NCBI GenBank assembly: GCA_023666275.1
Contig: JAMPCJ010000001.1
Span: 124,001-188,000, forward strand
Length of the DNA stretch: 64,000 bases
Direction: 5' to 3'
Origin: Treponema brennaborense
GTDB lineage: Bacteria > Spirochaetota > Spirochaetia > Treponematales > Treponemataceae
Under the pieces are notes generated by a model that was given only the letters and a program-made list of their open reading frames with translations, was not told the origin of the DNA and made no database searches. The position numbers and the translations under genes were made by a program. Shown here piece after piece: positions 1-64,000 of the stretch; the stretch's first letter is position 1, and every line of letters starts with the position of its first letter.

Positions 1-638
1 GCCGCGGAAACACGCAGTTCGGCGGCAGCGGACATATACTTTTGCTCCGCACAGCCCGCGGCAGCAGTCAATTCTATTTTCGCCGGCAGAAATGCGATAC
101 GCGGCAGCGGAATATGCGCGGCGGCAAAGGCGGCTTGATTCTGCACCCACAGCACGCCGATAGTTGTTTTCCGTGTTTTTTCGGCAGCGGGAAACGGCAG
201 AAACGCGGACGCATAAAATGACAGCGGACGCTTTCCGGAAGAAACGGAAGCCTGCGAAACAGACATTCCCGTGCCACTGACGGAAACCGTTTTCAACGGC
301 TGCGGGATTGTAAATTTCGGACTGCTTAAACGGGAAAAGATTCCGTAATAATAGGCGCTTCCCAGCTGTACGGTGCAGTACGAATTGCCGAATAAAACCG
401 ATTTGTTTTTCAGTTCTTTTTCTTCGGGAGAGCGCAAATCTTTTCCGGAAACAGCACCGGCGGCCATCGCACGCAGAGAAGCTGACGAAAACACAGCCGC
501 GCCTACAGCCGATTTTTCGTCAGCGGACAAAGACGTTTTTGTCTGCACGGAAATTTTTCCATGCGATGCGGCAAATAAACCTATCGTTGAATTTGCGGCA
601 GCAGCACAAAGCATAAAAAAAGACAGTATGTATTTCAT
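1..638 (-). CDS. Exported protein of unknown function, 3' part missing
   Basis: The minus-strand frame starting at ATG 638 stays open to the window edge (212 codons, no stop), so the gene is cut off and its C-terminus is not visible. The N-terminus MKYILSFFMLCAAAANS followed by TIGLFAAS is a typical Sec signal peptide with cleavage near residue 24. The mature part is rich in Ser, Ala and Lys; I recognise no domain. It lies 57 nt behind the chemoreceptor gene on the same strand and could be read from the same transcript. The start codon sits inside an 11-bp hairpin stem followed by seven T (612-645), which could act as an attenuator or a terminator. An internal ATG at 614 gives a poorer signal peptide. 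The function is unknown; that it is an exported protein is fairly safe. Confidence 0.7.
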   Translation of the reverse strand, partial: MKYILSFFMLCAAAANSTIGLFAASHGKISVQTKTSLSADEKSAVGAAVFSSASLRAMAAGAVSGKDLRSPEEKELKNKSVLFGNSYCTVQLGSAYYYGIFSRLSSPKFTIPQPLKTVSVSGTGMSVSQASVSSGKRPLSFYASAFLPFPAAEKTRKTTIGVLWVQNQAAFAAAHIPLPRIAFLPAKIELTAAAGCAEQKYMSAAAELRVSA

Positions 639-643
639 ACTGT
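615..643 (-). terminator. Hairpin with T-tract over the start codon of the exported protein gene
   Basis: On the minus strand AAGACAGTATG, a 5-nt loop AAATA, and CATACTGTCTT form a perfect 11-bp stem followed by seven T. This is the form of a Rho-independent terminator for the upstream chemoreceptor gene, but the stem contains the ATG of the next gene. The stem is AT-rich, so it may be leaky or may control translation of the downstream gene. Confidence 0.5.
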
Positions 644-694
644 CTTAATAGCACCGCGCGCCGCATTTTTTTTGAAAACCGCGGCATCGGCAAT

Positions 695-2551
695 TCACAT
701 TTTATTTTCGGTTCTGAATTCGTCAAGCGAAGTTTCAAGCCGTGCCATTTTGCTGCAGCTGTCCTGACTCATTTCGCGTACATCCGCCATTCTGTGAACA
801 ATATCTTCCGTTCCCGCTTTTATTTCTTCCACGCCTGTCAGCGATTCCGTGAAAATATTATTCATTGTATTCATTTCCGCAGTAACGATTTTCTGCTGCA
901 TATTCAATTTTTCGCAGTTTAAATTGATTTTTTCCGTCGTGGCGGCAATATTGCGCGTTTTATCGGAAATCTGCCGCGTTTTGTCGTCTACGGAACGGAT
1001 GCTGCTTGTAATATCCCGCAGCGACACAACCATATCCCGCGCCTGCTCGCTCACGCGGGAAAAAGCTTCGGAAGCAAGCGAGTTTGTTTCGTTGGCTTCC
1101 CGCACATTTTTTATTATCGCATAAATGGATTCGCTTATGCGCTTGGCGTTTTCTCCGGTCGATTCCGCCAGCGTCCGTATTTCTTCCGCAACAACGCCGA
1201 AACCTTTTCCGCTTTCACCGGCATGCGCGCTTTCGATAGCGGCGTTCATGGACAAAATATTCGTTTGTTCCGCAATTGCGTTTATTATCGTGATAATCTC
1301 GCTGATTTCGTCAAGCTGTTCCGTAATGTTCGCAAGCAGCACTCCAGCGGCAGTCATTTTTTCGTCGCCGTCGGACAGCAGCTGCTGTATTTTTTCCGCA
1401 CTTGCCGTTTTCTGCGCCGCCTGCGAGCTGATAATATCAACCGTCTGCACTATATCGGAAACAGCGGTATTATTGTCTGTGATAAATTCCGTCTGCTGAT
1501 TATTGTCATTGATGAGCGCGGCGGAAATTTCGGACATTTGGCGCAGCGCATTCATGGACTGATACACCGCATTATTGAGCCGGTCGAATTCCTTTTTCAA
1601 GGATTCGATATTCGCGCTTATTTCATTTGTCGCAGATGCGGTTTCTTCCGCGGAATTATTTATCTGCAGTCCGGCATTGCGCGCAGTTATCGCGTTATGC
1701 TTCACCATAACAAAAAAATCATTTAATATTTCCACCGTTTTGTTCAAATCCCGCGTCAGCGTGCCGACTTCGTCTTTTATGCGTTCGGGAATTTTGAAAG
1801 CGAAGTCTTTTTTCGCCAAATGCGACGACATGGTATGCAGCGAAAGAATGCGTTTCAGCAGCGTCGAAGTTACCGTTCTGACCACGACGAACATGCTGAC
1901 CGCGGATATGACGGAAATAATTACCGCGATGATATTGAAAAGCCTGCTTTCGGCAGCCACATAGGATGCCAGTGTTTCGGAAACATTCACAAACAGCGCG
2001 TCAAAACTGTCGTACACATAATTTACGGTAACAAGCTGATCTTCGATGCTGCGCAGTTCGAGTTCCAGCAGAGAAACGTCTTCATATTCGCGGTAGCGCT
2101 CGACAGTTATCGAAAAACCGCTGTTCGCTATCGAATTTTTCATCAAAGAAGAAATCGGCAGTCCCGATATTGTTTCGTAGCGTTTTGTCAGCGCTTCCAT
2201 TTGCGGCAGCATGGTTTCCCAGGAATTGACGATTCCGTCTATTTGTTCGTTTATATCACGCGTCATAAGATGCCGTGCCCGTGCCGTTTTGAGCGTTGCA
2301 AAGCTGTCGTTCAGCATGTCGATTACCGACAGCCATTCCGAGGTAAGCGTATCCATATTTACGCCGCGGGAGCGTACTCTGTCCGAAAACGACAAAATGG
2401 ACTGATACTCATATCTGTTCTTATACAGCGCATTTTGATATTCGAGAATCTGCCGCAGCTGGGAAAAACGAATCAAAAGAAAAGAGGATATCAATATTGT
2501 TCCAAACACAAGAATTATAACCATGCCGGTGAATTTTGTTTTTAACCGCAT
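695..2551 (-). CDS. Methyl-accepting chemotaxis protein
   Basis: This 618-residue transmembrane chemoreceptor senses a periplasmic signal and controls the CheA kinase. An N-terminal membrane helix (about 8-28) is followed by a periplasmic helical sensor domain with a long coiled helix pair (about 30-205). A second membrane helix (about 207-228, ending FVVVRTVTS), a HAMP segment and the signalling domain follow. The hairpin tip is clear: [20 protein letters not shown], with EEIRTLAE after it. No C-terminal NWETF-like tether is seen. The start has the Shine-Dalgarno sequence GGAAGGGG 7 nt upstream. A sigma-28 type promoter lies at 2594-2620, which ties expression to the flagellar regulon. The ligand cannot be told from sequence. 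Confidence 0.95.
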
Positions 2552-2593
2552 AATTTCCCCTTCCGATCGTTTTGCGTTCGTGTTTCTTCTATA

Positions 2594-2620
2594 TAATCGG
2601 CTGATTATACACAGTATTTA
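2594..2620 (-). promoter_or_regulatory. Sigma-28 (FliA) type promoter of the chemoreceptor gene
   Basis: On the minus strand TAAA (2620-2617), a spacer of exactly 15 nt and GCCGATTA (2601-2594) match the flagellar sigma-28 consensus TAAA-N15-GCCGATAA in all but one base. Transcription would start near 2587 and give a leader of about 36 nt before the ATG at 2551. Confidence 0.8.
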
Positions 2621-2842
2621 TATCCGCACGGAAAAATATTCCGCCGCAATCCGCCGCGATATTTTCCGTAAATTACTACTGATTAAGTATAGCACGAAAA
2701 AATGCTTCAGACAACGGCGAATTTATTTAATATCGGCGCTGCGGTTTTCCCGATGCTTTTCATTGACTGCCGCCTGAAAATTCACTAGTTTTTACTTATA
2801 AAGTATGCGTACAAACACCGAAACGCGTATCAGGGAGCCGAT

Positions 2843-3451
2843 ATGAAAAAAGGAACGAAAAATTTGATTGCCGCACTGGCAGTGATTTTTGTCATTGTTT
2901 TTGCCGTGTACCGCTTTTGGGCGGGCAATTACAATGCAATGGTTTCGCTTGAAGAAAATGTGAACAGCCAGTGGGCGCAAGTCGAAAATCAGTATCAAAG
3001 AAGACTGGATCTCATTCCGAATCTTGTCGCAACGGTAAAAGGATATGCCGCGCACGAAAATGCCGTTTTTACGGATGTCGCGCAGGCACGCGCACAAGCC
3101 GGCGGCGTCATGAAAATTTCCGACGACATTCTTAACAATCAGGAAGCATTTTCGCGCTTTCAGCAGGCGCAGGGAGAATTAAGCGGCGCATTGCAGCGTC
3201 TGCTCGCCGTTACGGAAAATTATCCGCAGCTGAAAGCGGATTCGCATTTTCTTGCGCTGCAGGATCAGCTGGAAGGAACGGAAAACCGCATTTCCGTGGA
3301 GCGCAAGCGTTTCAACGACACGGCAAAAACGTATAATGTGTTTATCCGCCAGTTTCCCCGTTCGGTTATTGCCCGCAGCGGCGGTTTTACGCAAAAAGCA
3401 TATTTTCAGTCTGCGGAAGGAGCGCAGACGGCGCCGGCTGTTTCTTTTTGA
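2843..3451 (+). CDS. lemA: LemA family protein
   Basis: This 202-residue protein has one N-terminal membrane helix (about 7-26) and an outward helical domain. The family hallmark is present: YNAMVSLEENVNSQWAQVEN, then QYQRRLDLIPNLVATVKGYA, and a C-terminal part with the typical asparagine/tyrosine run near TYNVFIRQFP. Start ATG 2843 has GGGAG 7 nt before it. LemA proteins are membrane-anchored four-helix proteins of uncertain role, often next to TPM-domain genes, exactly as here. The three genes 2843-5069 point the same way and probably form one unit. The family call is secure; the function in the cell is not known. Confidence 0.93.
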   Translation: MKKGTKNLIAALAVIFVIVFAVYRFWAGNYNAMVSLEENVNSQWAQVENQYQRRLDLIPNLVATVKGYAAHENAVFTDVAQARAQAGGVMKISDDILNNQEAFSRFQQAQGELSGALQRLLAVTENYPQLKADSHFLALQDQLEGTENRISVERKRFNDTAKTYNVFIRQFPRSVIARSGGFTQKAYFQSAEGAQTAPAVSF

Positions 3452-3561
3452 GTGCACAAGTTTTAACCGCGCAGAACAGAAGTCTTTTTTTATGCGCCGG
3501 CGCGGCATACTTCAAACGGAAAAACGGGACTGTATCCGACATCTTTTAAAAGGATTCGTGT

Positions 3562-4257
3562 ATGAAACGGAAAAAAATTCTCAAGTGCCTGCATTGGACA
3601 GAAGCCGATATTGCGGACATAAAAAACGCCGTTGCGCGCGCGGAACGGCAGACAAGCGGCGAAATTACCATTGCCGCGGCAGGACAAAGCGATTCGTATT
3701 CTTTTTTCGAACTCGCAGCGGCATTGTGCGCGGGTGCGATTGTTTTTGCGGCAATGCTGCCGTGTGCTTCGGAAATCGCCGCGGTTATCGACCGCATGAC
3801 CTGGCACACCAAAGAATGGTATCTGCCGGCAGTTTTCGGTTTGATATGGATACTTTCGGCTGCCGTTTTTTTTGCCGCGGCAAATATTCATGCGATAGAC
3901 AGACTGATAGTTCCCCGTTCGTATCGGCATCAGGCGGTACAAAACCGCGCATTCCGCTGTTTCACGGAAAGCGGCATATATGCCACGGCGGAGCATTCCG
4001 GTATTTTGATTTTCATTTCCTGCCTTGAACGCGAAGTATTTATCCTCGCAGACACAGGCATTTGCGAAAAAATCGGCAGGCAGGCATGGGACGGCATTGC
4101 GCAGGACATTGCGGCAGGATTTTCAAGCAAAACCGGCGCAAAAAACGCCGTCATTACGGCAGCGGAAAAATGCGCGGAACTTTTGTCGGAACATTTTCCG
4201 CCGGCGCAGAACAAGCGGAACGAATTGTCCGATGACATAACAATATTGGAGGACTGA
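3562..4257 (+). CDS. TPM-domain membrane protein
   Basis: This 231-residue protein has the TPM fold (Psb32/YgcG type) starting at about residue 10 (HWTEADIADIKNAVARAERQ, then TSGEITIAAAG). Two membrane segments are inserted at about 48-70 and 85-110. The second half of the TPM fold follows (FRCFTESGIYATAEHSGILI, then ADTGICEKIG, a typical helix-strand pair). The start has AAAGGA 9 nt upstream. The stop lies 2 nt before the ATG of the next TPM gene, whose ribosome-binding site overlaps this gene's last codons, so the two are translationally linked. TPM proteins are proposed membrane-associated factors for assembly or repair of membrane complexes; no enzymatic role is shown by this sequence. 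Confidence 0.85.
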   Translation: MKRKKILKCLHWTEADIADIKNAVARAERQTSGEITIAAAGQSDSYSFFELAAALCAGAIVFAAMLPCASEIAAVIDRMTWHTKEWYLPAVFGLIWILSAAVFFAAANIHAIDRLIVPRSYRHQAVQNRAFRCFTESGIYATAEHSGILIFISCLEREVFILADTGICEKIGRQAWDGIAQDIAAGFSSKTGAKNAVITAAEKCAELLSEHFPPAQNKRNELSDDITILED

Positions 4258-4259
4258 CG

Positions 4260-5069
4260 ATGCAAAAAACACGGCGAATCGCCGCAGCAGCGGCGGCAAA
4301 AAAAAACTTGTTCGGCTGTATTTTGTGCATACTCGGCGCAGTATTCTGTCATGCAGCCGCGCCGGCCGGCAGAATGAATATTCCGGTCATGAACGGTCCT
4401 GTCAACGATTACGCGGGACTTATAAGCGCGGCGGGAAAAAGCGAAATCGCATCGTTTTTGAATTCCGTCAACGACACGACAGGAATTCAAATTGCGGTGC
4501 TTACTGTTCAATCACTGAAAGGGCGCGATATCGAAAGTTTTTCGCATCAAACCGCGGAAGCCTGGAAGCTCGGCCAAAAAGGCAAAGACAACGGAGTGCT
4601 GCTTTTGGTTTCGCTTGCCGAAAAAGCGATACGGATAGAAACCGGATACGGAATAGAAAGCACATTAACGGATATGAAATGCGGACTGATTATCAGGCAG
4701 GTAATTGCGCCGTACTTCAAAAACGGCAGCTATGAGCAGGGCATCAGAGAAGGCGTAAAAAACATAGCGGGAATCACGACCGGAAACATGAATATTGTTT
4801 CTCAGACCGTGCACAGCCCGTCTGCGGCACAATCAGATGAGGATGCCGGAAGCGCCGCGGGAAGCGTAATTTTCCTGCTTCTGTTTATTTTGCTGATGTT
4901 CGGCGGCATCGGACGCAGAGGCGGTTTGATGCGCAGCCTGTTTTGGGCTGATATGTTCGGCAGACGCGGCGGCTTCGGAGGCAGGAGTTCCGGCGGCAGC
5001 TTCGGAAACGGCGGTTTTTCGGGCGGCGGCGGACGATTCGGCGGAGGCGGGGCTTCCGGATCTTGGTGA
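4260..5069 (+). CDS. TPM-domain protein with Gly-rich tail (YgcG type)
   Basis: This 269-residue exported protein has an N-terminal hydrophobic segment (about 19-36, LFGCILCILGAVFCHAAAPA), then a TPM domain (about 40-175) with PVNDYAGLISAAGKSEIASF and the GKDNGVLLLVSLAEKAIRIE block. A membrane helix follows (about 200-217), and the tail is made of Gly, Phe, Ser and Arg (SGGGGRFGGGGASGSW). The length and the glycine-rich end are usual for YgcG-like proteins. The start is fixed by GGAGG at 4249-4253. It follows the first TPM gene by 2 nt and LemA upstream. The membrane topology suggests the TPM domain faces the periplasm. No catalytic residues can be claimed. Confidence 0.88.
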   Translation: MQKTRRIAAAAAAKKNLFGCILCILGAVFCHAAAPAGRMNIPVMNGPVNDYAGLISAAGKSEIASFLNSVNDTTGIQIAVLTVQSLKGRDIESFSHQTAEAWKLGQKGKDNGVLLLVSLAEKAIRIETGYGIESTLTDMKCGLIIRQVIAPYFKNGSYEQGIREGVKNIAGITTGNMNIVSQTVHSPSAAQSDEDAGSAAGSVIFLLLFILLMFGGIGRRGGLMRSLFWADMFGRRGGFGGRSSGGSFGNGGFSGGGGRFGGGGASGSW

Positions 5070-5309
5070 AAAAAGACTTGCGCTTATGCGGAAACTTCTG
5101 CCGCACATGATTAAAAAACGCAAGCCGAAAAAGAACGGCTGCCTGACTTGTACGGGCTTTTGTTCCGCTGTGAGAACGCATTCGCTTCTCACGTGCGCAG
5201 CAGGCGGCTTCTCTTTGAGGAACGACTGCTTCCTCTGTGAAAATTCCGCATTTTGTCATCAATCAAGTTGTGCGGCTTTTCCGGCGGCGCTTCCGGCTCT
5301 TAGCGAAAA

Positions 5310-5349
5310 AAAAAGACTTGCGCAGCAAACAAGCCGTGCAAGTCTTTTT
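5310..5349. terminator. Bidirectional terminator between the TPM operon and tRNA-Cys
   Basis: AAAAAGACTTGC (5310-5321) and GCAAGTCTTTTT (5338-5349) form a 12-bp stem around a 16-nt loop. The outer A and T runs give a U-tract in both directions, so it can end the tRNA transcript (minus) and the TPM operon (plus). A half copy, AAAAAAGACTTGCGC, lies directly after the TPM stop codon. Confidence 0.75.
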
Positions 5350-5350
5350 C

Positions 5351-5422
5351 AGGCGTCGAGCAGAATCGAACTGCTGCATAACGGTTTTGCAGACCGCTCC
5401 CTTACCGCTTGGGTACGACGCC
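5351..5422 (-). tRNA. tRNA-Cys (anticodon GCA)
   Basis: Read on the minus strand, GGCGTCG pairs with CGACGCC as a 7-bp acceptor stem. The anticodon loop CTGCAAA holds GCA (5390-5388). The T arm contains GTTCGATTC, and the discriminator base is U, as is usual for tRNA-Cys. The CCA end is not encoded. A promoter with TTGACA (5461-5456), 17 nt, TAAGGT (5438-5433) lies directly upstream and overlaps the divergent promoter of the 5489 gene. A terminator follows at 5310-5349. Confidence 0.95.
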
Positions 5423-5452
5423 GTATATAAAAACCTTACCAAAACAAACCGA

Positions 5453-5481
5453 TTGTGTCAAGACAACAGGTCGTGTATAAT
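5453..5481 (+). promoter_or_regulatory. Sigma-70 type promoter of the five-gene trxB operon
   Basis: TTGTGT (5453-5458), a 17-nt spacer and a perfect TATAAT (5476-5481) are followed by 7 nt and then the ATG at 5489. The expected start site falls on or one base before the ATG, so the mRNA would have no leader. Its -35 box overlaps the -35 box of the divergent tRNA-Cys promoter. Confidence 0.8.
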
Positions 5482-5488
5482 AAGAACT

Positions 5489-5938
5489 ATGACAGAACAA
5501 AAGCCGCGCATCGAAGCATCTGAAAAAAACGGAGAAGGCTTTTTTACGGTATATTGGTCCGCGCTGCAAACGGCGGATAAGTACACGGTAACAAATACCG
5601 TCCCTTCCGTTTCGGGAATTTACGAACTGTATTACCAAGATGAAAAAAAAGCGCTGAATCTGCTGACCGTCTGCGGAGCCTGGCTCGGCGGACTTCGTTC
5701 GGAAATACGCGAAAGCATCGAGCCGGACGATAAAAAACCGCAGAATCTGCAAATCATTTTGGAACACGCGCCGTTATATTTTCGATACACGCAGTCTCCG
5801 GTAAAACAGACAATTCAGGATGTACTGTGGTTTTTGAACGAACTGTATTTCGGAGACAAAACAATAATACGCGATTCCGGCAGGTATTCCCGCATTTACG
5901 TGAAAGAATACGCGCCGGACAAAATGCACTGGATATAA
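5489..5938 (+). CDS. Conserved-looking hypothetical protein, first gene of the trxB operon
   Basis: This 149-residue soluble protein starts MTEQKPRIEASEKNGEGFFT. The frame is open further upstream through the tRNA gene, but that part cannot be coding: the tRNA lies in it and the promoter TATAAT ends 7 nt before this ATG. There is no Shine-Dalgarno sequence, in line with a leaderless mRNA. No signal peptide or membrane helix is present. A segment VSGIYELYYQD recalls the start of GIY-YIG nucleases, but the rest does not fit, so I do not call it one. The stop is 2 nt before trxB, so it is co-transcribed with it. The function is unknown. Confidence 0.75.
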   Translation: MTEQKPRIEASEKNGEGFFTVYWSALQTADKYTVTNTVPSVSGIYELYYQDEKKALNLLTVCGAWLGGLRSEIRESIEPDDKKPQNLQIILEHAPLYFRYTQSPVKQTIQDVLWFLNELYFGDKTIIRDSGRYSRIYVKEYAPDKMHWI

Positions 5939-5940
5939 TT

Positions 5941-6879
5941 ATGCGGGACACAGAATACGATTTTATCAGCATCGGAGGCGGCGTGGCAGGACTTGCGGCG
6001 GCACAGTACGGCGCGCGCGCAAATCTAAAGACACTCGTCATCGAATCGGGAATGTACGGCGGGCAGGCACTCAATATTTCCGCACTGGAAAATTATCCGG
6101 GGATATTTCCGCCCGCGCAGGGAAACAGCTATATCGAAAATATGAAAAAGCAGGCGGAAGCTTTCGGCGCCCGATGCATTCAGGCAGCGGTTTTGTCGGT
6201 AGATAAAACCGGCGGCATGTTTTCGATCAAAACGTCCGATGAAACACTGCACGCTTATGCGGTGCTGATAGCAACCGGCGCCGCGCGGCGCAAATTAAAC
6301 GTGCCGGGGGAAGATATGTTTTCGGGCCGCGGCGTTTCTTACTGTGCCGCCTGCGACGGACCGTTTTTCAGGAATAAAAAAATCGCGGTAATCGGCGGCG
6401 GAGATTCCGCATGCGACGAAGCGGAATATCTTTCGACGATTTCCCCGTCCGTAACCGTTATTCACAGGCGCGGCACATTTCGTGCCCAAAAATCGCTCGC
6501 GGAACGCGTCATGAAAAATCCCCGCATTTCCGTTTTATTCGACACAATCGTTACGGAAATACGCGGAACCGACAAAGTGCATTCATTGATTATACAAAAC
6601 ACAATCAGCGGCACAGAACAGGAACTGCCGGCAGACGGCGTGTTCATTTTTGCCGGAATGGAACCGCGAACCGCTCTTTTCGAAACAATTGCGAAGGATC
6701 AAAACGGCTATATCATTACCAATGAACGCATGGAAACGAATATTCCCGGATTATACTGTGCAGGCGATGTGCGCTCAAAGCCGTTCCGTCAGCTCATAAC
6801 GGCGGCGGCAGACGGTGCAACCGCGGCGCACTGTGCCGGAGAATATATTTATTCCCTGCGCAGCAGGATTCATTCGTAA
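5941..6879 (+). CDS. trxB: Thioredoxin reductase-like flavoprotein
   Basis: This 312-residue FAD/NAD(P)H disulfide reductase transfers electrons from NADPH to thioredoxin or a related partner. The FAD-binding glycine motif is ISIGGGVAGLAAAQYG at about 9-24. The redox-active pair CAAC is at Cys135 and Cys138 (YCAACDGP). The NADPH-binding motif is VIGGGDSACDEAEYL, and the C-terminal FAD motif is GLYCAGDVR. Length and domain order fit low-molecular-weight TrxB. The ATG follows the upstream stop by 2 nt and no good ribosome-binding site is seen, so it is probably reached by coupling. The next gene starts 1 nt after its stop. A ferredoxin/flavodoxin reductase-like specificity cannot be excluded, but the CxxC favours TrxB. 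Confidence 0.9.
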   Translation: MRDTEYDFISIGGGVAGLAAAQYGARANLKTLVIESGMYGGQALNISALENYPGIFPPAQGNSYIENMKKQAEAFGARCIQAAVLSVDKTGGMFSIKTSDETLHAYAVLIATGAARRKLNVPGEDMFSGRGVSYCAACDGPFFRNKKIAVIGGGDSACDEAEYLSTISPSVTVIHRRGTFRAQKSLAERVMKNPRISVLFDTIVTEIRGTDKVHSLIIQNTISGTEQELPADGVFIFAGMEPRTALFETIAKDQNGYIITNERMETNIPGLYCAGDVRSKPFRQLITAAADGATAAHCAGEYIYSLRSRIHS

Positions 6880-6880
6880 T

Positions 6881-8683
6881 ATGCCTGCCGTATTTTTCTT
6901 CAGGCGAACGCATTTTCGTTTTTCCGCATCCGCCGGTTTTATTTTCGCCGCTGCATTATTCGTTCTGCATTCGGCGCCGTGCGGACATCTGCATGCTGTT
7001 GAAAACCGCCCGATTTCCGCCGCCAGCAGTTCTTCCGATCTTTCATTTTGGAGCGAGATGGACAACGGCGAACTTGCGGCGCAAATTACGGAGCGCATGA
7101 CGGACGAAGAATTGTTCGGACAAATACTGATGTTCGGCTGGGCAGGAAAAGAACCGGAAACACTGCTTTTCGACTGGATTCGGCAGCGCTATATGGGAAA
7201 CGCGAAAGTTTTCGGCTGGGGCACGGACAACACGCAAGACGTTGCGCGCTCCGTGGCGGCAGTGCAGAAAGCGGCACAGGAAACACGGTTCAAAATTCCG
7301 TTATTCATTGCAACGGATCAGGAAGGCGGCTGGATTCGGCACATAAAAGGCGGCACAAGCGAAACGCCCGGCAATCTCGCGGCGGGAGCGGCGGACTCCG
7401 CAGCTGACGCATATTATTCCGGATATTATATCGGATGCGAACTGTTTGCCATGGGAGTCAATATGAACTTCGCGCCGACAGTCGATTTGTTCACGAACCC
7501 GCAGTCGTCGATTATCGGCTCGCGTTCGTTCGGCGACAATCCGCTGCTCACCGGCATTCTCGGCACCGCATTTGCCGCCGGTTCAATGGACGCGGGAGTT
7601 ATTCCCACCGCCAAGCATTTTCCCGGACACGGCGATACAAAAGACGATTCGCACGGTGTTTTGCCGGAAATCAGAATCGATTCGGAAACGCTCGCAAACA
7701 GAGAACTTGTTCCGTTCAAATGCCTGCTCGAAGCGAACATTCCGGCAATCATGTCCGGACATTTGAGTTTTCCGCTTATTCTCGGTTCAAATACGCCGGC
7801 GTCGCTTTCAAAAACATTTTTGCAGGATATTCTCAGAAATCAGCTCGGATATTCCGGCTTGATTATCACAGACGATATGATGATGAACGGCGCGACCATA
7901 TACGCAGGCGGTTTTTCGATTGCGGTCTGCCTTGCAGTCGAAGCAGGAAACGATATTATCATTTCATCGACAACGCCGAGATTCGGGGATGTTGTCTGGA
8001 AATACGCGCTCGACAAAATGCGCACATCGGAAGCGTTCAAAAACCGCGTAAAAGACGCGGCAAAGCGTGTCATAACGGCAAAGCTCGAATACTTCAAAGG
8101 CGGGAAAAGCGCACCGCTGTATCCCGATCCGGAGAGCATTCCGTCGCGCATTCCGGATCCGGAAGGCAAAGCGTTTTTTTTGAATATGGCATGCCGTTCC
8201 ATCACGCCTTTTAAATGGGACGGAAAGCCGTTTCCCGCGGAACAAACAAAAAAAGTGCTGCTTGCAGGGCAGTATGCGTCTTTTTTTGCGGCGGGAAAAA
8301 AACGCTATGCCGACGCGGATATCTATCAATTCAGCACGGATTCGAACCGCGCCGCTATTCTGCGCCAGGGAGAAATCCTGAAAAACCGCGTTTCTTCATA
8401 CGACGCAGTTATTTTTTGCGTGGCAGATGAGGCAGGGGCAGACATAGCGGACATTGTCTGCACGTATGCCGCCGCGGAACGCGCCGATTCCCCAAGCGGA
8501 ACGGGCAGAAACACCGCGCGCACCGCGGTCATTTCCATTATGTCGCCGTTTCCCGCGCTCAAAATTACAAACGCAGACGCGGTTCTGCTTGCATACAGTT
8601 ATTCCCCGTATTCTTTCACTGCCGCATTCGGCGCGCTGTGCGGCGATTTTGAACCGAAAGGAGCAATCCCCGTTGAATACTGA
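6881..8683 (+). CDS. nagZ: GH3 beta-N-acetylhexosaminidase (NagZ-like), exported
   Basis: This 600-residue glycoside hydrolase family 3 protein probably cleaves N-acetylglucosamine from muropeptides or other glycans. The N-terminus has a hydrophobic export signal (about 15-32), so it acts outside the cytoplasm, unlike cytosolic NagZ of enterobacteria. The family motif is KHFPGHGDTKDDSH (residues 245-258) with the catalytic His258. The nucleophile Asp lies in ITDDMMM (331 or 332), and the substrate loop DQEGGWIRH is at about 146. A C-terminal domain (about 430-600) resembles the second GH3 domain. Start ATG 6881 is 1 nt after trxB; a longer upstream frame overlaps trxB and lacks support. The 3' end overlaps the next gene by 11 nt. 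Confidence 0.88.
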   Translation: MPAVFFFRRTHFRFSASAGFIFAAALFVLHSAPCGHLHAVENRPISAASSSSDLSFWSEMDNGELAAQITERMTDEELFGQILMFGWAGKEPETLLFDWIRQRYMGNAKVFGWGTDNTQDVARSVAAVQKAAQETRFKIPLFIATDQEGGWIRHIKGGTSETPGNLAAGAADSAADAYYSGYYIGCELFAMGVNMNFAPTVDLFTNPQSSIIGSRSFGDNPLLTGILGTAFAAGSMDAGVIPTAKHFPGHGDTKDDSHGVLPEIRIDSETLANRELVPFKCLLEANIPAIMSGHLSFPLILGSNTPASLSKTFLQDILRNQLGYSGLIITDDMMMNGATIYAGGFSIAVCLAVEAGNDIIISSTTPRFGDVVWKYALDKMRTSEAFKNRVKDAAKRVITAKLEYFKGGKSAPLYPDPESIPSRIPDPEGKAFFLNMACRSITPFKWDGKPFPAEQTKKVLLAGQYASFFAAGKKRYADADIYQFSTDSNRAAILRQGEILKNRVSSYDAVIFCVADEAGADIADIVCTYAAAERADSPSGTGRNTARTAVISIMSPFPALKITNADAVLLAYSYSPYSFTAAFGALCGDFEPKGAIPVEY

Positions 8684-9719
8684 ATATCCTGTTTCTCACG
8701 AGCCGCAGAAATGCGAACACAGACACAGTGCCGCCGAAAGCGGACACGCCGGCACGCAAAATTCACAGAAAGAACCTGCGCTGACTGCGGAACGGCTTTG
8801 CAGCGAAACATTGCAGGAAACCGTGCGCTTTTTGGAAACAGGCGAACAATTCTGCGTATCGCTTGCGGAACGGCTTGTCCGCGGCGGAGTTCCTGTTATG
8901 CCGCCGGCTTCGTATCGTTATTGGATTTTGCGCCGCGCGGGAAACATTGCGGGCGTCATTTCGATTTCCGCCGCGGGACTGATGCAGCATCATTTGCCGC
9001 TTTTGAAAAATCATCCGCTTGCCGAAAAAATGCCAGCAGAAACCGGCGGCCGCAAATCAGCCGCTGTCATGCCGCACGAAAACGCCGTTCGGGAATGCCT
9101 TGCGCCGCTTTTTTCTGCGGAAAAATTATACTGCCTTATGGGAGATGCAGTCGGGAACCGTTTTATCAGAAGCATCTGCAGGCGCGAACCGCAGACAATT
9201 GTTTCGTTTGAATTGCAGAGCCGTAGCACGGCACCGTCGGCAGTTTTTTCCGCAGAAAATTTCCGCGAAAAGGATGTAAAACCGCTGCCGCCGGAATGCT
9301 CGATTGTCCGCTGTTCGATAAAAGACGCGGACGAACTGTTCCCGCTGCAAAAAAATTACGACATAGAAGAAGTCATTCCGAGCGGCAGCATGTTCAGCGC
9401 ATCGGCATGCCTGTCAAATCTGAAAAAACAGCTGGAAACACAATGCGTGTTCGGCGTAAAATATCGGGATTCGTTTATAGCCAAAGCAGGAACAAATGCC
9501 CGCGGTTTCAGATGTGATCAAATAGGCGGCGTGTTTACTGTTCCGCACTGGCGAAACAAAGGCATAGCATCCGTCTTGATGCAGCATGTCGTGCGGCACA
9601 TCGAAGCGCAAAAAAAACAAGCGGTTTTATTTGTCAAAACGAAAAACGAATCGGCGAAAGCTGTTTATTCACGCATCGGATTCCGTAAAATCGGAAATTA
9701 CGAAATAACATATTTTTAA
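8673..9719 (+). CDS. GNAT family N-acetyltransferase
   Basis: This 348-residue protein has a C-terminal GNAT acetyltransferase domain (about 285-348). The acetyl-CoA loop appears in GGVFTVPHWRNKGIASVLMQ, followed by LFVKTKNESAKAVYSRIGFR and the final strand. The N-terminal 280 residues are not recognised and may be a second, degenerate GNAT half. The start is a TTG at 8673, chosen because AAAGGAG lies 9 nt upstream and because it overlaps the nagZ stop by 11 nt. The frame is open further upstream but lies inside nagZ. The ABC ATPase gene begins 11 nt after the stop. The acetyl acceptor is unknown. Confidence 0.8.
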   Translation: MNTEYPVSHEPQKCEHRHSAAESGHAGTQNSQKEPALTAERLCSETLQETVRFLETGEQFCVSLAERLVRGGVPVMPPASYRYWILRRAGNIAGVISISAAGLMQHHLPLLKNHPLAEKMPAETGGRKSAAVMPHENAVRECLAPLFSAEKLYCLMGDAVGNRFIRSICRREPQTIVSFELQSRSTAPSAVFSAENFREKDVKPLPPECSIVRCSIKDADELFPLQKNYDIEEVIPSGSMFSASACLSNLKKQLETQCVFGVKYRDSFIAKAGTNARGFRCDQIGGVFTVPHWRNKGIASVLMQHVVRHIEAQKKQAVLFVKTKNESAKAVYSRIGFRKIGNYEITYF

Positions 9720-9730
9720 GTAGGAGCACT

Positions 9731-10678
9731 ATGAATACGCCGTTTTTATCATTTACAGATGTCCGCTTTTCGTACCCTGTCATCGCAGCGGAATCGGAAG
9801 AAATTGCCGCACCACCGCCGGTTTTCGATGCTTTCAGCGCGGAACTGCCCGCTTCTTTTATGCATCTTGTCGGACCGAACGCATGCGGAAAATCGACGCT
9901 CATGCTTTTGTCGGCGGGACGGCTGTGCCCGCAGCAAGGCTGCGTTAAGCTGCTGGGAACCGATACGCGGGCTTTTTTCTCGGAACAAAGCATTTTCCGC
10001 AGTACGGCGGACACCGATAATCCGAACGAAAAAAAACGCGCGTTTATCATCCAAATGCCGAATCCGGAAAAAGAAACCGAAAAAAATCTGCTCGCTTCAT
10101 TCGTTTATCAGAATATGGAATTCGAAGATGACGGCAAAACCGGCGCGCTTTTGGAATTTGTTTTCGATAACGGCGGACATCGAAACGGAAATCTTTCGCG
10201 CAGTGTTCCGTCTTCATTTTTCGACGACACATTGAACACATTCAAACTCAAACCGCTTCTCAGCCGCAAACTGACGGGATTGTCAAAAAGCGAAATCCAG
10301 CGCGTGCTGTCCGCATTTTCGGTTTTATACGGCGCGAAATCTATTTTTATGGACGAACCGTTTTTTGCCATGGAAACCGCGCACAAAGAGGCGGCGCTCG
10401 AATTTTTCCGCGCATACAACAGGGAATACGCGGTGCCGGTATATATTTCCATGCATGAAATAGAACTCACCAGAAAATACGCGGAACAAGTTCTGCTGAT
10501 GTATCCCGACAGAACAATGGAACTTGGGACGCCGAACGAAGTATTGACAGCGGAAGCGCTTGAAAAAGCGTACGGGGTGCCCGCCGCCATGCTTCATGAA
10601 ACAGAAACGCTCAGCAGAAAAAATCTTGCGGAACAGGAAGAATTCAGACGCGGCCGGCGCGAAAACAACACGAATTGA
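9731..10678 (+). CDS. ABC transporter ATP-binding protein, stand-alone
   Basis: This 315-residue ABC ATPase has Walker A GPNACGKSTL (about residue 49), a signature-like segment LTGLSKSEIQRV in place of the usual LSGGQ, Walker B SIFMDEP and the switch His in ISMHEIELTRKYA. About 80 extra residues sit between Walker A and the signature compared with typical import ATPases. The start has TAGGAGC 5 nt upstream. No permease gene is adjacent, so its partner is encoded elsewhere or it is not a transporter component. It closes the operon that begins at 5489. Confidence 0.82.
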   Translation: MNTPFLSFTDVRFSYPVIAAESEEIAAPPPVFDAFSAELPASFMHLVGPNACGKSTLMLLSAGRLCPQQGCVKLLGTDTRAFFSEQSIFRSTADTDNPNEKKRAFIIQMPNPEKETEKNLLASFVYQNMEFEDDGKTGALLEFVFDNGGHRNGNLSRSVPSSFFDDTLNTFKLKPLLSRKLTGLSKSEIQRVLSAFSVLYGAKSIFMDEPFFAMETAHKEAALEFFRAYNREYAVPVYISMHEIELTRKYAEQVLLMYPDRTMELGTPNEVLTAEALEKAYGVPAAMLHETETLSRKNLAEQEEFRRGRRENNTN

Positions 10679-10743
10679 AAAAAATGCCGCTGCGGGACTG
10701 TACGTGCCGCACAGCCGATCATAAAAAATCAACGCAATTTATG

Positions 10744-10775
10744 AATCTGCCGCAAAATATTTCTTGCGGCAGATT
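10744..10775. terminator. 12-bp perfect hairpin between convergent genes
   Basis: AATCTGCCGCAA and TTGCGGCAGATT form a perfect 12-bp stem with an 8-nt loop in the space between the convergent ABC and TRAP permease genes. There is no clear T-tract on either side, so it may be a transcript-end stabiliser as well as a terminator. Confidence 0.55.
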
Positions 10776-10876
10776 CTGCGCATCCGTGTGTGCACGCGCA
10801 GGACACAGCGGACGCGTTTTTCTTGCTGCGCATAAACGGCAGTCCAAGCCGCATTATATGCGCAGCATCGGATCAT

Positions 10877-12919
10877 TCAATCCAATACGCCGATCTGCAT
10901 TTTTTTATGTTCGCGGCGGTTTTGAATGCATTGAACAACAATAAGTACAACAATCAGCGCACCGCCGGCAAGATCCGTCCGCAGTTCGGGCGCAATCAGC
11001 ATCAAACCGGCAGTGAGAAATAAAATGCGCTCCGCAATTCCGCATTTTCGGATGGAATATCCTTCCAATCCTGCGCCGAGACAAAACATTCCGAACAGCG
11101 CGGTTATGATAATGCCGGCTATTGACAGCGGCGTGGCATTTATTAAAAGCATGGCAGGATTGTATACAAACATATACGGAATAATAAATGCGGCAATCGC
11201 CAATTTTGTGGATTCAACGGCCGTGCGCATCGGTTTTGATTTCGCAATAGCGGCGCCGGCAAGCGCAGCAAGCGCGACGGGAGGCGTAATATCGGCAACA
11301 ATACCGAAATAAAACGCAAACATGTGCGCGGCAAGCGGTTCTACATTAAGCATGATAAGCGCGCCCGCAGTTATCGTTGACGTGATAAGATAATTCGCTG
11401 TTGTCGGCGCACCCATACCCAAAATAATAGAAGAAATCATTGTAAAAAGCAGCGTTACGAATTTTATGCCGCCGGATATAGCCACAAGTCCGGCGCCGAG
11501 CTTCAAGCCGAGTCCTGTCAATGTAACAACGCCGATGATGATGCCTGCCATGCCGCACGCAACCGCAACGCTGATAATATTCCGTGCCGCACCGCACAGC
11601 GTGTCGATTATATCCGACAGTCCGAAAGTCGGCGTCTTTCCGCGGCACACATCGACAACGGATGTTACTACGCCCAAACCGGCGGAAAAGACAATTCCCA
11701 TCAGCGCGGCAAATGTCGGTGTTTTTCCGGTCATCAAAAAGAAGATAATGGCAGCCAGCGGCAGTACCAAATACCCGCGGGAAACCAGCAGCGGCAGCAG
11801 CCTTGGAAGCGTTTCGCGGGGCATGCCTTTTAATCCTATTTTTTTCGCTTCAAGATGCACCATAATGAAAATGCCGGCAAAATACAAAAGCGCGGGAATA
11901 ATCGCTGCTTTTGCGACCTGCAAGTACGGGATTCCCAGACTTTCCGACATAAGAAACGCCGCGGCACCCATAATAGGCGGCATAAGCTGCCCGCCGGTAG
12001 ATGCCGATGCTTCCACCGCAGCGGCAAATTCCGGACGGTATCCGAGTTTTTTCATCATGGGAATAGTAAAGCTTCCCGATCCGACGGTGTTGGAAACGGA
12101 GCTGCCGGAAACGGTTCCTTCAAGCGCGCTGGTAAGAACCGCAACTTTGGCAGGACCGCCCGCCGCGCCGCCGGCAATGGCATTGCAGATATCGATAAAA
12201 AACTGTCCGATTCCTGTTTTTTCAAGCAGGGCGCCGAACAAAATAAACAGGAAAATAAACGACGCACAGGCACCTATCGGCGTTCCCATGATGCCTTCCG
12301 TATTGAAAAACAAATGAGATACGATACGCTGAAACGAATATCCGCGGTGATTCAAAAATCCCGGCAGATACGCACCGATAAACGCATATATAATAAAACA
12401 GCCGGCAATCAGCATAATCGGCAGCCCTACTACACGGCGGCATGCTTCGAATAAAATAATAATTCCCACTATGCCGACTGCAATATCAAGCGGCGTATAC
12501 ATGCCGGCACGGCGCGCGATAGAATCGAAATTAAAGCTTATGTACAGCCATGCCGATGCGCCTGCGATGCCGATAAGAACATCATAAAACGGCAGCGTGT
12601 TGCGCGGCATTCGTTTTGTTGCCGGAAACAAAAGGAAACACAGCAGCTGCACAAACGCAAGATGTGTCGCACGCAGTATTTGGGCAGTAAAAGCGCCGGA
12701 CAACGTCGCATATAACTGAAACGCGCAAAATGCGACAGAAACGGCAATTGTAATATACTGCCGCCAGCAGTGATGTTCCCGATACGCAGATTCACGGTCA
12801 AGCTCGCTGAGGATCTGCTTTAAATCGCCCTCGTTTGCCGTGGGAATAATCGCATCTATCAGCGGAGCAGAATGCTGCTCGGCATTCTTTGTTTTTTCTG
12901 ACTTTTTCTGATCTTTCAA
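10877..12919 (-). CDS. TRAP transporter fused permease (TAXI type)
   Basis: This 680-residue integral membrane protein fuses the small and large TRAP permease subunits, as is usual for the TAXI branch. It drives secondary uptake of a small organic acid or amino acid, delivered by the TAXI binding protein encoded at 13666. The hydrophilic N-terminus (about 1-55) is followed by about 4 helices of the small subunit and then the 12-helix DctM-like part, with motifs GTVSGSSVSNTVGSGSFTIP and ASTGGQLMPPIMGAAAF. The start is TTG 12919, supported by GGAGG 8 nt upstream. The gene is last in its operon. Confidence 0.93.
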   Translation of the reverse strand: MKDQKKSEKTKNAEQHSAPLIDAIIPTANEGDLKQILSELDRESAYREHHCWRQYITIAVSVAFCAFQLYATLSGAFTAQILRATHLAFVQLLCFLLFPATKRMPRNTLPFYDVLIGIAGASAWLYISFNFDSIARRAGMYTPLDIAVGIVGIIILFEACRRVVGLPIMLIAGCFIIYAFIGAYLPGFLNHRGYSFQRIVSHLFFNTEGIMGTPIGACASFIFLFILFGALLEKTGIGQFFIDICNAIAGGAAGGPAKVAVLTSALEGTVSGSSVSNTVGSGSFTIPMMKKLGYRPEFAAAVEASASTGGQLMPPIMGAAAFLMSESLGIPYLQVAKAAIIPALLYFAGIFIMVHLEAKKIGLKGMPRETLPRLLPLLVSRGYLVLPLAAIIFFLMTGKTPTFAALMGIVFSAGLGVVTSVVDVCRGKTPTFGLSDIIDTLCGAARNIISVAVACGMAGIIIGVVTLTGLGLKLGAGLVAISGGIKFVTLLFTMISSIILGMGAPTTANYLITSTITAGALIMLNVEPLAAHMFAFYFGIVADITPPVALAALAGAAIAKSKPMRTAVESTKLAIAAFIIPYMFVYNPAMLLINATPLSIAGIIITALFGMFCLGAGLEGYSIRKCGIAERILFLTAGLMLIAPELRTDLAGGALIVVLIVVQCIQNRREHKKMQIGVLD

Positions 12920-12974
12920 GCGAAACCTCCTGTATTTTCAATGAACAGCCTCGGCGCAGAATGTATACGAGGCG

Positions 12975-13118
12975 TCATTCGTTCTTATAAGGCTGCGGAC
13001 GGAACTTCATATCATCATTACGGCGCAAACGCCGAAAAATCAGCGGAATTCCGACAATAAAACCTATTCCGCGCAGTAAAAAACACGCGTATATCGTAAC
13101 GGCAAAGTTTTTCAGCAC
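12975..13118 (-). CDS. Small predicted membrane protein in the TRAP-TAXI locus
   Basis: A 47-codon ORF starts at GTG 13118, overlapping the last codons of the DUF1850 gene (GTGCTGA arrangement). It ends at TGA 12975-12977, 55 nt before the permease start. It encodes one hydrophobic helix (about 5-26, FAVTIYACFLLRGIGFIVGI) followed by a basic end (RRLRRNDDMKFRPQPYKNE). The stop-start overlap suggests translational coupling, as for a true gene. I know of no named family. It might be an accessory membrane peptide of the transporter or a chance frame; the coupling and the helix followed by positive charges favour the former. Confidence 0.5.
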   Translation of the reverse strand: MLKNFAVTIYACFLLRGIGFIVGIPLIFRRLRRNDDMKFRPQPYKNE

Positions 13119-13648
13119 TTGCCTTTAAATTTCATCATAGAAAAAAGCGAAACACGTTCAAACCGAATTATCAAACTTGTCTGCGGCTTGAAGTAATCAG
13201 TCAGCACATACTGACGGCCGCCGGTTTCAAACACATGGGCAGCGACAACGCCGACTGCCAGCAGCAATTCCGGCATTGTGCGGTTGATATTTCTCATTTC
13301 GAGATAATCGCCGCAGGAAACAAACTGCTGTCCGGGATAATCTGCCGGCTCAGGCATTCCCGCGCCGTAGGAAACAAACCGCGATTTAGTGATGCACAAA
13401 CCGCCGTCTTTGCCGGTTGTGTAAAAATCATAAACGCGTCCGCGGTTGACTGAATGTGTATATGAAATAACGAATTCCCTGTCGTCGCGGCACGGAATAT
13501 ACAATATACAACCGGAGTTTTTACGGTCGCGAAGACAAAAACATGGGTACAGCGGCGCCGAAAATAAAACAGCGGCCGCGCATATTGTACAAAGCAGGAT
13601 TCCCGCTCCGGCTTTTCTGCCGAAACGGGAACAAGCAAATAATTTCAC
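13112..13648 (-). CDS. DUF1850 domain protein
   Basis: This 178-residue protein has an N-terminal membrane helix or signal (about 14-33) and a DUF1850 domain carrying FVISYTHSVNRGRVYDFYTT (family hallmark SYTHSVxxxxV.D.F) and FVSYGAGMPE. DUF1850 genes are regularly found beside TAXI-type TRAP transporters, as here between binding protein and permease. The start is GTG 13648, 17 nt after the binding-protein stop, with no strong Shine-Dalgarno sequence. Its role in the transport system is not established; an assembly or regulatory role outside the membrane is possible. Confidence 0.85.
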   Translation of the reverse strand: MKLFACSRFGRKAGAGILLCTICAAAVLFSAPLYPCFCLRDRKNSGCILYIPCRDDREFVISYTHSVNRGRVYDFYTTGKDGGLCITKSRFVSYGAGMPEPADYPGQQFVSCGDYLEMRNINRTMPELLLAVGVVAAHVFETGGRQYVLTDYFKPQTSLIIRFERVSLFSMMKFKGKC

Positions 13649-13665
13649 AAACGTTTTGGCTGCAA

Positions 13666-14625
13666 TTATTTAACAGGAAGATTGATTTCCGCAAAATATT
13701 TCGCGGCACCCGGATGGAACGGAACCGAAACACCGGTTATCGCTTTTTCCGCAGAAAGCTCTTTGCCTTTTGCATGGACAGCTGCAAGTTCGCCTTGATT
13801 TTCAAACAAAGCCTTTGTCAGCTGATACACAACGTTTTCGCTGAGTTTCGCGCTCACGGCAAGCGTCGCTTTTATGGCAAGCGCCGGAACATCGCTGTCG
13901 GAGCCCTTATATGTTTCTCCGGGAATAATTGTTTTTGTGTAGAACGAATATTTTTCGCAAATGGCATCCGCAGCCGCGCCGTCGACGGGAATAAGCACAA
14001 GCCCGTTTGCAACGGCAAGTTCCTGCAAAGCAGCGTTGGGCACGCCGGCCGTAACAAAACACGCATCAAGCGTCCCGTTTTGAATGCCGTCGCTTGATTC
14101 TTTAAAAGAAAGATTCGATTTGCGGATATCGGTGAAAGAAAGTCCGTAGGCTTCGAGAATCTGCTTTGCATTGAATTCGACGCCGGAACCCGCATCGCCG
14201 ACCGAAACGCGTTTGCCGCGCAGATCTTCTATGGATTTAATGCCGCTGGAAACAGACGCCGCAATCTGAATAACTTCGGGATACAGAGTGCCGATTGTCA
14301 TTAAATTTTCGAGTTTGGAGCCGGCAAACATATCGGTCCCGTTGTAGGCATAATCCATAACATCGTTCTGAACTATAGCGACTTCCACTTCGCCGAAACT
14401 GATAAGCCGAAGATTTTCGGCCGAAGCGCCGGTAGCCTGCGCAGTAATATTCATGCCGTCGATTTTTGTATTCCAAATATTCGCAATAGCGCCGCCGAAC
14501 GGATAATAGGTTCCGCTCGTACCGCCTGTTGCGAGAATGTAATTTTTGGAATCAGTTTTTGCGCAGCCGCTGATAACGGCAAGCACAGACATAATGCAAA
14601 AAGGCAAAAACCATGTTTTTTTCAT
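13666..14625 (-). CDS. TAXI family TRAP transporter solute-binding lipoprotein
   Basis: This 319-residue periplasmic binding protein has a lipobox, VISGC, near residue 20, so it is anchored by lipid. The mature part shows the TAXI hallmarks: YILATGGTSGTYYPFGGAIA (the name-giving TGGTxGTYYPxGG), QNDVMDYAYNGTD and LRGKRVSVGDAGSGVEFNA. It would bind the ligand and deliver it to the fused permease. Start ATG 14625 is chosen over the longer frame at 14637 because GGAGG lies 6 nt in front of it. A promoter with TTTACA-N18-TAGTAT sits at 14662-14691. It is the first gene of the operon. The ligand is unknown; glutamate-like compounds are bound by some relatives. Confidence 0.93.
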   Translation of the reverse strand: MKKTWFLPFCIMSVLAVISGCAKTDSKNYILATGGTSGTYYPFGGAIANIWNTKIDGMNITAQATGASAENLRLISFGEVEVAIVQNDVMDYAYNGTDMFAGSKLENLMTIGTLYPEVIQIAASVSSGIKSIEDLRGKRVSVGDAGSGVEFNAKQILEAYGLSFTDIRKSNLSFKESSDGIQNGTLDACFVTAGVPNAALQELAVANGLVLIPVDGAAADAICEKYSFYTKTIIPGETYKGSDSDVPALAIKATLAVSAKLSENVVYQLTKALFENQGELAAVHAKGKELSAEKAITGVSVPFHPGAAKYFAEINLPVK

Positions 14626-14661
14626 TTTTTCCTCCATACATAAAATAGCAATTGCGCCTTT

Positions 14662-14691
14662 ATACTATCATATTTTGCCATTCATTGTAAA
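14662..14691 (-). promoter_or_regulatory. Possible promoter of the TRAP-TAXI operon
   Basis: On the minus strand TTTACA (14691-14686), 18 nt and TAGTAT (14667-14662) precede the binding-protein gene. The -10 match is moderate, and a TATAAA nearby is an alternative. Confidence 0.4.
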
Positions 14692-14733
14692 TAAATGGAC
14701 AGCGGTGTATAACGGCGTAAAATAAGCAAAACT

Positions 14734-14755
14734 CGCCGCCGTTATACTGCCGGCG
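14734..14755 (-). terminator. Terminator behind htrA
   Basis: On the minus strand CGCCG, a 12-nt loop and CGGCG, then GCGAGTTTT follow the htrA stop by about 40 nt. The stem is short but GC-rich and has a T-run. Confidence 0.45.
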
Positions 14756-14793
14756 ATATTGTGCATCGGCGCCCGTATGCGGCTCAAAAGTTT

Positions 14794-16278
14794 TCAGCGG
14801 AACTTATAGTGAGCGGTGGAAATAGTATGCCCGTCATTATACACATCAAACCACACTTCGTTTTTTCCGTTTTCGGCAAGTGCGGCGTAAAATTCGGCAA
14901 TCGACGATACAGGCTTATCATTCACTGCCGTGATAATATCACCGTTTTGCAGCCGAAGCGCTGCGGCGGGCGATTTAGGCAGAACATTCATTGCAACGGC
15001 GCCTTTTATCTTTTTGTCAAGGCTCAATTCCTTGCGGACCTCATCGGTAATCGGAGCGGCGATAAATCCCGGCCACAGTTTTGAATTGTCATTGGCAACA
15101 TCTTTGCTGCGCCCTTCTATTTTTACGGTAACGGAAACGGTTTTTCCGCCGCGCAGCACTTCGAAAACAGCTTTTTCGCCGACCGTGAAATCACCTACAT
15201 CGCGGACAAGCTGATCGACGGATTTCACTTTTTTCCCGTTCAGCACGGTAATGTAATCGCCGCAGCGAATTCCGCCTTTTTCCGCCGGAGAATTAAGGAA
15301 CAAATGAGCAACAAATGCGCCCGCAGTTTTTCCGACGCCGAGTTCCTGCGCGTATTCATCGGAAATTTCTATTAGCGAAACGCCCATCCAGCCGTAGGTA
15401 ACTTTTCCGCTTTCTATAAATGATTCTATCGCCCGTTTTATATTGTTCACCGGAATGGCGAAACCGAGTCCCTGCGAGCCGCCGGACTGCGAGGCAATCC
15501 AGGTATTGATGCCGATAACTTCGCCGTATATATTGACAAGCGGACCTCCGGAATTCCCTTGATTTATCGCGGCGTCGGTCTGAATAAAATCGCTGATATT
15601 GCCGATGCCCGTACCCGCGCGGCCTGTTGCGCTGATGATGCCCTGCGTTACCGATTTGAAATAGCCGAGCGGCGTTCCCATGGCAAAGCAAATATCCCCT
15701 GTTTTAACGGAATCGGAATCTCCCAATTTCGCAACGGGCAGTTCGACCTCAGACTGGAACGACACAAGCGCAATATCCCTGCGCTCATCGCTGCCGACAA
15801 GTTTTCCGGTGTATTTGCGGTCTTCGGAAAGTTTGACGGATATTTCCGTTGCAGAACCGGCAACGTGATTGTTTGTCAGAACATAATAGGTTGAACCGGA
15901 TCTGCGCACAATGACGCCCGATCCGAGCCCCGCTTGTTTGTATTCCCGCTGGCGCTCATTGCCGTTTTTGTCGCTTTTGTCCGGCTGTCCGAAAAAGAAA
16001 AACGGAATATCCTCAAACGGATTCGCGGGGCGCGTTTTTGTTTCCACGACATCCAATTCCACAACAGACGGCAGTACGGTATCGGAAACGTTTCTGAATA
16101 CATTTTGCAGCGATTCGACGGCAGCCAGCGAATTCGGATGCGAAACCGACGGCGGCTGCGTATCCGCAAATGCGACACTCGGCGCCGCTGTATTTTTAGA
16201 ACAGGAAAAAGAAACAATGCCGAACATCAGCGCTGTTCCCGAACATATACTCGCAATTCGTTTTGTCCATGTTTTCAT
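14794..16278 (-). CDS. htrA: HtrA/DegP family serine protease, lipoprotein form
   Basis: This 494-residue periplasmic quality-control protease has a lipobox-like SFSC at residues 23-26, so it is probably lipid-anchored. The trypsin-like domain carries the triad His138 (LTNNHVAGSA), Asp168 (DERRDIALVSF) and Ser243 (QGNSGGPL). Two PDZ domains follow (about 275-375 and 395-494; GIRCGDYITVLNGKKV and LQNGDIITAVNDKPV mark their carboxylate-binding halves). Length and order match DegP/DegQ. The start has GGAGG 8 nt upstream. A perfect TATAAT -10 box lies at 16346-16351 with a poor -35. The protease is expected to cut misfolded envelope proteins. Confidence 0.95.
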   Translation of the reverse strand: MKTWTKRIASICSGTALMFGIVSFSCSKNTAAPSVAFADTQPPSVSHPNSLAAVESLQNVFRNVSDTVLPSVVELDVVETKTRPANPFEDIPFFFFGQPDKSDKNGNERQREYKQAGLGSGVIVRRSGSTYYVLTNNHVAGSATEISVKLSEDRKYTGKLVGSDERRDIALVSFQSEVELPVAKLGDSDSVKTGDICFAMGTPLGYFKSVTQGIISATGRAGTGIGNISDFIQTDAAINQGNSGGPLVNIYGEVIGINTWIASQSGGSQGLGFAIPVNNIKRAIESFIESGKVTYGWMGVSLIEISDEYAQELGVGKTAGAFVAHLFLNSPAEKGGIRCGDYITVLNGKKVKSVDQLVRDVGDFTVGEKAVFEVLRGGKTVSVTVKIEGRSKDVANDNSKLWPGFIAAPITDEVRKELSLDKKIKGAVAMNVLPKSPAAALRLQNGDIITAVNDKPVSSIAEFYAALAENGKNEVWFDVYNDGHTISTAHYKFR

Positions 16279-16374
16279 ATATAAAACCTCCGTACATAAA
16301 TCAAATAATCAGCTGTCCGATTCGCCTGAATTTTATTGTGCACACATTATAAATACAATTTTATGCGGAAAACG

Positions 16375-17130
16375 TTACTTGCCGGAAACAGTCAGTATTT
16401 CGGTATGGTCGGGAAACACCGCAACGGTATGTTCCTCATGCGCGGAAATTTTGCCGTCTGCCGTAACGACGGTCCAGCCGTCGTCCAGCAAATCAACGTC
16501 CGCCGTACCGAGATTTATCATCGGTTCTATGGCAAGCACCATTCCGGCTTGAATGCGCGGATTGGCGCCGCCGCGGCACGGTGCATTCGGAATGGACGGA
16601 TCTTCATGCACCGCAAGTCCCACGCCGTGCCCGCAGTAATCATATACGACACCGTATCCGGCGCGCGAGGCAGTTTCGTAAACCGCATCCGTAATATCCC
16701 GAATGCGGTTGCCGGCGCGGCATGCGGCTATGCCGGCGGCAAGACATTCTTTTGTTACCGCCATAAGTTTTTCCGCTTCGGGAGAAACGCGCCCGACGGG
16801 AATGGTGCGGGCGGAATCGCTTATATAGCCGCCGAGATTGATTCCGATATCGAGCGAAACAATGTCGCCGTCGGCAATTTTTTTATGCTTTGAGGGAACG
16901 CCGTGAATTACTTCATCATTGACCGAAATACACGCCGCACCGGGGAAATCTTCTTCGTACCAAGCCGGTTTTCCGCCGTGCTTTTTGATAAAATCGACGC
17001 ATAAAACGTCGATATCATGCGTCGTCATGCCGGCATGTATCTGCGGAATGATGCAGTCATACAATTCCGCGAGCAGCCTGCATGATTTTCGGATGCCGTC
17101 GATTTGTTTTTCGTTTTTTAAACATATCAT
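16375..17130 (-). CDS. map: Methionine aminopeptidase, type I
   Basis: This 251-residue metalloprotease removes the initiator Met from new proteins. The metal ligands of the family are visible: Asp in VSLDIGINLGG, Asp in YISDSARTIPVG, His in HGVGLAVHEDP and Glu in LAIEPMINLG, plus a last Glu in ISAHEEHTVAV. There is no N-terminal zinc extension, so this is the short type I form. The start is supported by GGAGA 8 nt upstream. It is the last gene of the long minus-strand run from secG, about 110 nt after the J-domain gene. Confidence 0.96.
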   Translation of the reverse strand: MICLKNEKQIDGIRKSCRLLAELYDCIIPQIHAGMTTHDIDVLCVDFIKKHGGKPAWYEEDFPGAACISVNDEVIHGVPSKHKKIADGDIVSLDIGINLGGYISDSARTIPVGRVSPEAEKLMAVTKECLAAGIAACRAGNRIRDITDAVYETASRAGYGVVYDYCGHGVGLAVHEDPSIPNAPCRGGANPRIQAGMVLAIEPMINLGTADVDLLDDGWTVVTADGKISAHEEHTVAVFPDHTEILTVSGK

Positions 17131-17244
17131 ATATTTTCTCCTGTTTTATTCGAGTTTATCCGCAGCGGAATTTTACGCGCAAAAGCGCAGTCGGCACAAA
17201 GAACAGTCCGCACGCAAACTGCCGGCAAAAACCGCCGCGCTGTT

Positions 17245-18039
17245 TCATCGTCTGCTTTTCGTCTTTCGACCGCCGGCATGCGCGGCTTCTTCCAGGCAAA
17301 TCCGGGAAGTATACGCATCTCCTATCCTCGCATACAATTCCGCCATGCGCCGCAAAAAAAATGCGTCTTCCTTGGGCGGAAAACCGAGATCAAGCGCGCG
17401 TTCGAAAGCATCAAGCGCAAGCTCTTCGCCTATTTGTTCCGGCGAAAGACGATGCAGCGCATCGGAAGCAAGCTTCATGACTTCGGGGAAAAAGAAGCGG
17501 AAATACGGATATTTGTTTTCCAGAAAAATAATTTTTTCCAGCAAAAGCACAGCGTCGTAATATTCCCCGCGGATCAGCAGTTCTTCCGCAAGAATAAAAC
17601 CGTAATCCATAAAATCTTCCCGCGTAAACCAGCGGGAAAGCGAAAAATCCGCCCGTTCCGTATTCATTTTTTTAAAAAGCGCAACCGCATCGTCTTCGCG
17701 GCAGTGCAGCAAATCAAAAAAAATCAGCTTGGCGCGGCTTTCGTCGTCATCGCGGGAAGAAAGCCATGCACGATAATCGAATGACTGCCCGCCGCCGCGG
17801 TTATGTCCGGCATGTTCGTTTCCGCCGCGCACGGTATAGGACATGTCGAAAATAGAGCGCTGCCGAATATCGGAAAGCACTTCGTAGGCATGAACAAGTT
17901 TTCTGAATTCCTCGATTTTCTCGAAATTGTTTCCCGCTACGTCGGGATGCAGGAGTTTTGCTTTTGTCCGATATGCATGCTTAATTTCCGCCGCGGATGC
18001 CGATCGCGAAACACCGAGCACCGCATAACAATTTTCCAC
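17245..18039 (-). CDS. J-domain protein
   Basis: This 264-residue protein has an N-terminal J domain (about 3-68) with the HPD motif at LLHPDVAGNN and the helix IKHAYRTKAKLL. The domain stimulates an Hsp70 ATPase. The rest (about 90-264) is helical and looks like tetratricopeptide-like repeats (for example EYYDAVLLLEKIIFLENKYP, AFERALDLGFPPKED). It lacks the Gly/Phe and zinc regions of DnaJ, so it is a specialised co-chaperone. GTG 18039 is used as start, 6 nt behind the upstream stop. The client is unknown. Confidence 0.88.
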   Translation of the reverse strand: MENCYAVLGVSRSASAAEIKHAYRTKAKLLHPDVAGNNFEKIEEFRKLVHAYEVLSDIRQRSIFDMSYTVRGGNEHAGHNRGGGQSFDYRAWLSSRDDDESRAKLIFFDLLHCREDDAVALFKKMNTERADFSLSRWFTREDFMDYGFILAEELLIRGEYYDAVLLLEKIIFLENKYPYFRFFFPEVMKLASDALHRLSPEQIGEELALDAFERALDLGFPPKEDAFFLRRMAELYARIGDAYTSRICLEEAAHAGGRKTKSRR

Positions 18040-18045
18040 GACTAA

Positions 18046-18459
18046 TCAGCCTATCCTTTTTTTCCCGATAAAATCCGCGTGCGCCGCATTTTCGATTATT
18101 TCAAAATAGTCGACGAACATGCCTTCTGTTTCCATAGCGTTCATGAGGCGGGTACACAATTTGCCGGCGCAAAATCCGCGTTTTGTTACAAGCGCCGCGC
18201 TTTTTTTGCCGAGAAGCGAACCGCTTTCCGTTAAAATATCACGAAAATTCGGCGGAAGCTCGGCGCCGAAAAACGGTCTGCCGGAAATCAGCATCGCAAT
18301 ATAATCATAGTGATTCAAAGAAAAATTTCCGCGGCACGCGGCGGCATCAATAACGGTGCATTCGTGACCGCTGCTGCGCAGCGCATCCGATAAATGCCGC
18401 AATATCGCTCCGTCTGTTCCGTCGGTTTTCGGCAAAAAATGCACAACGGCAATCTTCAT
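18046..18459 (-). CDS. Flavodoxin-like small protein
   Basis: This 137-residue protein starts MKIAVVHFLPKTDGTDGAIL, with strand, phosphate-loop-like turn and helix as in flavodoxins or NAD(P)H reductases. It continues with HYDYIAMLISGRPFFG, where the second FMN loop would be, and KKSAALVTKRGFCAGKL. ATG 18459 is chosen over an upstream TTG because GGAG lies 6 nt in front. The fold is an inference from pattern only, and FMN binding is not proved. It sits between UspA and the J-domain gene in the V-ATPase transcript direction. Confidence 0.55.
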   Translation of the reverse strand: MKIAVVHFLPKTDGTDGAILRHLSDALRSSGHECTVIDAAACRGNFSLNHYDYIAMLISGRPFFGAELPPNFRDILTESGSLLGKKSAALVTKRGFCAGKLCTRLMNAMETEGMFVDYFEIIENAAHADFIGKKRIG

Positions 18460-18657
18460 TTTTTTCTCCAATTAAACGCTCAAAACGCGGCTGATTTTAA
18501 GCGCAGCCTGCAACACAAGCATCTGCTGTACCGATATGCCCGCAAATGCGCGGGAAACGCTGCCGCAAACAGCACGGCAGACAAACGGCAATTCCCGAAA
18601 ATCCGCGATTCCCGATGCGGCGCTGCGTTTTTTGCAAACGATTATCCGCAATGCGTT

Positions 18658-19146
18658 TTACGCAAGTTTGAATAACCGATCGATATTTTTCTCGCGGACA
18701 ACGAGTACGGAGCAGCGGGCATTCTGCAAAATTTCCCGATACGAAGACGACAATACATTGCGGCTGCTTTCGCCGGCATAATCCACCCCGCCGAGCAAAA
18801 TGACATCCGCTTTTTTTTCATCTGCCGCAGCCAATACTTCCGACCACACCGCACCGCGCCGCATTTCCGTTTCTACGGCGACGCTTTTTTCTTTCGCCAA
18901 ATCTTTGACATAGCGCAAATATCGGGAACCGTCCGCGGAAAGGCTTTCCTCGTATTCGCGGCTTTCGTCTTCGACAAAAAACTTGCCGAGTGTCAGCTGC
19001 GAAAGAGTCGCCGTATCGACAATATACACCGCATGAAGCCGGCAGCGATATGTTTTTGCCAGCAGAATACCGTATTTTACGGCACGGACAGAAGCTTCCG
19101 TTCCGTTGACGACAACAAGAAGCTGCTGAAAAAGCGGTTTAATCAT
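18658..19146 (-). CDS. UspA-like universal stress protein
   Basis: This 162-residue protein has the UspA fold: start QQLLVVVNGTEASVRAVKYG, middle ADVILLGGVDY and end ARCSVLVVREKN. The usual ATP-binding signature GxxGx9G(S/T) is not present in full (GGVDYAGESSRNVLSS), so it may not bind ATP. The gene lies 8 nt behind subunit D of the V-ATPase and has AGGAG before its start, so it is co-expressed with the ATPase. A link to stress response or regulation of the pump is possible but only inferred from position. Confidence 0.82.
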   Translation of the reverse strand: MIKPLFQQLLVVVNGTEASVRAVKYGILLAKTYRCRLHAVYIVDTATLSQLTLGKFFVEDESREYEESLSADGSRYLRYVKDLAKEKSVAVETEMRRGAVWSEVLAAADEKKADVILLGGVDYAGESSRNVLSSSYREILQNARCSVLVVREKNIDRLFKLA

Positions 19147-19154
19147 AGCATCTC

Positions 19155-19778
19155 CTATTTTTGCGACTGACGCGCTTTCAAAGCTTTCAAAATAAAAATA
19201 TTTTCCCGATCCCGCTCTTCAAGTACGCTTTCTATATATGTTTTTGTTTCGCGTGTCTGCGGAATGACCATTTTATCCAGCGCATTAACGCGGCGCTGCG
19301 TTTTTCGTACTTCGGATGCAAGCCGCCAGACGATTGTCCGGATTGATGCCATTTCGGTAAGCAGCTTTAACAAATCGAAAAATTCGGACATTACTTTATC
19401 AGTATCGGCAAAAGAATCCATGAACGAATAAAAAAGCTTTTTTTCCGGCAGATTCATTTCGACAGACGGAAAATTCATGCCCGCCGCGGAAACACGCTTT
19501 TCGCTCACATGAAAATCATAGTGCACCGCATGCGATATTCTCGCGGCGCCGTCGCTGCCGACCGTCATCAGCATTCTGCGCAGCGCAGGATACGCAGAAT
19601 CTACCGCTTTTTGAATATCGCTTTCCAGCAGTTTTACGCGTTCGACCATGCGCATCAATTCCATTACGAGAATTTCGCGTTTTTGCTCAAGCAGCGCATT
19701 GCCGCTTTCAGCCACGGCAAGCTGATCTTTTACAAGGAGAAGATTGGACTTTGTAGGCGCAATATTAAGTTTGCTCAC
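19155..19778 (-). CDS. atpD: V-type ATPase subunit D
   Basis: This 207-residue central-stalk subunit turns inside the A3B3 head and transmits rotation to the membrane ring. It has the long N- and C-terminal coiled coil of the family: start SKLNIAPTKSNLLLVKDQLA, end RVNALDKMVIPQTRETKTYI with a short basic tail. The start is GTG 19778 with GGAAG in front. It follows subunit B by 111 nt and ends the ATPase part of the operon, with uspA 8 nt downstream. Confidence 0.92.
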   Translation of the reverse strand: MSKLNIAPTKSNLLLVKDQLAVAESGNALLEQKREILVMELMRMVERVKLLESDIQKAVDSAYPALRRMLMTVGSDGAARISHAVHYDFHVSEKRVSAAGMNFPSVEMNLPEKKLFYSFMDSFADTDKVMSEFFDLLKLLTEMASIRTIVWRLASEVRKTQRRVNALDKMVIPQTRETKTYIESVLEERDRENIFILKALKARQSQK

Positions 19779-19889
19779 TGGATACTTCCTTTCCGAAAAA
19801 AACCGCCGCAGAAAATATCGATTTTCCGAAAACGATTATTTTGTCCGCACAGGCTTTAAAAGCAGCCGCGCCGTTTCAGGCGGCCGTTC

Positions 19890-21263
19890 TCAGGCTTTCA
19901 TATACTTTTCAATCAATTCCGGCTTTATTCGATACAATTCGTCTTTCGGCAGCATTGCGAGCAGCCGCCAGCCTATGTCAAGCGTTTCCTCAATCGTTCT
20001 GTTTTCGTCTTCCCGCTGCGAAAGGAACTGTTTCTCAAAACATTCGCCGAATTTCAAGTACTGTTTATCCGCCGCAGACAATTCTTCTTCCCCGATGATA
20101 GCGGCAAGACTGCGTATCGATTTTGTTTTCGAGTACGCGGCGAACAGCTGGCTCGATACATCCGCATGATCCTCGCGCGTCATGTCTGCGCCGATGCCGT
20201 CTTTCATCAAGCGGGACAAACTCGGCAGCCCCGCAACAGGCGGATACAAGCCGCGCTGCGTCATTTCACGGTCAAGCACAATCTGCCCTTCCGTGATATA
20301 ACCGGTCAAATCCGGAATGGGATGGCTGATGTCGTCGTTGGGCATCGTGAGAATCGGAATCTGCGTTATGGAACCGGACGAGCCTTTTATTTTTCCCGCG
20401 CGTTCATACAATTCCGCAAGATCCGAATACAAATATCCGGGGTAACCTTTGCGTCCGGGAACTTCGCCGCGCGTCGTCGATATTTCGCGCAAGGCTTCGC
20501 AGTAATTTGTCATGTCAGTCATAACAACAAGCACGTGCATATTTTTTTTGTACGCAAGATATTCCGCGGCAGTCAGCGCACAGCGCGGCGTGATGATGCG
20601 TTCAATCGACGGTGCGTCGGCAAGACTTTGGAACATGACGACTTTCGAAAGTACGCCCGATTCTTCAAACGTATTGACGAAAAACTGCGCCACATCGTAT
20701 TTTATTCCCATGCCGGCAAAAACCATCACGAATTCTTCGTCGGAATTCCGAATTTTCGCCTGACGGATTATCTGCGCCGCCAGTTTGTTGTGCGGAAGTC
20801 CGCTGCCGGAAAAAACAGGCAGTTTTTGTCCGCGAATCAGCGTATTCATGCCGTCAATCGCACTGATGCCGGTTTGAATAAAATCTTTGGGATACACGCG
20901 CGCGAAAGGATTTATCGGACAGCCGTTGACATCCGCTTTTTCCGATGAAATAATTTCGCCGTATCCGTCCACGGGTTCGCCGAGACCGTTAAAAATACGG
21001 CCGAGCAGGCTTTCGCCTACACGCAGCCGCATCGGTTCTTCAAGAAATTCAACGCTCGTATCGGCAAGGTCAAGTCCCGAAGTCGTGCCGAAAACTTGGA
21101 TCACCGCAAATTTTTCCGACACATCCACAACGCGGCCTGTCCGCACGGCGCCGCTGCGATCGCGCACAGATGCGATTTCTCCGTAAAAAATATCTTCACG
21201 GCGGTTTACGATGATAATCGGACCGTCGACAGATTCCGCGCCTTTAAATTCAATTCCTTTCAT
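19890..21263 (-). CDS. atpB: V-type ATPase subunit B
   Basis: This 457-residue non-catalytic head subunit forms the A3B3 ring. Family blocks are present: [60 protein letters not shown] (degenerate P-loop, as expected for B), [20 protein letters not shown] and [20 protein letters not shown]. The length is normal. It begins 3 nt after the A subunit stop; the ribosome-binding site GGGAG lies within the end of A. Codon use and style are those of the neighbours. Confidence 0.96.
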
Positions 21264-21266
21264 TTT

Positions 21267-23075
21267 CTAAAGACTCCCGATTTCCGGTTTGCTGTACATG
21301 TGTTCAAGTTCGCTCAGCTGATCTTCAAGTTCTTTTTCCGTGACGCCGATACGCGCTACATCATCATTCGGCACCGTTGTTTTCAAGCGGATTATTTGTT
21401 CCCGCACCGGCAGCGCAAGGATTTTCAAAAGCGGCGCGCCGAGTTTCACAACCGCAAGCGATTTTTCATAAAACGTCATGATAAGCTGCAAAATCCGTAT
21501 CTGCTTTTCCGGAACAGAATACATATCGACAGCATCGAATGCACTTTGCTGCAAAAATCCGTTTTTTATCATATCTGCCGCGGTGAGAAGCAGGCGTTCC
21601 GTATCGGGCAGCGCATCGGCGCCGATCAGACGGACAATCTGCTGCAGACGCTGCTCGCGCTTAAGCAAATCAAGGGCACGCATGCGGACATCCGACCAGC
21701 GCGGATCGAGTTTGTCCCACCAGCCGCGTACTTCATCCGCGTATTCGGAATAAGAATCTATCCACCCGATTGCCGGATAATGGCGGGCATTCGCAAGCTC
21801 GCGGTCAAGCGCCCAAAAGCAGCGGATGAAGCGCTTGGTGTGCTGCGTAACCGGTTCGGAAAAATCGCCGCCGGGCGGAGAAACCGCGCCTATTATGGAA
21901 ACAGAACCTTCTTTGCCGCACAGCGATATTGTCCGCCCCGCACGCTCGTAAAATTCCGCAAGACGTGTCGGCAAATATGCGGGGAAACCTTCTTCCGCCG
22001 GCATTTCTTCCATACGCCCCGATAATTCGCGCAGCGCTTCTGCCCAGCGGCTCGTGGAATCGGCCATGATTGCGACTGCCATGCCCATGTCGCGGTAATA
22101 TTCCGCAAGCGTAATGCCGGAATACAGCGATACTTCGCGCGCCGCGACCGGCATGTTCGACGTATTGGCAATTAAAATCGTCCGTTCCATAAGCGAACGT
22201 CCCGTGCGCGGATCTATCAGCGACGGAAATTCCGTAAGAACATCCGTCATTTCATTGCCGCGTTCGCCGCAGCCGATATACACGATTAAATCCGCATCGC
22301 ACCATTTTGCCACAGCGTGCTGTGTCATCGTTTTGCCGGTGCCGAATCCGCCGGGGATTGCCGCCGTACCGCCTTTTGAAAGCGGAAAAAACACATCGAT
22401 AACGCGCTGTCCTGTTATAAGCGGTTCCGAAACCGTCAGTTTTTTTGCATAAGGACGCGGCGTGCGGACCGGCCAGTACTGCGCAAGCTGAATTTCCTCG
22501 CCGAGATTCGTTTTTGCAATTATATCGTCAATTGTGTAGTCGCCTTCTTCCGCACAAAATTCAACGGAAGTACCTTTTATATACGGAGGAATCAGCACGG
22601 AATGCAGCACAGACGCCGTTTCCTGCACGGTACCGAGCAGCATTCCCGCTGAAATCGAAACAGCCGAAGCGGAATCGGCGTTTTTCGCCGCGGCAAAGGG
22701 CGCAGCAGGAACAAAATGCCATTTTTTCTGCGTATCAAGCGGAACTGTCTGCTGGCCCGGAAGCAAAAACGCGCCGGCGTCCTCATACATTCTCGCCAGC
22801 GGACGCTGGATTCCGTCGTAAATAGTGCCTACCAAACCGGGACCGAGCCACAGCGAAAGCGGACGGCGGAAGCACACGACCGGCTCGCCGATATGCGTTC
22901 CCGTATCGTCTTCATATACCTGAATGGTAACGTTTCCGTTTGACTGGCGGATTATCTCGCCCGTGAGCTTTTTGTTTCCTACTTCTACAACATCATACAA
23001 TCCGCAGCTTTCGAGTCCTTCCGCATATATAATCGGTCCGGAAATGCGGGTTATTTTTCCTGTTACTGCTGTCAT
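21267..23075 (-). CDS. atpA: V-type ATPase catalytic subunit A
   Basis: This 602-residue catalytic head subunit couples ATP hydrolysis or synthesis to ion flow. The P-loop is [11 protein letters not shown]; the catalytic Glu is in [11 protein letters not shown]. The non-homologous insert typical of V/A-type A subunits lies at about 110-190, and [20 protein letters not shown] is the conserved block. ATG 23075 is used because GGGAGGAT precedes it and it overlaps the E subunit stop by 4 nt (ATGA); the frame is open further upstream inside the E gene. The length is usual for spirochaete A subunits. Confidence 0.97.
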
Positions 23076-23788
23076 TCGGGAATCCTCCCGCCGAACAGTG
23101 CGTCCGCAAGTTCGTATCGGTACGTATCGAGCAGATAATCGGCAAGCTGCCGAAACGCCGCTTTGCACCGCACGGCGCCGCCGCAGACGCTGATATATAT
23201 GCCGGTATCGAAAATATCGGAAACGGTCTGCTCGCCGCAGGCAGCAATACGGCAGCTGTCAAAAACAGAAGATACGCACTGTTCCGCTTCACGCGCGGAC
23301 AATCCAGCGGCAGTGCAGTCTATGAGCAGGCACTCGGAATCGGCAGCGGCTGATTTTTTGTGCCCGCGCGGTTCCGAACCGGCTTCGCCGTTCAGCGCAG
23401 CCGCCGAAGATTTTCGGTTCTGCAAAGCCGCAAGTTTCAAAACCGGCTCATATTTTTTCAGCATCCAGCAAATAAGAAAAATCTTTTTTTCATGCGGAAG
23501 TTCCGAAAAATACGAACCCAGCGCAGAATTAACCGCGGAATTCACAAAAGAAGCTTTAAAACGTGTTTTTTCAAGCGGCAAAGACGCGCTTTCGTTTTTT
23601 TTAAACACTGCCGCCTTTTTTTCATACGCAGTTTTTATTTCAGAACAAGAAGTTTCTATCCTGTCTTTTACCGCAGACAAAATCCGTTCGCATTCCGCAT
23701 CCGAATCACGCAGGATGCGCTCTGATTTTTTCCGGGCGTCATCATGAATTTCTCTGTCAAGAATTTCCGTAGAACGCAGTTCTTCCAT
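23072..23788 (-). CDS. atpE: V-type ATPase subunit E (peripheral stalk)
   Basis: This 238-residue stator protein has a long charged N-terminal helix (about 1-75, [20 protein letters not shown]), which pairs with the G subunit, and a globular C-terminal half that holds the head. Sequence identity in this family is low, so the call rests on length, helix pattern and position between F and A. The middle (about 125-150) carries a variable Ala/Ser/Lys stretch. It overlaps subunit A by 4 nt and follows F by 9 nt. Confidence 0.82.
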
Positions 23789-23797
23789 GCCAATTTC

Positions 23798-24151
23798 CTA
23801 AATATGAATGCCAACCGCCTCTCGGATAGCATCTGTCAAAGTTTTTTTCCCTGAAATATGCCCATGCAGTCCGGGTATTTCCACAACAAGCGGATATTTT
23901 CCGCTCATTTGCCAGCTTTGCAGTTCGTCTTCAAGCCACACAGAAACATCTTCCGTTATGATAAGAATTTTGGGAAGCTGCATTCCGGGGAAAACGATAT
24001 TCTGCAGCGAAGATTGGCTGCCGGCGGCTGTTCCGGTCGCGCGGGAAAATGCTTCCAGCGCTTCTTTTTGATTCACGACAGCCGCACCTTTTACGCCTAT
24101 CAATCCGAACGCAAGTACAAGCTCCCGTTCCCCGATGATAAAATAATCCAT
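23798..24151 (-). CDS. atpF: V-type ATPase subunit F
   Basis: This 117-residue small subunit binds the central stalk D. It has the CheY-like fold of the family: MDYFIIGERELVLAFGLIGV, KILIITEDVSVWLEDELQSW and PLVVEIPGLHGHISGKKTLT close to the C-terminus. Length and motif order are usual. It lies 9 nt before the E start and 15 nt after the K stop in reading direction. Confidence 0.92.
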   Translation of the reverse strand: MDYFIIGERELVLAFGLIGVKGAAVVNQKEALEAFSRATGTAAGSQSSLQNIVFPGMQLPKILIITEDVSVWLEDELQSWQMSGKYPLVVEIPGLHGHISGKKTLTDAIREAVGIHI

Positions 24152-24166
24152 TTTGCGGCTATAAAG

Positions 24167-24559
24167 CTATAAAATAATTATAAGCAGCGCAACAAGGAAT
24201 CCCCACAGACAAATACCTTCTGCAAGTCCGACAAACGGCAGCGCCTTTCCGGATAATTCGGAATTTTCGCTCATGGCTCCCATGGCCGCGGCGCCGATTT
24301 TGCCGACTGCCATGCCGCCGGCAAGACAGGCAAGTCCCACAGCCAAAGCCGCCGCAATATATTTTATCATCGAACCGTTCTTTTCTGCGGTAGCATCCTC
24401 GGCAGACGCATCGATTTGCTCCGCGGCGGCGGCAGATTCCTCAGCCTGCACCGCAGCTGCATCGGTTATCTGCGCTGCGTTTTCTCCGCTTTGCGCAAAC
24501 AGTCTGCATAAAGCAGCAAAGACAACCATAAAGACAACCATAATTTGTTTTTTATTCAT
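24167..24559 (-). CDS. atpK: V-type ATPase subunit K (c-ring proteolipid) with N-terminal signal sequence
   Basis: This 130-residue rotor-ring subunit has two membrane helices: about 66-88 (IKYIAAALAVGLACLAGGMA) and 105-130 (KALPFVGLAEGICLWGFLVA, then LLIIIL). The ion-carrying Glu sits in GLAEGICLWG. There is one hairpin, not the doubled hairpin of many V-type K subunits. In front is a signal-like segment (MNKKQIMVVFMVVFAALCRL, FAQS) and an Ala/Glu-rich linker (about 24-62) that is not part of the ring. The signal peptide is probably removed or inserts the protein. H+ or Na+ use cannot be decided from this. Confidence 0.9.
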   Translation of the reverse strand: MNKKQIMVVFMVVFAALCRLFAQSGENAAQITDAAAVQAEESAAAAEQIDASAEDATAEKNGSMIKYIAAALAVGLACLAGGMAVGKIGAAAMGAMSENSELSGKALPFVGLAEGICLWGFLVALLIIIL

Positions 24560-24686
24560 ATAAACTCCTATAAAAGCAAAAATACCAAATAATTAAGGAA
24601 GAAACCATTTCTTCGATTTTAATGCCGCAGCCGGAAACACAGCTTTCCATTGCAGCGCTGTTTTCGGCACAGTCTGCGGTTCCCGC

Positions 24687-26726
24687 TCATTTAATTTTCT
24701 GTTCAGCTGCATTCTGTCCGAATTTGAACGGCCGGAATTCTTTGCCTGTTTCCGTGAAGAACTTTGAAAAGAATTCATAATATTGCAGCCGCACAACTTG
24801 AATCGCGACAATCATGCCTTCAAGCACGATAACGACGGCATTTCCCAGCACGGAAACAGCCAGCGCACCGAGCACGCTTCCTGCCCCGCCGCCGCTTTGA
24901 ATAAGGCTCGTCATGGAAAAAATAATATATCCGAGAACCGCATGCGCAAGCGCAAACGCACCGACGCGCAGAAAACTGACGGAATTCGAAAGATAACTTG
25001 AAATAACTTCAAGAATTTCAACAAGCCCTTCAATTAAAGCTGTGCCCGCGCCGTTTTCGAAAACGGGACGCCGCCTTTCAACCAAACGTTCGAGCGGCTC
25101 GGCAAAAAACACGCCGAAAAGCGTCACGCCGATGCAGATCCAGTCCGCGGTGTGCACGGGAATCTTAAAAACGCAAATCCGCACCGCCATAAATACCACA
25201 TACCAGAAAAAAAGCGCGCCGGAAAGTCCCGTTTTTCCGAACAACGCTTTTCCGGGATGCTTCAAAAAAAACTGATTGGCGATATTTATCACAAGCCCTA
25301 TCGAATTGATAATAAAGCCGATTCCGACAGTGAACAGAAAGAAATAAAACAATTTGTGAATGGAATCCGCGGAAGGCATTAAGTGCAGAATCGGCGCATG
25401 CGGATTGCCGAAAAGTCCGGTTACAAATAAAGCAAAGGGCTTGAGAATTTCTCCGTTTCCGAAAAATTCTCCGGTCAGCAGTCCCATAACAACACTGCTG
25501 CATCCGATGGCAGTAAAAATCGGACCGAATTTCGGCGACACAGGGAATTTCTTTATAACCCCGCACATCATGAGAATACCGATTAAAACAAAAACAAGCC
25601 CCTGCCCCGCATCGCCGAACATGATGCCGAACAGCAGCGTAAAGAAAAAAGCGACTATCGGCGTCGGATCTATGGCGCCATACAGCGGCGAACCGTAGCT
25701 GAACACCATCCGTTCAAAACTGCCGACAAGTTTTCCGTGCGACAGCTTGACCGGAACTTTTTCCGTTCCGTCCCGAACAGAAGGAACTTCCTGCGGATCA
25801 TACTGCCTGATTGCAATCCGTCCGCTGGTAAGGTCGTCAAGTTCATTCATAATCGTGCGGACATCGGCGGCGGGCACCCATCCGGCAATGCGGTATACAA
25901 GCTGCGTTGCTTCAAGCGTGTCCTGCACTTTTCTTACCTGCATTCCCAAAGAAAAAATGCGCAGGAGCTTTTCAAGCAAATCTCTGTGCGTTTCCGCATA
26001 AGCAGCGTTTTCTTCTTCCAGCGACTTCAGTGTTTTTTCCGCCTCGTCAAGTTTGTTTTTCAAACCGTCAACAACGCCGTCCGGCACGCCCTGAAAGCCT
26101 TCCGGTATTTCCAGCGGAACAAATCCGCGGCGCTTTAATTCCGCGTCAAGCATAAAGCGGGCTTTTTTGGACGAAGCGGCCAAAATGTGATTTTTATCGT
26201 CGCCGAGCGGAACAATGATGCCGCTTGCACCGACGGCGAACACCAAATCATCATATACGGCAGGATCAATCGCGCCGATGCGCATAGAAAGAAACGACAA
26301 ATGCTCCAATTCCGAATAGGGAACTTTCAGATTGGCGAACGACAGCGTTTCCGTGTACGTTTTGTTTATTTTTTCTTTGTTCTCGGCGGCGGCAAGTTTG
26401 CGGGAATGCAGGTTTCCGGCAGCAGTAAACAGCTTCATGCCTTCTTCGAAATCCGCATCGGCAGGAAGCCTGTCCGTGCTTGAAAAAGATGTGCAGACAT
26501 CGGATACGTCGTTATCAAGCTGAAGCCAGGAACGAACAGTCTTGAGTTTTTCAAACATTTCAAGCGACGGATCCGGCGCGGAAGGCGTTTGAGCGCTTTC
26601 ATTCGAATCAGACAAATAATTGCGGAATTCGAAATTTCCGTACATGCCGAGCCAGACAATCACCGGCTGAATGTCTTCTTTTAATACCAATAGTTCCATA
26701 AGCCGCATCGGCGCGGTTCTTGCCAT
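24687..26726 (-). CDS. atpI: V-type ATPase subunit I (stator, V0 a)
   Basis: This 679-residue membrane stator forms the ion half-channels next to the K ring. The N-terminal half (about 1-330) is soluble with coiled coil (LKNKLDEAEKTLKSLEEENA). The C-terminal half has about 7-8 helices, with FFTLLFGIMFGDAGQGLVFV and the conserved Arg/His region SVSFLRVGAFALAHAVLGYI. The start has GGAGTT 6 nt upstream. It follows subunit C by 36 nt and precedes K by 127 nt. Confidence 0.95.
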   Translation of the reverse strand: MARTAPMRLMELLVLKEDIQPVIVWLGMYGNFEFRNYLSDSNESAQTPSAPDPSLEMFEKLKTVRSWLQLDNDVSDVCTSFSSTDRLPADADFEEGMKLFTAAGNLHSRKLAAAENKEKINKTYTETLSFANLKVPYSELEHLSFLSMRIGAIDPAVYDDLVFAVGASGIIVPLGDDKNHILAASSKKARFMLDAELKRRGFVPLEIPEGFQGVPDGVVDGLKNKLDEAEKTLKSLEEENAAYAETHRDLLEKLLRIFSLGMQVRKVQDTLEATQLVYRIAGWVPAADVRTIMNELDDLTSGRIAIRQYDPQEVPSVRDGTEKVPVKLSHGKLVGSFERMVFSYGSPLYGAIDPTPIVAFFFTLLFGIMFGDAGQGLVFVLIGILMMCGVIKKFPVSPKFGPIFTAIGCSSVVMGLLTGEFFGNGEILKPFALFVTGLFGNPHAPILHLMPSADSIHKLFYFFLFTVGIGFIINSIGLVINIANQFFLKHPGKALFGKTGLSGALFFWYVVFMAVRICVFKIPVHTADWICIGVTLFGVFFAEPLERLVERRRPVFENGAGTALIEGLVEILEVISSYLSNSVSFLRVGAFALAHAVLGYIIFSMTSLIQSGGGAGSVLGALAVSVLGNAVVIVLEGMIVAIQVVRLQYYEFFSKFFTETGKEFRPFKFGQNAAEQKIK

Positions 26727-26762
26727 ACAAACTCCTTATCCGCAGCACTCACCGGTTATTCT

Positions 26763-27773
26763 TCAAACGCCCGTTTCCACAAAATGCTTCAAACGCGTTT
26801 TATCCGCATCAAGCTGAATGCCTTCCGCAGCTGCTTTTATGCAATTCAATTCGTATTGCTTTATTTTGAACCAGGACACAAGCACCGCGGCAGAAGACGG
26901 CTGCGTTCGGAATAAGAAATGCGCTTTTTTGTACATCATAACAGCGGCAGTCTGCTGTATCCAGCGCGGATCTACGCTCCAGATGCTGCCGTCATTCGGA
27001 TTCAAAAGATGCGAATACGTCCAGCGGCACCAGATATTGTAATCATCCAAAGGCCATGCAAGTATTTGCAGCGCAGGCTTCAATATTTCTTTCAATTCAA
27101 CGCATGAGTGCCGATCGAATGCGAGATATTCGGCGGCTTCCTCCGGATTCATGCCGTAATACACGCGCAGGCGCAGTCCCCATACGCAATACTGCAAAAT
27201 CAATTCTTCCCGTATATAATCCGCCACAGATACACGATCGAAAGCAGACAGATGCAGCACCGCGTTCCACAGTTCCCGCACGTATTGGCAGTCCAGCAGA
27301 AAATCCATTTTGCCCTGTTTTGCAAGCGGCGGCACTTCATTATACCAGGAAAGATCCGTACCGGCAGTCATCGCCGCAATATCGGGCCATTTATCATAGC
27401 GGATGCGCCCGTATTTTCCTATATCGACAAAGCGCGGAATTTGCGAAAGCCCTTCGCGGACTGCGTACGTTAAATCTTTTATATTCGAAAATTCAAAAGA
27501 ACGCAGCAGCGCCGCCGCAAGCGGATCCGGTTTGTCGTAGCAATCAAGCAGTCCTGCAAAATCCGCCACGAATTTTTCTTCTGCCTGCTGTTCTATCCGG
27601 CGTACAAGCAGCTTTCCGGGTATAAGCGGTATTTCCGTTTTGAAAACAATTGTCCATAAGTCAGACGGAGTTTTCGCATCAAACAGCAAAGCAGCCCGTT
27701 CTCCAACAAATGCTTTGGCAAGCATTCCGGCGGCTTTTGCATGTACATACGCGGAAGCTGCTGATTTATCCAT
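26763..27773 (-). CDS. atpC: V-type ATPase subunit C (V0 d-type) family
   Basis: This 336-residue protein occupies the slot of the funnel-shaped subunit that joins the central stalk to the K ring. The sequence is mostly helical, with ASAYVHAKAAGMLAKAFVGE at the start and regular tryptophans (LSWYNE, CVWGLRLRVYYGMNPEEAAE), in keeping with the family's three-helix-bundle repeats. Identity is weak in spirochaetes and the call rests partly on position between the G-like and I subunits. No membrane helix is present. Confidence 0.75.
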   Translation of the reverse strand: MDKSAASAYVHAKAAGMLAKAFVGERAALLFDAKTPSDLWTIVFKTEIPLIPGKLLVRRIEQQAEEKFVADFAGLLDCYDKPDPLAAALLRSFEFSNIKDLTYAVREGLSQIPRFVDIGKYGRIRYDKWPDIAAMTAGTDLSWYNEVPPLAKQGKMDFLLDCQYVRELWNAVLHLSAFDRVSVADYIREELILQYCVWGLRLRVYYGMNPEEAAEYLAFDRHSCVELKEILKPALQILAWPLDDYNIWCRWTYSHLLNPNDGSIWSVDPRWIQQTAAVMMYKKAHFLFRTQPSSAAVLVSWFKIKQYELNCIKAAAEGIQLDADKTRLKHFVETGV

Positions 27774-27785
27774 AATCTGCCTCTG

Positions 27786-28088
27786 CTATACAAAAAGAAC
27801 GGAATCGAGAAAAGCCGCAAAACTCTTTTTATCCTGCTTTGCGCTTTTCACAGACTGCACATATTCATTCATCGATTGTTCGTGCGCACGAGTCACTGCC
27901 GAAACTTCTTCGTTATATGAAGATTCCAAATTTTTTACAAATTCGGCGTACTGCGTCTTAAAACGTGCATCCGCTTCCGATTTTGCCGAAGCAATCCGCC
28001 GATCCGCTTCCGCCTGAGCATCAAGCAGGAGCCCGCCGGCTTCATGTTCCATATCTATTAAATGTCCGATCACATCAGCAGAATTCAT
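27786..28088 (-). CDS. V-type ATPase peripheral-stalk subunit G/H-like
   Basis: This 100-residue protein is almost one long helix with Ala/Glu/Arg pattern (AQAEADRRIASAKSEADARF). It is expected to pair with subunit E as the second stalk strand. A start with AAAGGA is 9 nt upstream. It lies 12 nt before subunit C. Such short stalk proteins show little sequence identity, so the name is inferred from coiled coil, size and position as the first ATPase gene. Confidence 0.75.
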   Translation of the reverse strand: MNSADVIGHLIDMEHEAGGLLLDAQAEADRRIASAKSEADARFKTQYAEFVKNLESSYNEEVSAVTRAHEQSMNEYVQSVKSAKQDKKSFAAFLDSVLFV

Positions 28089-28111
28089 AAAGCAAATCCT
28101 TTGCGCAGATT

Positions 28112-28576
28112 TTACTGCAGCAATTCCTCATAACGGCAAAGCGCATCGTAAACGGCCTGCCGATCGGAAAGCGATAATAACGTTTCGTAAAATGACGGAA
28201 TTTCAAATACACGGGCAAGGCGTTTGAGCGTCTGCAAATAGGATTCGGTCTCGGACGGAGAAGACATCAGCAGAAAAATTATATGGACGGGTTTGCCGTC
28301 GAGTGCGCCGTAATCGATTCCCGCAGGCGAAATACCGACAACACACTGCACACCGCGAATTTGATCCGTTTTTCCGTGAGGCACGGCGATGCCGCATTTT
28401 ATGCCGGTACTCATTTTCTGCTCGCGGGATTCAATCACCGCACGGATTTTTTCGCGGTCGGCGCCGGGATTTTTCGACACGAGCACTTCGATAAGCTCCC
28501 GAAACGCTTCCTCTCTGTCTGCACTTTCCAGCGGCACTTTAATGGCTGAAGGATGGAAAACCTGATTAAAAATCAT
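28112..28576 (-). CDS. PTS EIIA-type (PtsN-like) protein
   Basis: This 154-residue protein has the fructose/nitrogen-type EIIA domain. The phosphate-accepting His is in CGIAVPHGKTDQIRG, and VHIIFLLMSSP is the strand behind it. The helix FNQVFHPSAIKVPLESADRE opens the domain. ATG 28576 is chosen by GGAGAG 6 nt upstream; the frame is open to 28636 but that part covers the secG terminator. It may regulate transport or another enzyme by phosphorylation. Placement at the head of the V-ATPase operon, 23 nt before the first subunit gene, hints at a regulatory link, which is inference. Confidence 0.87.
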   Translation of the reverse strand: MIFNQVFHPSAIKVPLESADREEAFRELIEVLVSKNPGADREKIRAVIESREQKMSTGIKCGIAVPHGKTDQIRGVQCVVGISPAGIDYGALDGKPVHIIFLLMSSPSETESYLQTLKRLARVFEIPSFYETLLSLSDRQAVYDALCRYEELLQ

Positions 28577-28602
28577 ATTGCTCTCCGGTTCCGATATAAA
28601 TA

Positions 28603-28625
28603 AGAACCGCCGATAAAACGGTTCT
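28603..28625 (-). terminator. Hairpin between secG and the EIIA gene
   Basis: AGAACCG and CGGTTCT form a 7-bp stem around a 9-nt loop just behind the secG stop; the T-run after it is broken (TTATTTAT). It could end part of the secG transcripts and let the rest run into the V-ATPase operon. Confidence 0.5.
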
Positions 28626-28637
28626 CGCAGCTGCAAA

Positions 28638-29012
28638 TTATTCCTGCGGCGGGACAGGAGCGGCGTTTATCTCCGCGGGAGCCTCTGCCGGCGATTCGGT
28701 ATCGATATTCCAGTATTCGTTCGTGCCGGCAGCTTTTTGTTCTTCCTGAACAGCGGCGGCATCAAGCGATTTAACGGCGGGCGCTTTGTTTACCAGCGCA
28801 AGTCCGAAACTGGAAAGGAAAAACAACGTAACGAGTATATAGGTAGTTTTTGTAATTACATTGCCTGAACGGGAGCCAAATGTCGCGGAAGTTCCGCTGC
28901 CGAACAAACCGCCCAAACCATCGCCTTCTTCACCCTGTATCAAAACAATGCAAACCAGCAGAATACAGATGATCACGAAAGCAATCAGCAAGATAATTCC
29001 AATAACACCCAT
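28638..29012 (-). CDS. secG: Preprotein translocase subunit SecG
   Basis: This 124-residue membrane protein has two helices (about 3-24 and 55-73) joined by the Gly-rich loop GEEGDGLGGLFGSGTSATFG, which is the SecG signature. It takes part in protein export with SecYE. The C-terminal extension of about 50 residues, rich in Ala, Pro and Glu, is longer than in enterobacterial SecG and probably disordered. A good promoter lies at 29053-29081. Confidence 0.95.
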   Translation of the reverse strand: MGVIGIILLIAFVIICILLVCIVLIQGEEGDGLGGLFGSGTSATFGSRSGNVITKTTYILVTLFFLSSFGLALVNKAPAVKSLDAAAVQEEQKAAGTNEYWNIDTESPAEAPAEINAAPVPPQE

Positions 29013-29052
29013 TTCTCAAAACCCCATACAAAAATGTAATTAAAGCATTCCG

Positions 29053-29081
29053 ATAGTAACCCAAAAGAAAAAAATGTGCAA
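29053..29081 (-). promoter_or_regulatory. Sigma-70 type promoter of secG
   Basis: On the minus strand TTGCAC (29081-29076), 17 nt and TACTAT (29058-29053) lie about 40 nt upstream of the secG start. The spacing is ideal and both boxes have good matches. Confidence 0.7.
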
Positions 29082-29161
29082 GCAAAATCTTCGTTAACTG
29101 TGGTTATCGGCGTTGTTCCGAAACATAGTAAAACGGAAGCAAAGCGGCGTACCATTGCAAG

Positions 29162-29183
29162 CGAGTTTTCGCAAGAAAACTCG
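29162..29183. other. Hairpin with GCAA tetraloop in the intergenic stretch
   Basis: CGAGTTTTC, GCAA, GAAAACTCG form a perfect 9-bp stem with a GNRA tetraloop. It lies in the 592-nt gap between secG and the 29605 lipoprotein gene, where I see no gene. Confidence 0.6.
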
Positions 29184-29351
29184 TTAAGCAGCTCATTGCG
29201 AGCTTGTCCGCCGAAAGCGGGCGGGCGAAGCAATCCGCCGCCGCAAAGTGCGCCTTGTGTGCCGCCCGCACGCAAAAAAAGGCGGAACACCGCGATGAGA
29301 ATACTCCCCGCATCATGAAGAGATGCCTTAAAGCATCATGATGTTACAGGG

Positions 29352-29490
29352 TCTCTCATCGTGATTGTTAGGGAGGCTAACGGAAGTGTTTTGTTACGAT
29401 GCTTAACGGTGCTGTTCCGTTAGCCGCATTAACGGAGTGCGTCCGTTAGTCCTATTAACGGAATATGTCCGCCAGCTTCATAAACGGCGG
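29352..29490. repeat. Tandem array of 26-bp units, each with a TAACGG/CCGTTA dyad
   Basis: Units begin at 29378, 29404, 29430 and 29456, each exactly 26 bp. The second reads TAACGG-N7-CCGTTAG-N6. A partial unit with GTTAG in the same phase precedes them at 29352 and AAACGG follows at 29482. The left half TAACGG is kept in all four, the right half CCGTTA in the middle two and in part in the others. Each unit can form a 6-bp hairpin or be a dyad binding site. The units have diverged except in the dyad halves, which argues for selection on them. Confidence 0.8.
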
Positions 29491-29542
29491 AACCCGCAAT
29501 ACGCGGCACACACAGGACAGTTTGCACCTGCCCTGCGTACAA

Positions 29543-29574
29543 AAAAGGCAGAACACCACGATGTGCTCCGCCTT
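29543..29574 (-). terminator. Strong terminator behind the 29605 lipoprotein gene
   Basis: On the minus strand AAGGCGGAGCAC, a 6-nt loop and GTGTTCTGCCTT pair along 12 bp (two G-U pairs), followed by T residues. It lies about 30 nt behind the stop. A diverged copy of this sequence (29276-29300) lies 265 bp further on in the same orientation. Confidence 0.8.
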
Positions 29575-29604
29575 GATAAAAGTAAGCCGCTTCGATTGCG
29601 GTTT

Positions 29605-30216
29605 TTATTTATAAGTGATTACAAGGCTTGTTAAATAACCGCCGTTTGATTTCGCACCGAGCATATACGTTCCCGCTGCAACATCGGCAAATTTCAATTC
29701 TGCGGCATTTTCTACATTGTTTTGTGCACTTGCAACAGCAGGACTGCCAGTACTTTCAATAGTATCAGAAGCTGTTTTTAAAACCCACTGACACGCAACG
29801 CTACTTTCTTTTGAAAGCGCTTTTATTGTAATGTCTGCTTTTTGTGCCAAAGTGATTTGAACGCCATATTTTGTGTTGTCCGTAATATTTGCGCTCCCGC
29901 TTGTCATTTTAAGATAAGAAGTTTTGACATCAATAGCCTTATTGTCCGCTTGTGCAATAAGCGTTACAACATCATCAACTTTCTTTTCTGTACTAGCATA
30001 GCTATCCTTGTTTCCTACTTTTTCGCATTTGCTAAAATCCAGCGTGTACGCAGCAGGAGTGCTTGTGCTGCTGTCGGTTCCGGTATCGGTCGCTCCGCCG
30101 GTTGTTGTTGAACCTGTATTTCCGCCGTCGTCGCTGTCCGAGCACGAGAAGAACAGTCCCCCGAAAATAAGCGCCGCGGCAGCCAAAAGCGCGGCAATAC
30201 GTGTTGTTTTTTTCAC
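29605..30216 (-). CDS. Lipoprotein of unknown function
   Basis: This 203-residue lipoprotein has a signal with hydrophobic core ALLAAAALIFGGLFFSC; Cys25 in FFSCS is the lipid site. A low-complexity linker of Asp, Gly, Thr and Ser (about 26-55) is followed by a predicted beta-rich domain (about 56-203: YTLDFSKCEKVGNKDSYAST, ends with GGYLTSLVITYK). The beta-sandwich look and Ser/Thr linker are common in spirochaete surface lipoproteins, some with carbohydrate-linked roles, but I cannot name a family. GTG 30216 is the start, as the ATG just upstream runs into a stop; AGGAGG lies 8 nt in front. A palindromic A7CG/CGT7 sequence (about 30231-30250) is in the leader. Confidence 0.8.
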   Translation of the reverse strand: MKKTTRIAALLAAAALIFGGLFFSCSDSDDGGNTGSTTTGGATDTGTDSSTSTPAAYTLDFSKCEKVGNKDSYASTEKKVDDVVTLIAQADNKAIDVKTSYLKMTSGSANITDNTKYGVQITLAQKADITIKALSKESSVACQWVLKTASDTIESTGSPAVASAQNNVENAAELKFADVAAGTYMLGAKSNGGYLTSLVITYK

Positions 30217-30608
30217 ATTTTCCTCCTTAAAAAAACGAACGTTTTTTTCGGGAACCTGTGCTATACTGGAAAAAGCAGAAAATCATGATAAAAGACTTGA
30301 AACTGCGCCGAAAAGCAAGGAAAATCACGCTTTTTTGTGCGTTTCAAAGGAAAAATCGGCAGGCGCAAAAATCAAATTGCGCGCGTGCCGTTTCGTGATT
30401 TAAACGTTCCTTTTTTTCACAAAATGAAAAAAAATTCGATGTTTGAGTTATTGAAAATATAAATAAGCGAGTTTCTGAAAGAAACTCGAGTTAAAAGCTG
30501 CGGCAATATTCCGAACGCAGCTTTTAAACTCCGTTTTTTACGGTACTTGAAAATCATTTTATTGAAGTTTAAGAAAAATTCGTGTACGATAAAATCGGAC
30601 GAACAAAT
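30217..30608. other. 392-nt stretch without a recognised gene; possible small RNA
   Basis: No coding frame with sensible composition is seen. TATACT at 30262-30267 on the plus strand could be a -10 box. Two hairpins follow at 30468-30488 (CGAGTTTC/GAAACTCG) and 30488-30531 (15-bp stem with one bulge, AAAAGCTGCG/CGCAGCTTTT), then six T at 30534-30539. That is a clear plus-strand terminator without a gene before it, so a small RNA of about 270 nt is possible. A promoter for the DUF4160 gene is at 30562-30590. Confidence 0.4.
30562..30590 (+). promoter_or_regulatory. Promoter of the DUF4160/DUF2442 pair
   Basis: TTGAAG (30562-30567), 17 nt and TACGAT (30585-30590) precede the ATG at 30609, giving a leader of about 11 nt. 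There is no Shine-Dalgarno sequence before that ATG. Confidence 0.55.
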
Positions 30609-30886
30609 ATGCCTTTATTAAGCGAGTTTAACGGAATCAAAGTGCATATATTTGGGACGATCATCTTCCGCCGCACATTCACGCGGAGTATTCGAATTTT
30701 ATGGCGCTGATAGATATTCAAAATTGCGTAATCTTAAAGGGAATGCTGCCCGCAAACAAGGCAAAATTGATTTTGGGATGGTGTGAACTGCACAAAGCGG
30801 AACTTATGCAGGCATGGAATGATGTAAAAGACATGAAAATGCCGAAAAAAAATCAATCCGCTTTAAAACGGCGCAAGGAGAGTTGA
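30609..30886 (+). pseudogene. DUF4160 protein gene with a one-base frameshift
   Basis: The reading frame opens MPLLSEFNGIKVHIFG and then, after the G-run at 30654-30656, goes into a wrong frame and stops. In the frame shifted by one base it continues DDHLPPHIHAEYSNFMALID and runs to the stop at 30884-30886. Together they give the complete DUF4160 layout (K/V-HIFxDDHxPPHIHxxY). One missing G (GGG instead of GGGG) explains the break. Options are a real null mutation, slippage on the G-run that restores the protein, or a sequencing error. The stop is directly before the DUF2442 gene, its usual partner. Confidence 0.8.
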
Positions 30887-30887
30887 A

Positions 30888-31172
30888 ATGAACACGGTAA
30901 TTCAAGTCATTCCGAAAAAAAACTACAAAGTTGCTGTTTATTTTTCCGACGGTGCAATAAAGGAATGCGATGTTTCGCACCTTGTCGGGCGGGGCGTTTT
31001 CGATGTTTTGAAAGACGAAGATTTCTATAGAAACAATTGCACCGTGCTCAATCATACTTTGGCGTGGACGCTTGACGGAAAATATGACGGTGCCAATTGT
31101 CTTGATTTAGATGCCGAAGTTCTCTACAAAAACGGCGCGCCGATTCAAGATCCTTTAGAGGAAATCGCGTAA
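30888..31172 (+). CDS. DUF2442 domain protein
   Basis: This 94-residue protein starts MNTVIQVIPKKNYKVAVYFS with the beta-hairpins of DUF2442 (KVAVYFSDGAIKECDVSHLV, then GVFDVLKDEDFYRNN). The pair DUF4160-DUF2442 is common and has been considered a toxin-antitoxin-like module, with DUF2442 often proposed as a small DNA-binding or antitoxin-like part; this is not proven here. The start codon lies 1 nt after the DUF4160 stop, with AAGGAG 7 nt upstream. As its partner frame is broken, it may now be an orphan. Confidence 0.85.
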   Translation: MNTVIQVIPKKNYKVAVYFSDGAIKECDVSHLVGRGVFDVLKDEDFYRNNCTVLNHTLAWTLDGKYDGANCLDLDAEVLYKNGAPIQDPLEEIA

Positions 31173-31286
31173 AACAGTGATTTCGGCGCGGCCAGGGAAA
31201 CGTCTTCGCGCGGCACGAGAAACGCTTTCCCGTGGCTGAAGAAGCGCCGATCGCCGAGAAAACCGCGCGGTGCACTTGCCGCAAAA

Positions 31287-31332
31287 AAAGGCTGTCCTTT
31301 CGAAATCGCGGGACTTCAAAAAGACAGCCTTT
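31287..31332. terminator. Terminator behind gap
   Basis: AAAGGCTGTC and GACAGCCTTT form a 10-bp stem around a 26-nt loop in the space between the convergent DUF2442 and gap genes. A-runs on the left give a T-run on the minus strand, so it serves gap best. Confidence 0.7.
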
Positions 31333-31382
31333 CACAGCAAATATAAACGGCGGAAAATAATCTCCGCCGGATAAAACTGCGG

Positions 31383-32414
<1,032 letters not shown>

Positions 32415-32425
32415 TTAACATTTAA

Positions 32426-32454
32426 ATAATACGAAAACGATAAAAAATAGTCAA
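32426..32454 (-). promoter_or_regulatory. Strong promoter of gap
   Basis: On the minus strand TTGACT (32454-32449), 17 nt and TATTAT (32431-32426) match sigma-70 boxes closely, as expected for a highly expressed glycolytic gene. The leader is about 40 nt. Confidence 0.82.
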
Positions 32455-32505
32455 TAACGGCTGAAAGCTTCGCCAAACAGTGCGGAAAAATCAAATAAAA
32501 TGCTG

Positions 32506-33300
32506 TTAATATCGGTTCAAAAACATCCGCGTCCGTTCATTCCGCGGGTTCGTAATAAGCTCGTATGCGGGGCCTTCTTCCGCGACAACGCCTTTGTCCA
32601 TAAAAATAATGCGGTCGGCAAGATCGCGGGCAAAAGTCATTTCATGCGTAACTACGACCATTGTCATTTTTTCTTCCGCGAGAAATTTTATAACTTTGAG
32701 TATCTCGCCGGTTAATTCCGGATCGAGCGCGCTTGTCGGTTCGTCGAAAAAAAGCACTTCCGGTTTCAGCGCAAGCGCACGCGCTATGGAAACACGCTGC
32801 TGCTGGCCTCCCGAAAGTTCGAACGGATACGAGTGCGCCTTATCTTCGAGCCCCATTTTTTTCAAAAGCGACATCGCTGTCTGTTCCGCTGCGGTTTTTT
32901 CCGTATGCAGCACATGAATTTGCGCTTCCGTGATATTGCGCAGCACGGAAAAATGCGGGAACAAGTTGAAATTTTGAAACACAAGCCCTGCTTTCAGTCC
33001 GATTTTCCGCAGCAAGTGCTTGTCGGCATAGCCTGTTTCATCGGAAACAACGGTATCTCCGCAAATACGGATGCTGCCGCCGGACACGGTTTCCAATTGC
33101 GTTATGCAGCGCAGCAGCGTCGATTTGCCGGAACCGGACGGTCCGATAATCGCAAGAACTTCGCCTTTCTTTACGGAAAACGAAATATCATTCAAAACAC
33201 GCAATGTTCCGAATGATTTGCATACATGTTCTACATTGATTACATCCATTATATCCGCATCCTGTTTTTCATCTGCCGCAAGCCGCGTGCCGAAAGTCAT
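32506..33300 (-). CDS. Polar amino-acid ABC transporter ATP-binding protein
   Basis: This 264-residue ATPase of the GlnQ type has Walker A IIGPSGSGKSTLLRC, signature LSGGQQQRVSIARAL, Walker B VLFFDEPTSALD and switch His in VVTHEMTFA. It powers uptake with the permease (33297) and binding protein (34092). The ATG at 33300 overlaps the permease stop by 4 nt (ATGA), which suggests coupling. An alternative start at 33249 (MDVINVEHVCKSFG) would give the more usual N-terminus and has AGGA some 10 nt upstream. The ligand is a polar amino acid by family. Confidence 0.93.
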   Translation of the reverse strand: MTFGTRLAADEKQDADIMDVINVEHVCKSFGTLRVLNDISFSVKKGEVLAIIGPSGSGKSTLLRCITQLETVSGGSIRICGDTVVSDETGYADKHLLRKIGLKAGLVFQNFNLFPHFSVLRNITEAQIHVLHTEKTAAEQTAMSLLKKMGLEDKAHSYPFELSGGQQQRVSIARALALKPEVLFFDEPTSALDPELTGEILKVIKFLAEEKMTMVVVTHEMTFARDLADRIIFMDKGVVAEEGPAYELITNPRNERTRMFLNRY

Positions 33301-33932
33301 TTATAATACGAAAGCTTTTTTTCAATCCGCGCAAAAACCGCCGAGACAATCCAGTTCATAAAAAAATAAAACACGCCGGCAACGAAAATCGGCATGGTAG
33401 AAAACTCACGGCTTGCCGCGTTCTGCGCCGCACGGAATAATTCCGCCACACCGATTACTTGGGCAAGCGCCGTATCTTTCACCAGCGTGATTACTTCGTT
33501 TCCCGCAGCCGGCAGAATCCGTTTGAAAACCTGCGGAAAAATTATTCTGAAAAAAGTCTGCGTTTTCGTAAAACCGAGCATTTTCGCCGCTTCGTACTGG
33601 CCGGACGGTATCGATTCGATTCCGCCGCGGTAAATTTCCGCAAAATAACACGCATAATTTATCGAAAAAGCAATAATAACGGCGGCAAAACGGCTGCATG
33701 ACAAACCGAATATATAATACGGCGCAAAATAAGTAAAAATCAGCTGAAGAATAAGCGGCGTTCCGCGGATAATCATCATAAAAATGCGGACGGGAACCGC
33801 AACCGCCGTCAGCTTTGTCATGCGGCCGGCAGCGACAACCAAGCCGAGCGGAAGCGCAAAAACCAATGTAAAAAAAAATACTTGGAGAGAAACAATTGTC
33901 CCGCCGAACATTGCGGCAAGCATTTTGGACAT
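33297..33932 (-). CDS. Amino-acid ABC transporter permease
   Basis: This 211-residue permease has 5 predicted helices and the HisM/GlnP pattern: LVVAAGRMTKLTAVAVPVRI, IIRGTPLILQLIFTYFAPYY and the EAA loop GQYEAAKMLGFTKTQTFFRI. ATG 33932 is chosen because GAAGGT lies about 8 nt in front and because the family starts here; the longer frame runs back towards the binding-protein gene. It ends in a 4-nt overlap with the ATPase. Only one permease gene is present, so it is expected to form a homodimer. Confidence 0.92.
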   Translation of the reverse strand: MSKMLAAMFGGTIVSLQVFFFTLVFALPLGLVVAAGRMTKLTAVAVPVRIFMMIIRGTPLILQLIFTYFAPYYIFGLSCSRFAAVIIAFSINYACYFAEIYRGGIESIPSGQYEAAKMLGFTKTQTFFRIIFPQVFKRILPAAGNEVITLVKDTALAQVIGVAELFRAAQNAASREFSTMPIFVAGVFYFFMNWIVSAVFARIEKKLSYYK

Positions 33933-34091
33933 ATCAAAACCTTCAATCGAAAGTGTGCAGAATACGGCGCCGCCGCAGACATTCGTTTTCGGAAGTCCTC
34001 GGCATCCGCGCAGACGAACAGAAAAAGGAGAGTCTGCACGCAAACCGCCGGCAAAAAGCAGACACAGCATTCTGCATCTGCTTTTCGGCTT

Positions 34092-34892
34092 TTATTTTCC
34101 GATAACGGAAATATCCGCGCCGAACCATTTCGTCGAAATGGCGGCGATTATTCCGTCCGCGGCAAGTTCTTCGAGCGCCTGCTGCACGGCATCACGAAGC
34201 GCGGAATCGTTTTTGCGGAAACCGATTCCGTATTTTTCGGAAGACAAAGTTTCCCGCAGCATGACAAACGGCTTGCCGCTTGTCTGCACGCTGTAATTGC
34301 CGACGACCATATCGACAACAACGCCGTCGATGCCTTTTATTTCAAGATCCATGAATGCAGTAAGATTATCTTTGAATTCGACAACTTCTTTTAAGGATTT
34401 TTTCAATTCGGCATTTGCATCGAGCGCGTCCGCCGCACTGGATGCCGCCTGCAAGCCGACTTTTTTGCCGGCGAGATCGGCAAGCGTTTCGATTCCGGAA
34501 TCCGCACGCACAAACACGACCTGCGCGTTGTCAAGATACGGTTTTGAAAAGCACAAAGATGCTTCCCGTTCCGGTGTCATCGTAAATCCGTTCCAAATGC
34601 AGTCAATCTGCCCCGTAGCAAGTTCCTGCTCCTTTGCCGCCCAGTCGATCGGCTGCACTTTGAGTTCGACGCCGAGCTTTGCACAAACCGCGGCGGCAAG
34701 ATCTATATCGTAGCCGACGACAGCATTATTTTCATCGCGGAACCCCATCGGCGGAAACGAATCATCCAAGCCGAGCACAAAAACGCCTTTTTCCAGCACA
34801 GCCGCAAGAGAATTATCCGCATCTTTTTTTCTGCACGAAAAGCACAGCAAAACCGTACACAGCAAAATTACCGCGCATAGCTTTTTTTTCAT
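34092..34892 (-). CDS. Amino-acid ABC transporter solute-binding lipoprotein
   Basis: This 266-residue family 3 binding protein has a signal MKKKLCAVILLCTVLLCFSC, with the lipobox Cys at 20. Ligand-binding marks are FPPMGFRDENNAVVGYDIDL, QIDCIWNGFTMTPEREASLC and LAGKKVGLQAASSAADALDA; the Asp/Arg pair of the binding site (Arg in TPERE) is kept. ATG 34892 is chosen by AGAGG 8 nt upstream. First gene of the three-gene transport operon, 159 nt before the permease. Confidence 0.94.
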   Translation of the reverse strand: MKKKLCAVILLCTVLLCFSCRKKDADNSLAAVLEKGVFVLGLDDSFPPMGFRDENNAVVGYDIDLAAAVCAKLGVELKVQPIDWAAKEQELATGQIDCIWNGFTMTPEREASLCFSKPYLDNAQVVFVRADSGIETLADLAGKKVGLQAASSAADALDANAELKKSLKEVVEFKDNLTAFMDLEIKGIDGVVVDMVVGNYSVQTSGKPFVMLRETLSSEKYGIGFRKNDSALRDAVQQALEELAADGIIAAISTKWFGADISVIGK

Positions 34893-35042
34893 AATAAAAC
34901 CTCTTCTTTCCGGCAGCCGCGTCATGTATTTTGTTCTGCTTCACAATTCCGAAGCAAAACACGCAGCCGCCGCATTCTTGTAGGCATTTTACTTGATAAA
35001 TCCCGCCGCGTAAAGCGCTTCGATGCGGATTGCGCATAATAC

Positions 35043-35071
35043 TTGCTTGCGATCATTTTATGTCGTATAAT
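35043..35071 (+). promoter_or_regulatory. Sigma-70 type promoter of the MinD-like gene
   Basis: TTGCTT (35043-35048), 17 nt and a perfect TATAAT (35066-35071) are followed by 7 nt and the ATG at 35079. No Shine-Dalgarno sequence is present. The layout is the same as that at 5453-5489 and implies a leaderless transcript. Confidence 0.75.
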
Positions 35072-35078
35072 AGATTTT

Positions 35079-36071
35079 ATGTCAGCTGTTATACCGGTTG
35101 CCGGTGGGAAAGGCGGAGTCGGGAAAAGCGTTTTTTCACTGAACTTCGCTATTGCACTGACGCAACGATGCAAACGAGTTATACTATGCGATCTGGATCT
35201 CGGCGGATCCAATTTACATACAATGCTGGGATTAAAAAACAATCAAAAAGGTCTCGGTCATTTCATATATAAGCAGGAAACAGACATGTCCGCATTGCTG
35301 CAGGCAACAGGCATCCCGAATCTTCAGTTCATTGCGGGAGACTGCCTCTTCCCCGGCGCGGCAAACATGGACTTCTTCACAAAACAGCGAATTATCAGAG
35401 AAATACAAAAATTAAACTGCGATTTTGTTATTCTTGACCTTGGTGCCGGAACATCATATAATATAACCGATTTTTTTCTTACAGCACCGGATGGAATTAT
35501 TGTTATTACACCGGAGCTTACGTCTGTACTTAACGCATATTCTTTTCTGAAGTCGGCTGTTTTCCGTTTTTGCTACAGACTGTACCCTCCTAAAAGTCCC
35601 GAACGCACCATTCTCATCAACAGCATGCTGAAAAAAATAGAAGGGAAAGATTATTCTTTTCCGCAGATATTAGACGTGATAGATTCTGCAATTCCGGGAT
35701 CTGGACGAAAAGCCCGCTCAGCTTTGCAGACATTAACGCCGAGAATTATAATGAATATGGGTCGCAAAGAAAATGACGCTGAAATGGCGTACAGGCTGGG
35801 AAATCTCGCTTACAACAAACTTGCAACGAAGATTACATATCTCGGCTTTGTACCGCACGATGAATCGGTTTCCGTTTCCGTCGCGTATCGGCAGCCGATG
35901 GCGACATTGTATCCGCACTCGAAATTTTATTCAGTCTTTGCAGGCATCGCAGCGAAAATATGCGCGCAAAAACCGGCAGCCGCATCTTTTTCGCTGGAGG
36001 AAGCGCAGGAAGACTTTGCAGATATTGTAAAGAAATTCTATGAAAAGCAGGTGTTTTCATATGACGAATAA
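35079..36071 (+). CDS. MinD/ParA family ATPase
   Basis: This 330-residue P-loop ATPase has the deviant Walker A VAGGKGGVGKSVFSLNFA at the N-terminus, switch I region CDLDLGGSN and Walker B-like FVILDLGAGTSYN. It belongs to the FlhG/MinD branch, which positions flagella or chemoreceptor arrays. No C-terminal amphipathic MinD helix is obvious. The start is set by the promoter at 35043-35071; an upstream GTG-like frame is not needed. It overlaps the next gene, a soluble chemoreceptor-like protein, by 11 nt, which suggests a joint role such as array placement. Confidence 0.85.
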   Translation: MSAVIPVAGGKGGVGKSVFSLNFAIALTQRCKRVILCDLDLGGSNLHTMLGLKNNQKGLGHFIYKQETDMSALLQATGIPNLQFIAGDCLFPGAANMDFFTKQRIIREIQKLNCDFVILDLGAGTSYNITDFFLTAPDGIIVITPELTSVLNAYSFLKSAVFRFCYRLYPPKSPERTILINSMLKKIEGKDYSFPQILDVIDSAIPGSGRKARSALQTLTPRIIMNMGRKENDAEMAYRLGNLAYNKLATKITYLGFVPHDESVSVSVAYRQPMATLYPHSKFYSVFAGIAAKICAQKPAAASFSLEEAQEDFADIVKKFYEKQVFSYDE

Positions 36072-37812
36072 AGAAGATATATTAAAAAATTTACAGACAA
36101 TAAGCAGCGCAAGCGGCAGGGAATTTTTGAATTTAAGCGACTGTTTCCCCGTACTGATTCAGGAAATTTCCGCTTCGGAAAAACAGACCGCGCAAAAAAA
36201 CAACTGGATGCGGCATTTTTCCGAACTGCAGGATAACTTTATCGCAATGCTCCAGAAATACGATCAAACGGTAAAGACGAATCAGTCGGTGATACAGACA
36301 ATTCACACCAAAAACACAAAATTGTTCACCAGTTTTTCCGAAGGAATGCAGATGCTGAAAAACATGAACAATATTATCAGCCAGATAAAAGACGAAAGCA
36401 TGGAAATGGAAATCATTTCTCTGAACGCTATGGTTGTTTCCATAAAGTCAGGCAGAGAAGGACAAGCGTTTTCATACATAACATCGAATCTGAAGCGGCT
36501 TTCGCTGAATCTTATTGCGTCAGCCGATGCGCTGATGAAAGACGAAACGGCTGTGCAGGCTGCGATAAATCACCTGAGCGAAGCGATTGATAAAGTTTCC
36601 GGTCTTGACAGCGGCGAAGAAAACAGCGGCGGACTGGAACAGACAAATCTTATGGCGGTTATAAACGATATTACGCAGTCTTTGTCGGATATACAAACCG
36701 CTTCGAAAACAGTAAAAACCCCGATTATGCGGGCAATGGAAGGCATTCAAACGCAGGACATTGTCCGCCAGTCGCTCGATGATATATCGCTTGTCATATC
36801 GCAGATATCGGACGAAGATTTAAGCTCGGATCCGGAAGCGAAATACGAGCAATTGAGCGCAAACTGCCAGCTGTCGGAACTTGCGGAAAAATGCCTGAGC
36901 CATATAAAAGAGCATTTGGAAAAAAGCATTGAATGTTTTGATAAAAACCGGATAGAAATAACATCTATTCTTGATGAAATCGAAACACGGCGGAAAAATT
37001 TCATCAGCCGAACAATCAACGGAAGCGAAACAACCGCAAGTCTTCAGTCCTGCATAGATGCTGCCGGCGATAATTTTGCGAAATTCGCGGAACTATGCGC
37101 GGCATATCAGAAAGGCCAGCATCTTGTGCAGGAACGCGTCTTTTCTATCCAAGACGAAGTGCGGACAATGCAGAACTGCATAGAATCATTCAATCCGATT
37201 ATTACGAACTTGCAGTATGTCGCAATCGCACAGCGCATCGAGGTTGCCCGCAACGAAGCAATCAGTTCTATCCACAGCACGGTGGAACACATGTCGGATC
37301 TTATAACGCAGACGAACCGCAATATCGAAAACGCACAGCAAATGCTGCAGGATTTTACGGACACCATCACAATACAGTCGAATAATTTTGCCGATGATGC
37401 GGCGAAAAACAAAGTGCTGTTCGACACCGTAATTTCCGAAAAAAATACTTGTACCGATAATATGCAGTTTATGCAAAACGAACTTGTATCGAGCCTTTCG
37501 AGGTTTTCCGTATATTCTCAGGACTTTATGGACAGATACGAAAAAATCTGCGCATCAATCAGTGCCATAAAAGAACTGATTTCTCTCTGCCTTGAATCAC
37601 AGTCAATGCTCCAAGACATGCATTCGCAGTACGAGGCAAAGAAAAACGAACATGCGGCAGCCTATAATTTGCAGGATAAACCGGTGCAAAATGATGCACT
37701 TCAGGCATTTTTGAATCGCTTTACGATAATGACTGATAAGCACATGGTTGCATCGATTGGAGGTATCAACATTGATAATGGAGTTGAAGCAGGAGAAATA
37801 ACTCTCTTCTAA
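36061..37812 (+). CDS. Soluble chemoreceptor-like coiled-coil protein
   Basis: This 583-residue protein has no membrane helix and consists of long helices. One segment (about 110-145) resembles the tip of a chemoreceptor hairpin: ISLNAMVVSIKSGREGQAFS, then YITSNLKRLS, compared with NAAIEAARAGExGxGFxVVA. A second tip-like segment is at about 385-410 (VAIAQRIEVARNEAISSIHS). The start has no clear ribosome-binding site but lies in an 11-nt overlap with the MinD-like gene, so translation may be coupled. CheD follows 16 nt downstream. It may be a cytoplasmic receptor or an array-organising protein; contact with CheA is not proved. Confidence 0.75.
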   Translation: MTNKEDILKNLQTISSASGREFLNLSDCFPVLIQEISASEKQTAQKNNWMRHFSELQDNFIAMLQKYDQTVKTNQSVIQTIHTKNTKLFTSFSEGMQMLKNMNNIISQIKDESMEMEIISLNAMVVSIKSGREGQAFSYITSNLKRLSLNLIASADALMKDETAVQAAINHLSEAIDKVSGLDSGEENSGGLEQTNLMAVINDITQSLSDIQTASKTVKTPIMRAMEGIQTQDIVRQSLDDISLVISQISDEDLSSDPEAKYEQLSANCQLSELAEKCLSHIKEHLEKSIECFDKNRIEITSILDEIETRRKNFISRTINGSETTASLQSCIDAAGDNFAKFAELCAAYQKGQHLVQERVFSIQDEVRTMQNCIESFNPIITNLQYVAIAQRIEVARNEAISSIHSTVEHMSDLITQTNRNIENAQQMLQDFTDTITIQSNNFADDAAKNKVLFDTVISEKNTCTDNMQFMQNELVSSLSRFSVYSQDFMDRYEKICASISAIKELISLCLESQSMLQDMHSQYEAKKNEHAAAYNLQDKPVQNDALQAFLNRFTIMTDKHMVASIGGINIDNGVEAGEITLF

Positions 37813-37828
37813 AGGCAGGACGCACAAA

Positions 37829-38413
37829 ATGAATCAGCATTTCGACACACATTTTCAAAGACAAATTATTACAATTCAGCCCGGCGAGTATTATTCTTCA
37901 AATGAAGATATATTCATTGCGACGGTGCTCGGTTCGTGTATCAGCATAGCCTTGTTTGATACGGAATTAAAATTAGGCGGACTCAATCACTTTATGCTGC
38001 CTTCTTCGACACGCAAAGATGAGCCGGCGCAAAGCGATCAAGGCAGGTTCGGCGATTACGCAGTCGAGCTGCTGCTGAATGACTTGTATAAAAAGGGCGC
38101 CAAAAAAAGCAGACTGAAAGCAAAAGTATTCGGCGGCGGCAACGTTCTGGAATCCCCCGGAAATATGACAGGTCTGAATAACATCAATTTTGCTCTTCAC
38201 TTTTTGGAAGAAGAACATATCCCTGTTTTGGGAAACGATGTAGGCGGAATTTTTCCGCGGAAAATATACGTTAATCCGGTTACGCAAAAAGTATATTTGA
38301 AACGTATACAGCGCGAGGGATTATCTATGGAACAAATAAAACAGCGTGAAGCAAAATATGCGCAGACATTAAAAACAATGCAGGAAAAGATCGGCACGAT
38401 TACTTGGTTTTAA
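37829..38413 (+). CDS. cheD: Chemoreceptor deamidase CheD
   Basis: This 194-residue enzyme deamidates Gln residues in chemoreceptors and can bind phosphorylated CheY in some bacteria. The catalytic Cys37 is in TVLGSCISIALFD, His54 is in GGLNHFMLP, and KVFGGGNVLE and GNDVGGIFPRKIYVNPVTQK are typical blocks. The start has GGCAGG about 10 nt upstream, 16 nt after the soluble receptor-like gene. Length is slightly more than usual, with a helical C-terminal tail. Confidence 0.95.
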   Translation: MNQHFDTHFQRQIITIQPGEYYSSNEDIFIATVLGSCISIALFDTELKLGGLNHFMLPSSTRKDEPAQSDQGRFGDYAVELLLNDLYKKGAKKSRLKAKVFGGGNVLESPGNMTGLNNINFALHFLEEEHIPVLGNDVGGIFPRKIYVNPVTQKVYLKRIQREGLSMEQIKQREAKYAQTLKTMQEKIGTITWF

Positions 38414-38445
38414 TGTCTGCGGCTGTTTTTCGATGAAACCGCCTG

Positions 38446-38495
38446 CGGCAAAGGGGACGCTGCCGAAGCAAGGTTCTCTTTGCCGAACGGTTTTT
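38446..38495. terminator. Terminator between cheD and cheW
   Basis: CGGCAAAG and CTTTGCCG form an 8-bp stem around a long loop, followed by AACGG and five T on the plus strand. It lies between the convergent cheD and cheW genes and serves cheD. Confidence 0.55.
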
Positions 38496-38512
38496 AAATG
38501 CCCTCGGAAAAA

Positions 38513-39001
38513 TCAGCGGGCTGCATAAGATTCAATATCGTGCTCCACATGGCGGAGAATTTCGTCCATGTCAAGCATAAGAATGAAATGGTCGCCGTTT
38601 CTGCCGATTTTTTTTACGAAGCGGTTTTGAATGGCGCCCTGACCGGAGTCAGCAAGATCTTGCAAAAATTCGCCGTCGAGTTCGCTGACACCCTCCACGG
38701 CATCGGCAATAAAACCGAATGCGAGAGGCGCATCGTCTTCCGCAATTACTTCGGTAACAATAATCGAAGTGTTTTTTCCGTTTTGTGCAACCGGTATACC
38801 GAACAAGATGCGGAAATCAATTACGGGGATTACGGATCCGCGAATGTTCATAACACCTTTCATGTACTCCACAGAACGCGGAACGGGTGTTATGCTTTCG
38901 TAAACAAGCACTTCTTTTACCGACTTCACGTCGACTGCGTAAGTAACATCGCCGAGCGTGAATGTAAAACATATAGTACGATTTTTGTTTTCAGTATTCA
39001 T
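38513..39001 (-). CDS. cheW: CheW-like coupling protein
   Basis: This 162-residue protein links receptors to CheA. It shows the CheW strands: CFTFTLGDVTYAVDVKSVKE, TPVPRSVEYMKGVMNIRGSV (GVxNxRGxVxPVxD motif) and VPVIDFRILFG. ATG 39001 is chosen by GGAGTG 7 nt upstream; the frame is open far upstream but covers the opposite STAS gene. It is on the strand opposite to its chemotaxis neighbours, between cheD and the STAS gene, with which it is divergent over 66 nt. Confidence 0.93.
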   Translation of the reverse strand: MNTENKNRTICFTFTLGDVTYAVDVKSVKEVLVYESITPVPRSVEYMKGVMNIRGSVIPVIDFRILFGIPVAQNGKNTSIIVTEVIAEDDAPLAFGFIADAVEGVSELDGEFLQDLADSGQGAIQNRFVKKIGRNGDHFILMLDMDEILRHVEHDIESYAAR

Positions 39002-39067
39002 CGAGCACTCCATGAACTGATAATAAAACAAGAAGCCGTAAATAGCAAGTTTTTTACAGGAGGATAT

Positions 39068-39406
39068 ATGGCAAAAAAAATAAAAAAACTCAAACTGAAA
39101 GGCAGCCAAACCATCAATGAAGCAGATACTGTAAAAGAAATGCTGCTGTCCGCTCTTTCGGAAAAATATTCGGGAGTTTCGATTGATATATCGGAACTGG
39201 AAGATATCGATATTTCTGTGTATCAGCTGCTTTTTTCTTTTTATCGGGAAATTATGAAAGAAGAAAAAACGATAGAATTCACGGGAGCTATCCCGTATGA
39301 ACTGAAAAGGAAACTGTATATTTGCGGATTTGTGCGCTCGCCGGATTTTCCGGATGAAAACACCGATCAAGTTCTCAAAGAAAAAATGGAGGCTTCAGCA
39401 TGCTAG
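39068..39406 (+). CDS. STAS-domain protein upstream of CheA
   Basis: This 112-residue protein has the STAS fold: VSIDISELEDIDISVYQLLF matches the DLSxxxxIDSxGxxLL segment of anti-sigma-factor antagonists, with Ile-Ser-Val in place of the usual Asp-Ser-x; the phospho-acceptor could be Ser in that turn. The first 20 residues are basic. AGGAGG lies 5 nt upstream. It overlaps the cheA start by 7 nt, so the two are coupled. Its partner may be CheA, the SpoIIE-type phosphatase at 45.7 kb or an unknown kinase. Confidence 0.8.
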   Translation: MAKKIKKLKLKGSQTINEADTVKEMLLSALSEKYSGVSIDISELEDIDISVYQLLFSFYREIMKEEKTIEFTGAIPYELKRKLYICGFVRSPDFPDENTDQVLKEKMEASAC

Positions 39407-41505
39407 ATAAAATGTCCGGAATCTTCCTCGACGAAGCATCCGATTTGCTTGATAAACTGGAAGACCTGCTGCTGGAACTGGAAAGACAGCCGGAAGACGC
39501 AGAAACAATTTCCGCTATATTCAGGATAATGCATACGATAAAAGGTTCTTCCGCCATGTTCGGGTTTGACGCAATTTCGCACTTCACGCACGAAGCGGAA
39601 AATGCGTTCGACGCGGTAAGAAACGGCAAAGTGCACGTTACGCCGGATCTGATAACGCTGACGCTCAAAACGCGCGACCATATCAGAAATATGCTCGATG
39701 CGGATGACAGCAGCGCTTTCGCCGAAAAATCGGAAGAAATAATACTTGAATTCAAAAAATATCTTGCCAAAAATTCCACAGATCCGGAACTGACGAATTC
39801 CGTTATGAACGATCTGCCCAAAGAAACGGCTGCGGAAGAAGCCGCGCAGGAAAATTCGGAAGAAAAAATATATCGAATTTCATTTACTCCGTCTGCGGAT
39901 ATTTTCAAAAACGGCACAAGACCGCATGCGCTGTTTGAAGAACTCGATTCTTTAGGCAAAATGTCCACGACTGCGTTCCTGAATAAAATTCCGCCGCTGC
40001 AGGAAATACTGACCGACACGTGTTATGCTTCATGGGAAATTCTTCTGACGACAACAAAAAACGTCGATTCCGTAAAAGATGTATTTATTTTTCTCGACAG
40101 CAAAAGCGTTGTCGACATTAAGCAAATCGGCGACGATGCCGTAGAAAACGGCGGGCAGGCAAAAAAACTCGGCGAAATTCTTGTCGAAAAAAATATCATA
40201 AGCCACGAGCAAATAGAACAGGCTTTGTCGCAGCAAAAACAGCTCGGCGAAATTTTAACGGAACAAAAACTTGTTTCAAAAGAAGACATTCAAGCCGCGC
40301 TTGCCGAGCAAAGTCACATCAAAGAAATTCAAAGCAAAAAACAGCAGGAACAAAGCGCGCAGTCAATCAAAGTCAATTCCGAAAAACTTGACAAACTGAT
40401 AGATTTAGTCGGCGAACTTGTTACGTTCAATGCGCGGCTCGGACAGCTTTCCGGCATGTTGAATAATCCGCAGCTGGTAACGCTCGGCGAACAAGGCGAG
40501 CGGCTTATCCTTGAACTGCGCGACACAACCATGGACATGCGGATGCTGCCGATAGGAACGATTTTTTCGCGCTTTAGGCGCCTTATCAGAGATCTTTCCG
40601 GCGACCTGAAAAAAAATATCGAATTGGTTACGGAAGGCGCGGAAACAGAACTTGACAAAACCGTCATTGAAAAGCTGAACGATCCGCTCGTGCACCTTAT
40701 CCGCAATTCCGCCGATCACGGAATAGAGCTGCCCGAAGCACGCGTTGCGGCGGGAAAACCGGCACAGGGCGTTGTCATATTGAAAGCGCAGCATGCAGGG
40801 GCGTTTGTTCTCATCACGATAAAAGACGACGGCGCCGGCTTGAACAAAGATAAAATTCTGAAAAAAGCTTTGGAAAAGGGACTCATACAGCCGAGTCAGG
40901 AACTGACCGATCAGGAAATATTCGATTTGATATTTCTCCCCGGTTTTTCGACGTCCGATAAAGTTACGTCTGTTTCGGGACGCGGCGTCGGCATGGATGT
41001 CGTAAAAAAAGACATAACAGCGCTCGGCGGAACCGTGTCGATTTCTTCTACGGCGGGAAAAGAAACAACATTTACGCTGAAATTGCCGCTGACGCTTGCC
41101 ATCATAGAAGGAATTCTCGTTCAAATCGGCAAGCGTTCGTTTGTCATTCCGCTTTCAAACGTTATCGAATGCCTCGAATTCGAGCGACACGAAAACAAAA
41201 TGTGCTCGTCCATAAATATACGGAACGAAGTTATCCCGTATATAGATTTGCGGACGTTCTTTGACATCAAGGATCCGGTTCCGGCAAAAGAACAAATAAT
41301 AATCGTTACCGATCAGGATTCGAAAATCGGTCTGATTATCGATAAAACAATCGGCAATCACCAAACGGTTATCAAGCCGCTTGGCAAATTGTATAAGCAC
41401 GCGACGGGGCTTTCCGGCGCGACAATACTCGGCGACGGTTCCGTAGCGCTGATTCTCGACATATACAAACTGTCGGATATAGTGCGGGAACTTGATACAA
41501 AATAA
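39400..41505 (+). CDS. cheA: Chemotaxis histidine kinase CheA
   Basis: This 701-residue kinase takes receptor signals and phosphorylates CheY and CheB. HPt domain with His45 (FRIMHTIKGSSAMFGF), linker, dimerisation helix pair (about 330-390), the ATPase domain with N-box (LIRNSADHGIELPEARVAAG) and G-boxes (VSGRGVGMDVVK), and the CheW-like domain (about 570-701). Between the second domain and the dimer helices (about 248-310) are two short helical repeats (KKLGEILVEKNIISHEQIEQ, KQLGEILTEQKLVSKEDIQA) like those before type II/IV secretion ATPases, which is unusual. GGAGG precedes the ATG. Confidence 0.96.
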   Translation: MLDKMSGIFLDEASDLLDKLEDLLLELERQPEDAETISAIFRIMHTIKGSSAMFGFDAISHFTHEAENAFDAVRNGKVHVTPDLITLTLKTRDHIRNMLDADDSSAFAEKSEEIILEFKKYLAKNSTDPELTNSVMNDLPKETAAEEAAQENSEEKIYRISFTPSADIFKNGTRPHALFEELDSLGKMSTTAFLNKIPPLQEILTDTCYASWEILLTTTKNVDSVKDVFIFLDSKSVVDIKQIGDDAVENGGQAKKLGEILVEKNIISHEQIEQALSQQKQLGEILTEQKLVSKEDIQAALAEQSHIKEIQSKKQQEQSAQSIKVNSEKLDKLIDLVGELVTFNARLGQLSGMLNNPQLVTLGEQGERLILELRDTTMDMRMLPIGTIFSRFRRLIRDLSGDLKKNIELVTEGAETELDKTVIEKLNDPLVHLIRNSADHGIELPEARVAAGKPAQGVVILKAQHAGAFVLITIKDDGAGLNKDKILKKALEKGLIQPSQELTDQEIFDLIFLPGFSTSDKVTSVSGRGVGMDVVKKDITALGGTVSISSTAGKETTFTLKLPLTLAIIEGILVQIGKRSFVIPLSNVIECLEFERHENKMCSSINIRNEVIPYIDLRTFFDIKDPVPAKEQIIIVTDQDSKIGLIIDKTIGNHQTVIKPLGKLYKHATGLSGATILGDGSVALILDIYKLSDIVRELDTK

Positions 41506-41521
41506 AGAACGGTGCGAAATT

Positions 41522-42361
41522 ATGATCGAAGATATGACAAACCATGAATTCGCGACTATCGCGAATTATATAGAAAAAAATGTCGGCATAAAAATGCCGC
41601 CGACAAAAAGAATTATGATGCAGTCGCGGCTGACGCACAGACTGCGCCATTTGGGGCTTTCTTCGTACAAAGAATATATCGACTACGTATTTAACCACGA
41701 CACAAACGGCGAAGAACTCATTTTGATGATTGATTCCCTGACAACAAATAAAACGGATTTTTTTCGGGAACCGGATCATTTCAAATATCTTACAAGCAAG
41801 GTTCTTCCGGAATTCGCGGCGGCGGAATACTCCGACCTGAAAGTCTGGTCGGCCGCGTGTTCTTCCGGCGAAGAACCGTACACGCTCGCCATTGTGCTCA
41901 GCGAATACATGCGCACCAATCAAGGAGCAATTTCGTCTTTTTCGATTACGGCTTCGGACATTTCGACAAAAGTGCTCGGCAAAGCCATGAACGCCGTTTA
42001 CGACATTTCGGAAATAGAAATTATTTCCAATGAATTAAAAAAGCGCTATTTTCTGCGCGGAAAAGGCGAAAACTCGGAAATGGTCAGGGTAAAACCGGAA
42101 CTTCGGCAAAAAGTCCACTTTATGCGCCTCAATTTCATGGACGAAGTATTTGCCATGCCGGAACGCTACAAAGTTATTTTCTGCCGGAACGTTCTTATTT
42201 ACTTCGACAAACCGACGCAGGAAGCAGTTATCAGAAAACTGCTGCGGCACCTGCAAACAGGCGGCTACCTGTTTTTGGGACATTCCGAAACAATAGTTTC
42301 TATGAACCTGCCTTTGCAGTCGGTTGCGCCGACAGTATACAAAAAGATAGGCGATGTGTAA
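41522..42361 (+). CDS. cheR: Chemoreceptor methyltransferase CheR
   Basis: This 279-residue enzyme methylates receptor glutamates with S-adenosylmethionine. It has the helical N-terminal domain (FATIANYIEKNVGIKMPPTK) and the methyltransferase fold with WSAACSSGEEPYTLAIVLSE, VIFCRNVLIYFDK and GYLFLGHSET. ATG 41522 follows cheA by 16 nt; the ribosome-binding site is weak (GGTG). A longer frame into cheA starts at TTG and is not needed. Confidence 0.95.
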   Translation: MIEDMTNHEFATIANYIEKNVGIKMPPTKRIMMQSRLTHRLRHLGLSSYKEYIDYVFNHDTNGEELILMIDSLTTNKTDFFREPDHFKYLTSKVLPEFAAAEYSDLKVWSAACSSGEEPYTLAIVLSEYMRTNQGAISSFSITASDISTKVLGKAMNAVYDISEIEIISNELKKRYFLRGKGENSEMVRVKPELRQKVHFMRLNFMDEVFAMPERYKVIFCRNVLIYFDKPTQEAVIRKLLRHLQTGGYLFLGHSETIVSMNLPLQSVAPTVYKKIGDV

Positions 42362-42389
42362 TCATTTATTGTAATACGGGAGATTAACG

Positions 42390-43490
42390 ATGATAAAAGT
42401 CATGATTGTCGATGATTCGGCAGTAGTACGGGAAACTATGACTTCCATACTTTCTGCGGAAAGCGATATAGAAGTTATCGCAACAGCGTCTGATCCGGTT
42501 ATTGCACTCACAAAACTGAAAACAATTTCTCCGGATGTCATCACGCTTGATATAGAAATGCCGCGCATGGACGGCGTTACGTTTTTAAAACAGCTGATGG
42601 AAACAAAGCCCATTCCCGTTATTATTTGTTCAAGCATGGCGGAAAACGGCAGCAGCAATGCCATGCTTGTCATGGAATACGGCGCCGTGGAAATCATTCA
42701 AAAACCGAAAATGGGCACGCGCGCATTTCTCGAAGAATCGCGCATCAAAATATGCGATGCCGTTCACGCCGCATATCTTGCAAAAAACAGAATTTCTTCT
42801 TACGGCATACGCGGCGCAAAGCAGGTGCAGCACTCCACGGAAGCGTTTTCACGGAGCATTCAGCCGAAGCAGACTGCCGACGTCATTTTGGATAAAGGCG
42901 ATCCGCACTCATATATCGACACTACGGAAAAAATAGTCGTTGTCGGCGCAAGTACCGGCGGAACAGAGGCGCTGAAAGTCTTTTTGGAAATGCTGCCCGT
43001 CGATGCGCCGGGAATGGTCATTGTGCAGCACATGCCGGAGCATTTTACGCGCTCATTTGCGGAACGGCTGAACGGATTGTGCCGAGTTCGGGTCGCCGAA
43101 GCGAGAAACAACGATTCCGTAGTACGCGGAACCGTGCTTATCGCGCCGGGGAACAAACATACGCTGTTAAAACGCAGCGGCGCGCGCTATTATGTCGAAG
43201 TAAAAGACGGTCCGCTTGTTTCAAGGCACCGCCCGTCGGTCGACGTGCTGTTCCGTTCCGCCTCGCGGTATGCGGGAAAAAACGCGGTCGGAGTTATCAT
43301 GACAGGCATGGGCGATGACGGCGCAAAAGGAATGCTTGAAATGCATGAAGCCGGCTCATACTGCATCGCACAAGACGAAAAATCCTGCATTGTATTCGGT
43401 ATGCCGGCAGAAGCCATAAAAGCAGGAGGTACGGACATTGTTTTGCCGCTGCAAAAAATAGCGGAAGAAGTTTTGAAACGCGCGCGCTGA
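42390..43490 (+). CDS. cheB: Chemotaxis methylesterase/response regulator CheB
   Basis: This 366-residue protein has a receiver domain (1-120, Asp54 in [12 protein letters not shown]) and a C-terminal esterase domain (about 175-360) with the Ser motif [20 protein letters not shown], His in [11 protein letters not shown] and Asp in [12 protein letters not shown]. It removes methyl groups from receptors. The linker is about 45 residues. It lies 28 nt behind cheR; a weak GGGAG is found upstream. Confidence 0.96.
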
Positions 43491-43564
43491 TAATCGGATA
43501 AATTCGGTTATCAGCGAATCGATTATTTTAGCGGATTTTGATAACGGCATTGCAGATGCGATAC

Positions 43565-43593
43565 TTGAATGTCGTATTCATAACGTGTATTAT
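43565..43593 (+). promoter_or_regulatory. Promoter of cheY
   Basis: TTGAAT (43565-43570), 17 nt and TATTAT (43588-43593) precede cheY, giving a leader of about 48 nt with GGAGG before the ATG. cheY can thus be made separately from the cheA operon. Confidence 0.65.
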
Positions 43594-43647
43594 AGAGTAT
43601 TATAGAAATATAAATTTGCTTCGAAATTCTGCCGGAGGTATGTATAC

Positions 43648-44013
43648 ATGGCGAAAAAAATTCTTGTAGCTGACGATTCAGTATCAATAAGAAAAAGCGT
43701 GTCTTTCATTTTAGAGCAGGAAGGATACGAGGTTATTGAAGCTGAAGACGGACTTGACGGGCTTGAAAAAGCAAAAAAAGATTCATGTCAGCTTGTTATC
43801 ACAGATATAAATATGCCGAATATGGACGGCATTACATTTATAAAAGAACTGCGTGCGACAGCTGCGTATAAATTTACGCCGATTATTGCACTCACAACGG
43901 AAAGCCAGGACGCAAAAATGCAGGAAGGACGCGCAGCCGGTGCGACAGGCTGGATTGTTAAACCGTTTACCGCCGAAAAACTGACTGCCATTGTAAAAAA
44001 AGTAGTCGGATAA
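43648..44013 (+). CDS. cheY: Response regulator CheY
   Basis: This 121-residue single receiver domain carries the phospho-acceptor Asp53 in LVITDINMPNMDG, acidic pocket Asp9/Asp10 (LVADDSVSI), Thr in ALTTES and Lys in WIVKPF. After phosphorylation by CheA it acts on the flagellar switch. CCGGAGG is 9 nt upstream. It is 157 nt from cheB with its own promoter. Confidence 0.95.
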   Translation: MAKKILVADDSVSIRKSVSFILEQEGYEVIEAEDGLDGLEKAKKDSCQLVITDINMPNMDGITFIKELRATAAYKFTPIIALTTESQDAKMQEGRAAGATGWIVKPFTAEKLTAIVKKVVG

Positions 44014-44062
44014 TCCCTCCCCTCCCGCAAATACCGCAGGAAACATTTCGAGAGGAACCGCT

Positions 44063-44106
44063 GCGGGTTTATCGAATCTTCTCAAAGCAGGATTCGATAA
44101 ACCCGC
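44063..44106. terminator. 16-bp perfect hairpin between cheY and hemerythrin
   Basis: GCGGGTTTATCGAATC and GATTCGATAAACCCGC pair perfectly over 16 bp with a 12-nt loop, between convergent genes. There is no T-run directly behind it, so it may protect 3' ends or stop transcription with help. Confidence 0.6.
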
Positions 44107-44244
44107 ACGGACTTGAAAAAAATCCGCTGCGCTTCCGATCATGCGCGGCGGAAAATGCAGGGCAGTTTACGGAATAAATTCCGTATCCGAAATTGTATTT
44201 GCCGAGTTTTTTCCCAAAACGAAATGCCGCAGCATGCCGCGGTT

Positions 44245-44739
44245 TCAGTTCTGCAGTTCTTCGATATTCCATAAGCTGTCGCTTTGCGTGCGCTGATAAT
44301 AATCCTGAACGCACTTGACGAACAGCTGATCTTCATACGCAATATGCGATAAAATCCAGTCTTCCATAAATTTTATGAACTGAAAAGAAAATTTCACTTT
44401 TGCGCCGGGAAATTTTTTGCTTATTTCGAGGATTTGCTTGATAAACGCATCGTGCTGCGATTTATGCGCCGCAAAGTTTTTATAGCCGCTTGCGGTCATC
44501 AGATTTTCTTCGTTCTTAAAATGCATTCTCACATATTCAACGCATTCTTTGAGCGCCTTGGAAAGCAAGACTTCCAGCTTCGGTTCGCCGGATACTTTGT
44601 GCTGCATCAGTTCCTGATAAAATTTGTTGCACAAATCAACAAGCGATTTATGCTGTGCGTCGATAACAGGAAGTCCCGTCTCGTATTTTGGATCCCAGAC
44701 GATTCTTTCAATGTTGTTTTCCGAGCCGGATTCTCCCAT
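44245..44739 (-). CDS. Bacteriohemerythrin
   Basis: This 164-residue di-iron oxygen-binding protein has the metal ligands of the family: His in VIDAQHKSLVDL, His/Glu in HFKNEENLM, His in HKSQHDAF and His/Asp in WILSHIAYEDQ. The four-helix pattern is intact. It could carry oxygen to, or remove it from, oxygen-sensitive enzymes, or serve oxygen sensing; its place next to cheY suggests a link to aerotaxis, which is inference. Start ATG 44739 has GGGGGAA upstream. Confidence 0.93.
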   Translation of the reverse strand: MGESGSENNIERIVWDPKYETGLPVIDAQHKSLVDLCNKFYQELMQHKVSGEPKLEVLLSKALKECVEYVRMHFKNEENLMTASGYKNFAAHKSQHDAFIKQILEISKKFPGAKVKFSFQFIKFMEDWILSHIAYEDQLFVKCVQDYYQRTQSDSLWNIEELQN

Positions 44740-44889
44740 TTTTCCCCCATAAAACAGCGGACAAAAAGATAACTATGATTGCTTTATTTCGACATCATAA
44801 ACAATATTTTGTTTTTTATCAATATTTTGTTTCCCGCGGCGCAGTTATCGGAACTCGTAAGACAGCGACTATTTCAGCCTCATAAAAAA

Positions 44890-45162
44890 TCAAACCAAAG
44901 ATATTTGAACTTTCTTACCCAAAGCCTTTGCGAAACGTTCCAAAGTTTCCAGCGATGAGTTATAAGAAATGTTCAAAACATTATCAACCGCAGCCCTTGA
45001 TGTATTTAATTGTTTCGCCATTGCCGCCTTTGATATATGCTGCCTTTTCATTTCTTCTTCCAGCTGCAAGACGACAATTCTTTTGGAAGCAATTTCTTTA
45101 GCCTCGTCATAAAGTCCTTGTTCCCGCATAAACTCGTCAAAATCCTGCCCGATACCTTTCAT
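44890..45162 (-). CDS. HTH antitoxin (HigA/XRE-like)
   Basis: This 90-residue protein has a helix-turn-helix at about 42-75 (HISKAAMAKQLNTSRAAVDN) and an N-terminal helical part (about 1-35). It follows the toxin gene with a 4-nt ATGA overlap, the common order for HigBA-type pairs. As antitoxin it would bind the toxin and repress the shared promoter. ISYNSSLETLERFAKALGKK at the end is typical of this antitoxin group. Confidence 0.87.
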   Translation of the reverse strand: MKGIGQDFDEFMREQGLYDEAKEIASKRIVVLQLEEEMKRQHISKAAMAKQLNTSRAAVDNVLNISYNSSLETLERFAKALGKKVQISLV

Positions 45163-45512
45163 TTATTCATCTCCTTAAACTGCTTCAATCTGCTTTCAGC
45201 CGCTTTTAATTCATTTTGCGGAATTTTTTGTGATTTTTTCACAAAGCCGTGCAGCAAAATCATTGTTTCATTCATTATCGTAAAGAATATTCTGCATATT
45301 CCGTCCGATATGTCCGTTCTGATTTCCCAAAGATCAGCCCCTATTTTTCTTACAAGCGGCAACCCCATTGGAAATCCTTTTTGAACTTCAAAGATTTTTG
45401 CACCGACCTCTCTTTTATCATCCTGCGACAAAGAAAGTATGAAGTCCCTGCAAGGTTGATTATCCTTTTCGGTTTTGAAAAATGCCGCTTTTAAAGGTTC
45501 TGATCTTTCCAT
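45159..45512 (-). CDS. RelE/HigB-like toxin (phage-derived Gp49 type)
   Basis: This 117-residue protein has the RelE-type fold: MGLPLVRKIGADLWEIRTDI, then RIFFTIMNETMILLHGFVKK SQKIPQNEL, the usual core of HigB-like mRNA interferases (Lys/Arg and His on the last strands). ATG 45512 is chosen over an upstream frame start because the promoter region lies directly before it. It would cut mRNA at ribosomes when free. The promoter holds two palindromes (45514-45542). Confidence 0.87.
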   Translation of the reverse strand: MERSEPLKAAFFKTEKDNQPCRDFILSLSQDDKREVGAKIFEVQKGFPMGLPLVRKIGADLWEIRTDISDGICRIFFTIMNETMILLHGFVKKSQKIPQNELKAAESRLKQFKEMNK

Positions 45513-45513
45513 A

Positions 45514-45547
45514 ATTATAATGTATATTATAATGTGCACATTGTAAA
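45514..45547 (-). promoter_or_regulatory. Promoter/operator of the toxin-antitoxin pair
   Basis: ATTATAAT-GTAT-ATTATAAT (45514-45533) is both a direct and an inverted repeat, next to the perfect 12-bp palindrome AATGTGCACATT (45531-45542). On the minus strand TATAAT (45531-45526) can be a -10 box and TTTACA (45547-45542) lies upstream, too close for ideal spacing. Autorepression by the antitoxin is likely. Confidence 0.6.
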
Positions 45548-45686
45548 GAAAAAACAGAAGTACAGACGTTTTTCAAAAGACGAACGAAAATATATGATTG
45601 CAGTTATCGGAAGCTGAAATCAAGGCAGATATTTTTCAATTCTTTCCCGAAATCCGCCGAAAATATAAGGAAGAAACCGGAGATAT

Positions 45687-48083
45687 ATTATCAAAAACAA
45701 CCGCATACTACTTGCAGTATCATTGATTTTCGCACAACGGGCGGACTGCCATGCCGCAGCAGGAAACGGCATCGGTGCGCAGTATTTTTTATTTCATCCG
45801 GCAAATATAACGGCATTTATTCTCCTGCTGTTTGCCGCAGCCGCATTCGCTGTGTTTTTATGCGCAACAGCAGCGGCACTGAAAAACGCATACTTTCTCA
45901 AACGGAAAACGCAGGCATTTTTTCCGCGGAATCATACATCAAGCCGAAAAAAACAAACCGACGGCAAATCAAAAAAACGCGGAATGCGCCTGCAATATAA
46001 ACTTTTCATATCCATCGCAGCGCTTGCGTTTTTAAGCATTTTGTGTGCCTCCGTGCCGCTTTACTGCATACTGAAGTCTTCGCAGAAAAATGTTCTGACG
46101 GAAAAATTCGAGGAAACCATGCATGCCGCACTGCAAAGCCTGATGCCGGCGGCGCGCGCATATTTATCGGAAGAAAGTGTTCCGATTTCCGCCCTGCCGG
46201 AAGCCGTCGATAAATCGGCATCGATACAAAGCGCCGCTGTAATGGAAATATCCGAGTTCGGATTTATTGTCCGGCAGACGATTATTCCGATACATGATTA
46301 TTCCGGCGGCAAAAAAAACGATACACATAATTCCGCGCAAACAGCGCTGCGCGTGCAGAAAGAGCAGGAAGAAGTGCAGCAAGCGGACAGTGCTTGGACG
46401 CATATCGCAAAACAGTGCAGGGAAATTTCGGAATCTGCCGCCGCGCCCGAATTTTTTCAGCCGGAAATATATTCATATCCCGAATTCCGCACCGATGCCA
46501 AGCATCTGCGCCGCAACCTCAGCGAATATCTGTTTTATGCGCCGCTTGTATGCCGCAGCAATGCAAACAGCAGTCTGATTTACGGCGCGGCAATTATAAA
46601 AGTTTCGGCACAAATGCTGCGGGCGGAACTTGCGGAAACAGACAAGGCGGTATTTTCCGAAACGGCGAAAATAACGCTCGCGGCGTTTTTCGCGGGACTT
46701 CTTTTTTCTCTGCTGCTGTCTTCGGTCATTGCGCATCCCGTAAAAAAACTTGCGGCGCACACAACGCGGCTGCGCTCAAGCGAAACCAAAAAAGGACTGA
46801 AAAACATCCCCGATGCCGTCATCGAAAGCCGCGACGAAATCGGAGAACTTTGCGGAAACATCAACATCATGGCGCGCCGTCTTATAAAAGCCGCGGGCAG
46901 CAGCGAAATGCTGTCTGCCGGCAAAGAAGTACAGCGCACCTTTTTGCCGCTCGATACGACAGACGCCGCAAACGGAACGAAAATATCCACGGGACGCGAA
47001 GAAACGGCGGGCGCGCGCTTTTTTGCGTATTATGAAGGCGCGCAGGGTGTTTCCGGAGATTACTTTGACTACAAAAATCTCGATAACCGCCGTTACGCAC
47101 TGATAAAATGCGATGTTTCCGGCAAAGGCCCGCCCGCGGCGCTGATTGCGGCGGAAGTCGCCGCTTTATTCTGCGACTATTTTGCGGCGCCGTCCGTGCA
47201 GAAAGGCGGCATCGATTTACCGCGGCTGGCGTACAAAATAAACGATCAGCTGTATAAACGAAACTTCAAAGGACGGTTCGCGGCATTTACGCTTGCCGTT
47301 TTCGATATGCAAAGCGGCGATATTTCACTTTGCAATGCCGGCGACAATATTATTCATATTTACGACGCTTCGGAATACGAATACAAAACATTTATTCTGC
47401 CGCAGGCACCCGCCGCAGGTCCGTTTGATTCGAAAAGCGTCAAAAATCACGGCGGCTACCAAACCTGCACCGTGCACCTCGATGCGGGCGACACATTATT
47501 TTTATACACAGACGGCATAGAATCATCCAAGCGATTGTACCGCAATGCCGCAGGCGAAGCGCTGCATACGCCGCCGCAGACAAACGGCGCGGCAGACGGC
47601 GGAAAAAACAAAAGCGCCGACGACGGAGAAGAACTGTCCGCCGCGCGCATCCGCGATATAATCGATGCGGTATTTTCAAAAAGCCGCTACGAATTGAAAA
47701 AGAAAGCATCACCGCAGCGCTATTCGCCGCACACGTGCGTGTTCGATTTTTCGACATGCGAAGCAACGCCGGAAAACGCGGTGCTGGCGCTTGCCGCCGC
47801 CGAAAAAATATTCCGCATGCGCCAAGATTCGAACGCGGCGGAATACGACTGCATACAAATAGACAAAAAGCTGGATGCGTTTTTATCCCGCCATTTTGTG
47901 CAGTATAATAGATACTTTTCACACAAAAAAGCGCTTTCGGAATCCGCAGCGAAAAGCGGCTATGAATTATATACGCACATACAAGAAGAGGAGCAGACAG
48001 ACGACATTACTATTATCGCCGTGCAGAAAAAAGCGGCAGGCACCGCGCAGTACAGCGACAGCCGAAACTGTCCGCGCACATAA
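45687..48083 (+). CDS. Membrane-bound SpoIIE/PP2C-type serine phosphatase with HAMP
   Basis: This protein of about 798 residues has a signal peptide, a membrane helix near 40-70, a second one near 110-135, a periplasmic sensor region, a third helix near 335-360, HAMP (about 360-420) and a SpoIIE phosphatase domain (about 440-798). Metal-binding Asp residues are in GVSGDYFDY, IKCDVSGKGP, LYTDGIES and QTDDITIIAV. It should dephosphorylate a STAS protein in a partner-switching pathway. The start is uncertain: TTG 45723 cuts into the signal peptide, whereas an ATT at 45687 with GGAG 5 nt in front gives IKNNRILLAVSLIFA, a complete signal. The C-terminal domain carries a 35-residue low-complexity insert. 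Confidence 0.85.
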   Translation: MIKNNRILLAVSLIFAQRADCHAAAGNGIGAQYFLFHPANITAFILLLFAAAAFAVFLCATAAALKNAYFLKRKTQAFFPRNHTSSRKKQTDGKSKKRGMRLQYKLFISIAALAFLSILCASVPLYCILKSSQKNVLTEKFEETMHAALQSLMPAARAYLSEESVPISALPEAVDKSASIQSAAVMEISEFGFIVRQTIIPIHDYSGGKKNDTHNSAQTALRVQKEQEEVQQADSAWTHIAKQCREISESAAAPEFFQPEIYSYPEFRTDAKHLRRNLSEYLFYAPLVCRSNANSSLIYGAAIIKVSAQMLRAELAETDKAVFSETAKITLAAFFAGLLFSLLLSSVIAHPVKKLAAHTTRLRSSETKKGLKNIPDAVIESRDEIGELCGNINIMARRLIKAAGSSEMLSAGKEVQRTFLPLDTTDAANGTKISTGREETAGARFFAYYEGAQGVSGDYFDYKNLDNRRYALIKCDVSGKGPPAALIAAEVAALFCDYFAAPSVQKGGIDLPRLAYKINDQLYKRNFKGRFAAFTLAVFDMQSGDISLCNAGDNIIHIYDASEYEYKTFILPQAPAAGPFDSKSVKNHGGYQTCTVHLDAGDTLFLYTDGIESSKRLYRNAAGEALHTPPQTNGAADGGKNKSADDGEELSAARIRDIIDAVFSKSRYELKKKASPQRYSPHTCVFDFSTCEATPENAVLALAAAEKIFRMRQDSNAAEYDCIQIDKKLDAFLSRHFVQYNRYFSHKKALSESAAKSGYELYTHIQEEEQTDDITIIAVQKKAAGTAQYSDSRNCPRT

Positions 48084-48122
48084 CAATTCCGCAGCAAATG
48101 ACACCAAACAAAATATCCGATT

Positions 48123-48455
48123 TTAACAGCCGTTCCGACGGCAGCAAGCAAGCGCACCGGTCATTTTTTTGAGGATTTCAAGCTCTTCGCTCTTCAGTTC
48201 GAGCAAATCGTTTATAATTGCCTGAATTTCTTTATAGCGCGCAGCATGAAAGCCGTCCTGACCGGTAACAAGATATTCGACCGAAACTCCGAGCATTTCC
48301 GCGATTTTCACTGCCGTTTCCACATTCGGCAGCACGCCGCGCGCGTCGATATACGATAAAAACGTGCTGCTGCTGATGCCGACGGCTGCGGCAGCTTCTT
48401 TTACAAGCATTCCTTTGAATTCCATTTCCTCTCGGAGCCTGTCTTTGAATTTCAT
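48123..48455 (-). CDS. XRE family transcription regulator
   Basis: This 110-residue regulator has an HTH at about 15-40 (GMLVKEAAAAVGISSSTFLS) and a C-terminal helix with a Cys pair (ACCRRNGC). ATG 48455 has no ribosome-binding site, but a -10-like TACTAT ends 6 nt before it, so the mRNA may be leaderless. It is divergent from the 755-residue lipoprotein gene. The gap contains the palindrome TGTATAA-AG-TTATACA (48511-48526) and a TCTTGATG/CATCAAGA dyad, possible operators. Confidence 0.88.
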   Translation of the reverse strand: MKFKDRLREEMEFKGMLVKEAAAAVGISSSTFLSYIDARGVLPNVETAVKIAEMLGVSVEYLVTGQDGFHAARYKEIQAIINDLLELKSEELEILKKMTGALACCRRNGC

Positions 48456-48510
48456 ACCGTTATAGTAACAAAATAATGATGTTTCCAGCTTGAAATACTC
48501 AAAATATTGT

Positions 48511-48567
48511 TGTATAAAGTTATACACAAACAAAATCTTGATGTTATAAGCAATATTTTCATCAAGA
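48511..48567. promoter_or_regulatory. Candidate operators between the XRE gene and the lipoprotein gene
   Basis: TGTATAA-AG-TTATACA (48511-48526) is a 16-bp palindrome. TCTTGATG (48536-48543) and CATCAAGA (48560-48567) form a perfect dyad with a 16-nt spacer. Both lie in the divergent gap and could bind the adjacent XRE regulator. Confidence 0.5.
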
Positions 48568-48604
48568 TAATCAATTCGAGGACTTTAATTTTAAGGAGGA
48601 AACA

Positions 48605-50872
48605 ATGAAAAACGCATTGAAATTCGCGCTTGTTTTATCTGCGGGAATACTGCTGTTTGCGGGATGCAGCGACGGCAGCGGCAGCTATAACTCAAGCGGC
48701 GGCAAAAGCACGATCAGCGGACTGAAGTTCGATCTTTCGGGCGTGTCGGCAATCGCGTCCGTAGACAACAATGGCAGCGGCATGCGCGCCGTCGAATCGG
48801 AAGACGGTCCGATTGTGGGAATAGAAAAAAGCGGCGCAACAAAACAAATTATTTTAACGGATTACGCATCGCAGCTGCCGCCCGTTGTTCAGTTCATAAA
48901 ACAAACGGGTTCCGACGGCAAAGACTATCTGTACATTGTGTTTCAATACACTTCCACTATATGGAACGGTGATAGCTCCGAAACTCTCCCGCAGGTTATC
49001 TGCGTTAGTGAAGACGGAAGCTGCACGGGAGTTATAGAGGATAACTATTATCTTTCATATAACTCCGAAAACAGCGCCCTGCAGTTTGACGGATACGGCA
49101 ACACATACTACTGTGCCTATAGCAGCGGCAGTTCAAACGCAACTGTAATTTTCAAATACGATCCCGTGCAGCAAACAAATACACGGCTCACCGCATCGGT
49201 ACAAAACAGAAGCTACTCCCAGCTCCAGGTCGACAGCAAAGGCGAATGGCTTTTTGTAACCGGCTGCCAATACGGATCAAACGTTTCTTCAGATTTTTTC
49301 CGCGCAATTCCGGTAGCCGAACCGGGCAATTACAAGAATCTGAGTGATACCAGTTATTACGGCAACTGGCTGTGCTATGAAGACGATATCTATTTTATAA
49401 ACAGCGGATCTGTTCAAAAGTTCGTAAAACAAGACGGAATATACTCACCTAACAATACCGAAACAATCTTCGGCAGAGACCATTCAATTGATGCATACTA
49501 TATGTTAAGCTATCAATCTGAGCAACGATATGTACTCAAGGAATTGCATAACACGTGGTATAATTCCAAAAATTGTTTTTTGACTGATAAAAGCGGAAAT
49601 CTCAACACGTCTGAAATAAAAAATGCATTTCTTTGGGAGCTAGGTGATTATACTATCAGCGGCAACACCGACGCAGAAAAATTGGAAGCGCTTGCGACAA
49701 AATACGATTTTCGTTTTGACAAATTTGCCGAGATTAAAGGCTTGGAATCATTGGCGGAAGTTGCCGAAGGTAAAAAAAATGAAGACGCCTTTGAAGCAGT
49801 TCTCTCGTCAGAATCTCACAAACAGCTTCTCGGAAAACTGTTTAATACTTACTATTACTCTTCAAAAGAAGCGATAAGCAGATATGGTCCGGATGACTCC
49901 ATTAGCAGAAACTATCACTATAATTTTCTTGCAGACATAACTTATTTGAAAGACACAAAAAAATTACTTGCTGACAACGGTGATTGTGCAAATATTTCCT
50001 GCTTGGAAAAAATAGAAAACACTGATTATTATCAAAGGCCAGGTACACCTAATATTTTTAACTACACGAATGTTTACTTGGCTGACTGGAAAGATGAGTA
50101 CAAAAACGCCGACAGCTCCGTGAACGCCGCAAAAGTTCTGCAAAGCTTTTTCACGTTATGCAACGTACAGGGAGACAAAGAATTCCGCCTGGACGGGTTC
50201 AAAAACGACGACGAATACGGTGCGCTATATTCCGAGGCAATAGACGAAGAAGCAATAAAATTTATCTCGCAGACCCCGGAAAAACTGGGACTATTTTATC
50301 TATATATCATAGACGGCAGCTATAGCTACACAATTTCTCTTGAAAATGTTGCAAAAATCTGCTTTATAAAAGGCACAAACACGCCGGCATGTAACGAACT
50401 CGAATCATCGTCTTCCGATGAAATTTGGATAGATTGTTTAGTGATTATGAACGGTGGCTGTCTGTATGGTATCGGCAATTCTAACGAACACAGAGAAGCA
50501 CCTCTCGTAAAATTTATCAATACCAACGGAATATTAGTTAATGAAGTGCAAGATTTCAAGATAAAAATCGGTTCCTATAATAGCAGATCTGTCAAATTTT
50601 TCGGCAATAAATTTTATTTTATAGGCACTGATAACAAACTGTACATGCTTAACATCGACAATGGCGAGACTACCGATATATTCGCAAAAGTTCCCGAAGC
50701 AGCAAGCGAGCAATTTATGCTGTTAACGTTCGAAGCGGCGGGATCCGATGTTTATTTCTCTGCGGAATACGGAATTGATGTTATAAACAGAGTATACAAC
50801 GCGGATACAAACAAGGTAACAAATATCTCTTCCAATTCGAAATTCACAAATATTTTATCCCTCATCAATTAA
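48605..50872 (+). CDS. Large lipoprotein of unknown function
   Basis: This 755-residue lipoprotein has signal MKNALKFALVLSAGILLFAG with lipid Cys21. After a Gly/Ser linker the sequence shows repeated short strands ending in Asp-Gly or Asn-Gly (DGYGNTYYCAYSSGSSNATV, DSKGEWLFVTGCQYG, EDDIYFINSGSVQKF), which resembles a beta-propeller, interrupted by a helical insertion at about 345-545 (NTDAEKLEALATKYDFRFDK). GGAGG precedes the ATG. The GC content falls in the middle part. The adjacent divergent XRE gene may regulate it. No named family is recognised. Confidence 0.75.
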   Translation: MKNALKFALVLSAGILLFAGCSDGSGSYNSSGGKSTISGLKFDLSGVSAIASVDNNGSGMRAVESEDGPIVGIEKSGATKQIILTDYASQLPPVVQFIKQTGSDGKDYLYIVFQYTSTIWNGDSSETLPQVICVSEDGSCTGVIEDNYYLSYNSENSALQFDGYGNTYYCAYSSGSSNATVIFKYDPVQQTNTRLTASVQNRSYSQLQVDSKGEWLFVTGCQYGSNVSSDFFRAIPVAEPGNYKNLSDTSYYGNWLCYEDDIYFINSGSVQKFVKQDGIYSPNNTETIFGRDHSIDAYYMLSYQSEQRYVLKELHNTWYNSKNCFLTDKSGNLNTSEIKNAFLWELGDYTISGNTDAEKLEALATKYDFRFDKFAEIKGLESLAEVAEGKKNEDAFEAVLSSESHKQLLGKLFNTYYYSSKEAISRYGPDDSISRNYHYNFLADITYLKDTKKLLADNGDCANISCLEKIENTDYYQRPGTPNIFNYTNVYLADWKDEYKNADSSVNAAKVLQSFFTLCNVQGDKEFRLDGFKNDDEYGALYSEAIDEEAIKFISQTPEKLGLFYLYIIDGSYSYTISLENVAKICFIKGTNTPACNELESSSSDEIWIDCLVIMNGGCLYGIGNSNEHREAPLVKFINTNGILVNEVQDFKIKIGSYNSRSVKFFGNKFYFIGTDNKLYMLNIDNGETTDIFAKVPEAASEQFMLLTFEAAGSDVYFSAEYGIDVINRVYNADTNKVTNISSNSKFTNILSLIN

Positions 50873-51050
50873 ACCAAACAATTACAACCGCGCACGTGCG
50901 GCTGCCGAAAAAACACGGCGGTCTGCATGTGCGTCCGCAAATATCCGCAAATACAAGTCAATCGGCACGCGCGGAAAATTATCGAAAATCCATTGCCTGC
51001 CCGCAGATATGTCGTTACAATAACAAAAAATCCCGAAAAGGAGCACATCA

Positions 51051-52016
51051 ATGAAAAAAAACACGCAGATGATAATCGCCGCTATGCTGCTGTGCGCGGG
51101 ACTCGCGTTTGTTTCCTGCGGCAAAGGCGCCGCTGAAAATACTGCCGTAATGAAATCAACGGAAACGTTTGCGGTGCCGAGAATGGCGGCGCAGAAAACG
51201 GCTGCAAGAACGGAAGCCGCGGCGGATTTTGCGGCAATGGCAGCCCCAGCCCCTGCGGCGGAAAGCGCCGTGTACGGCGCGGGCAATATAGGCAATATAA
51301 TAGCAGAAGACCAAGAAACGCAGAATGACGGCGGCTATGAGCGCAAGCTCATCAAATCCGGCAGTCTTTCGCTCGAAGTGAAAAATCTTGCCGAAGCGGA
51401 AGCCGCGGCGGAATCCTGGTGCACGGCATTCGGCGGATACATTGCTTCATCGAACAGCGGCGAGCGCAGCGCATATTTTTCCGCGCGCATTCCGTCGAAC
51501 AAATTCGAATCCGCAATGGCGGCGGCGGGAAATATCGGCACGGTACTGTCGCGCGCCGTTTCCGCGCAGGATGTTTCGGAACAGTTTTACGATTTGCAGA
51601 CGCGCCTTGAAACACGCAAAATTATGCGCGATCGGCTGCGGACGTATCTTGCGCAGGCAAAAGACGTAAAAGACATGCTGCAAATCGAGCGCGAGCTGAA
51701 TTCCGTTTTGTCGGACATAGAATCTATGGAAGGGCGCATGAAGCGGCTTTCCGGACAAATAGAATATTCGACAATCGACGTGAACATATCGCTGCCGTAT
51801 CGGACAACATCGGGCGGTTTCGAATGGCCGAATCTCGGCGCAGGCTTCCGCCGATTCGTTTCAAATGTCGTCGACTTTTTCGGCGGATTTATCAAAGTGC
51901 TGCTGTACATTGCCGTCTGCGGAATTCCGCTCGGCGCCGTCATAGCGTTTTTCTGGTGGCTTTTATTCGGCAAAATCGGCTTGCTGAAAAAGCTGTACAA
52001 ACGCCTCAGCCGATAA
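51051..52016 (+). CDS. DUF4349 domain lipoprotein
   Basis: This 321-residue protein has a lipobox SCG at about 23 (LLCAGLAFVSCGKG) and an Ala-rich region (about 50-90). The DUF4349 domain (about 100-300) includes KSGSLSLEVKNLAEAEAAAE, FSARIPSNKFESAM, a coiled coil (MLQIERELNSVLSDIESMEG) and the final membrane helix (about 275-305). GGAG is 11 nt upstream. Proteins of this family sit in the envelope of many bacteria; their role is unknown. Confidence 0.88.
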   Translation: MKKNTQMIIAAMLLCAGLAFVSCGKGAAENTAVMKSTETFAVPRMAAQKTAARTEAAADFAAMAAPAPAAESAVYGAGNIGNIIAEDQETQNDGGYERKLIKSGSLSLEVKNLAEAEAAAESWCTAFGGYIASSNSGERSAYFSARIPSNKFESAMAAAGNIGTVLSRAVSAQDVSEQFYDLQTRLETRKIMRDRLRTYLAQAKDVKDMLQIERELNSVLSDIESMEGRMKRLSGQIEYSTIDVNISLPYRTTSGGFEWPNLGAGFRRFVSNVVDFFGGFIKVLLYIAVCGIPLGAVIAFFWWLLFGKIGLLKKLYKRLSR

Positions 52017-52559
52017 CACGGAACACAGCCGCCTGCCTGCACGAAATCCGCGCACGGCGCATTCCCAAGCCTGCGCCCGCGCAGACGCAGGCAATCCCAG
52101 CGGCACGGTTCCCAAGCAGGCGCAAACTGCACGAGCAGCACCGCGGACGCAGGAAGCAAAGCGGCGGCGGATTGCGGGAAGCGCGGCGGGCAATTTCTTC
52201 GGAAATGCCTGCATTTTAGTCATGCAATACCCTTGCCGCATAGCTTTTCCGCAAACAGATCTGAAAAAAGAAGCGATTTGAAAACAAGTCTTGCTCACGG
52301 GAGCTGAGTAATGTTACTCACGGGAGCTGAGCAACAGGGGTAATCGGAGATAAGTAAGGCATAAAAAAGCCGCGCGGCAAGATACGGCACGGCGGGCTTG
52401 GTATGCGGGAACGCGGCTGCCTCGGCGGGTTCGGCGCACGGGAATGCCTATCCGCCTCAAGTGGAATCTATTTTTCTAATACGCATCACAGCGTGATGCA
52501 AAACAATAAATTCATAAAATCTAAAAACCAGCTCTTTGTTTTCATACCGTCCATAGCAG
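52017..52559. other. 543-nt stretch without a gene, start of the accessory region
   Basis: No supported coding frame is seen. It holds a direct repeat, CTCACGGGAGCTGAG, at 52294-52308 and 52317-52331, with the palindrome TGAGTAATGTTACTCA across the join, and a GCATCAC-AGC-GTGATGC hairpin (52483-52499) behind the XRE gene. GC falls sharply across this stretch. It marks the boundary between core genes and the TerY island. Confidence 0.6.
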
Positions 52560-52874
52560 TTATTTTTCAAAATATGTTTTTAACGTTGCATAAATAGCAG
52601 TGAGCATTCTATGTTCTTCTATTATACTTATATTGCCTTTTCCTTCAGATAAATTCTGGATTTCCGTTGAAGCGAAAAATTCTGCCGGCTCAACAGAAAG
52701 AACAGTTGCCATGGTGATAATCAAGTCGAACGACGGCTTCGCGATTCCGCACTCAATGTTGCCAATTGTACCGGTCGCAACATTACACGCCTCCGCAAAC
52801 TGCGCCTGAGAAAAACCCTTTTTACAGCGAAGATACTTTACGTTTGTCACAAAGTCTCTCTGGTATTTATCCAT
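52560..52874 (-). CDS. XRE family regulator of the TerY island
   Basis: This 104-residue protein has an N-terminal HTH (about 9-60: LRCKKGFSQAQFAEACNVAT, GTIGNIECGIAKPSFDLIIT), followed by a short helical tail. ATG 52874 is chosen by family start; a -10-like TATACT ends 8 nt before it and the ribosome-binding site is weak (GGGA). It is divergent from the TerY-C gene, with a 33-bp dyad between them (52918-52950). A repressor of the island is the simplest role. Confidence 0.87.
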   Translation of the reverse strand: MDKYQRDFVTNVKYLRCKKGFSQAQFAEACNVATGTIGNIECGIAKPSFDLIITMATVLSVEPAEFFASTEIQNLSEGKGNISIIEEHRMLTAIYATLKTYFEK

Positions 52875-52917
52875 GATTTCCCAGTATAAAATGCAGTTTT
52901 TAGCATTGAAATAATAT

Positions 52918-52950
52918 TTAATTGATAATAAAATTATATTTATCAATTAA
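52918..52950. promoter_or_regulatory. Dyad operator between the XRE gene and the TerY island
   Basis: TTAATTGATA (52918-52927) and TATCAATTAA (52941-52950) are perfect 10-bp arms around a 13-nt AT-rich spacer, in the 108-nt divergent gap. It is a likely binding site for the XRE protein that controls both directions. Confidence 0.6.
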
Positions 52951-52982
52951 ATTGGGTAAATATAGGAGAAATTTGCCATACC

Positions 52983-53408
52983 ATGATGAAATTGCCGGCA
53001 AAATTGGTCAACTCAGACGAAGAAACAAAAAAAATTCGCGCGAAAGTCATTTTATGCCGCTGCGCAAAAAAATCGGACAATGAAAATTTTTTCGGAACAA
53101 GAATTGAAGAGCGCGGCAGAATTTGGCAGCGAACATGGAGTTTCAAAATCGACGAAACGAAAGCAAAACACGAAAGCTGGGACTCGCAGAAAATCACGAG
53201 TTCGCTGGACGCAGCGCAAGGCTACAACGGCTGCCCGTATTGCGGCGGATTTTCGCTGGCACAATGCGGAGCGTGCGGGAAATTATTTTGCTTCGGAAAC
53301 GAAATTTCCTTAAACCGAGATCAGTTCGAAATGAAATGCCCGTGGTGCGCAAAAACCGGCATTTATCAGACTGCGGAAACACTTGAAATTCAAGGCGGAG
53401 GAATGTGA
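52983..53408 (+). CDS. TerY-C-like zinc-binding protein
   Basis: This 141-residue protein has cysteines arranged as CRC (about 25-27), CPYC-x8-CGACG and CPWC, so two zinc ribbons are expected in the C-terminal half (QGYNGCPYCGGFSLAQCGAC, then EMKCPWCAKTGIY). Such a metal-binding domain (TerY-C) is found fused to or beside TerY vWA proteins. ATGATG gives start 52983 or 52986; AGGAG lies 13 nt upstream. Its stop overlaps the kinase start by one base (TGATG), so it is coupled with it. It may hold the kinase and vWA protein together. Confidence 0.7.
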   Translation: MMKLPAKLVNSDEETKKIRAKVILCRCAKKSDNENFFGTRIEERGRIWQRTWSFKIDETKAKHESWDSQKITSSLDAAQGYNGCPYCGGFSLAQCGACGKLFCFGNEISLNRDQFEMKCPWCAKTGIYQTAETLEIQGGGM

Positions 53409-54703
53409 TGACATTCGGAAAGGGCGAACGAATAAATCTCGAAGGCGGCAAAATTGCCGCGATAAAAGAAAAACTCGGCGAAGGAGGACAAGGCATTGTC
53501 TACAAAGTCGAAGTGGACGGGAAGCCTTGCGCGCTCAAATGGTACACGTGTCGATTTAAAAACACAAAAAAATTTCGCGCCAATTTGCAGGCGAATATCT
53601 CAAGCGGCGCACCCGACGAAAAATTTTTATGGCCGAAATTTCTCACAGAAGAAAAATACGCAAGCTTCGGATATGTGATGGATTTGCGCCCGAAAGAATT
53701 TTCCGATTTTTCCGACATCCTGAACAACAAAATAAAATTCACTTCCACGCAAAAAAGCGTTCTCGCCGCGCTTAACATCACAAATGCGTTCCGCGAACTG
53801 CACAGAAAAGGATTGAGTTACCAAGATTTGAATGACGGAAATTTTTTTGTTAATGTTGAAAACGGCGACGTTTTGATTTGCGACAACGACAACGTAACTC
53901 CCGGCGGAATGAAAAATCCAGGCAACATCGGCGGGAAGCCCGGCTATATGGCTCCCGAAGTTTTCAGAGGCGACACATTTCCCGGAGTGCTATCGGACAA
54001 CTATTCGCTCGCCGTAATTTTGTTCAAGCTCTTCTGCCGGCACGATCCGATGATGGGTGATGCGTTTGTGAAAAGCGTCTGCATCACGGAAAGTCGCGAA
54101 ATGGAACTTTACGGCACGAAGCCTGTTTTTATTTTCAATCCGAACGATGCTTCGAACCGTCCTGTTCCAGGCGTTCATCCGAATCCGCTCAAACTTTGGC
54201 CGAGGCTTCCGCCTTACATCCGCGATGCGTTTGTAAAATCGTTCGTAGACGGAATAAAAAATCCAAACGAACGCCTGCCAGACAACGAATGGCAAAAAAA
54301 ATTGATGCGCTTTCTCGACGAGATGGTTGTCTGCCCGATTTGCAAAAGCGAACACATGATTTACAAATTCGAAAAAGGCAACGAAATGAAATTCGGATGC
54401 GGGCACAATTTCAGCTATCCGCGAATTCTCAAAAGCAAGGGGTACGAAATTCCTCTTTTCCCAGGTCAGAAAATCCGCGCCTGTCATATTACGGAAAAAA
54501 GTGACGATTTCAAAAAAATCGAAGGCGAAGTGATTATGAACAAAAACAATCCGGCGTTGTGGGGAATAAAAAATTCGGGCGATACCGATTGGACTTTCAT
54601 TGCCGGCGGCGAGGTGAAGAAAGTCGGGAAAAATTCCGTTTTGCCGATTGCAGCGGATATGGAAATCAACTTCGGCGGCGTGAATGCGAAAATCGTACTG
54701 TAA
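53408..54703 (+). CDS. Ser/Thr protein kinase of a TerY-P system, with C-terminal zinc ribbon
   Basis: This 431-residue cytoplasmic kinase has the Gly-rich loop GEGGQG (24-29), ATP Lys44 (CALKWY), catalytic loop YQDLNDGN (Asp140, Asn145; Tyr-Gln-Asp where most have His-Arg-Asp), metal Asp159 or 161 in ICDNDN and APE at 182-184. All key residues for activity are present. After the kinase domain (about 20-305) comes a zinc ribbon (VVCPICKSEHMIY, FGCGHNF) and a beta-rich end (GDTDWTFIAGGEVKKVGKNS). GGAGG is before ATG 53408. Kinase, TerY and PP2C are known as the TerY-P triad. Confidence 0.85.
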   Translation: MTFGKGERINLEGGKIAAIKEKLGEGGQGIVYKVEVDGKPCALKWYTCRFKNTKKFRANLQANISSGAPDEKFLWPKFLTEEKYASFGYVMDLRPKEFSDFSDILNNKIKFTSTQKSVLAALNITNAFRELHRKGLSYQDLNDGNFFVNVENGDVLICDNDNVTPGGMKNPGNIGGKPGYMAPEVFRGDTFPGVLSDNYSLAVILFKLFCRHDPMMGDAFVKSVCITESREMELYGTKPVFIFNPNDASNRPVPGVHPNPLKLWPRLPPYIRDAFVKSFVDGIKNPNERLPDNEWQKKLMRFLDEMVVCPICKSEHMIYKFEKGNEMKFGCGHNFSYPRILKSKGYEIPLFPGQKIRACHITEKSDDFKKIEGEVIMNKNNPALWGIKNSGDTDWTFIAGGEVKKVGKNSVLPIAADMEINFGGVNAKIVL

Positions 54704-54741
54704 AATTTTTTGAGGGAGAGACAAATTGATCGGAGGCAAAA

Positions 54742-55467
54742 ATGGGAATGTTTGACGATGTGGAAGGAATCGTAAAGCGGCAGATGGTTTTGTTTTTTAT
54801 CGTTGACTGCTCCGGCAGCATGACAGGAACGAAAATAACCGCGGTGAACCAGGCAGTGCGCGATGTTCTGCCGGAGTTACAGGACGCAGGCGGGAGCGAT
54901 GTGGACTTGAAAGTGGCGTGTCTGAAATTTTCCACGGGCTGCGAATGGATGTATCCGAATCCTGTCGCGAGCGAAATTTTTTCATGGCAGGAACTTCAGG
55001 CGGACGGCGTTACGGATTTCGGCGCGGCATGCGAAGAGCTTTCCCAGAAACTTTCACGCAACGAATTTTTGAAGGCGCCTTCCGCAAGTGTTGCGCCCGC
55101 ACTTTTTTTGATGAGCGACGGCGAACCGACTGATGACTATGTGTCCGGTTTGAAAAAACTGCGCGAGAACAATTGGTTCAAAAACGCAATCAAAGTGGCA
55201 GTGGCAATCGGCGACGACGCAAATAAAGATGTGCTCAAAGAATTCACAGGCAACATCGAGGCAGTGATTACAGTCCACACGCCGGAAGCCTTAAAAAAAT
55301 GGATTCGCGCGGTTTCCGTAACAAGTTCGAAAATCGGAAGCAGAAGCCAGCCGATGAGCGACGGTGAAGTTCAGACAAAGCAAAATGCGGTTATCGACGA
55401 AATCAAGGAAATCCGGCAAACCGAAGCCGACTTGAACACAACTTCAACAAACAGCGATGACTGGTGA
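54742..55467 (+). CDS. terY: TerY-like vWA domain protein
   Basis: This 241-residue protein has a von Willebrand A domain with a complete MIDAS site: Asp22, Ser24, Ser26 (FIVDCSGSMTG), Thr91 (GVTDFGAA) and Asp126 (LMSDGEPTDD). TerY proteins have this layout and act with Ter stress systems or with kinase/phosphatase pairs. GGAGG is 8 nt upstream. It lies 38 nt behind the kinase. The last 40 residues are charged and probably flexible, possibly the target of phosphorylation. Confidence 0.88.
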   Translation: MGMFDDVEGIVKRQMVLFFIVDCSGSMTGTKITAVNQAVRDVLPELQDAGGSDVDLKVACLKFSTGCEWMYPNPVASEIFSWQELQADGVTDFGAACEELSQKLSRNEFLKAPSASVAPALFLMSDGEPTDDYVSGLKKLRENNWFKNAIKVAVAIGDDANKDVLKEFTGNIEAVITVHTPEALKKWIRAVSVTSSKIGSRSQPMSDGEVQTKQNAVIDEIKEIRQTEADLNTTSTNSDDW

Positions 55468-55601
55468 AATTCGGAGAAAATTTCGCGACAAATTTTTTTG
55501 TGAAAATCGGGCGGTATGCCTGATTATTCTCGAAAGTGCGCGGAGCATTTTCGGGAAATATTTTAAAAGTCCATGCAGAATTGCTTGGCAAGGAATATTT
55601 T

Positions 55602-56150
55602 ATGAATTGCAAATTTCATCCCACAGCAGAAGCTGTAACAACGTGCGCAAATTGCGGTGCGGGAATATGCTCGTCATGTAATAAAGAAGCGTTTTTTAAA
55701 ACGAAAAATGGGCAACCGCACTGCATAGAATGCAGTTTGAAAGAGGCAGAGGAAAATGTTGATTCTGAAAAAAAATTTTTGAAAGGAATAAAAAGAGAAT
55801 TGATTTTTTCCACTATATTTTTTGTTTTAGCTATTCTTTGTTTTATCCCCTCAATAGTTGAAGGAAAGGGAGATACAGCAGGAGTTCTAATAGGGATATT
55901 GTTCTGGTTATTGTCCGGTCTTATTCAAACTCGGGGACACGAAAATAATAAAGGCAGTATAAAATCAATTATATGGTCGAACACGGATCAAGGGAAATTT
56001 TCATTTTCTAAAATCATTTTTTATATCTTTGCAGCCCCTGTTATGTTGATTAAAAATTTTATTGAATATCCCAAATCAAAGGCCTGTTATCAATTGGATA
56101 TACAAGAATATGAAAAAATAAAAGCCGCTTATGCTAATGCAAAACGGTGA
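55602..56150 (+). CDS. B-box-type zinc finger membrane protein
   Basis: This 182-residue protein begins with a B-box-like zinc finger (MNCKFHPTAEAVTTCANCGA, GICSSC, PHCIEC; Cys/His ligands at about 3-43). Two membrane helices follow (about 69-85 and 96-110) and a third is likely near 137-155. The zinc finger would be cytoplasmic. AAGGAA is 8 nt upstream of the ATG. GC content is far lower than in the kinase and TerY genes, so it was probably added from another source. It sits inside the TerY run in the same direction. Confidence 0.75.
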   Translation: MNCKFHPTAEAVTTCANCGAGICSSCNKEAFFKTKNGQPHCIECSLKEAEENVDSEKKFLKGIKRELIFSTIFFVLAILCFIPSIVEGKGDTAGVLIGILFWLLSGLIQTRGHENNKGSIKSIIWSNTDQGKFSFSKIIFYIFAAPVMLIKNFIEYPKSKACYQLDIQEYEKIKAAYANAKR

Positions 56151-56212
56151 TTTTCAAAACCAGCAGGCGTAATTACTTGCGCCTGTTTGGAAAACATATT
56201 GAGGAGAATTTT

Positions 56213-57529
56213 ATGGGTGGTAAAATAATCGCTGAGATAGCAATTTTATGTATTGTATTACGTTGCTTCATATGGGAAATGCCTCAATACAATTATGATC
56301 TATGGAAAAAGATATTCTGCGCTATTGCAATATTATGTTTGATAATAGGATTGTTTTCTGCTTCAAATTTATTTTTTTCCATTGCATTTCATGCCACAGT
56401 GTTCTATCTGTTTGTATTTTTATGCAGCGTAACAAATGCATTTTTCCCGTTTTTTTTAATTGGAATTGCGAAGTTAGTTAGCACCGTGTGTTTTCTTAAT
56501 TCCAATTTTAATTATTCTAATATTATCAATGCAATTCTTGTATTGACTATGCTAGCAACGCTAGTCTTGGAGAAAAGAAATCTAGCAAAGAAAGAAAAAG
56601 AAGCCGAAGAAAAGACTATAAGAAATAACGATTTGTTAGACGCTATAAATAGGCGTGACAAAGAAACTGCCCGAAGGTTAATAGCAGATGATGTCGATGT
56701 CAATTATGTCGGGTTTGTCAATTGCAGAAACAAGACAATACTACAAGTTGCTGTTGAAATCGGTGACAAAGATATTGTTTCCCTTTTAATAGATAAAGGC
56801 GCAGATGTAAATCAAGAAGCAGACGGGAAAAGAGCTTTAGATTATGCCAAAGAGGATGAAATAATCTCTATTCTAAGAGGTCATGGTGCAAAAACAAAAG
56901 CCGAATCAGAAGAACAAGATAAGGCTGATATTGACTTTGTTTATGCTATAGGCTGTCATGATGTAGAGAGAGTGAAATCTTTAATTTCACAAATATCTAA
57001 TATCGATACTATTCCTTCTAATATTAACAAACCTAACATGCCTAAGCATGTGTTTGATCTTGAACTCGTTAGTTATAACCAGTACTCAGATGAATTAAAA
57101 AAATATATAGATGGGAATATAACACCTTTGTTGTTTGCGTCTTATAACGATGATATAGAAATGGTAAAGCTTTTAGTGGAAAATGGCGCAAATGTAAACA
57201 GCCAAAGTTCTTATGGTCTGACTGCATTGATGTTTGCTTCTATTTATTATAAACAACAGAGAGAACACACTATAGAGCTTATTGATTTTTTGATAAGTAA
57301 AGGAGCCGATATGAATAAAAAAAGCTATGATGTTGAAGGTCTGGTTGCTAAAACGGCACTGATGCTCGCAATATCCGCTGGAAATATTGATGCTATATTG
57401 GCGTTGATAAAAAATGGAGCAGATGTAAATGTAAAGGCATCCAATGGTGCTACAGCATTATCTATAGCGAGGGGAAAAGAATTTACAGAAATAGAAAATC
57501 TTTTAATTCAAAGCGGAGCATATAATTAG
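56213..57529 (+). CDS. Membrane-anchored ankyrin-repeat protein
   Basis: This 438-residue protein has about four N-terminal membrane helices (about 5-135), a charged linker (KKEKEAEEKTIRNND) and then ankyrin repeats from about 150 to the end. Clear repeats are NKTILQVAVEIGDKDIVSLL, NITPLLFASYNDDIEMVKLL, GLTALMFASIYYKQQREHTI and KTALMLAISAGNIDAILALI, each closing with xxGADVN. A 60-residue spacer interrupts the array (about 250-300). The start is set by GAGGAG 7 nt upstream. The gene is AT-rich. Ankyrin domains bind proteins, so it may present a target to the kinase or phosphatase at the membrane. Confidence 0.85.
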   Translation: MGGKIIAEIAILCIVLRCFIWEMPQYNYDLWKKIFCAIAILCLIIGLFSASNLFFSIAFHATVFYLFVFLCSVTNAFFPFFLIGIAKLVSTVCFLNSNFNYSNIINAILVLTMLATLVLEKRNLAKKEKEAEEKTIRNNDLLDAINRRDKETARRLIADDVDVNYVGFVNCRNKTILQVAVEIGDKDIVSLLIDKGADVNQEADGKRALDYAKEDEIISILRGHGAKTKAESEEQDKADIDFVYAIGCHDVERVKSLISQISNIDTIPSNINKPNMPKHVFDLELVSYNQYSDELKKYIDGNITPLLFASYNDDIEMVKLLVENGANVNSQSSYGLTALMFASIYYKQQREHTIELIDFLISKGADMNKKSYDVEGLVAKTALMLAISAGNIDAILALIKNGADVNVKASNGATALSIARGKEFTEIENLLIQSGAYN

Positions 57530-57565
57530 GCTTAATGCTAAATACAAACAAAACAGGTGAAACAA

Positions 57566-58138
57566 ATGAATTCTTTGAACATAGACGCGTTCAAAAAGGC
57601 ACTGGAAAGCGGTGATGAAAAAAGTATCGCGAAAATGACAAATGAAATTGAAGAACTTTCATTTAAATGGACAGGAGTGCGCTCAAGTAGAAATACAGAC
57701 GCAGAAAAGACTGGCAGTGCATCAGAATTGCATACAGATAAATTCCAAAATGTAGACGGAGGAACATTCCTTTCAGCGTGCGAACGTGGTGATGTTGATT
57801 TTGTCCGAGCTGCCTTGCAAAGCAATAAATCTTTGGCGAATACAATCAATAAAGACGGCGATAGTGCATTGGCACTCGCGGCTGGCGCCGGCAAGAAAGA
57901 TATTGTTAAACTTCTTTTGAACAATGGCGCAAATGCGAGAACAACGAATTTTATTGGTTGCAATGCACTTCATTGGGCACTCGATACGGGAGACTATGAC
58001 ATAGCTGCACTATTAGTAAATGCAGGGGCTGATGTGAACGCGAACGCTGCTTTTATGGGAACTCCGCTGCAAAAAGCAACGGCAAGAGGATACTATAACA
58101 TAGTGCAGTTGCTGTTGGAAAACGGCGCGCGAAGATGA
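57566..58138 (+). CDS. Ankyrin-repeat protein, soluble
   Basis: This 190-residue protein has an N-terminal helical part (about 1-70) and three ankyrin repeats (about 72-190): GTFLSACERGDVDFVRAALQ, DSALALAAGAGKKDIVKLLL and GCNALHWALDTGDYDIAALL, the last unit ending in LLLENGARR. The end is abrupt: the next 23 codons in another frame encode the end of a further ankyrin repeat. ATG 57566 has AGGTG 7 nt upstream. No membrane helix. Confidence 0.85.
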   Translation: MNSLNIDAFKKALESGDEKSIAKMTNEIEELSFKWTGVRSSRNTDAEKTGSASELHTDKFQNVDGGTFLSACERGDVDFVRAALQSNKSLANTINKDGDSALALAAGAGKKDIVKLLLNNGANARTTNFIGCNALHWALDTGDYDIAALLVNAGADVNANAAFMGTPLQKATARGYYNIVQLLLENGARR

Positions 58139-58206
58139 GTATGGCTGAAAAGGAAGAGCATAAAAACATACTGAACTTACTGCAAGCTTATGGTGCGGCA
58201 GAGTAA
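58135..58206 (+). pseudogene. C-terminal ankyrin fragment in a shifted frame
   Basis: Starting with ATG 58135 (ATGA overlap with the upstream stop) 23 codons encode MSMAEKEEHKNILNLLQAYG and AAE. This reads like the last helix pair of an ankyrin repeat, and the short REDEYG remnant is in yet another frame at 58131-58148. So the upstream protein seems to have lost its last repeat by small deletions. It could still be made as a peptide by coupled translation. Confidence 0.5.
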
Positions 58207-58273
58207 AACACAACATTCAAAAAAGAATGCGAGTTTCGCATTCCAATAAATTTTATTGCTATGGAGACAAAAT

Positions 58274-58474
58274 ATGGCACGAATCGTACTTGATTCAAAT
58301 GGTAACAAGCTAGGGTCTTATGAGGGGAGTAATGACATCGGCAAAGTTTTTGATAAAGATGGCAACCCTGCGGGCGAGTATTGGGGTGGTGACATTTTTG
58401 ACAGAAATGGGAGCAGGGTATGCTCACACAACGGCGATCCTGAAAAGACCGTAAGAATCTTGCTCGAAAGGTAG
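58274..58474 (+). CDS. Small beta-repeat protein (beta-flower-like)
   Basis: This 66-residue protein is built of three short repeats with a common pattern I/V-x-D-x-x-G (RIVLDSNGNKLGSY, KVFDKDGNPAGEYW, DIFDRNGSRVCSH), as in the 4-fold beta-flower proteins found near bacterial conflict systems. The family name is my best match, not a certain one. GGAG is 8 nt before ATG 58274; the frame has no use upstream. A hairpin terminator follows at 58482-58509. It is the last gene of the AT-rich block before PP2C. Confidence 0.6.
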   Translation: MARIVLDSNGNKLGSYEGSNDIGKVFDKDGNPAGEYWGGDIFDRNGSRVCSHNGDPEKTVRILLER

Positions 58475-58481
58475 GTTTAAG

Positions 58482-58509
58482 AGTACACGGCAAAATTTTG
58501 CTGTGTACT
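58482..58509. terminator. Hairpin behind the beta-flower-like gene
   Basis: AGTACAC, G, GCAAAATTTTGC, T, GTGTACT pair over the full 28 bp, with one G-T pair. It is followed by TTAATT, not a full T-run. Confidence 0.6.
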
Positions 58510-58619
58510 TTAATTACAGTTTGCATTGTAAACTGCCTTATCAACTGCTATATTTTCGCCTAAAACTACGCGCAACGAGTTCGTTGTAAGACACGTTGCT
58601 GCAAAATTAAGAAATACTT

Positions 58620-58642
58620 TTGCAATAAGTAAAATATTGCAA
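58620..58642. promoter_or_regulatory. TTGCAATA/TATTGCAA dyad upstream of the PP2C gene
   Basis: TTGCAATA (58620-58627) and TATTGCAA (58635-58642) form a perfect 8-bp dyad with a 7-nt spacer, 43 nt before the PP2C start. The same arms with an 8-nt spacer are found at 63793-63816 upstream of topB. A shared regulator or the promoter architecture of a mobile unit could explain this. Confidence 0.5.
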
Positions 58643-58685
58643 TTCAAGAATGTTTATCAATTGAGGTGTTTGATTCAAACATAAA

Positions 58686-59588
58686 ATGATTGAATGTATA
58701 AAAGCGCAGGCGCAAGGCTTTTCCCATAAAGCGCAGGGCAAACCTTGCCAAGATGCGGTGAGCGTGGTGCAGAAAAAAGACTACTCGATAATTTCCGTTG
58801 CGGACGGGCATGGCGGCGAACGGTATTTCCGAAGCGGCATCGGATCACGCTTGGCAGTTGAAGTTGCGCAGGCGGAATTCGAAAAACTTTTTCTCGCCGT
58901 TTCAAGACAGCTGCCGGGCGGAAAGATCAACTGGGAGAAAACATTAAAATCGCTTGAAAGCAATATCGTAAAAAAATGGCAGGATAAAGTTGAGGAAGAT
59001 TTTGCGGCGCATCCGTTTTCTTCGGAAGAACACGCACTCGCGGAAAAATTGGAAATCGACTTTTGCATGGCGGAAAAAGAAAATTGCGAACGTGAAAAAA
59101 TCTGCGGCATTCGCTTTCGCAATTCGGAAATCCTCAAATGCTACGGAAGCACGCTGCTTTGTGCGCTGTATACTCCCACGCTCAAATTTCCCAATTCAAA
59201 AAAATCCTTTTGGATTGCGCTTCAAATCGGCGACGGCTTAACATTTGCGCTGGACGAAAACGGCGAAGAATTTCTGCCGATTCCCGACGACGAAAAACTA
59301 GGCTTCGGAGTTACGACAAGCATTTGCTCTTCAAATGCTGCGGAAAATTTTCGGCATGCATTCGGATTTTCGAAACTGAGCACGCTTGTAGTCTGCACAG
59401 ACGGAGTGGCGGATTCTTTTGCAAAAGAAAAATTCGGCGCGTTTGTCAAAGACATTTTGCACAATATGAATGAGCAAGGACGCGAAAAAACGCAGCAGGG
59501 ATTGCAGGAATATTTTCCCAAACTGAGCGAGCAAGGTTCCGGCGACGATTTGAGTTTGGCCGGAATTTTTGAAATAAAAGGAAAGTGA
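58686..59588 (+). CDS. PP2C-family protein phosphatase of the TerY-P system
   Basis: This 300-residue phosphatase has metal-binding Asp23 (GKPCQDAVSV) and Asp40 (SVADGHGG), then QIGDGLTFAL, CTDGVADSF and QGSGDDLSLAG, the full PP2C set, so it should be active. A helical insert lies at about 70-130. It would reverse phosphorylation by the kinase at 53408. There is no good ribosome-binding site next to the ATG (GAGG is about 17 nt away). Its GC content matches kinase and TerY, not the AT-rich genes between them, which suggests that these genes were inserted into an original triad. Confidence 0.87.
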   Translation: MIECIKAQAQGFSHKAQGKPCQDAVSVVQKKDYSIISVADGHGGERYFRSGIGSRLAVEVAQAEFEKLFLAVSRQLPGGKINWEKTLKSLESNIVKKWQDKVEEDFAAHPFSSEEHALAEKLEIDFCMAEKENCEREKICGIRFRNSEILKCYGSTLLCALYTPTLKFPNSKKSFWIALQIGDGLTFALDENGEEFLPIPDDEKLGFGVTTSICSSNAAENFRHAFGFSKLSTLVVCTDGVADSFAKEKFGAFVKDILHNMNEQGREKTQQGLQEYFPKLSEQGSGDDLSLAGIFEIKGK

Positions 59589-59599
59589 GGTAATTGGAA

Positions 59600-59977
59600 A
59601 TGGATAATAAAGTTGGTGAAATTGCAAAAATATCAAGTTCGGTTTCGCTATTCCTAGATAAATTTAAAAATGAGCAGAACGAATTTTCTTTGAAAGTAAA
59701 TGTATCTTTTGTCATTATTTCGTTTGTTGCACTGTTGATTTTGATATTGGTTATTTCAAAAATAATTACCAAGTTACGTGAAAAAAAACATCGAAAAAGA
59801 AAAATGCTTATTCAACAGCGACTCATTATTGCCGCTGGCAATAATGACAAAGACGAAGTTTTGAATTTATTGGAAAAGGGCGCGTATGTGGATTATAAAG
59901 ATGCAGACGGAAACGCGCCTTTATTAAATGCAGTGAAGAATAAAAATCTGTCAACAGTTTTTAATTTTTTCGTTTGA
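59600..59977 (+). CDS. Membrane protein with truncated ankyrin domain
   Basis: This 125-residue product has one membrane helix (about 33-57, VNVSFVIISFVALLILILVI) and one and a half ankyrin repeats (RLIIAAGNNDKDEVLNLLEK, GAYVDYKDADGNAPLLNAVK). The second repeat breaks off after KNKNLSTV and ends FNFFV and stop. The rest was probably lost when the transposase segment arrived, which starts about here. ATG 59600 is 11 nt behind the PP2C stop, and the frame could start at TTG 59594. Probably a remnant of a protein like that at 56213. Confidence 0.65.
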   Translation: MDNKVGEIAKISSSVSLFLDKFKNEQNEFSLKVNVSFVIISFVALLILILVISKIITKLREKKHRKRKMLIQQRLIIAAGNNDKDEVLNLLEKGAYVDYKDADGNAPLLNAVKNKNLSTVFNFFV

Positions 59978-60182
59978 ATTTTTCTAATATTTTTGAGTTT
60001 TTTTGCTTTTTTCTACAGGAACTAGCTAAAATCGGATTTTTTATGGCAAGATAGCTTACAAAAATTGAAATTCAGCCCATTTTGCGGCGTTTTAAACTAA
60101 TTTAGGGCACAACGAAACAGAATGCACCGATAGTACACTCGAAAATTGAGGCAATTTGACTTTGATTGGAACATCGATTTTG

Positions 60183-61451
60183 CTACGCGGGCTTTAGCTC
60201 GTATTCAAGTTCCTTGTATACTTCTCTGTATTTCGGTTTGGCATTTTTCAAGAAGTATTCCTCTATCAGATCTTTCCAAACTTCGGGCATGGTTCCAGAG
60301 GTGTCGGTTTCCAGAAGCTCAACCTTATAGTGCGTCTTTGTCTTTTCAGGCTCGCACCAAAGTCCGCCCTTTATCGACAGGCAGATTTTAACTTTCTGAC
60401 CGGCAAGTTCTTTGCAAAAAAACCGGTAGCCTTTCAACTCGAATACGCCGCCGCTGTCCACTTTTCCGATTGTTACAAGGCGCAGATATTGATTTACTTG
60501 CTCCATGTCCGCCGGAATGAATGCGCTTTCATCGCTTTTTGGCTTAACTGCATATTTCCTGTTGAATTTCGTGATATACTTCGGAAGCACTGCATTTGCT
60601 TCCTCAATGGTCTTTACGCCGTGCAACCAGAACCAAAACGGAAGCTGCCCCTGCAAAGTCTGCCACATTCGTTCTACCCTGCCTTTCGCTTGCGGCGAAT
60701 TTGCCGGAATCAGTTCTATGCCGAATTTATTCATAATTCTGCCGAATTGAGTCGGATCATCTGTAATCTTTCCGTCTCGCACCGTGCAGAAAATCTGCGC
60801 CTTGTCGGTGTAGATTGCTTCGGGAAGTCCGTGTTCCAACGCCATCGTTCTGAAACATTCATGATAGCCGAAAGAACATTCATTCTTTGTCATGTAAAGC
60901 GAAACGAGCTGACCGGTGGCGTCGTCAATAAATCCGTGAATGCACGACTTGTGTCCGTCCCGAAACCAGTCGTGTTCCGAGCCGTCCGCTTGAATGAGTT
61001 CGCCTTTCCTTGCTTTTCGTTCACGGGTGAAATGAAATATCTTGTCTTTCAGCCTGCTCGACCTCGGTGAAATATAACGGCAGTCTTTTTTAAGGATTTT
61101 TTTCGCATAACTTTCGGAAACTTTGATGCCGAAGCTGTCTTTTAAAATTTCGACAAAATAGGAATATGATATTCCCTCGAATGTTTCTCCTTCGATTTTC
61201 GTATTTTGAAAGATATCAACGATTTTCTGTCTGATAAGTTTGAACTCTTCTTTTTCGTATGACCTCCCCTTGTTGCCGTGGATAAAAGCTCTGTCGCCTA
61301 AGATTTTACACGCAATGACTTTATACTCTATGCAGCGCTGGGTAACGCACAAATCAAATGCTGCCTGCTTTGTGCTGATTTCCTTTCTGATTACTTTTTC
61401 GATAACAGACTTGTACGCAGTTTGTCTGTCAGTTAATTCCAATTTTTCCAT
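60183..61451 (-). mobile_element. Insertion sequence transposase, ISNCY/IS1202-like
   Basis: This 422-residue DDE transposase has Asp in QADGSEHDWF, Asp in YTDKAQIFCTV and Glu in AKGRVERMWQTLQ, the catalytic triad of the rve-type integrase core, and an N-terminal HTH region (ISTKQAAFDLCVTQRCIEYK). The order and the QxDGSxHxW motif fit the IS1202 group of ISNCY. The gene is complete with no frameshift. I could not identify terminal inverted repeats or target duplications; the left end is probably near 59960-60180 and the right end between 61452 and 61543. It could move the neighbouring TerY or topB genes. Confidence 0.85.
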
Positions 61452-61467
61452 AATCCTAATCCTTCCC

Positions 61468-61491
61468 TTCGGATGCGACGTCGCACCCGAA
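61468..61491. repeat. Palindromic element, copy A (intergenic)
   Basis: TTCGGaTGCGAC and GTCGCAcCCGAA form a 24-bp palindrome with one mismatch pair. It lies between the transposase and topB. It is identical over 26 bp to copy E at 63700-63727 on the other side of topB. Confidence 0.85.
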
Positions 61492-61543
61492 AATTCAAAC
61501 CCTAATAATTCAAAAATTTTATTATCCGAATTTCAATCGAAAA

Positions 61544-63580
61544 TCAATGCCCGAATTCCATTTTGATTTGACTGTTTGAATCAAGATACAGCCGCGCAGT
61601 GAAATCTTTGCCTGTTTTCTTTGAATGCAGCCTTTTCAGGGGCGTTTTCTTGCCAGAACAAAGGAGCGCGACGTCGCGCTCGGAAAGCTTGCTGTCGCAG
61701 AAGTTTTCCCATATCGTAAAACCGCAGCTGTTTTTATATCCTGTACAAAACCAATGTTTGTATCCCGATTTCGTTGTTCCGTATTTTAACGGTTGTTTGC
61801 AGCGCGGGCATAAAACTTGATTTTCATCCGGAGGAACTTCGATTTCAAAAGGAACCTTGACTGCTGTTTTTATAAACGTTTTTATTTCACTTTCAAAAAG
61901 TTCAGGATTTTCCTCAAGACGTTTTTCCCAGTCGGTTGTTTGTGCAATATCGGCAAAGGACTTTATCGAAGAGTTGCGAACCGCTTCGATTACCGTCTTT
62001 CCAAGCTGAGTAATCAAAATTTTCCCCTCAACTTTGATGTAGCCGTTTGCTTTTAATTCGGGAATGAAAGTGTGCCGTGTTGCCTGGGTTCCCAGTCCCA
62101 AGAGTTTTCCGTTTTCGTCCTCGCTTTTCGGATTTTCCATAAAGGCAAGGATTGACGCTTCATTAAAATATTTCGGCGGTTTTGTCCATTTTTCTTTTGT
62201 TTCGGCTTCCAAAAGACAAAGATTGTTCCAATCGATGTTTTCAAGCGATTGTTCTTCGGCGGAGCGCGACGTCGCGCTCGAAAATCTTTTCCATCCCAAA
62301 TCCAAAGTCTGTGTTCCCGTAATTTTGTAAGTGTGTCCGTTCACGGAAAGCACGACGGACTGCCTGTTGTAGACGAACGTCGACGCAAACGCGACTTTAA
62401 AGCGGTTCAGGATGAGGCTGTAAATCTGCGTTTCTTTTTCGCCCGCATCTGACGGAAGAGTTTTCAGCGGAATCAGAGCGTGGTGAGCTTCAAGTTTTGC
62501 ATCATTAAAGCAGCGTTTATTATTCAATGAGATATCAGAAATTTTCAAAGCTTCATTGAAATCAGGATAAGTTTTTGCAAGATCGCCGAAAATTTTATTC
62601 ACAAGCGCAACGTTGCCGCTTCCCATAACTTTTGACGGAGTTCGCGGATAGGAAACGCATTTATATTCTTCGTAGAGTCTTTGGATGACGAAAAGTGTCT
62701 CTTCGGCAGAAAATCCGTAGAGTTTGAATGCGTCTTTTTGAACTGCATTCAGATTGTAGAGCTGCGGCGCGGGAATTTCTTTTTTTTCGGTTTTATTTTC
62801 GACAACGTTTGCTGCTTTTGAAACATCGGCTTTCAATTCTGTTTCCAAGGCGTTGTTTGAAAATTGAGTTTTATTTTCAGGCACAAAAAAAATTCCCTTG
62901 CAGACAGGAGCGCAACGTTGCGCTCCGAACGAGCCGAAGAACTCATAATATTTTTCAGCTTTGAAATTCTGTATTTGAGAGCATCTTGCGTCTATCGCCG
63001 AGAGAATTGCGGTTTTTACTCTGCCGATGGAGAGTTTTTTTTTCGCAGCGATGGAGATATAGCGTGTAAAATTATACCCTGTAAGCCAGTCGGAATGCTG
63101 GCGGGCGAATCCTTTTTCGGCGAGCTTATCGTATTCTGAAAGAGGCTTTGCGTTTTTAATACCTTCTCGGATAACTTCGGGAGTGAGCGCCTGAGAAACC
63201 CAAAATCTTTTGACACGCGAAAAATCAATGATACCTGATTGTTCAAGACATTCGCGAGCTATAATTTCGCCCTCGCGGTCGGCGTCAGTGGCAATCAGAA
63301 TTGTATCATAGCGATGCCGTCTCAAAAGAGATGTTACTCCGCTCGCTTGTGCTTTTACAGTATCGTTTACCGCATATGAAAACTTTTCGGGAATGCAGGG
63401 CAGTTCTTTCCAGGATTTAAAACGTTCGTCATAAAAACAAGGTTCTTCCAATCGGAATAAATGGCCTACGCAGTTAGTGATGTCTGTCTTTCCGTCTGAG
63501 TAATATCCAGAGTGAAACTGACAGCCGAGAACATTTGCGAAGTCTTTTGCGACGGCAGGTTTTTCTGTGAGAATTAACAT
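61544..63580 (-). CDS. topB: DNA topoisomerase III (type IA), carrying palindromic inserts
   Basis: This 678-residue topoisomerase relaxes or decatenates DNA by cutting one strand. The TOPRIM domain holds DADRE at 99-103 (LIATDADREGEIIA), the active-site Tyr is Tyr311 in VSYPRTPSK, and GIGTxxTR is represented by GLGTQATRHTFIPEL. One zinc ribbon is near the end (CPRCKQPLKYGTTKSGYKHW, then CTGYKNSCGF). ATG 63580 is supported by AAAGGAG 8 nt upstream. Three palindromes lie in frame, giving GAQRCAP (219-225), SSATSRS and ERDVAL. TopB genes like this are usual on conjugative or other mobile elements. Confidence 0.93.
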   Translation of the reverse strand: MLILTEKPAVAKDFANVLGCQFHSGYYSDGKTDITNCVGHLFRLEEPCFYDERFKSWKELPCIPEKFSYAVNDTVKAQASGVTSLLRRHRYDTILIATDADREGEIIARECLEQSGIIDFSRVKRFWVSQALTPEVIREGIKNAKPLSEYDKLAEKGFARQHSDWLTGYNFTRYISIAAKKKLSIGRVKTAILSAIDARCSQIQNFKAEKYYEFFGSFGAQRCAPVCKGIFFVPENKTQFSNNALETELKADVSKAANVVENKTEKKEIPAPQLYNLNAVQKDAFKLYGFSAEETLFVIQRLYEEYKCVSYPRTPSKVMGSGNVALVNKIFGDLAKTYPDFNEALKISDISLNNKRCFNDAKLEAHHALIPLKTLPSDAGEKETQIYSLILNRFKVAFASTFVYNRQSVVLSVNGHTYKITGTQTLDLGWKRFSSATSRSAEEQSLENIDWNNLCLLEAETKEKWTKPPKYFNEASILAFMENPKSEDENGKLLGLGTQATRHTFIPELKANGYIKVEGKILITQLGKTVIEAVRNSSIKSFADIAQTTDWEKRLEENPELFESEIKTFIKTAVKVPFEIEVPPDENQVLCPRCKQPLKYGTTKSGYKHWFCTGYKNSCGFTIWENFCDSKLSERDVALLCSGKKTPLKRLHSKKTGKDFTARLYLDSNSQIKMEFGH
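61664..61681. repeat. Palindromic element, copy B (inside topB)
   Basis: GAGCGCGAC and GTCGCGCTC make a perfect 18-bp palindrome. It is coding and reads E-R-D-V-A-L in the C-terminal zinc-ribbon domain of TopB. Confidence 0.85.
62262..62279. repeat. Palindromic element, copy C (inside topB)
   Basis: The same 18-bp palindrome as copy B but in a different reading phase, coding S-S-A-T-S-R-S. The flank CGAAAA on the right is shared with copies A and E. Confidence 0.85.
62907..62926. repeat. Palindromic element, copy D (inside topB)
   Basis: GGAGCGCAAC and GTTGCGCTCC form a perfect 20-bp palindrome. Both arms carry a matching change relative to copies B and C (GAC/GTC to AAC/GTT), so the pairing was kept. 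It codes for G-A-Q-R-C-A-P in TopB. Confidence 0.85.
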
Positions 63581-63699
63581 TGCGAACTCCTTTGGGCAGG
63601 CGGTTCGTCTTATATTTTGTATAAAATACAATAAAAATCAAGACATAAAAGCAATGCGATTGAAAATTATGAATATTTGCGAAATTTATCTTTATTCAG

Positions 63700-63727
63700 T
63701 TTTCGGATGCGACGTCGCACCCGAAAA
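63700..63727. repeat. Palindromic element, copy E (intergenic, upstream of topB)
   Basis: TTTTCGGaTGCGAC and GTCGCAcCCGAAAA form a 28-bp palindrome with one mismatch pair, the longest of the five. It shares 26 bp with copy A. Confidence 0.85.
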
Positions 63728-63792
63728 AATAAAAAACAAAGAAGAAAAATGCACAACTGACCTTTACGGCAAGATAAAGAAATGTAGACGCA

Positions 63793-63816
63793 TTGCAATA
63801 ATTCTATATATTGCAA
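63793..63816. promoter_or_regulatory. Second TTGCAATA/TATTGCAA dyad
   Basis: TTGCAATA (63793-63800) and TATTGCAA (63809-63816) with an 8-nt spacer, the same arms as at 58620-58642. It lies about 210 nt upstream of topB. Confidence 0.45.
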
Positions 63817-64000
63817 AAAATTATCGGTGGACATTTAATGTTTTTTGTGGTCAGTTGTTTATTTCTTCTATATACGCTTTGTAGACAATTTGATTTTTTC
63901 GTTTGTTATTATTCAATATTAAAAAACATACAAACAATATATTGACTTTAAAAAATAAAAAAAACAGAATATTGATAATTTCTATCTTTATTCAGTTTTC

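What the first reader, a model, noticed from the sequence alone, without database searches (positions are those of the whole stretch)
52560..59977. TerY-P kinase/vWA/PP2C triad expanded with ankyrin, B-box membrane and beta-flower modules
Sequence shows, in one direction after a divergent XRE gene: TerY-C zinc protein, Ser/Thr kinase with intact catalytic residues, TerY vWA with intact MIDAS, a B-box membrane protein, two ankyrin proteins, a beta-flower-like protein, a PP2C with intact metal sites, and a truncated membrane-ankyrin gene. Established: kinase, TerY and PP2C form the TerY-P triad seen with Ter stress systems. Not seen: TerB, TerC, TerD or other ter genes. Inference: this is a variant in which ankyrin and membrane proteins provide sensing or targeting, perhaps in stress or phage defence.
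Basis: partly seen in the sequence, partly recalled or inferred. Interest (0 to 1): 0.9.

Follow-up and report, generated by a model that had tools for sequence, protein, structure and literature searches.

The report
Kinase switch with swappable ankyrin cassette
A conserved bacterial phosphorylation switch (kinase, vWA protein, phosphatase) moves between Treponema species carrying ankyrin and B-box membrane genes that differ wildly between copies whose switch is nearly identical, the pattern expected of a recognition module in an arms race, although its function is untested.

Summary
Window 52560-59977 encodes a divergent XRE regulator, a stand-alone TerY-C protein, a kinase, a vWA protein with intact MIDAS, a B-box membrane protein, two ankyrin proteins, a beta-flower-like protein, a PP2C and a truncated membrane-ankyrin gene. 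The core is a TerY-P-type triad that recurs in several bacterial phyla and in archaeal (Bathycorpusculum) bins. vWA and PP2C are adjacent in 60 of 62 scored loci. TerD is absent from all four genomes that carry the expanded locus.

The insert is not strain-specific: three other Treponema genomes have it. It is also not intrinsic to the triad: nearly the same ankyrin/beta-flower cassette occurs in a 99%-complete genome with no such kinase.

The unexpected result is the pattern of variation. In two species whose GroEL DNA is 75% identical, the triad DNA is 94-97% identical, while the cassette genes between vWA and PP2C fall to 29-49% protein identity in mosaic blocks. In one genome the B-box gene is missing exactly between two copies of a repeated leader.

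I read it as a horizontally mobile TerY-P switch with an exchangeable cassette, probably for sensing or targeting in genetic conflict. The function is inferred, not shown.

The parts
52560..52946 (-). XRE-family (HTH_3) regulator, divergent from the operon
   Evidence: Pfam HTH_3 41.9 bits. A Prevotella plasmid has an HTH gene next to its TerY-C gene too.
52983..53408 (+). stand-alone TerY-C metal-binding protein
   Evidence: PF15616 33.2 bits, over cut-off. Same position in many relatives and on Prevotella plasmid pE2-28.
53405..54703 (+). Ser/Thr kinase, then zinc ribbon, then FHA-like beta domain
   Evidence: Pkinase 59.6 bits; catalytic residues invariant in 19 relatives; C-terminal model pLDDT 94 with FHA domains as best matches.
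54742..55467 (+). TerY-like vWA protein with intact MIDAS
   Evidence: VWA 35.6 bits; DCSGS / T / D seen in the sequence.
55545..55609 (+). leader repeat with a small hairpin just before the B-box ribosome-binding site
   Evidence: 87% match to the G354 leader. In the family it is found strongly only in the four expanded loci; copies and the junction are.
55602..56150 (+). B-box-like zinc-finger membrane protein
   Evidence: zf-B_box 17.3 bits, below cut-off; 8 relatives with invariant Cys; hydrophobic segments.
56213..57529 (+). membrane protein with ankyrin repeats (ANK1)
   Evidence: Ank_2 105.8 bits; N-terminal hydrophobic segments.
57566..58138 (+). soluble ankyrin protein (ANK2); alternative GTG start at 57557
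   Evidence: Ank_2 74.7 bits; relative in kinase-less G125.
58274..58474 (+). small beta-flower-like protein
   Evidence: Bflower 21.6 bits, below cut-off; AF2 model of six strands and a helix, pLDDT 90; 8 relatives in the family.
58686..59588 (+). PP2C phosphatase
   Evidence: PP2C_2 111.6 bits; metal-site motifs seen in the sequence.
59594..59977 (+). truncated membrane-ankyrin gene (TMANK)
   Evidence: Resembles the start of intact 786-1068-aa genes in G203, G354 and Mgla; no continuation found in the window.
59985..61521 (.). insertion sequence with transposase 60183-61451 (-)
   Evidence: 25-nt terminal inverted repeats, 76% complementary; weak rve_3 match.

Best explanation
It is a TerY-P-type phosphorylation switch combined with an exchangeable cassette. 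Shown by sequence: the conserved core is TerY-C, kinase-zinc ribbon-FHA-like domain, vWA and PP2C; it has moved horizontally between distant Treponema species and lies beside conjugation genes in the window genome. Shown by sequence: between vWA and PP2C, and after PP2C, sits a cassette of B-box, membrane-ankyrin, ankyrin and beta-flower genes whose alleles and gene content are replaced in blocks while the core hardly changes. Inferred: the cassette proteins are the variable input or targeting layer, some of them at the membrane, that meets changing foreign or cellular proteins. Inferred: binding changes the kinase/phosphatase balance, with vWA, TerY-C and the FHA-like domain assembling the complex. 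Inferred: the phosphorylated target then carries out a conflict response, most likely against phage or other mobile elements. The confidence is for the whole statement including the inferred function; the anatomy and the variation pattern alone I hold at about 0.9.
For: The triad recurs in several phyla with vWA and PP2C adjacent in 60 of 62 scored loci. The insert is shared by four genomes. Core proteins 92-98% identical among G354, G203 and Mgla, while B-box is 29% and ankyrins 47-49% between G354 and G203, with sharp boundaries in the DNA. Horizontal transfer: the GroEL gene of G203 is 75% identical to Mgla's, and carB/aro genes on the same G203 contig as vWA and PP2C are only about 70-79% identical to other genomes, yet the triad region is 94-97%. 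Related cassette without the kinase in G125. Leader-to-leader junction in Mgla. Neighbouring conjugation genes. Defence genes beside close relatives of the triad: ZorB 7e-67, CARF 8e-79. TerY-P against T7-like phages is reported from Gao 2020 (PMC7699616; PMC11090510).
Against: No experiment. No nuclease or other obvious killing effector in this locus. dN/dS of the cassette genes is below 1, so diversifying selection as such is not shown; replacement by divergent alleles explains the pattern. The cassette lives without the triad in other genomes, so a functional link is not proven. All three comparison genomes are metagenome bins. The TerY-P-like antiphage modules described use a kinase with an OB-fold, not the zinc ribbon/FHA-like tail seen here.
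Confidence: 0.42

Rival explanations
1. Polyimmunity-like array: the ankyrin, B-box and beta-flower genes are orphan immunity proteins against varied rival toxins, and merely share an operon with the triad.
For: Ankyrin immunity proteins and two-TM immunity proteins are described in polyimmunity loci, which differ even between strains (PMC3482391). The cassette varies in gene content and alleles and exists without the triad.
Against: No known Imm or SUKH family matched in these proteins. That paper lists extended polyimmunity loci only from proteobacteria, bacteroidetes, firmicutes and actinobacteria. Cassette order and the position around PP2C are kept in four genomes.
Confidence: 0.22
2. Hitchhiking only: two unrelated mobile modules landed together and are co-transferred, with no shared function.
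For: Each module occurs without the other. Conjugation genes and an insertion sequence adjoin the window locus. The cassette genes BBOX, ANK1 and TMANK are more AT-rich (GC 0.31-0.34) than the core (0.46-0.50).
Against: The interleaving (cassette, PP2C, membrane-ankyrin) is kept in four genomes, including one of another genus whose kinase differs at about dS 1. Random co-residence should have been broken up.
Confidence: 0.18
3. Metal or tellurite stress module of the classical Ter kind.
For: TerY-C and vWA proteins are part of Ter-linked systems; a Klebsiella ter plasmid carries TerY-C, PP2C, kinase and vWA genes beside TerD.
Against: No TerD in any of the four genomes.
Confidence: 0.06
4. Housekeeping cell-envelope signalling like E. 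coli YegI/PphC, not linked to conflict.
For: YegI is a membrane kinase dephosphorylated by PphC (a PP2C); a gene (yegJ) lies between the two in K-12 only (PMC13232886).
Against: Patchy distribution (58 of 394 genomes of the order), horizontal transfer, and defence genes in related operons do not look like housekeeping.
Confidence: 0.12

Closest known systems
TerY-P triad (TerY vWA, PP2C, Ser/Thr kinase; Anantharaman et al. 2012, as cited in PMC11090510)
   Same: Same three enzymes in one operon, kinase with a zinc ribbon, TerY-C protein present, linked to conflict genes in relatives.
   Different: A cassette of B-box, ankyrin and beta-flower genes sits between vWA and PP2C; TerY-C is a separate gene; no TerD; an FHA-like domain follows the zinc ribbon.
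TerY-P antiphage system tested by Gao et al. 2020 (described in PMC7699616 and PMC11090510)
   Same: vWA, PP2C and Ser/Thr kinase.
   Different: That kinase is described as fused to an OB-fold; the window kinase ends in a zinc ribbon and an FHA-like domain. The cassette is extra.
Type II/III-A CoCoNuT-associated TerY-P (PMC11090510)
   Same: TerY-P modules there are described as augmenting other defence genes, and other genes (ATPases) are inserted beside TerY-like vWA genes.
   Different: No CoCoNuT genes were seen in this locus, and the inserted genes are ankyrin/B-box/beta-flower.
GAP1-N2-associated kinase-PP2C-vWA loci of actinobacteria (PMC7159879)
   Different: No GAP1-N2 GTPase seen here.
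Polyimmunity loci (PMC3482391)
   Same: Tandem, fast-changing gene array that includes ankyrin proteins.
   Different: Joined to a phosphorylation triad; no recognised immunity families.

Membership tests
TerY-P triad | Ser/Thr kinase, TerY-like vWA and PP2C in one operon | tested here: met
   order recurs in relatives.
TerY-P triad | kinase with C-terminal zinc ribbon | tested here: met
   CxxC...C pattern conserved in 38 C-terminal sequences; the fourth Cys is commonest but varies, and is Lys in the window protein.
TerY-P triad | vWA with intact MIDAS | tested here: met
   DCSGS, T and D present in window:54742-55467 (sequence).
TerY-P triad | vWA and PP2C genes adjacent (usual arrangement, not part of the published definition) | tested here: not met
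   Four genes lie between them here; this affects arrangement, not composition.
Ter stress system | TerD present | tested here: not met
   No TerD in G000, G354, G203 or G422. TerB and TerC were not searched.
Gao 2020 TerY-P defence system | kinase fused to an OB-fold | tested here: inconclusive
   The model of the C-terminal part matches FHA domains throughout the lists shown; an OB-fold was not tested directly.
Gao 2020 TerY-P defence system | protects against T7-like phages | not testable with these tools
   Needs a phage assay.
PADLOC defence models | match to a curated defence model | tested here: inconclusive
   vWA and PP2C give no hit, but neither do the vWA, TerY-C and PP2C proteins of a classical ter plasmid, so the library seems to lack the family.
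Canonical FHA domain | FHA-like fold | tested here: met
   AF2 pLDDT 94; Foldseek probability 1.00 for the top FHA hits; Z 8.7 to the DgcB FHA, 86 residues at 3.0 A.
Canonical FHA domain | phosphothreonine-binding Gly-Arg and SxxH residues | tested here: not met
   Not among the conserved columns of 38 relatives.
B-box zinc finger | conserved Cys/His metal ligands and score over the curated cut-off | tested here: inconclusive
   Ligands invariant in 9 sequences, but scores stay below the cut-off (17.3 and 21.0 vs 24.1).
Polyimmunity locus | recognised immunity protein families | tested here: not met
   No Imm or SUKH match over threshold. Imm-Ank has no model that separates it from other ankyrins, so this lowers the claim only.

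The most novel reading that the evidence does not exclude
A bacterial receptor-like system in which a conserved, horizontally mobile phosphorylation switch keeps one signalling core while membrane ankyrin/B-box/beta-flower recognition genes are swapped in blocks by recombination between repeated leaders, giving each strain a different sensing repertoire.
Probability: 0.27. Interest if true: 0.88.

Novelty: new variant of a known kind. Interest (0 to 1): 0.63.

Why it matters
What TerY-P switches sense is an open question. A clade in which the switch stays constant while one small gene set is swapped points directly at the candidate sensing or targeting genes and makes the question testable by cassette exchange. 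If the cassette is the recognition layer, it would be a phosphorylation-based immune-like system with exchangeable recognition genes, a combination I have not seen described (own knowledge and the papers read here).

Tried and rejected
Search for the kinase on viral contigs with the single protein gave nothing; with the alignment only 3 distant loci, which I did not examine. B-box on viral contigs: nothing. vWA in phage records: one weak match. PADLOC as a membership test was dropped after the control also failed. A pattern for the leader missed two of its own copies because the loop length varies; a 66-nt query replaced it, and its many matches at E above 1e-4 are chance. Promoter-like sites are at the shuffled expectation (19 vs 16.4) and terminator-like sites only slightly above it (14 vs 8.8), and were not used. 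The beta-flower model has no convincing match among solved structures (best E 0.21). I considered that G203 merely belongs to the same species group as G354/Mgla; GroEL and carB reject that. I considered mis-binning of the G203 contig: the divergent carB/aro genes lie on the same 18-kb contig as vWA and PP2C, so a contig-level binning error does not explain it, though an assembly chimera cannot be fully excluded.

Full report
What is there. Pfam places HTH_3, TerY_C, Pkinase, VWA, PP2C_2 and the ankyrin families of the two complete ankyrin genes above their cut-offs; the B-box and beta-flower matches are below theirs. I corrected three starts from the sequence: B-box 55602, ankyrin-1 56213, beta-flower 58274. 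The kinase keeps its catalytic Lys, Asp, Asn and metal-binding Asp in all 19 aligned relatives, with HRD read as YQD and DFG as DND. TerD is absent from this genome and from the three genomes that share the expanded locus.

Kinase tail. The C-terminal 131 residues were modelled at mean pLDDT 94. The model is a small zinc ribbon followed by a beta domain whose best structural matches are FHA domains (top Foldseek hits at probability 1.00, although the best E-value is only 0.004; Z 8.7, 86 residues at 3.0 A to the DgcB FHA domain). The canonical phosphothreonine-binding residues are not among the conserved columns, so I call it FHA-like and do not claim phosphopeptide binding.

The triad elsewhere. 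In the order, 58 of 394 genomes have this kinase, and neighbourhoods show kinase-vWA-PP2C in a row almost everywhere, often with TerY-C just upstream. A scan of one genome per species returned loci named as Spirochaetota, Bacillota, Bacteroidota, Synergistota, Riflebacteria and the archaeon Candidatus Bathycorpusculum. Of 62 loci with all three genes scored, 60 have vWA and PP2C adjacent; the two exceptions are L097 and L098, both Treponema relatives of the window. A Prevotella plasmid shows HTH, TerY-C, kinase, vWA and PP2C in that order.

Operon partners. Triads with 63-69% kinase identity to the window's carry, in the same direction, a ZorA/ZorB-like pair (ZorB model 7e-67) or a CARF/Csx1-like gene (8e-79) with a DUF6884 gene. 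This fits the literature that ties TerY-P to conflict: it is described as a defence against T7-like phages (PMC7699616), and as an add-on to CoCoNuT systems (PMC11090510).

The insert in other genomes. G354 (L036/L097) has B-box, three ankyrins and beta-flower between vWA and PP2C, and a 1033-aa membrane-ankyrin gene after PP2C. G203 (L037 and L087) has the same layout. Treponema sp. Mgla_MAG_20 (L098, also G422) has it without the B-box gene, and its beta-flower slot holds a different protein with a weak match to the 5-fold beta-flower family. So the insert is shared by four genomes, one of them (the window) in another genus.

The cassette without the triad. G125 (99% complete) carries ankyrin, ankyrin, ankyrin-2, beta-flower (73% identical to the window's), membrane-ankyrin and a terminal ankyrin in the same order as the triad loci but with no PP2C between beta-flower and membrane-ankyrin, and no kinase of this family anywhere in the genome. 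G446 has XRE, beta-flower, Sel1, B-box and membrane-ankyrin without a kinase. In the family, 9 of 274 genomes have the B-box protein and 9 have the beta-flower protein (the weak G422 match included); six have both. Three of those six are triad loci, so the independent cases are G308, G446 and G432. G432 has only a distant kinase match.

Variation. Between G354 and G203 the DNA identity is 96-99% through vWA, falls to 41-53% inside the B-box gene, 44-73% in ankyrin-1, about 60-64% in the small ankyrin and 44-64% in ankyrin-2, then returns to 89-94% in beta-flower and 93-99% in PP2C. Between G354 and Mgla ankyrin-1 is mostly 92-100%, the small ankyrin 62-64%, and beta-flower 38-49%. Protein identities agree: kinase, vWA and PP2C 92-98% among these three, B-box 29% and ankyrin-1 47% between G354 and G203, and Mgla's beta-flower only 25% identical to G354's. 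Ankyrin repeats can misalign and inflate distances, but the B-box gene has no repeats and shows the same drop. dN/dS is below 1 throughout, so I describe replacement by divergent alleles, not proven positive selection.

Leader repeat. A leader of about 58 nt with a small hairpin precedes B-box, ankyrin-1 and the small ankyrin in G354, and B-box in the window. In the family it matches strongly only in these four loci. In Mgla the sequence left of the leader equals the vWA-B-box spacer and the sequence right of it equals the start of ankyrin-1, so the B-box gene is missing exactly between two leader copies. Deletion through the repeats is the simplest reading; the reverse (insertion with a leader) is not excluded. 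The hairpin stem keeps pairing through G-C to A-U changes between copies, based on few sequences.

Horizontal transfer. GroEL DNA of Mgla is 96% identical to G354, 75% to G203 and 73% to the window genome. On the same G203 contig as vWA and PP2C, a stretch with carB and a DAHP synthase gene matches other genomes at only about 70-79%, 73% for most of carB in G354 and Mgla. Yet the triad region of G203 is 94-97% identical to G354 and Mgla. So the core moved between distant species recently, and the cassette alleles differ. In the window genome, a topoisomerase gene at 61544-63631 and, beyond the window, VirB8, CagX, TrbI and a sub-threshold relaxase match suggest a conjugative element next door; I did not establish its boundaries.

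Truncation. The last gene resembles the start of the intact membrane-ankyrin genes and ends at an insertion sequence with imperfect 25-nt inverted repeats at 59985-60009 and 61497-61521. Intact copies exist in relatives.

How it probably works. Shown: composition, order, horizontal spread, block exchange. Inferred: the kinase/PP2C pair sets a phosphorylation state, vWA and TerY-C assemble or gate it, and the exchangeable membrane and ankyrin proteins provide specificity. The main competitor is a polyimmunity-like array that merely shares the operon (PMC3482391); hitchhiking comes next. Sequence data alone cannot separate these.

Novelty. The triad is known. The interleaved, exchangeable ankyrin/B-box/beta-flower cassette, its separate existence, and the contrast between a near-identical core and a divergent cassette were not found in the papers I read; the library holds only open-licence papers, so I cannot claim that nobody has described it. 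I file it as a new variant of a known kind.

Noticed in passing
L044:4915-7888 and L038:4473-7701: TerY-P operons with a ZorA/ZorB-like pair plus an unknown 415-423-aa protein directly after PP2C, a possible Zorya-like system under TerY-P control.
   Followed up: partly
L040-L043, L045: TerY-P operons with an upstream CARF/Csx1-like gene (L040, L041, L043, L045), DUF6884 and conserved unknown proteins; the same set in several Treponema species.
   Followed up: partly
L089:1372-7436 and L187:470-6988: A cassette of Sel1 repeats, TPR protein, AAA+ protein (AAA_lid_6) and zinc-ribbon protein with beta-flower (and B-box in L089), without the triad.
   Followed up: partly
L112, L113: Bathycorpusculum (archaeal) bins carry kinase-vWA-PP2C 53-54% identical in the kinase to the window's; possible cross-domain transfer or binning error.
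   Followed up: no
window 61544-63631 and L095:1133-5613: Topoisomerase, relaxase-like, VirB8, CagX and TrbI genes beside the locus: probable conjugative element, boundaries not determined.
   Followed up: partly
L039:7412-11413: A TerY-P operon with a second, shorter kinase of the same family right after PP2C (G235).
   Followed up: no
L218, L219, L220: Three contigs listed as viral encode 38-42% identical kinases; context not examined.
   Followed up: no
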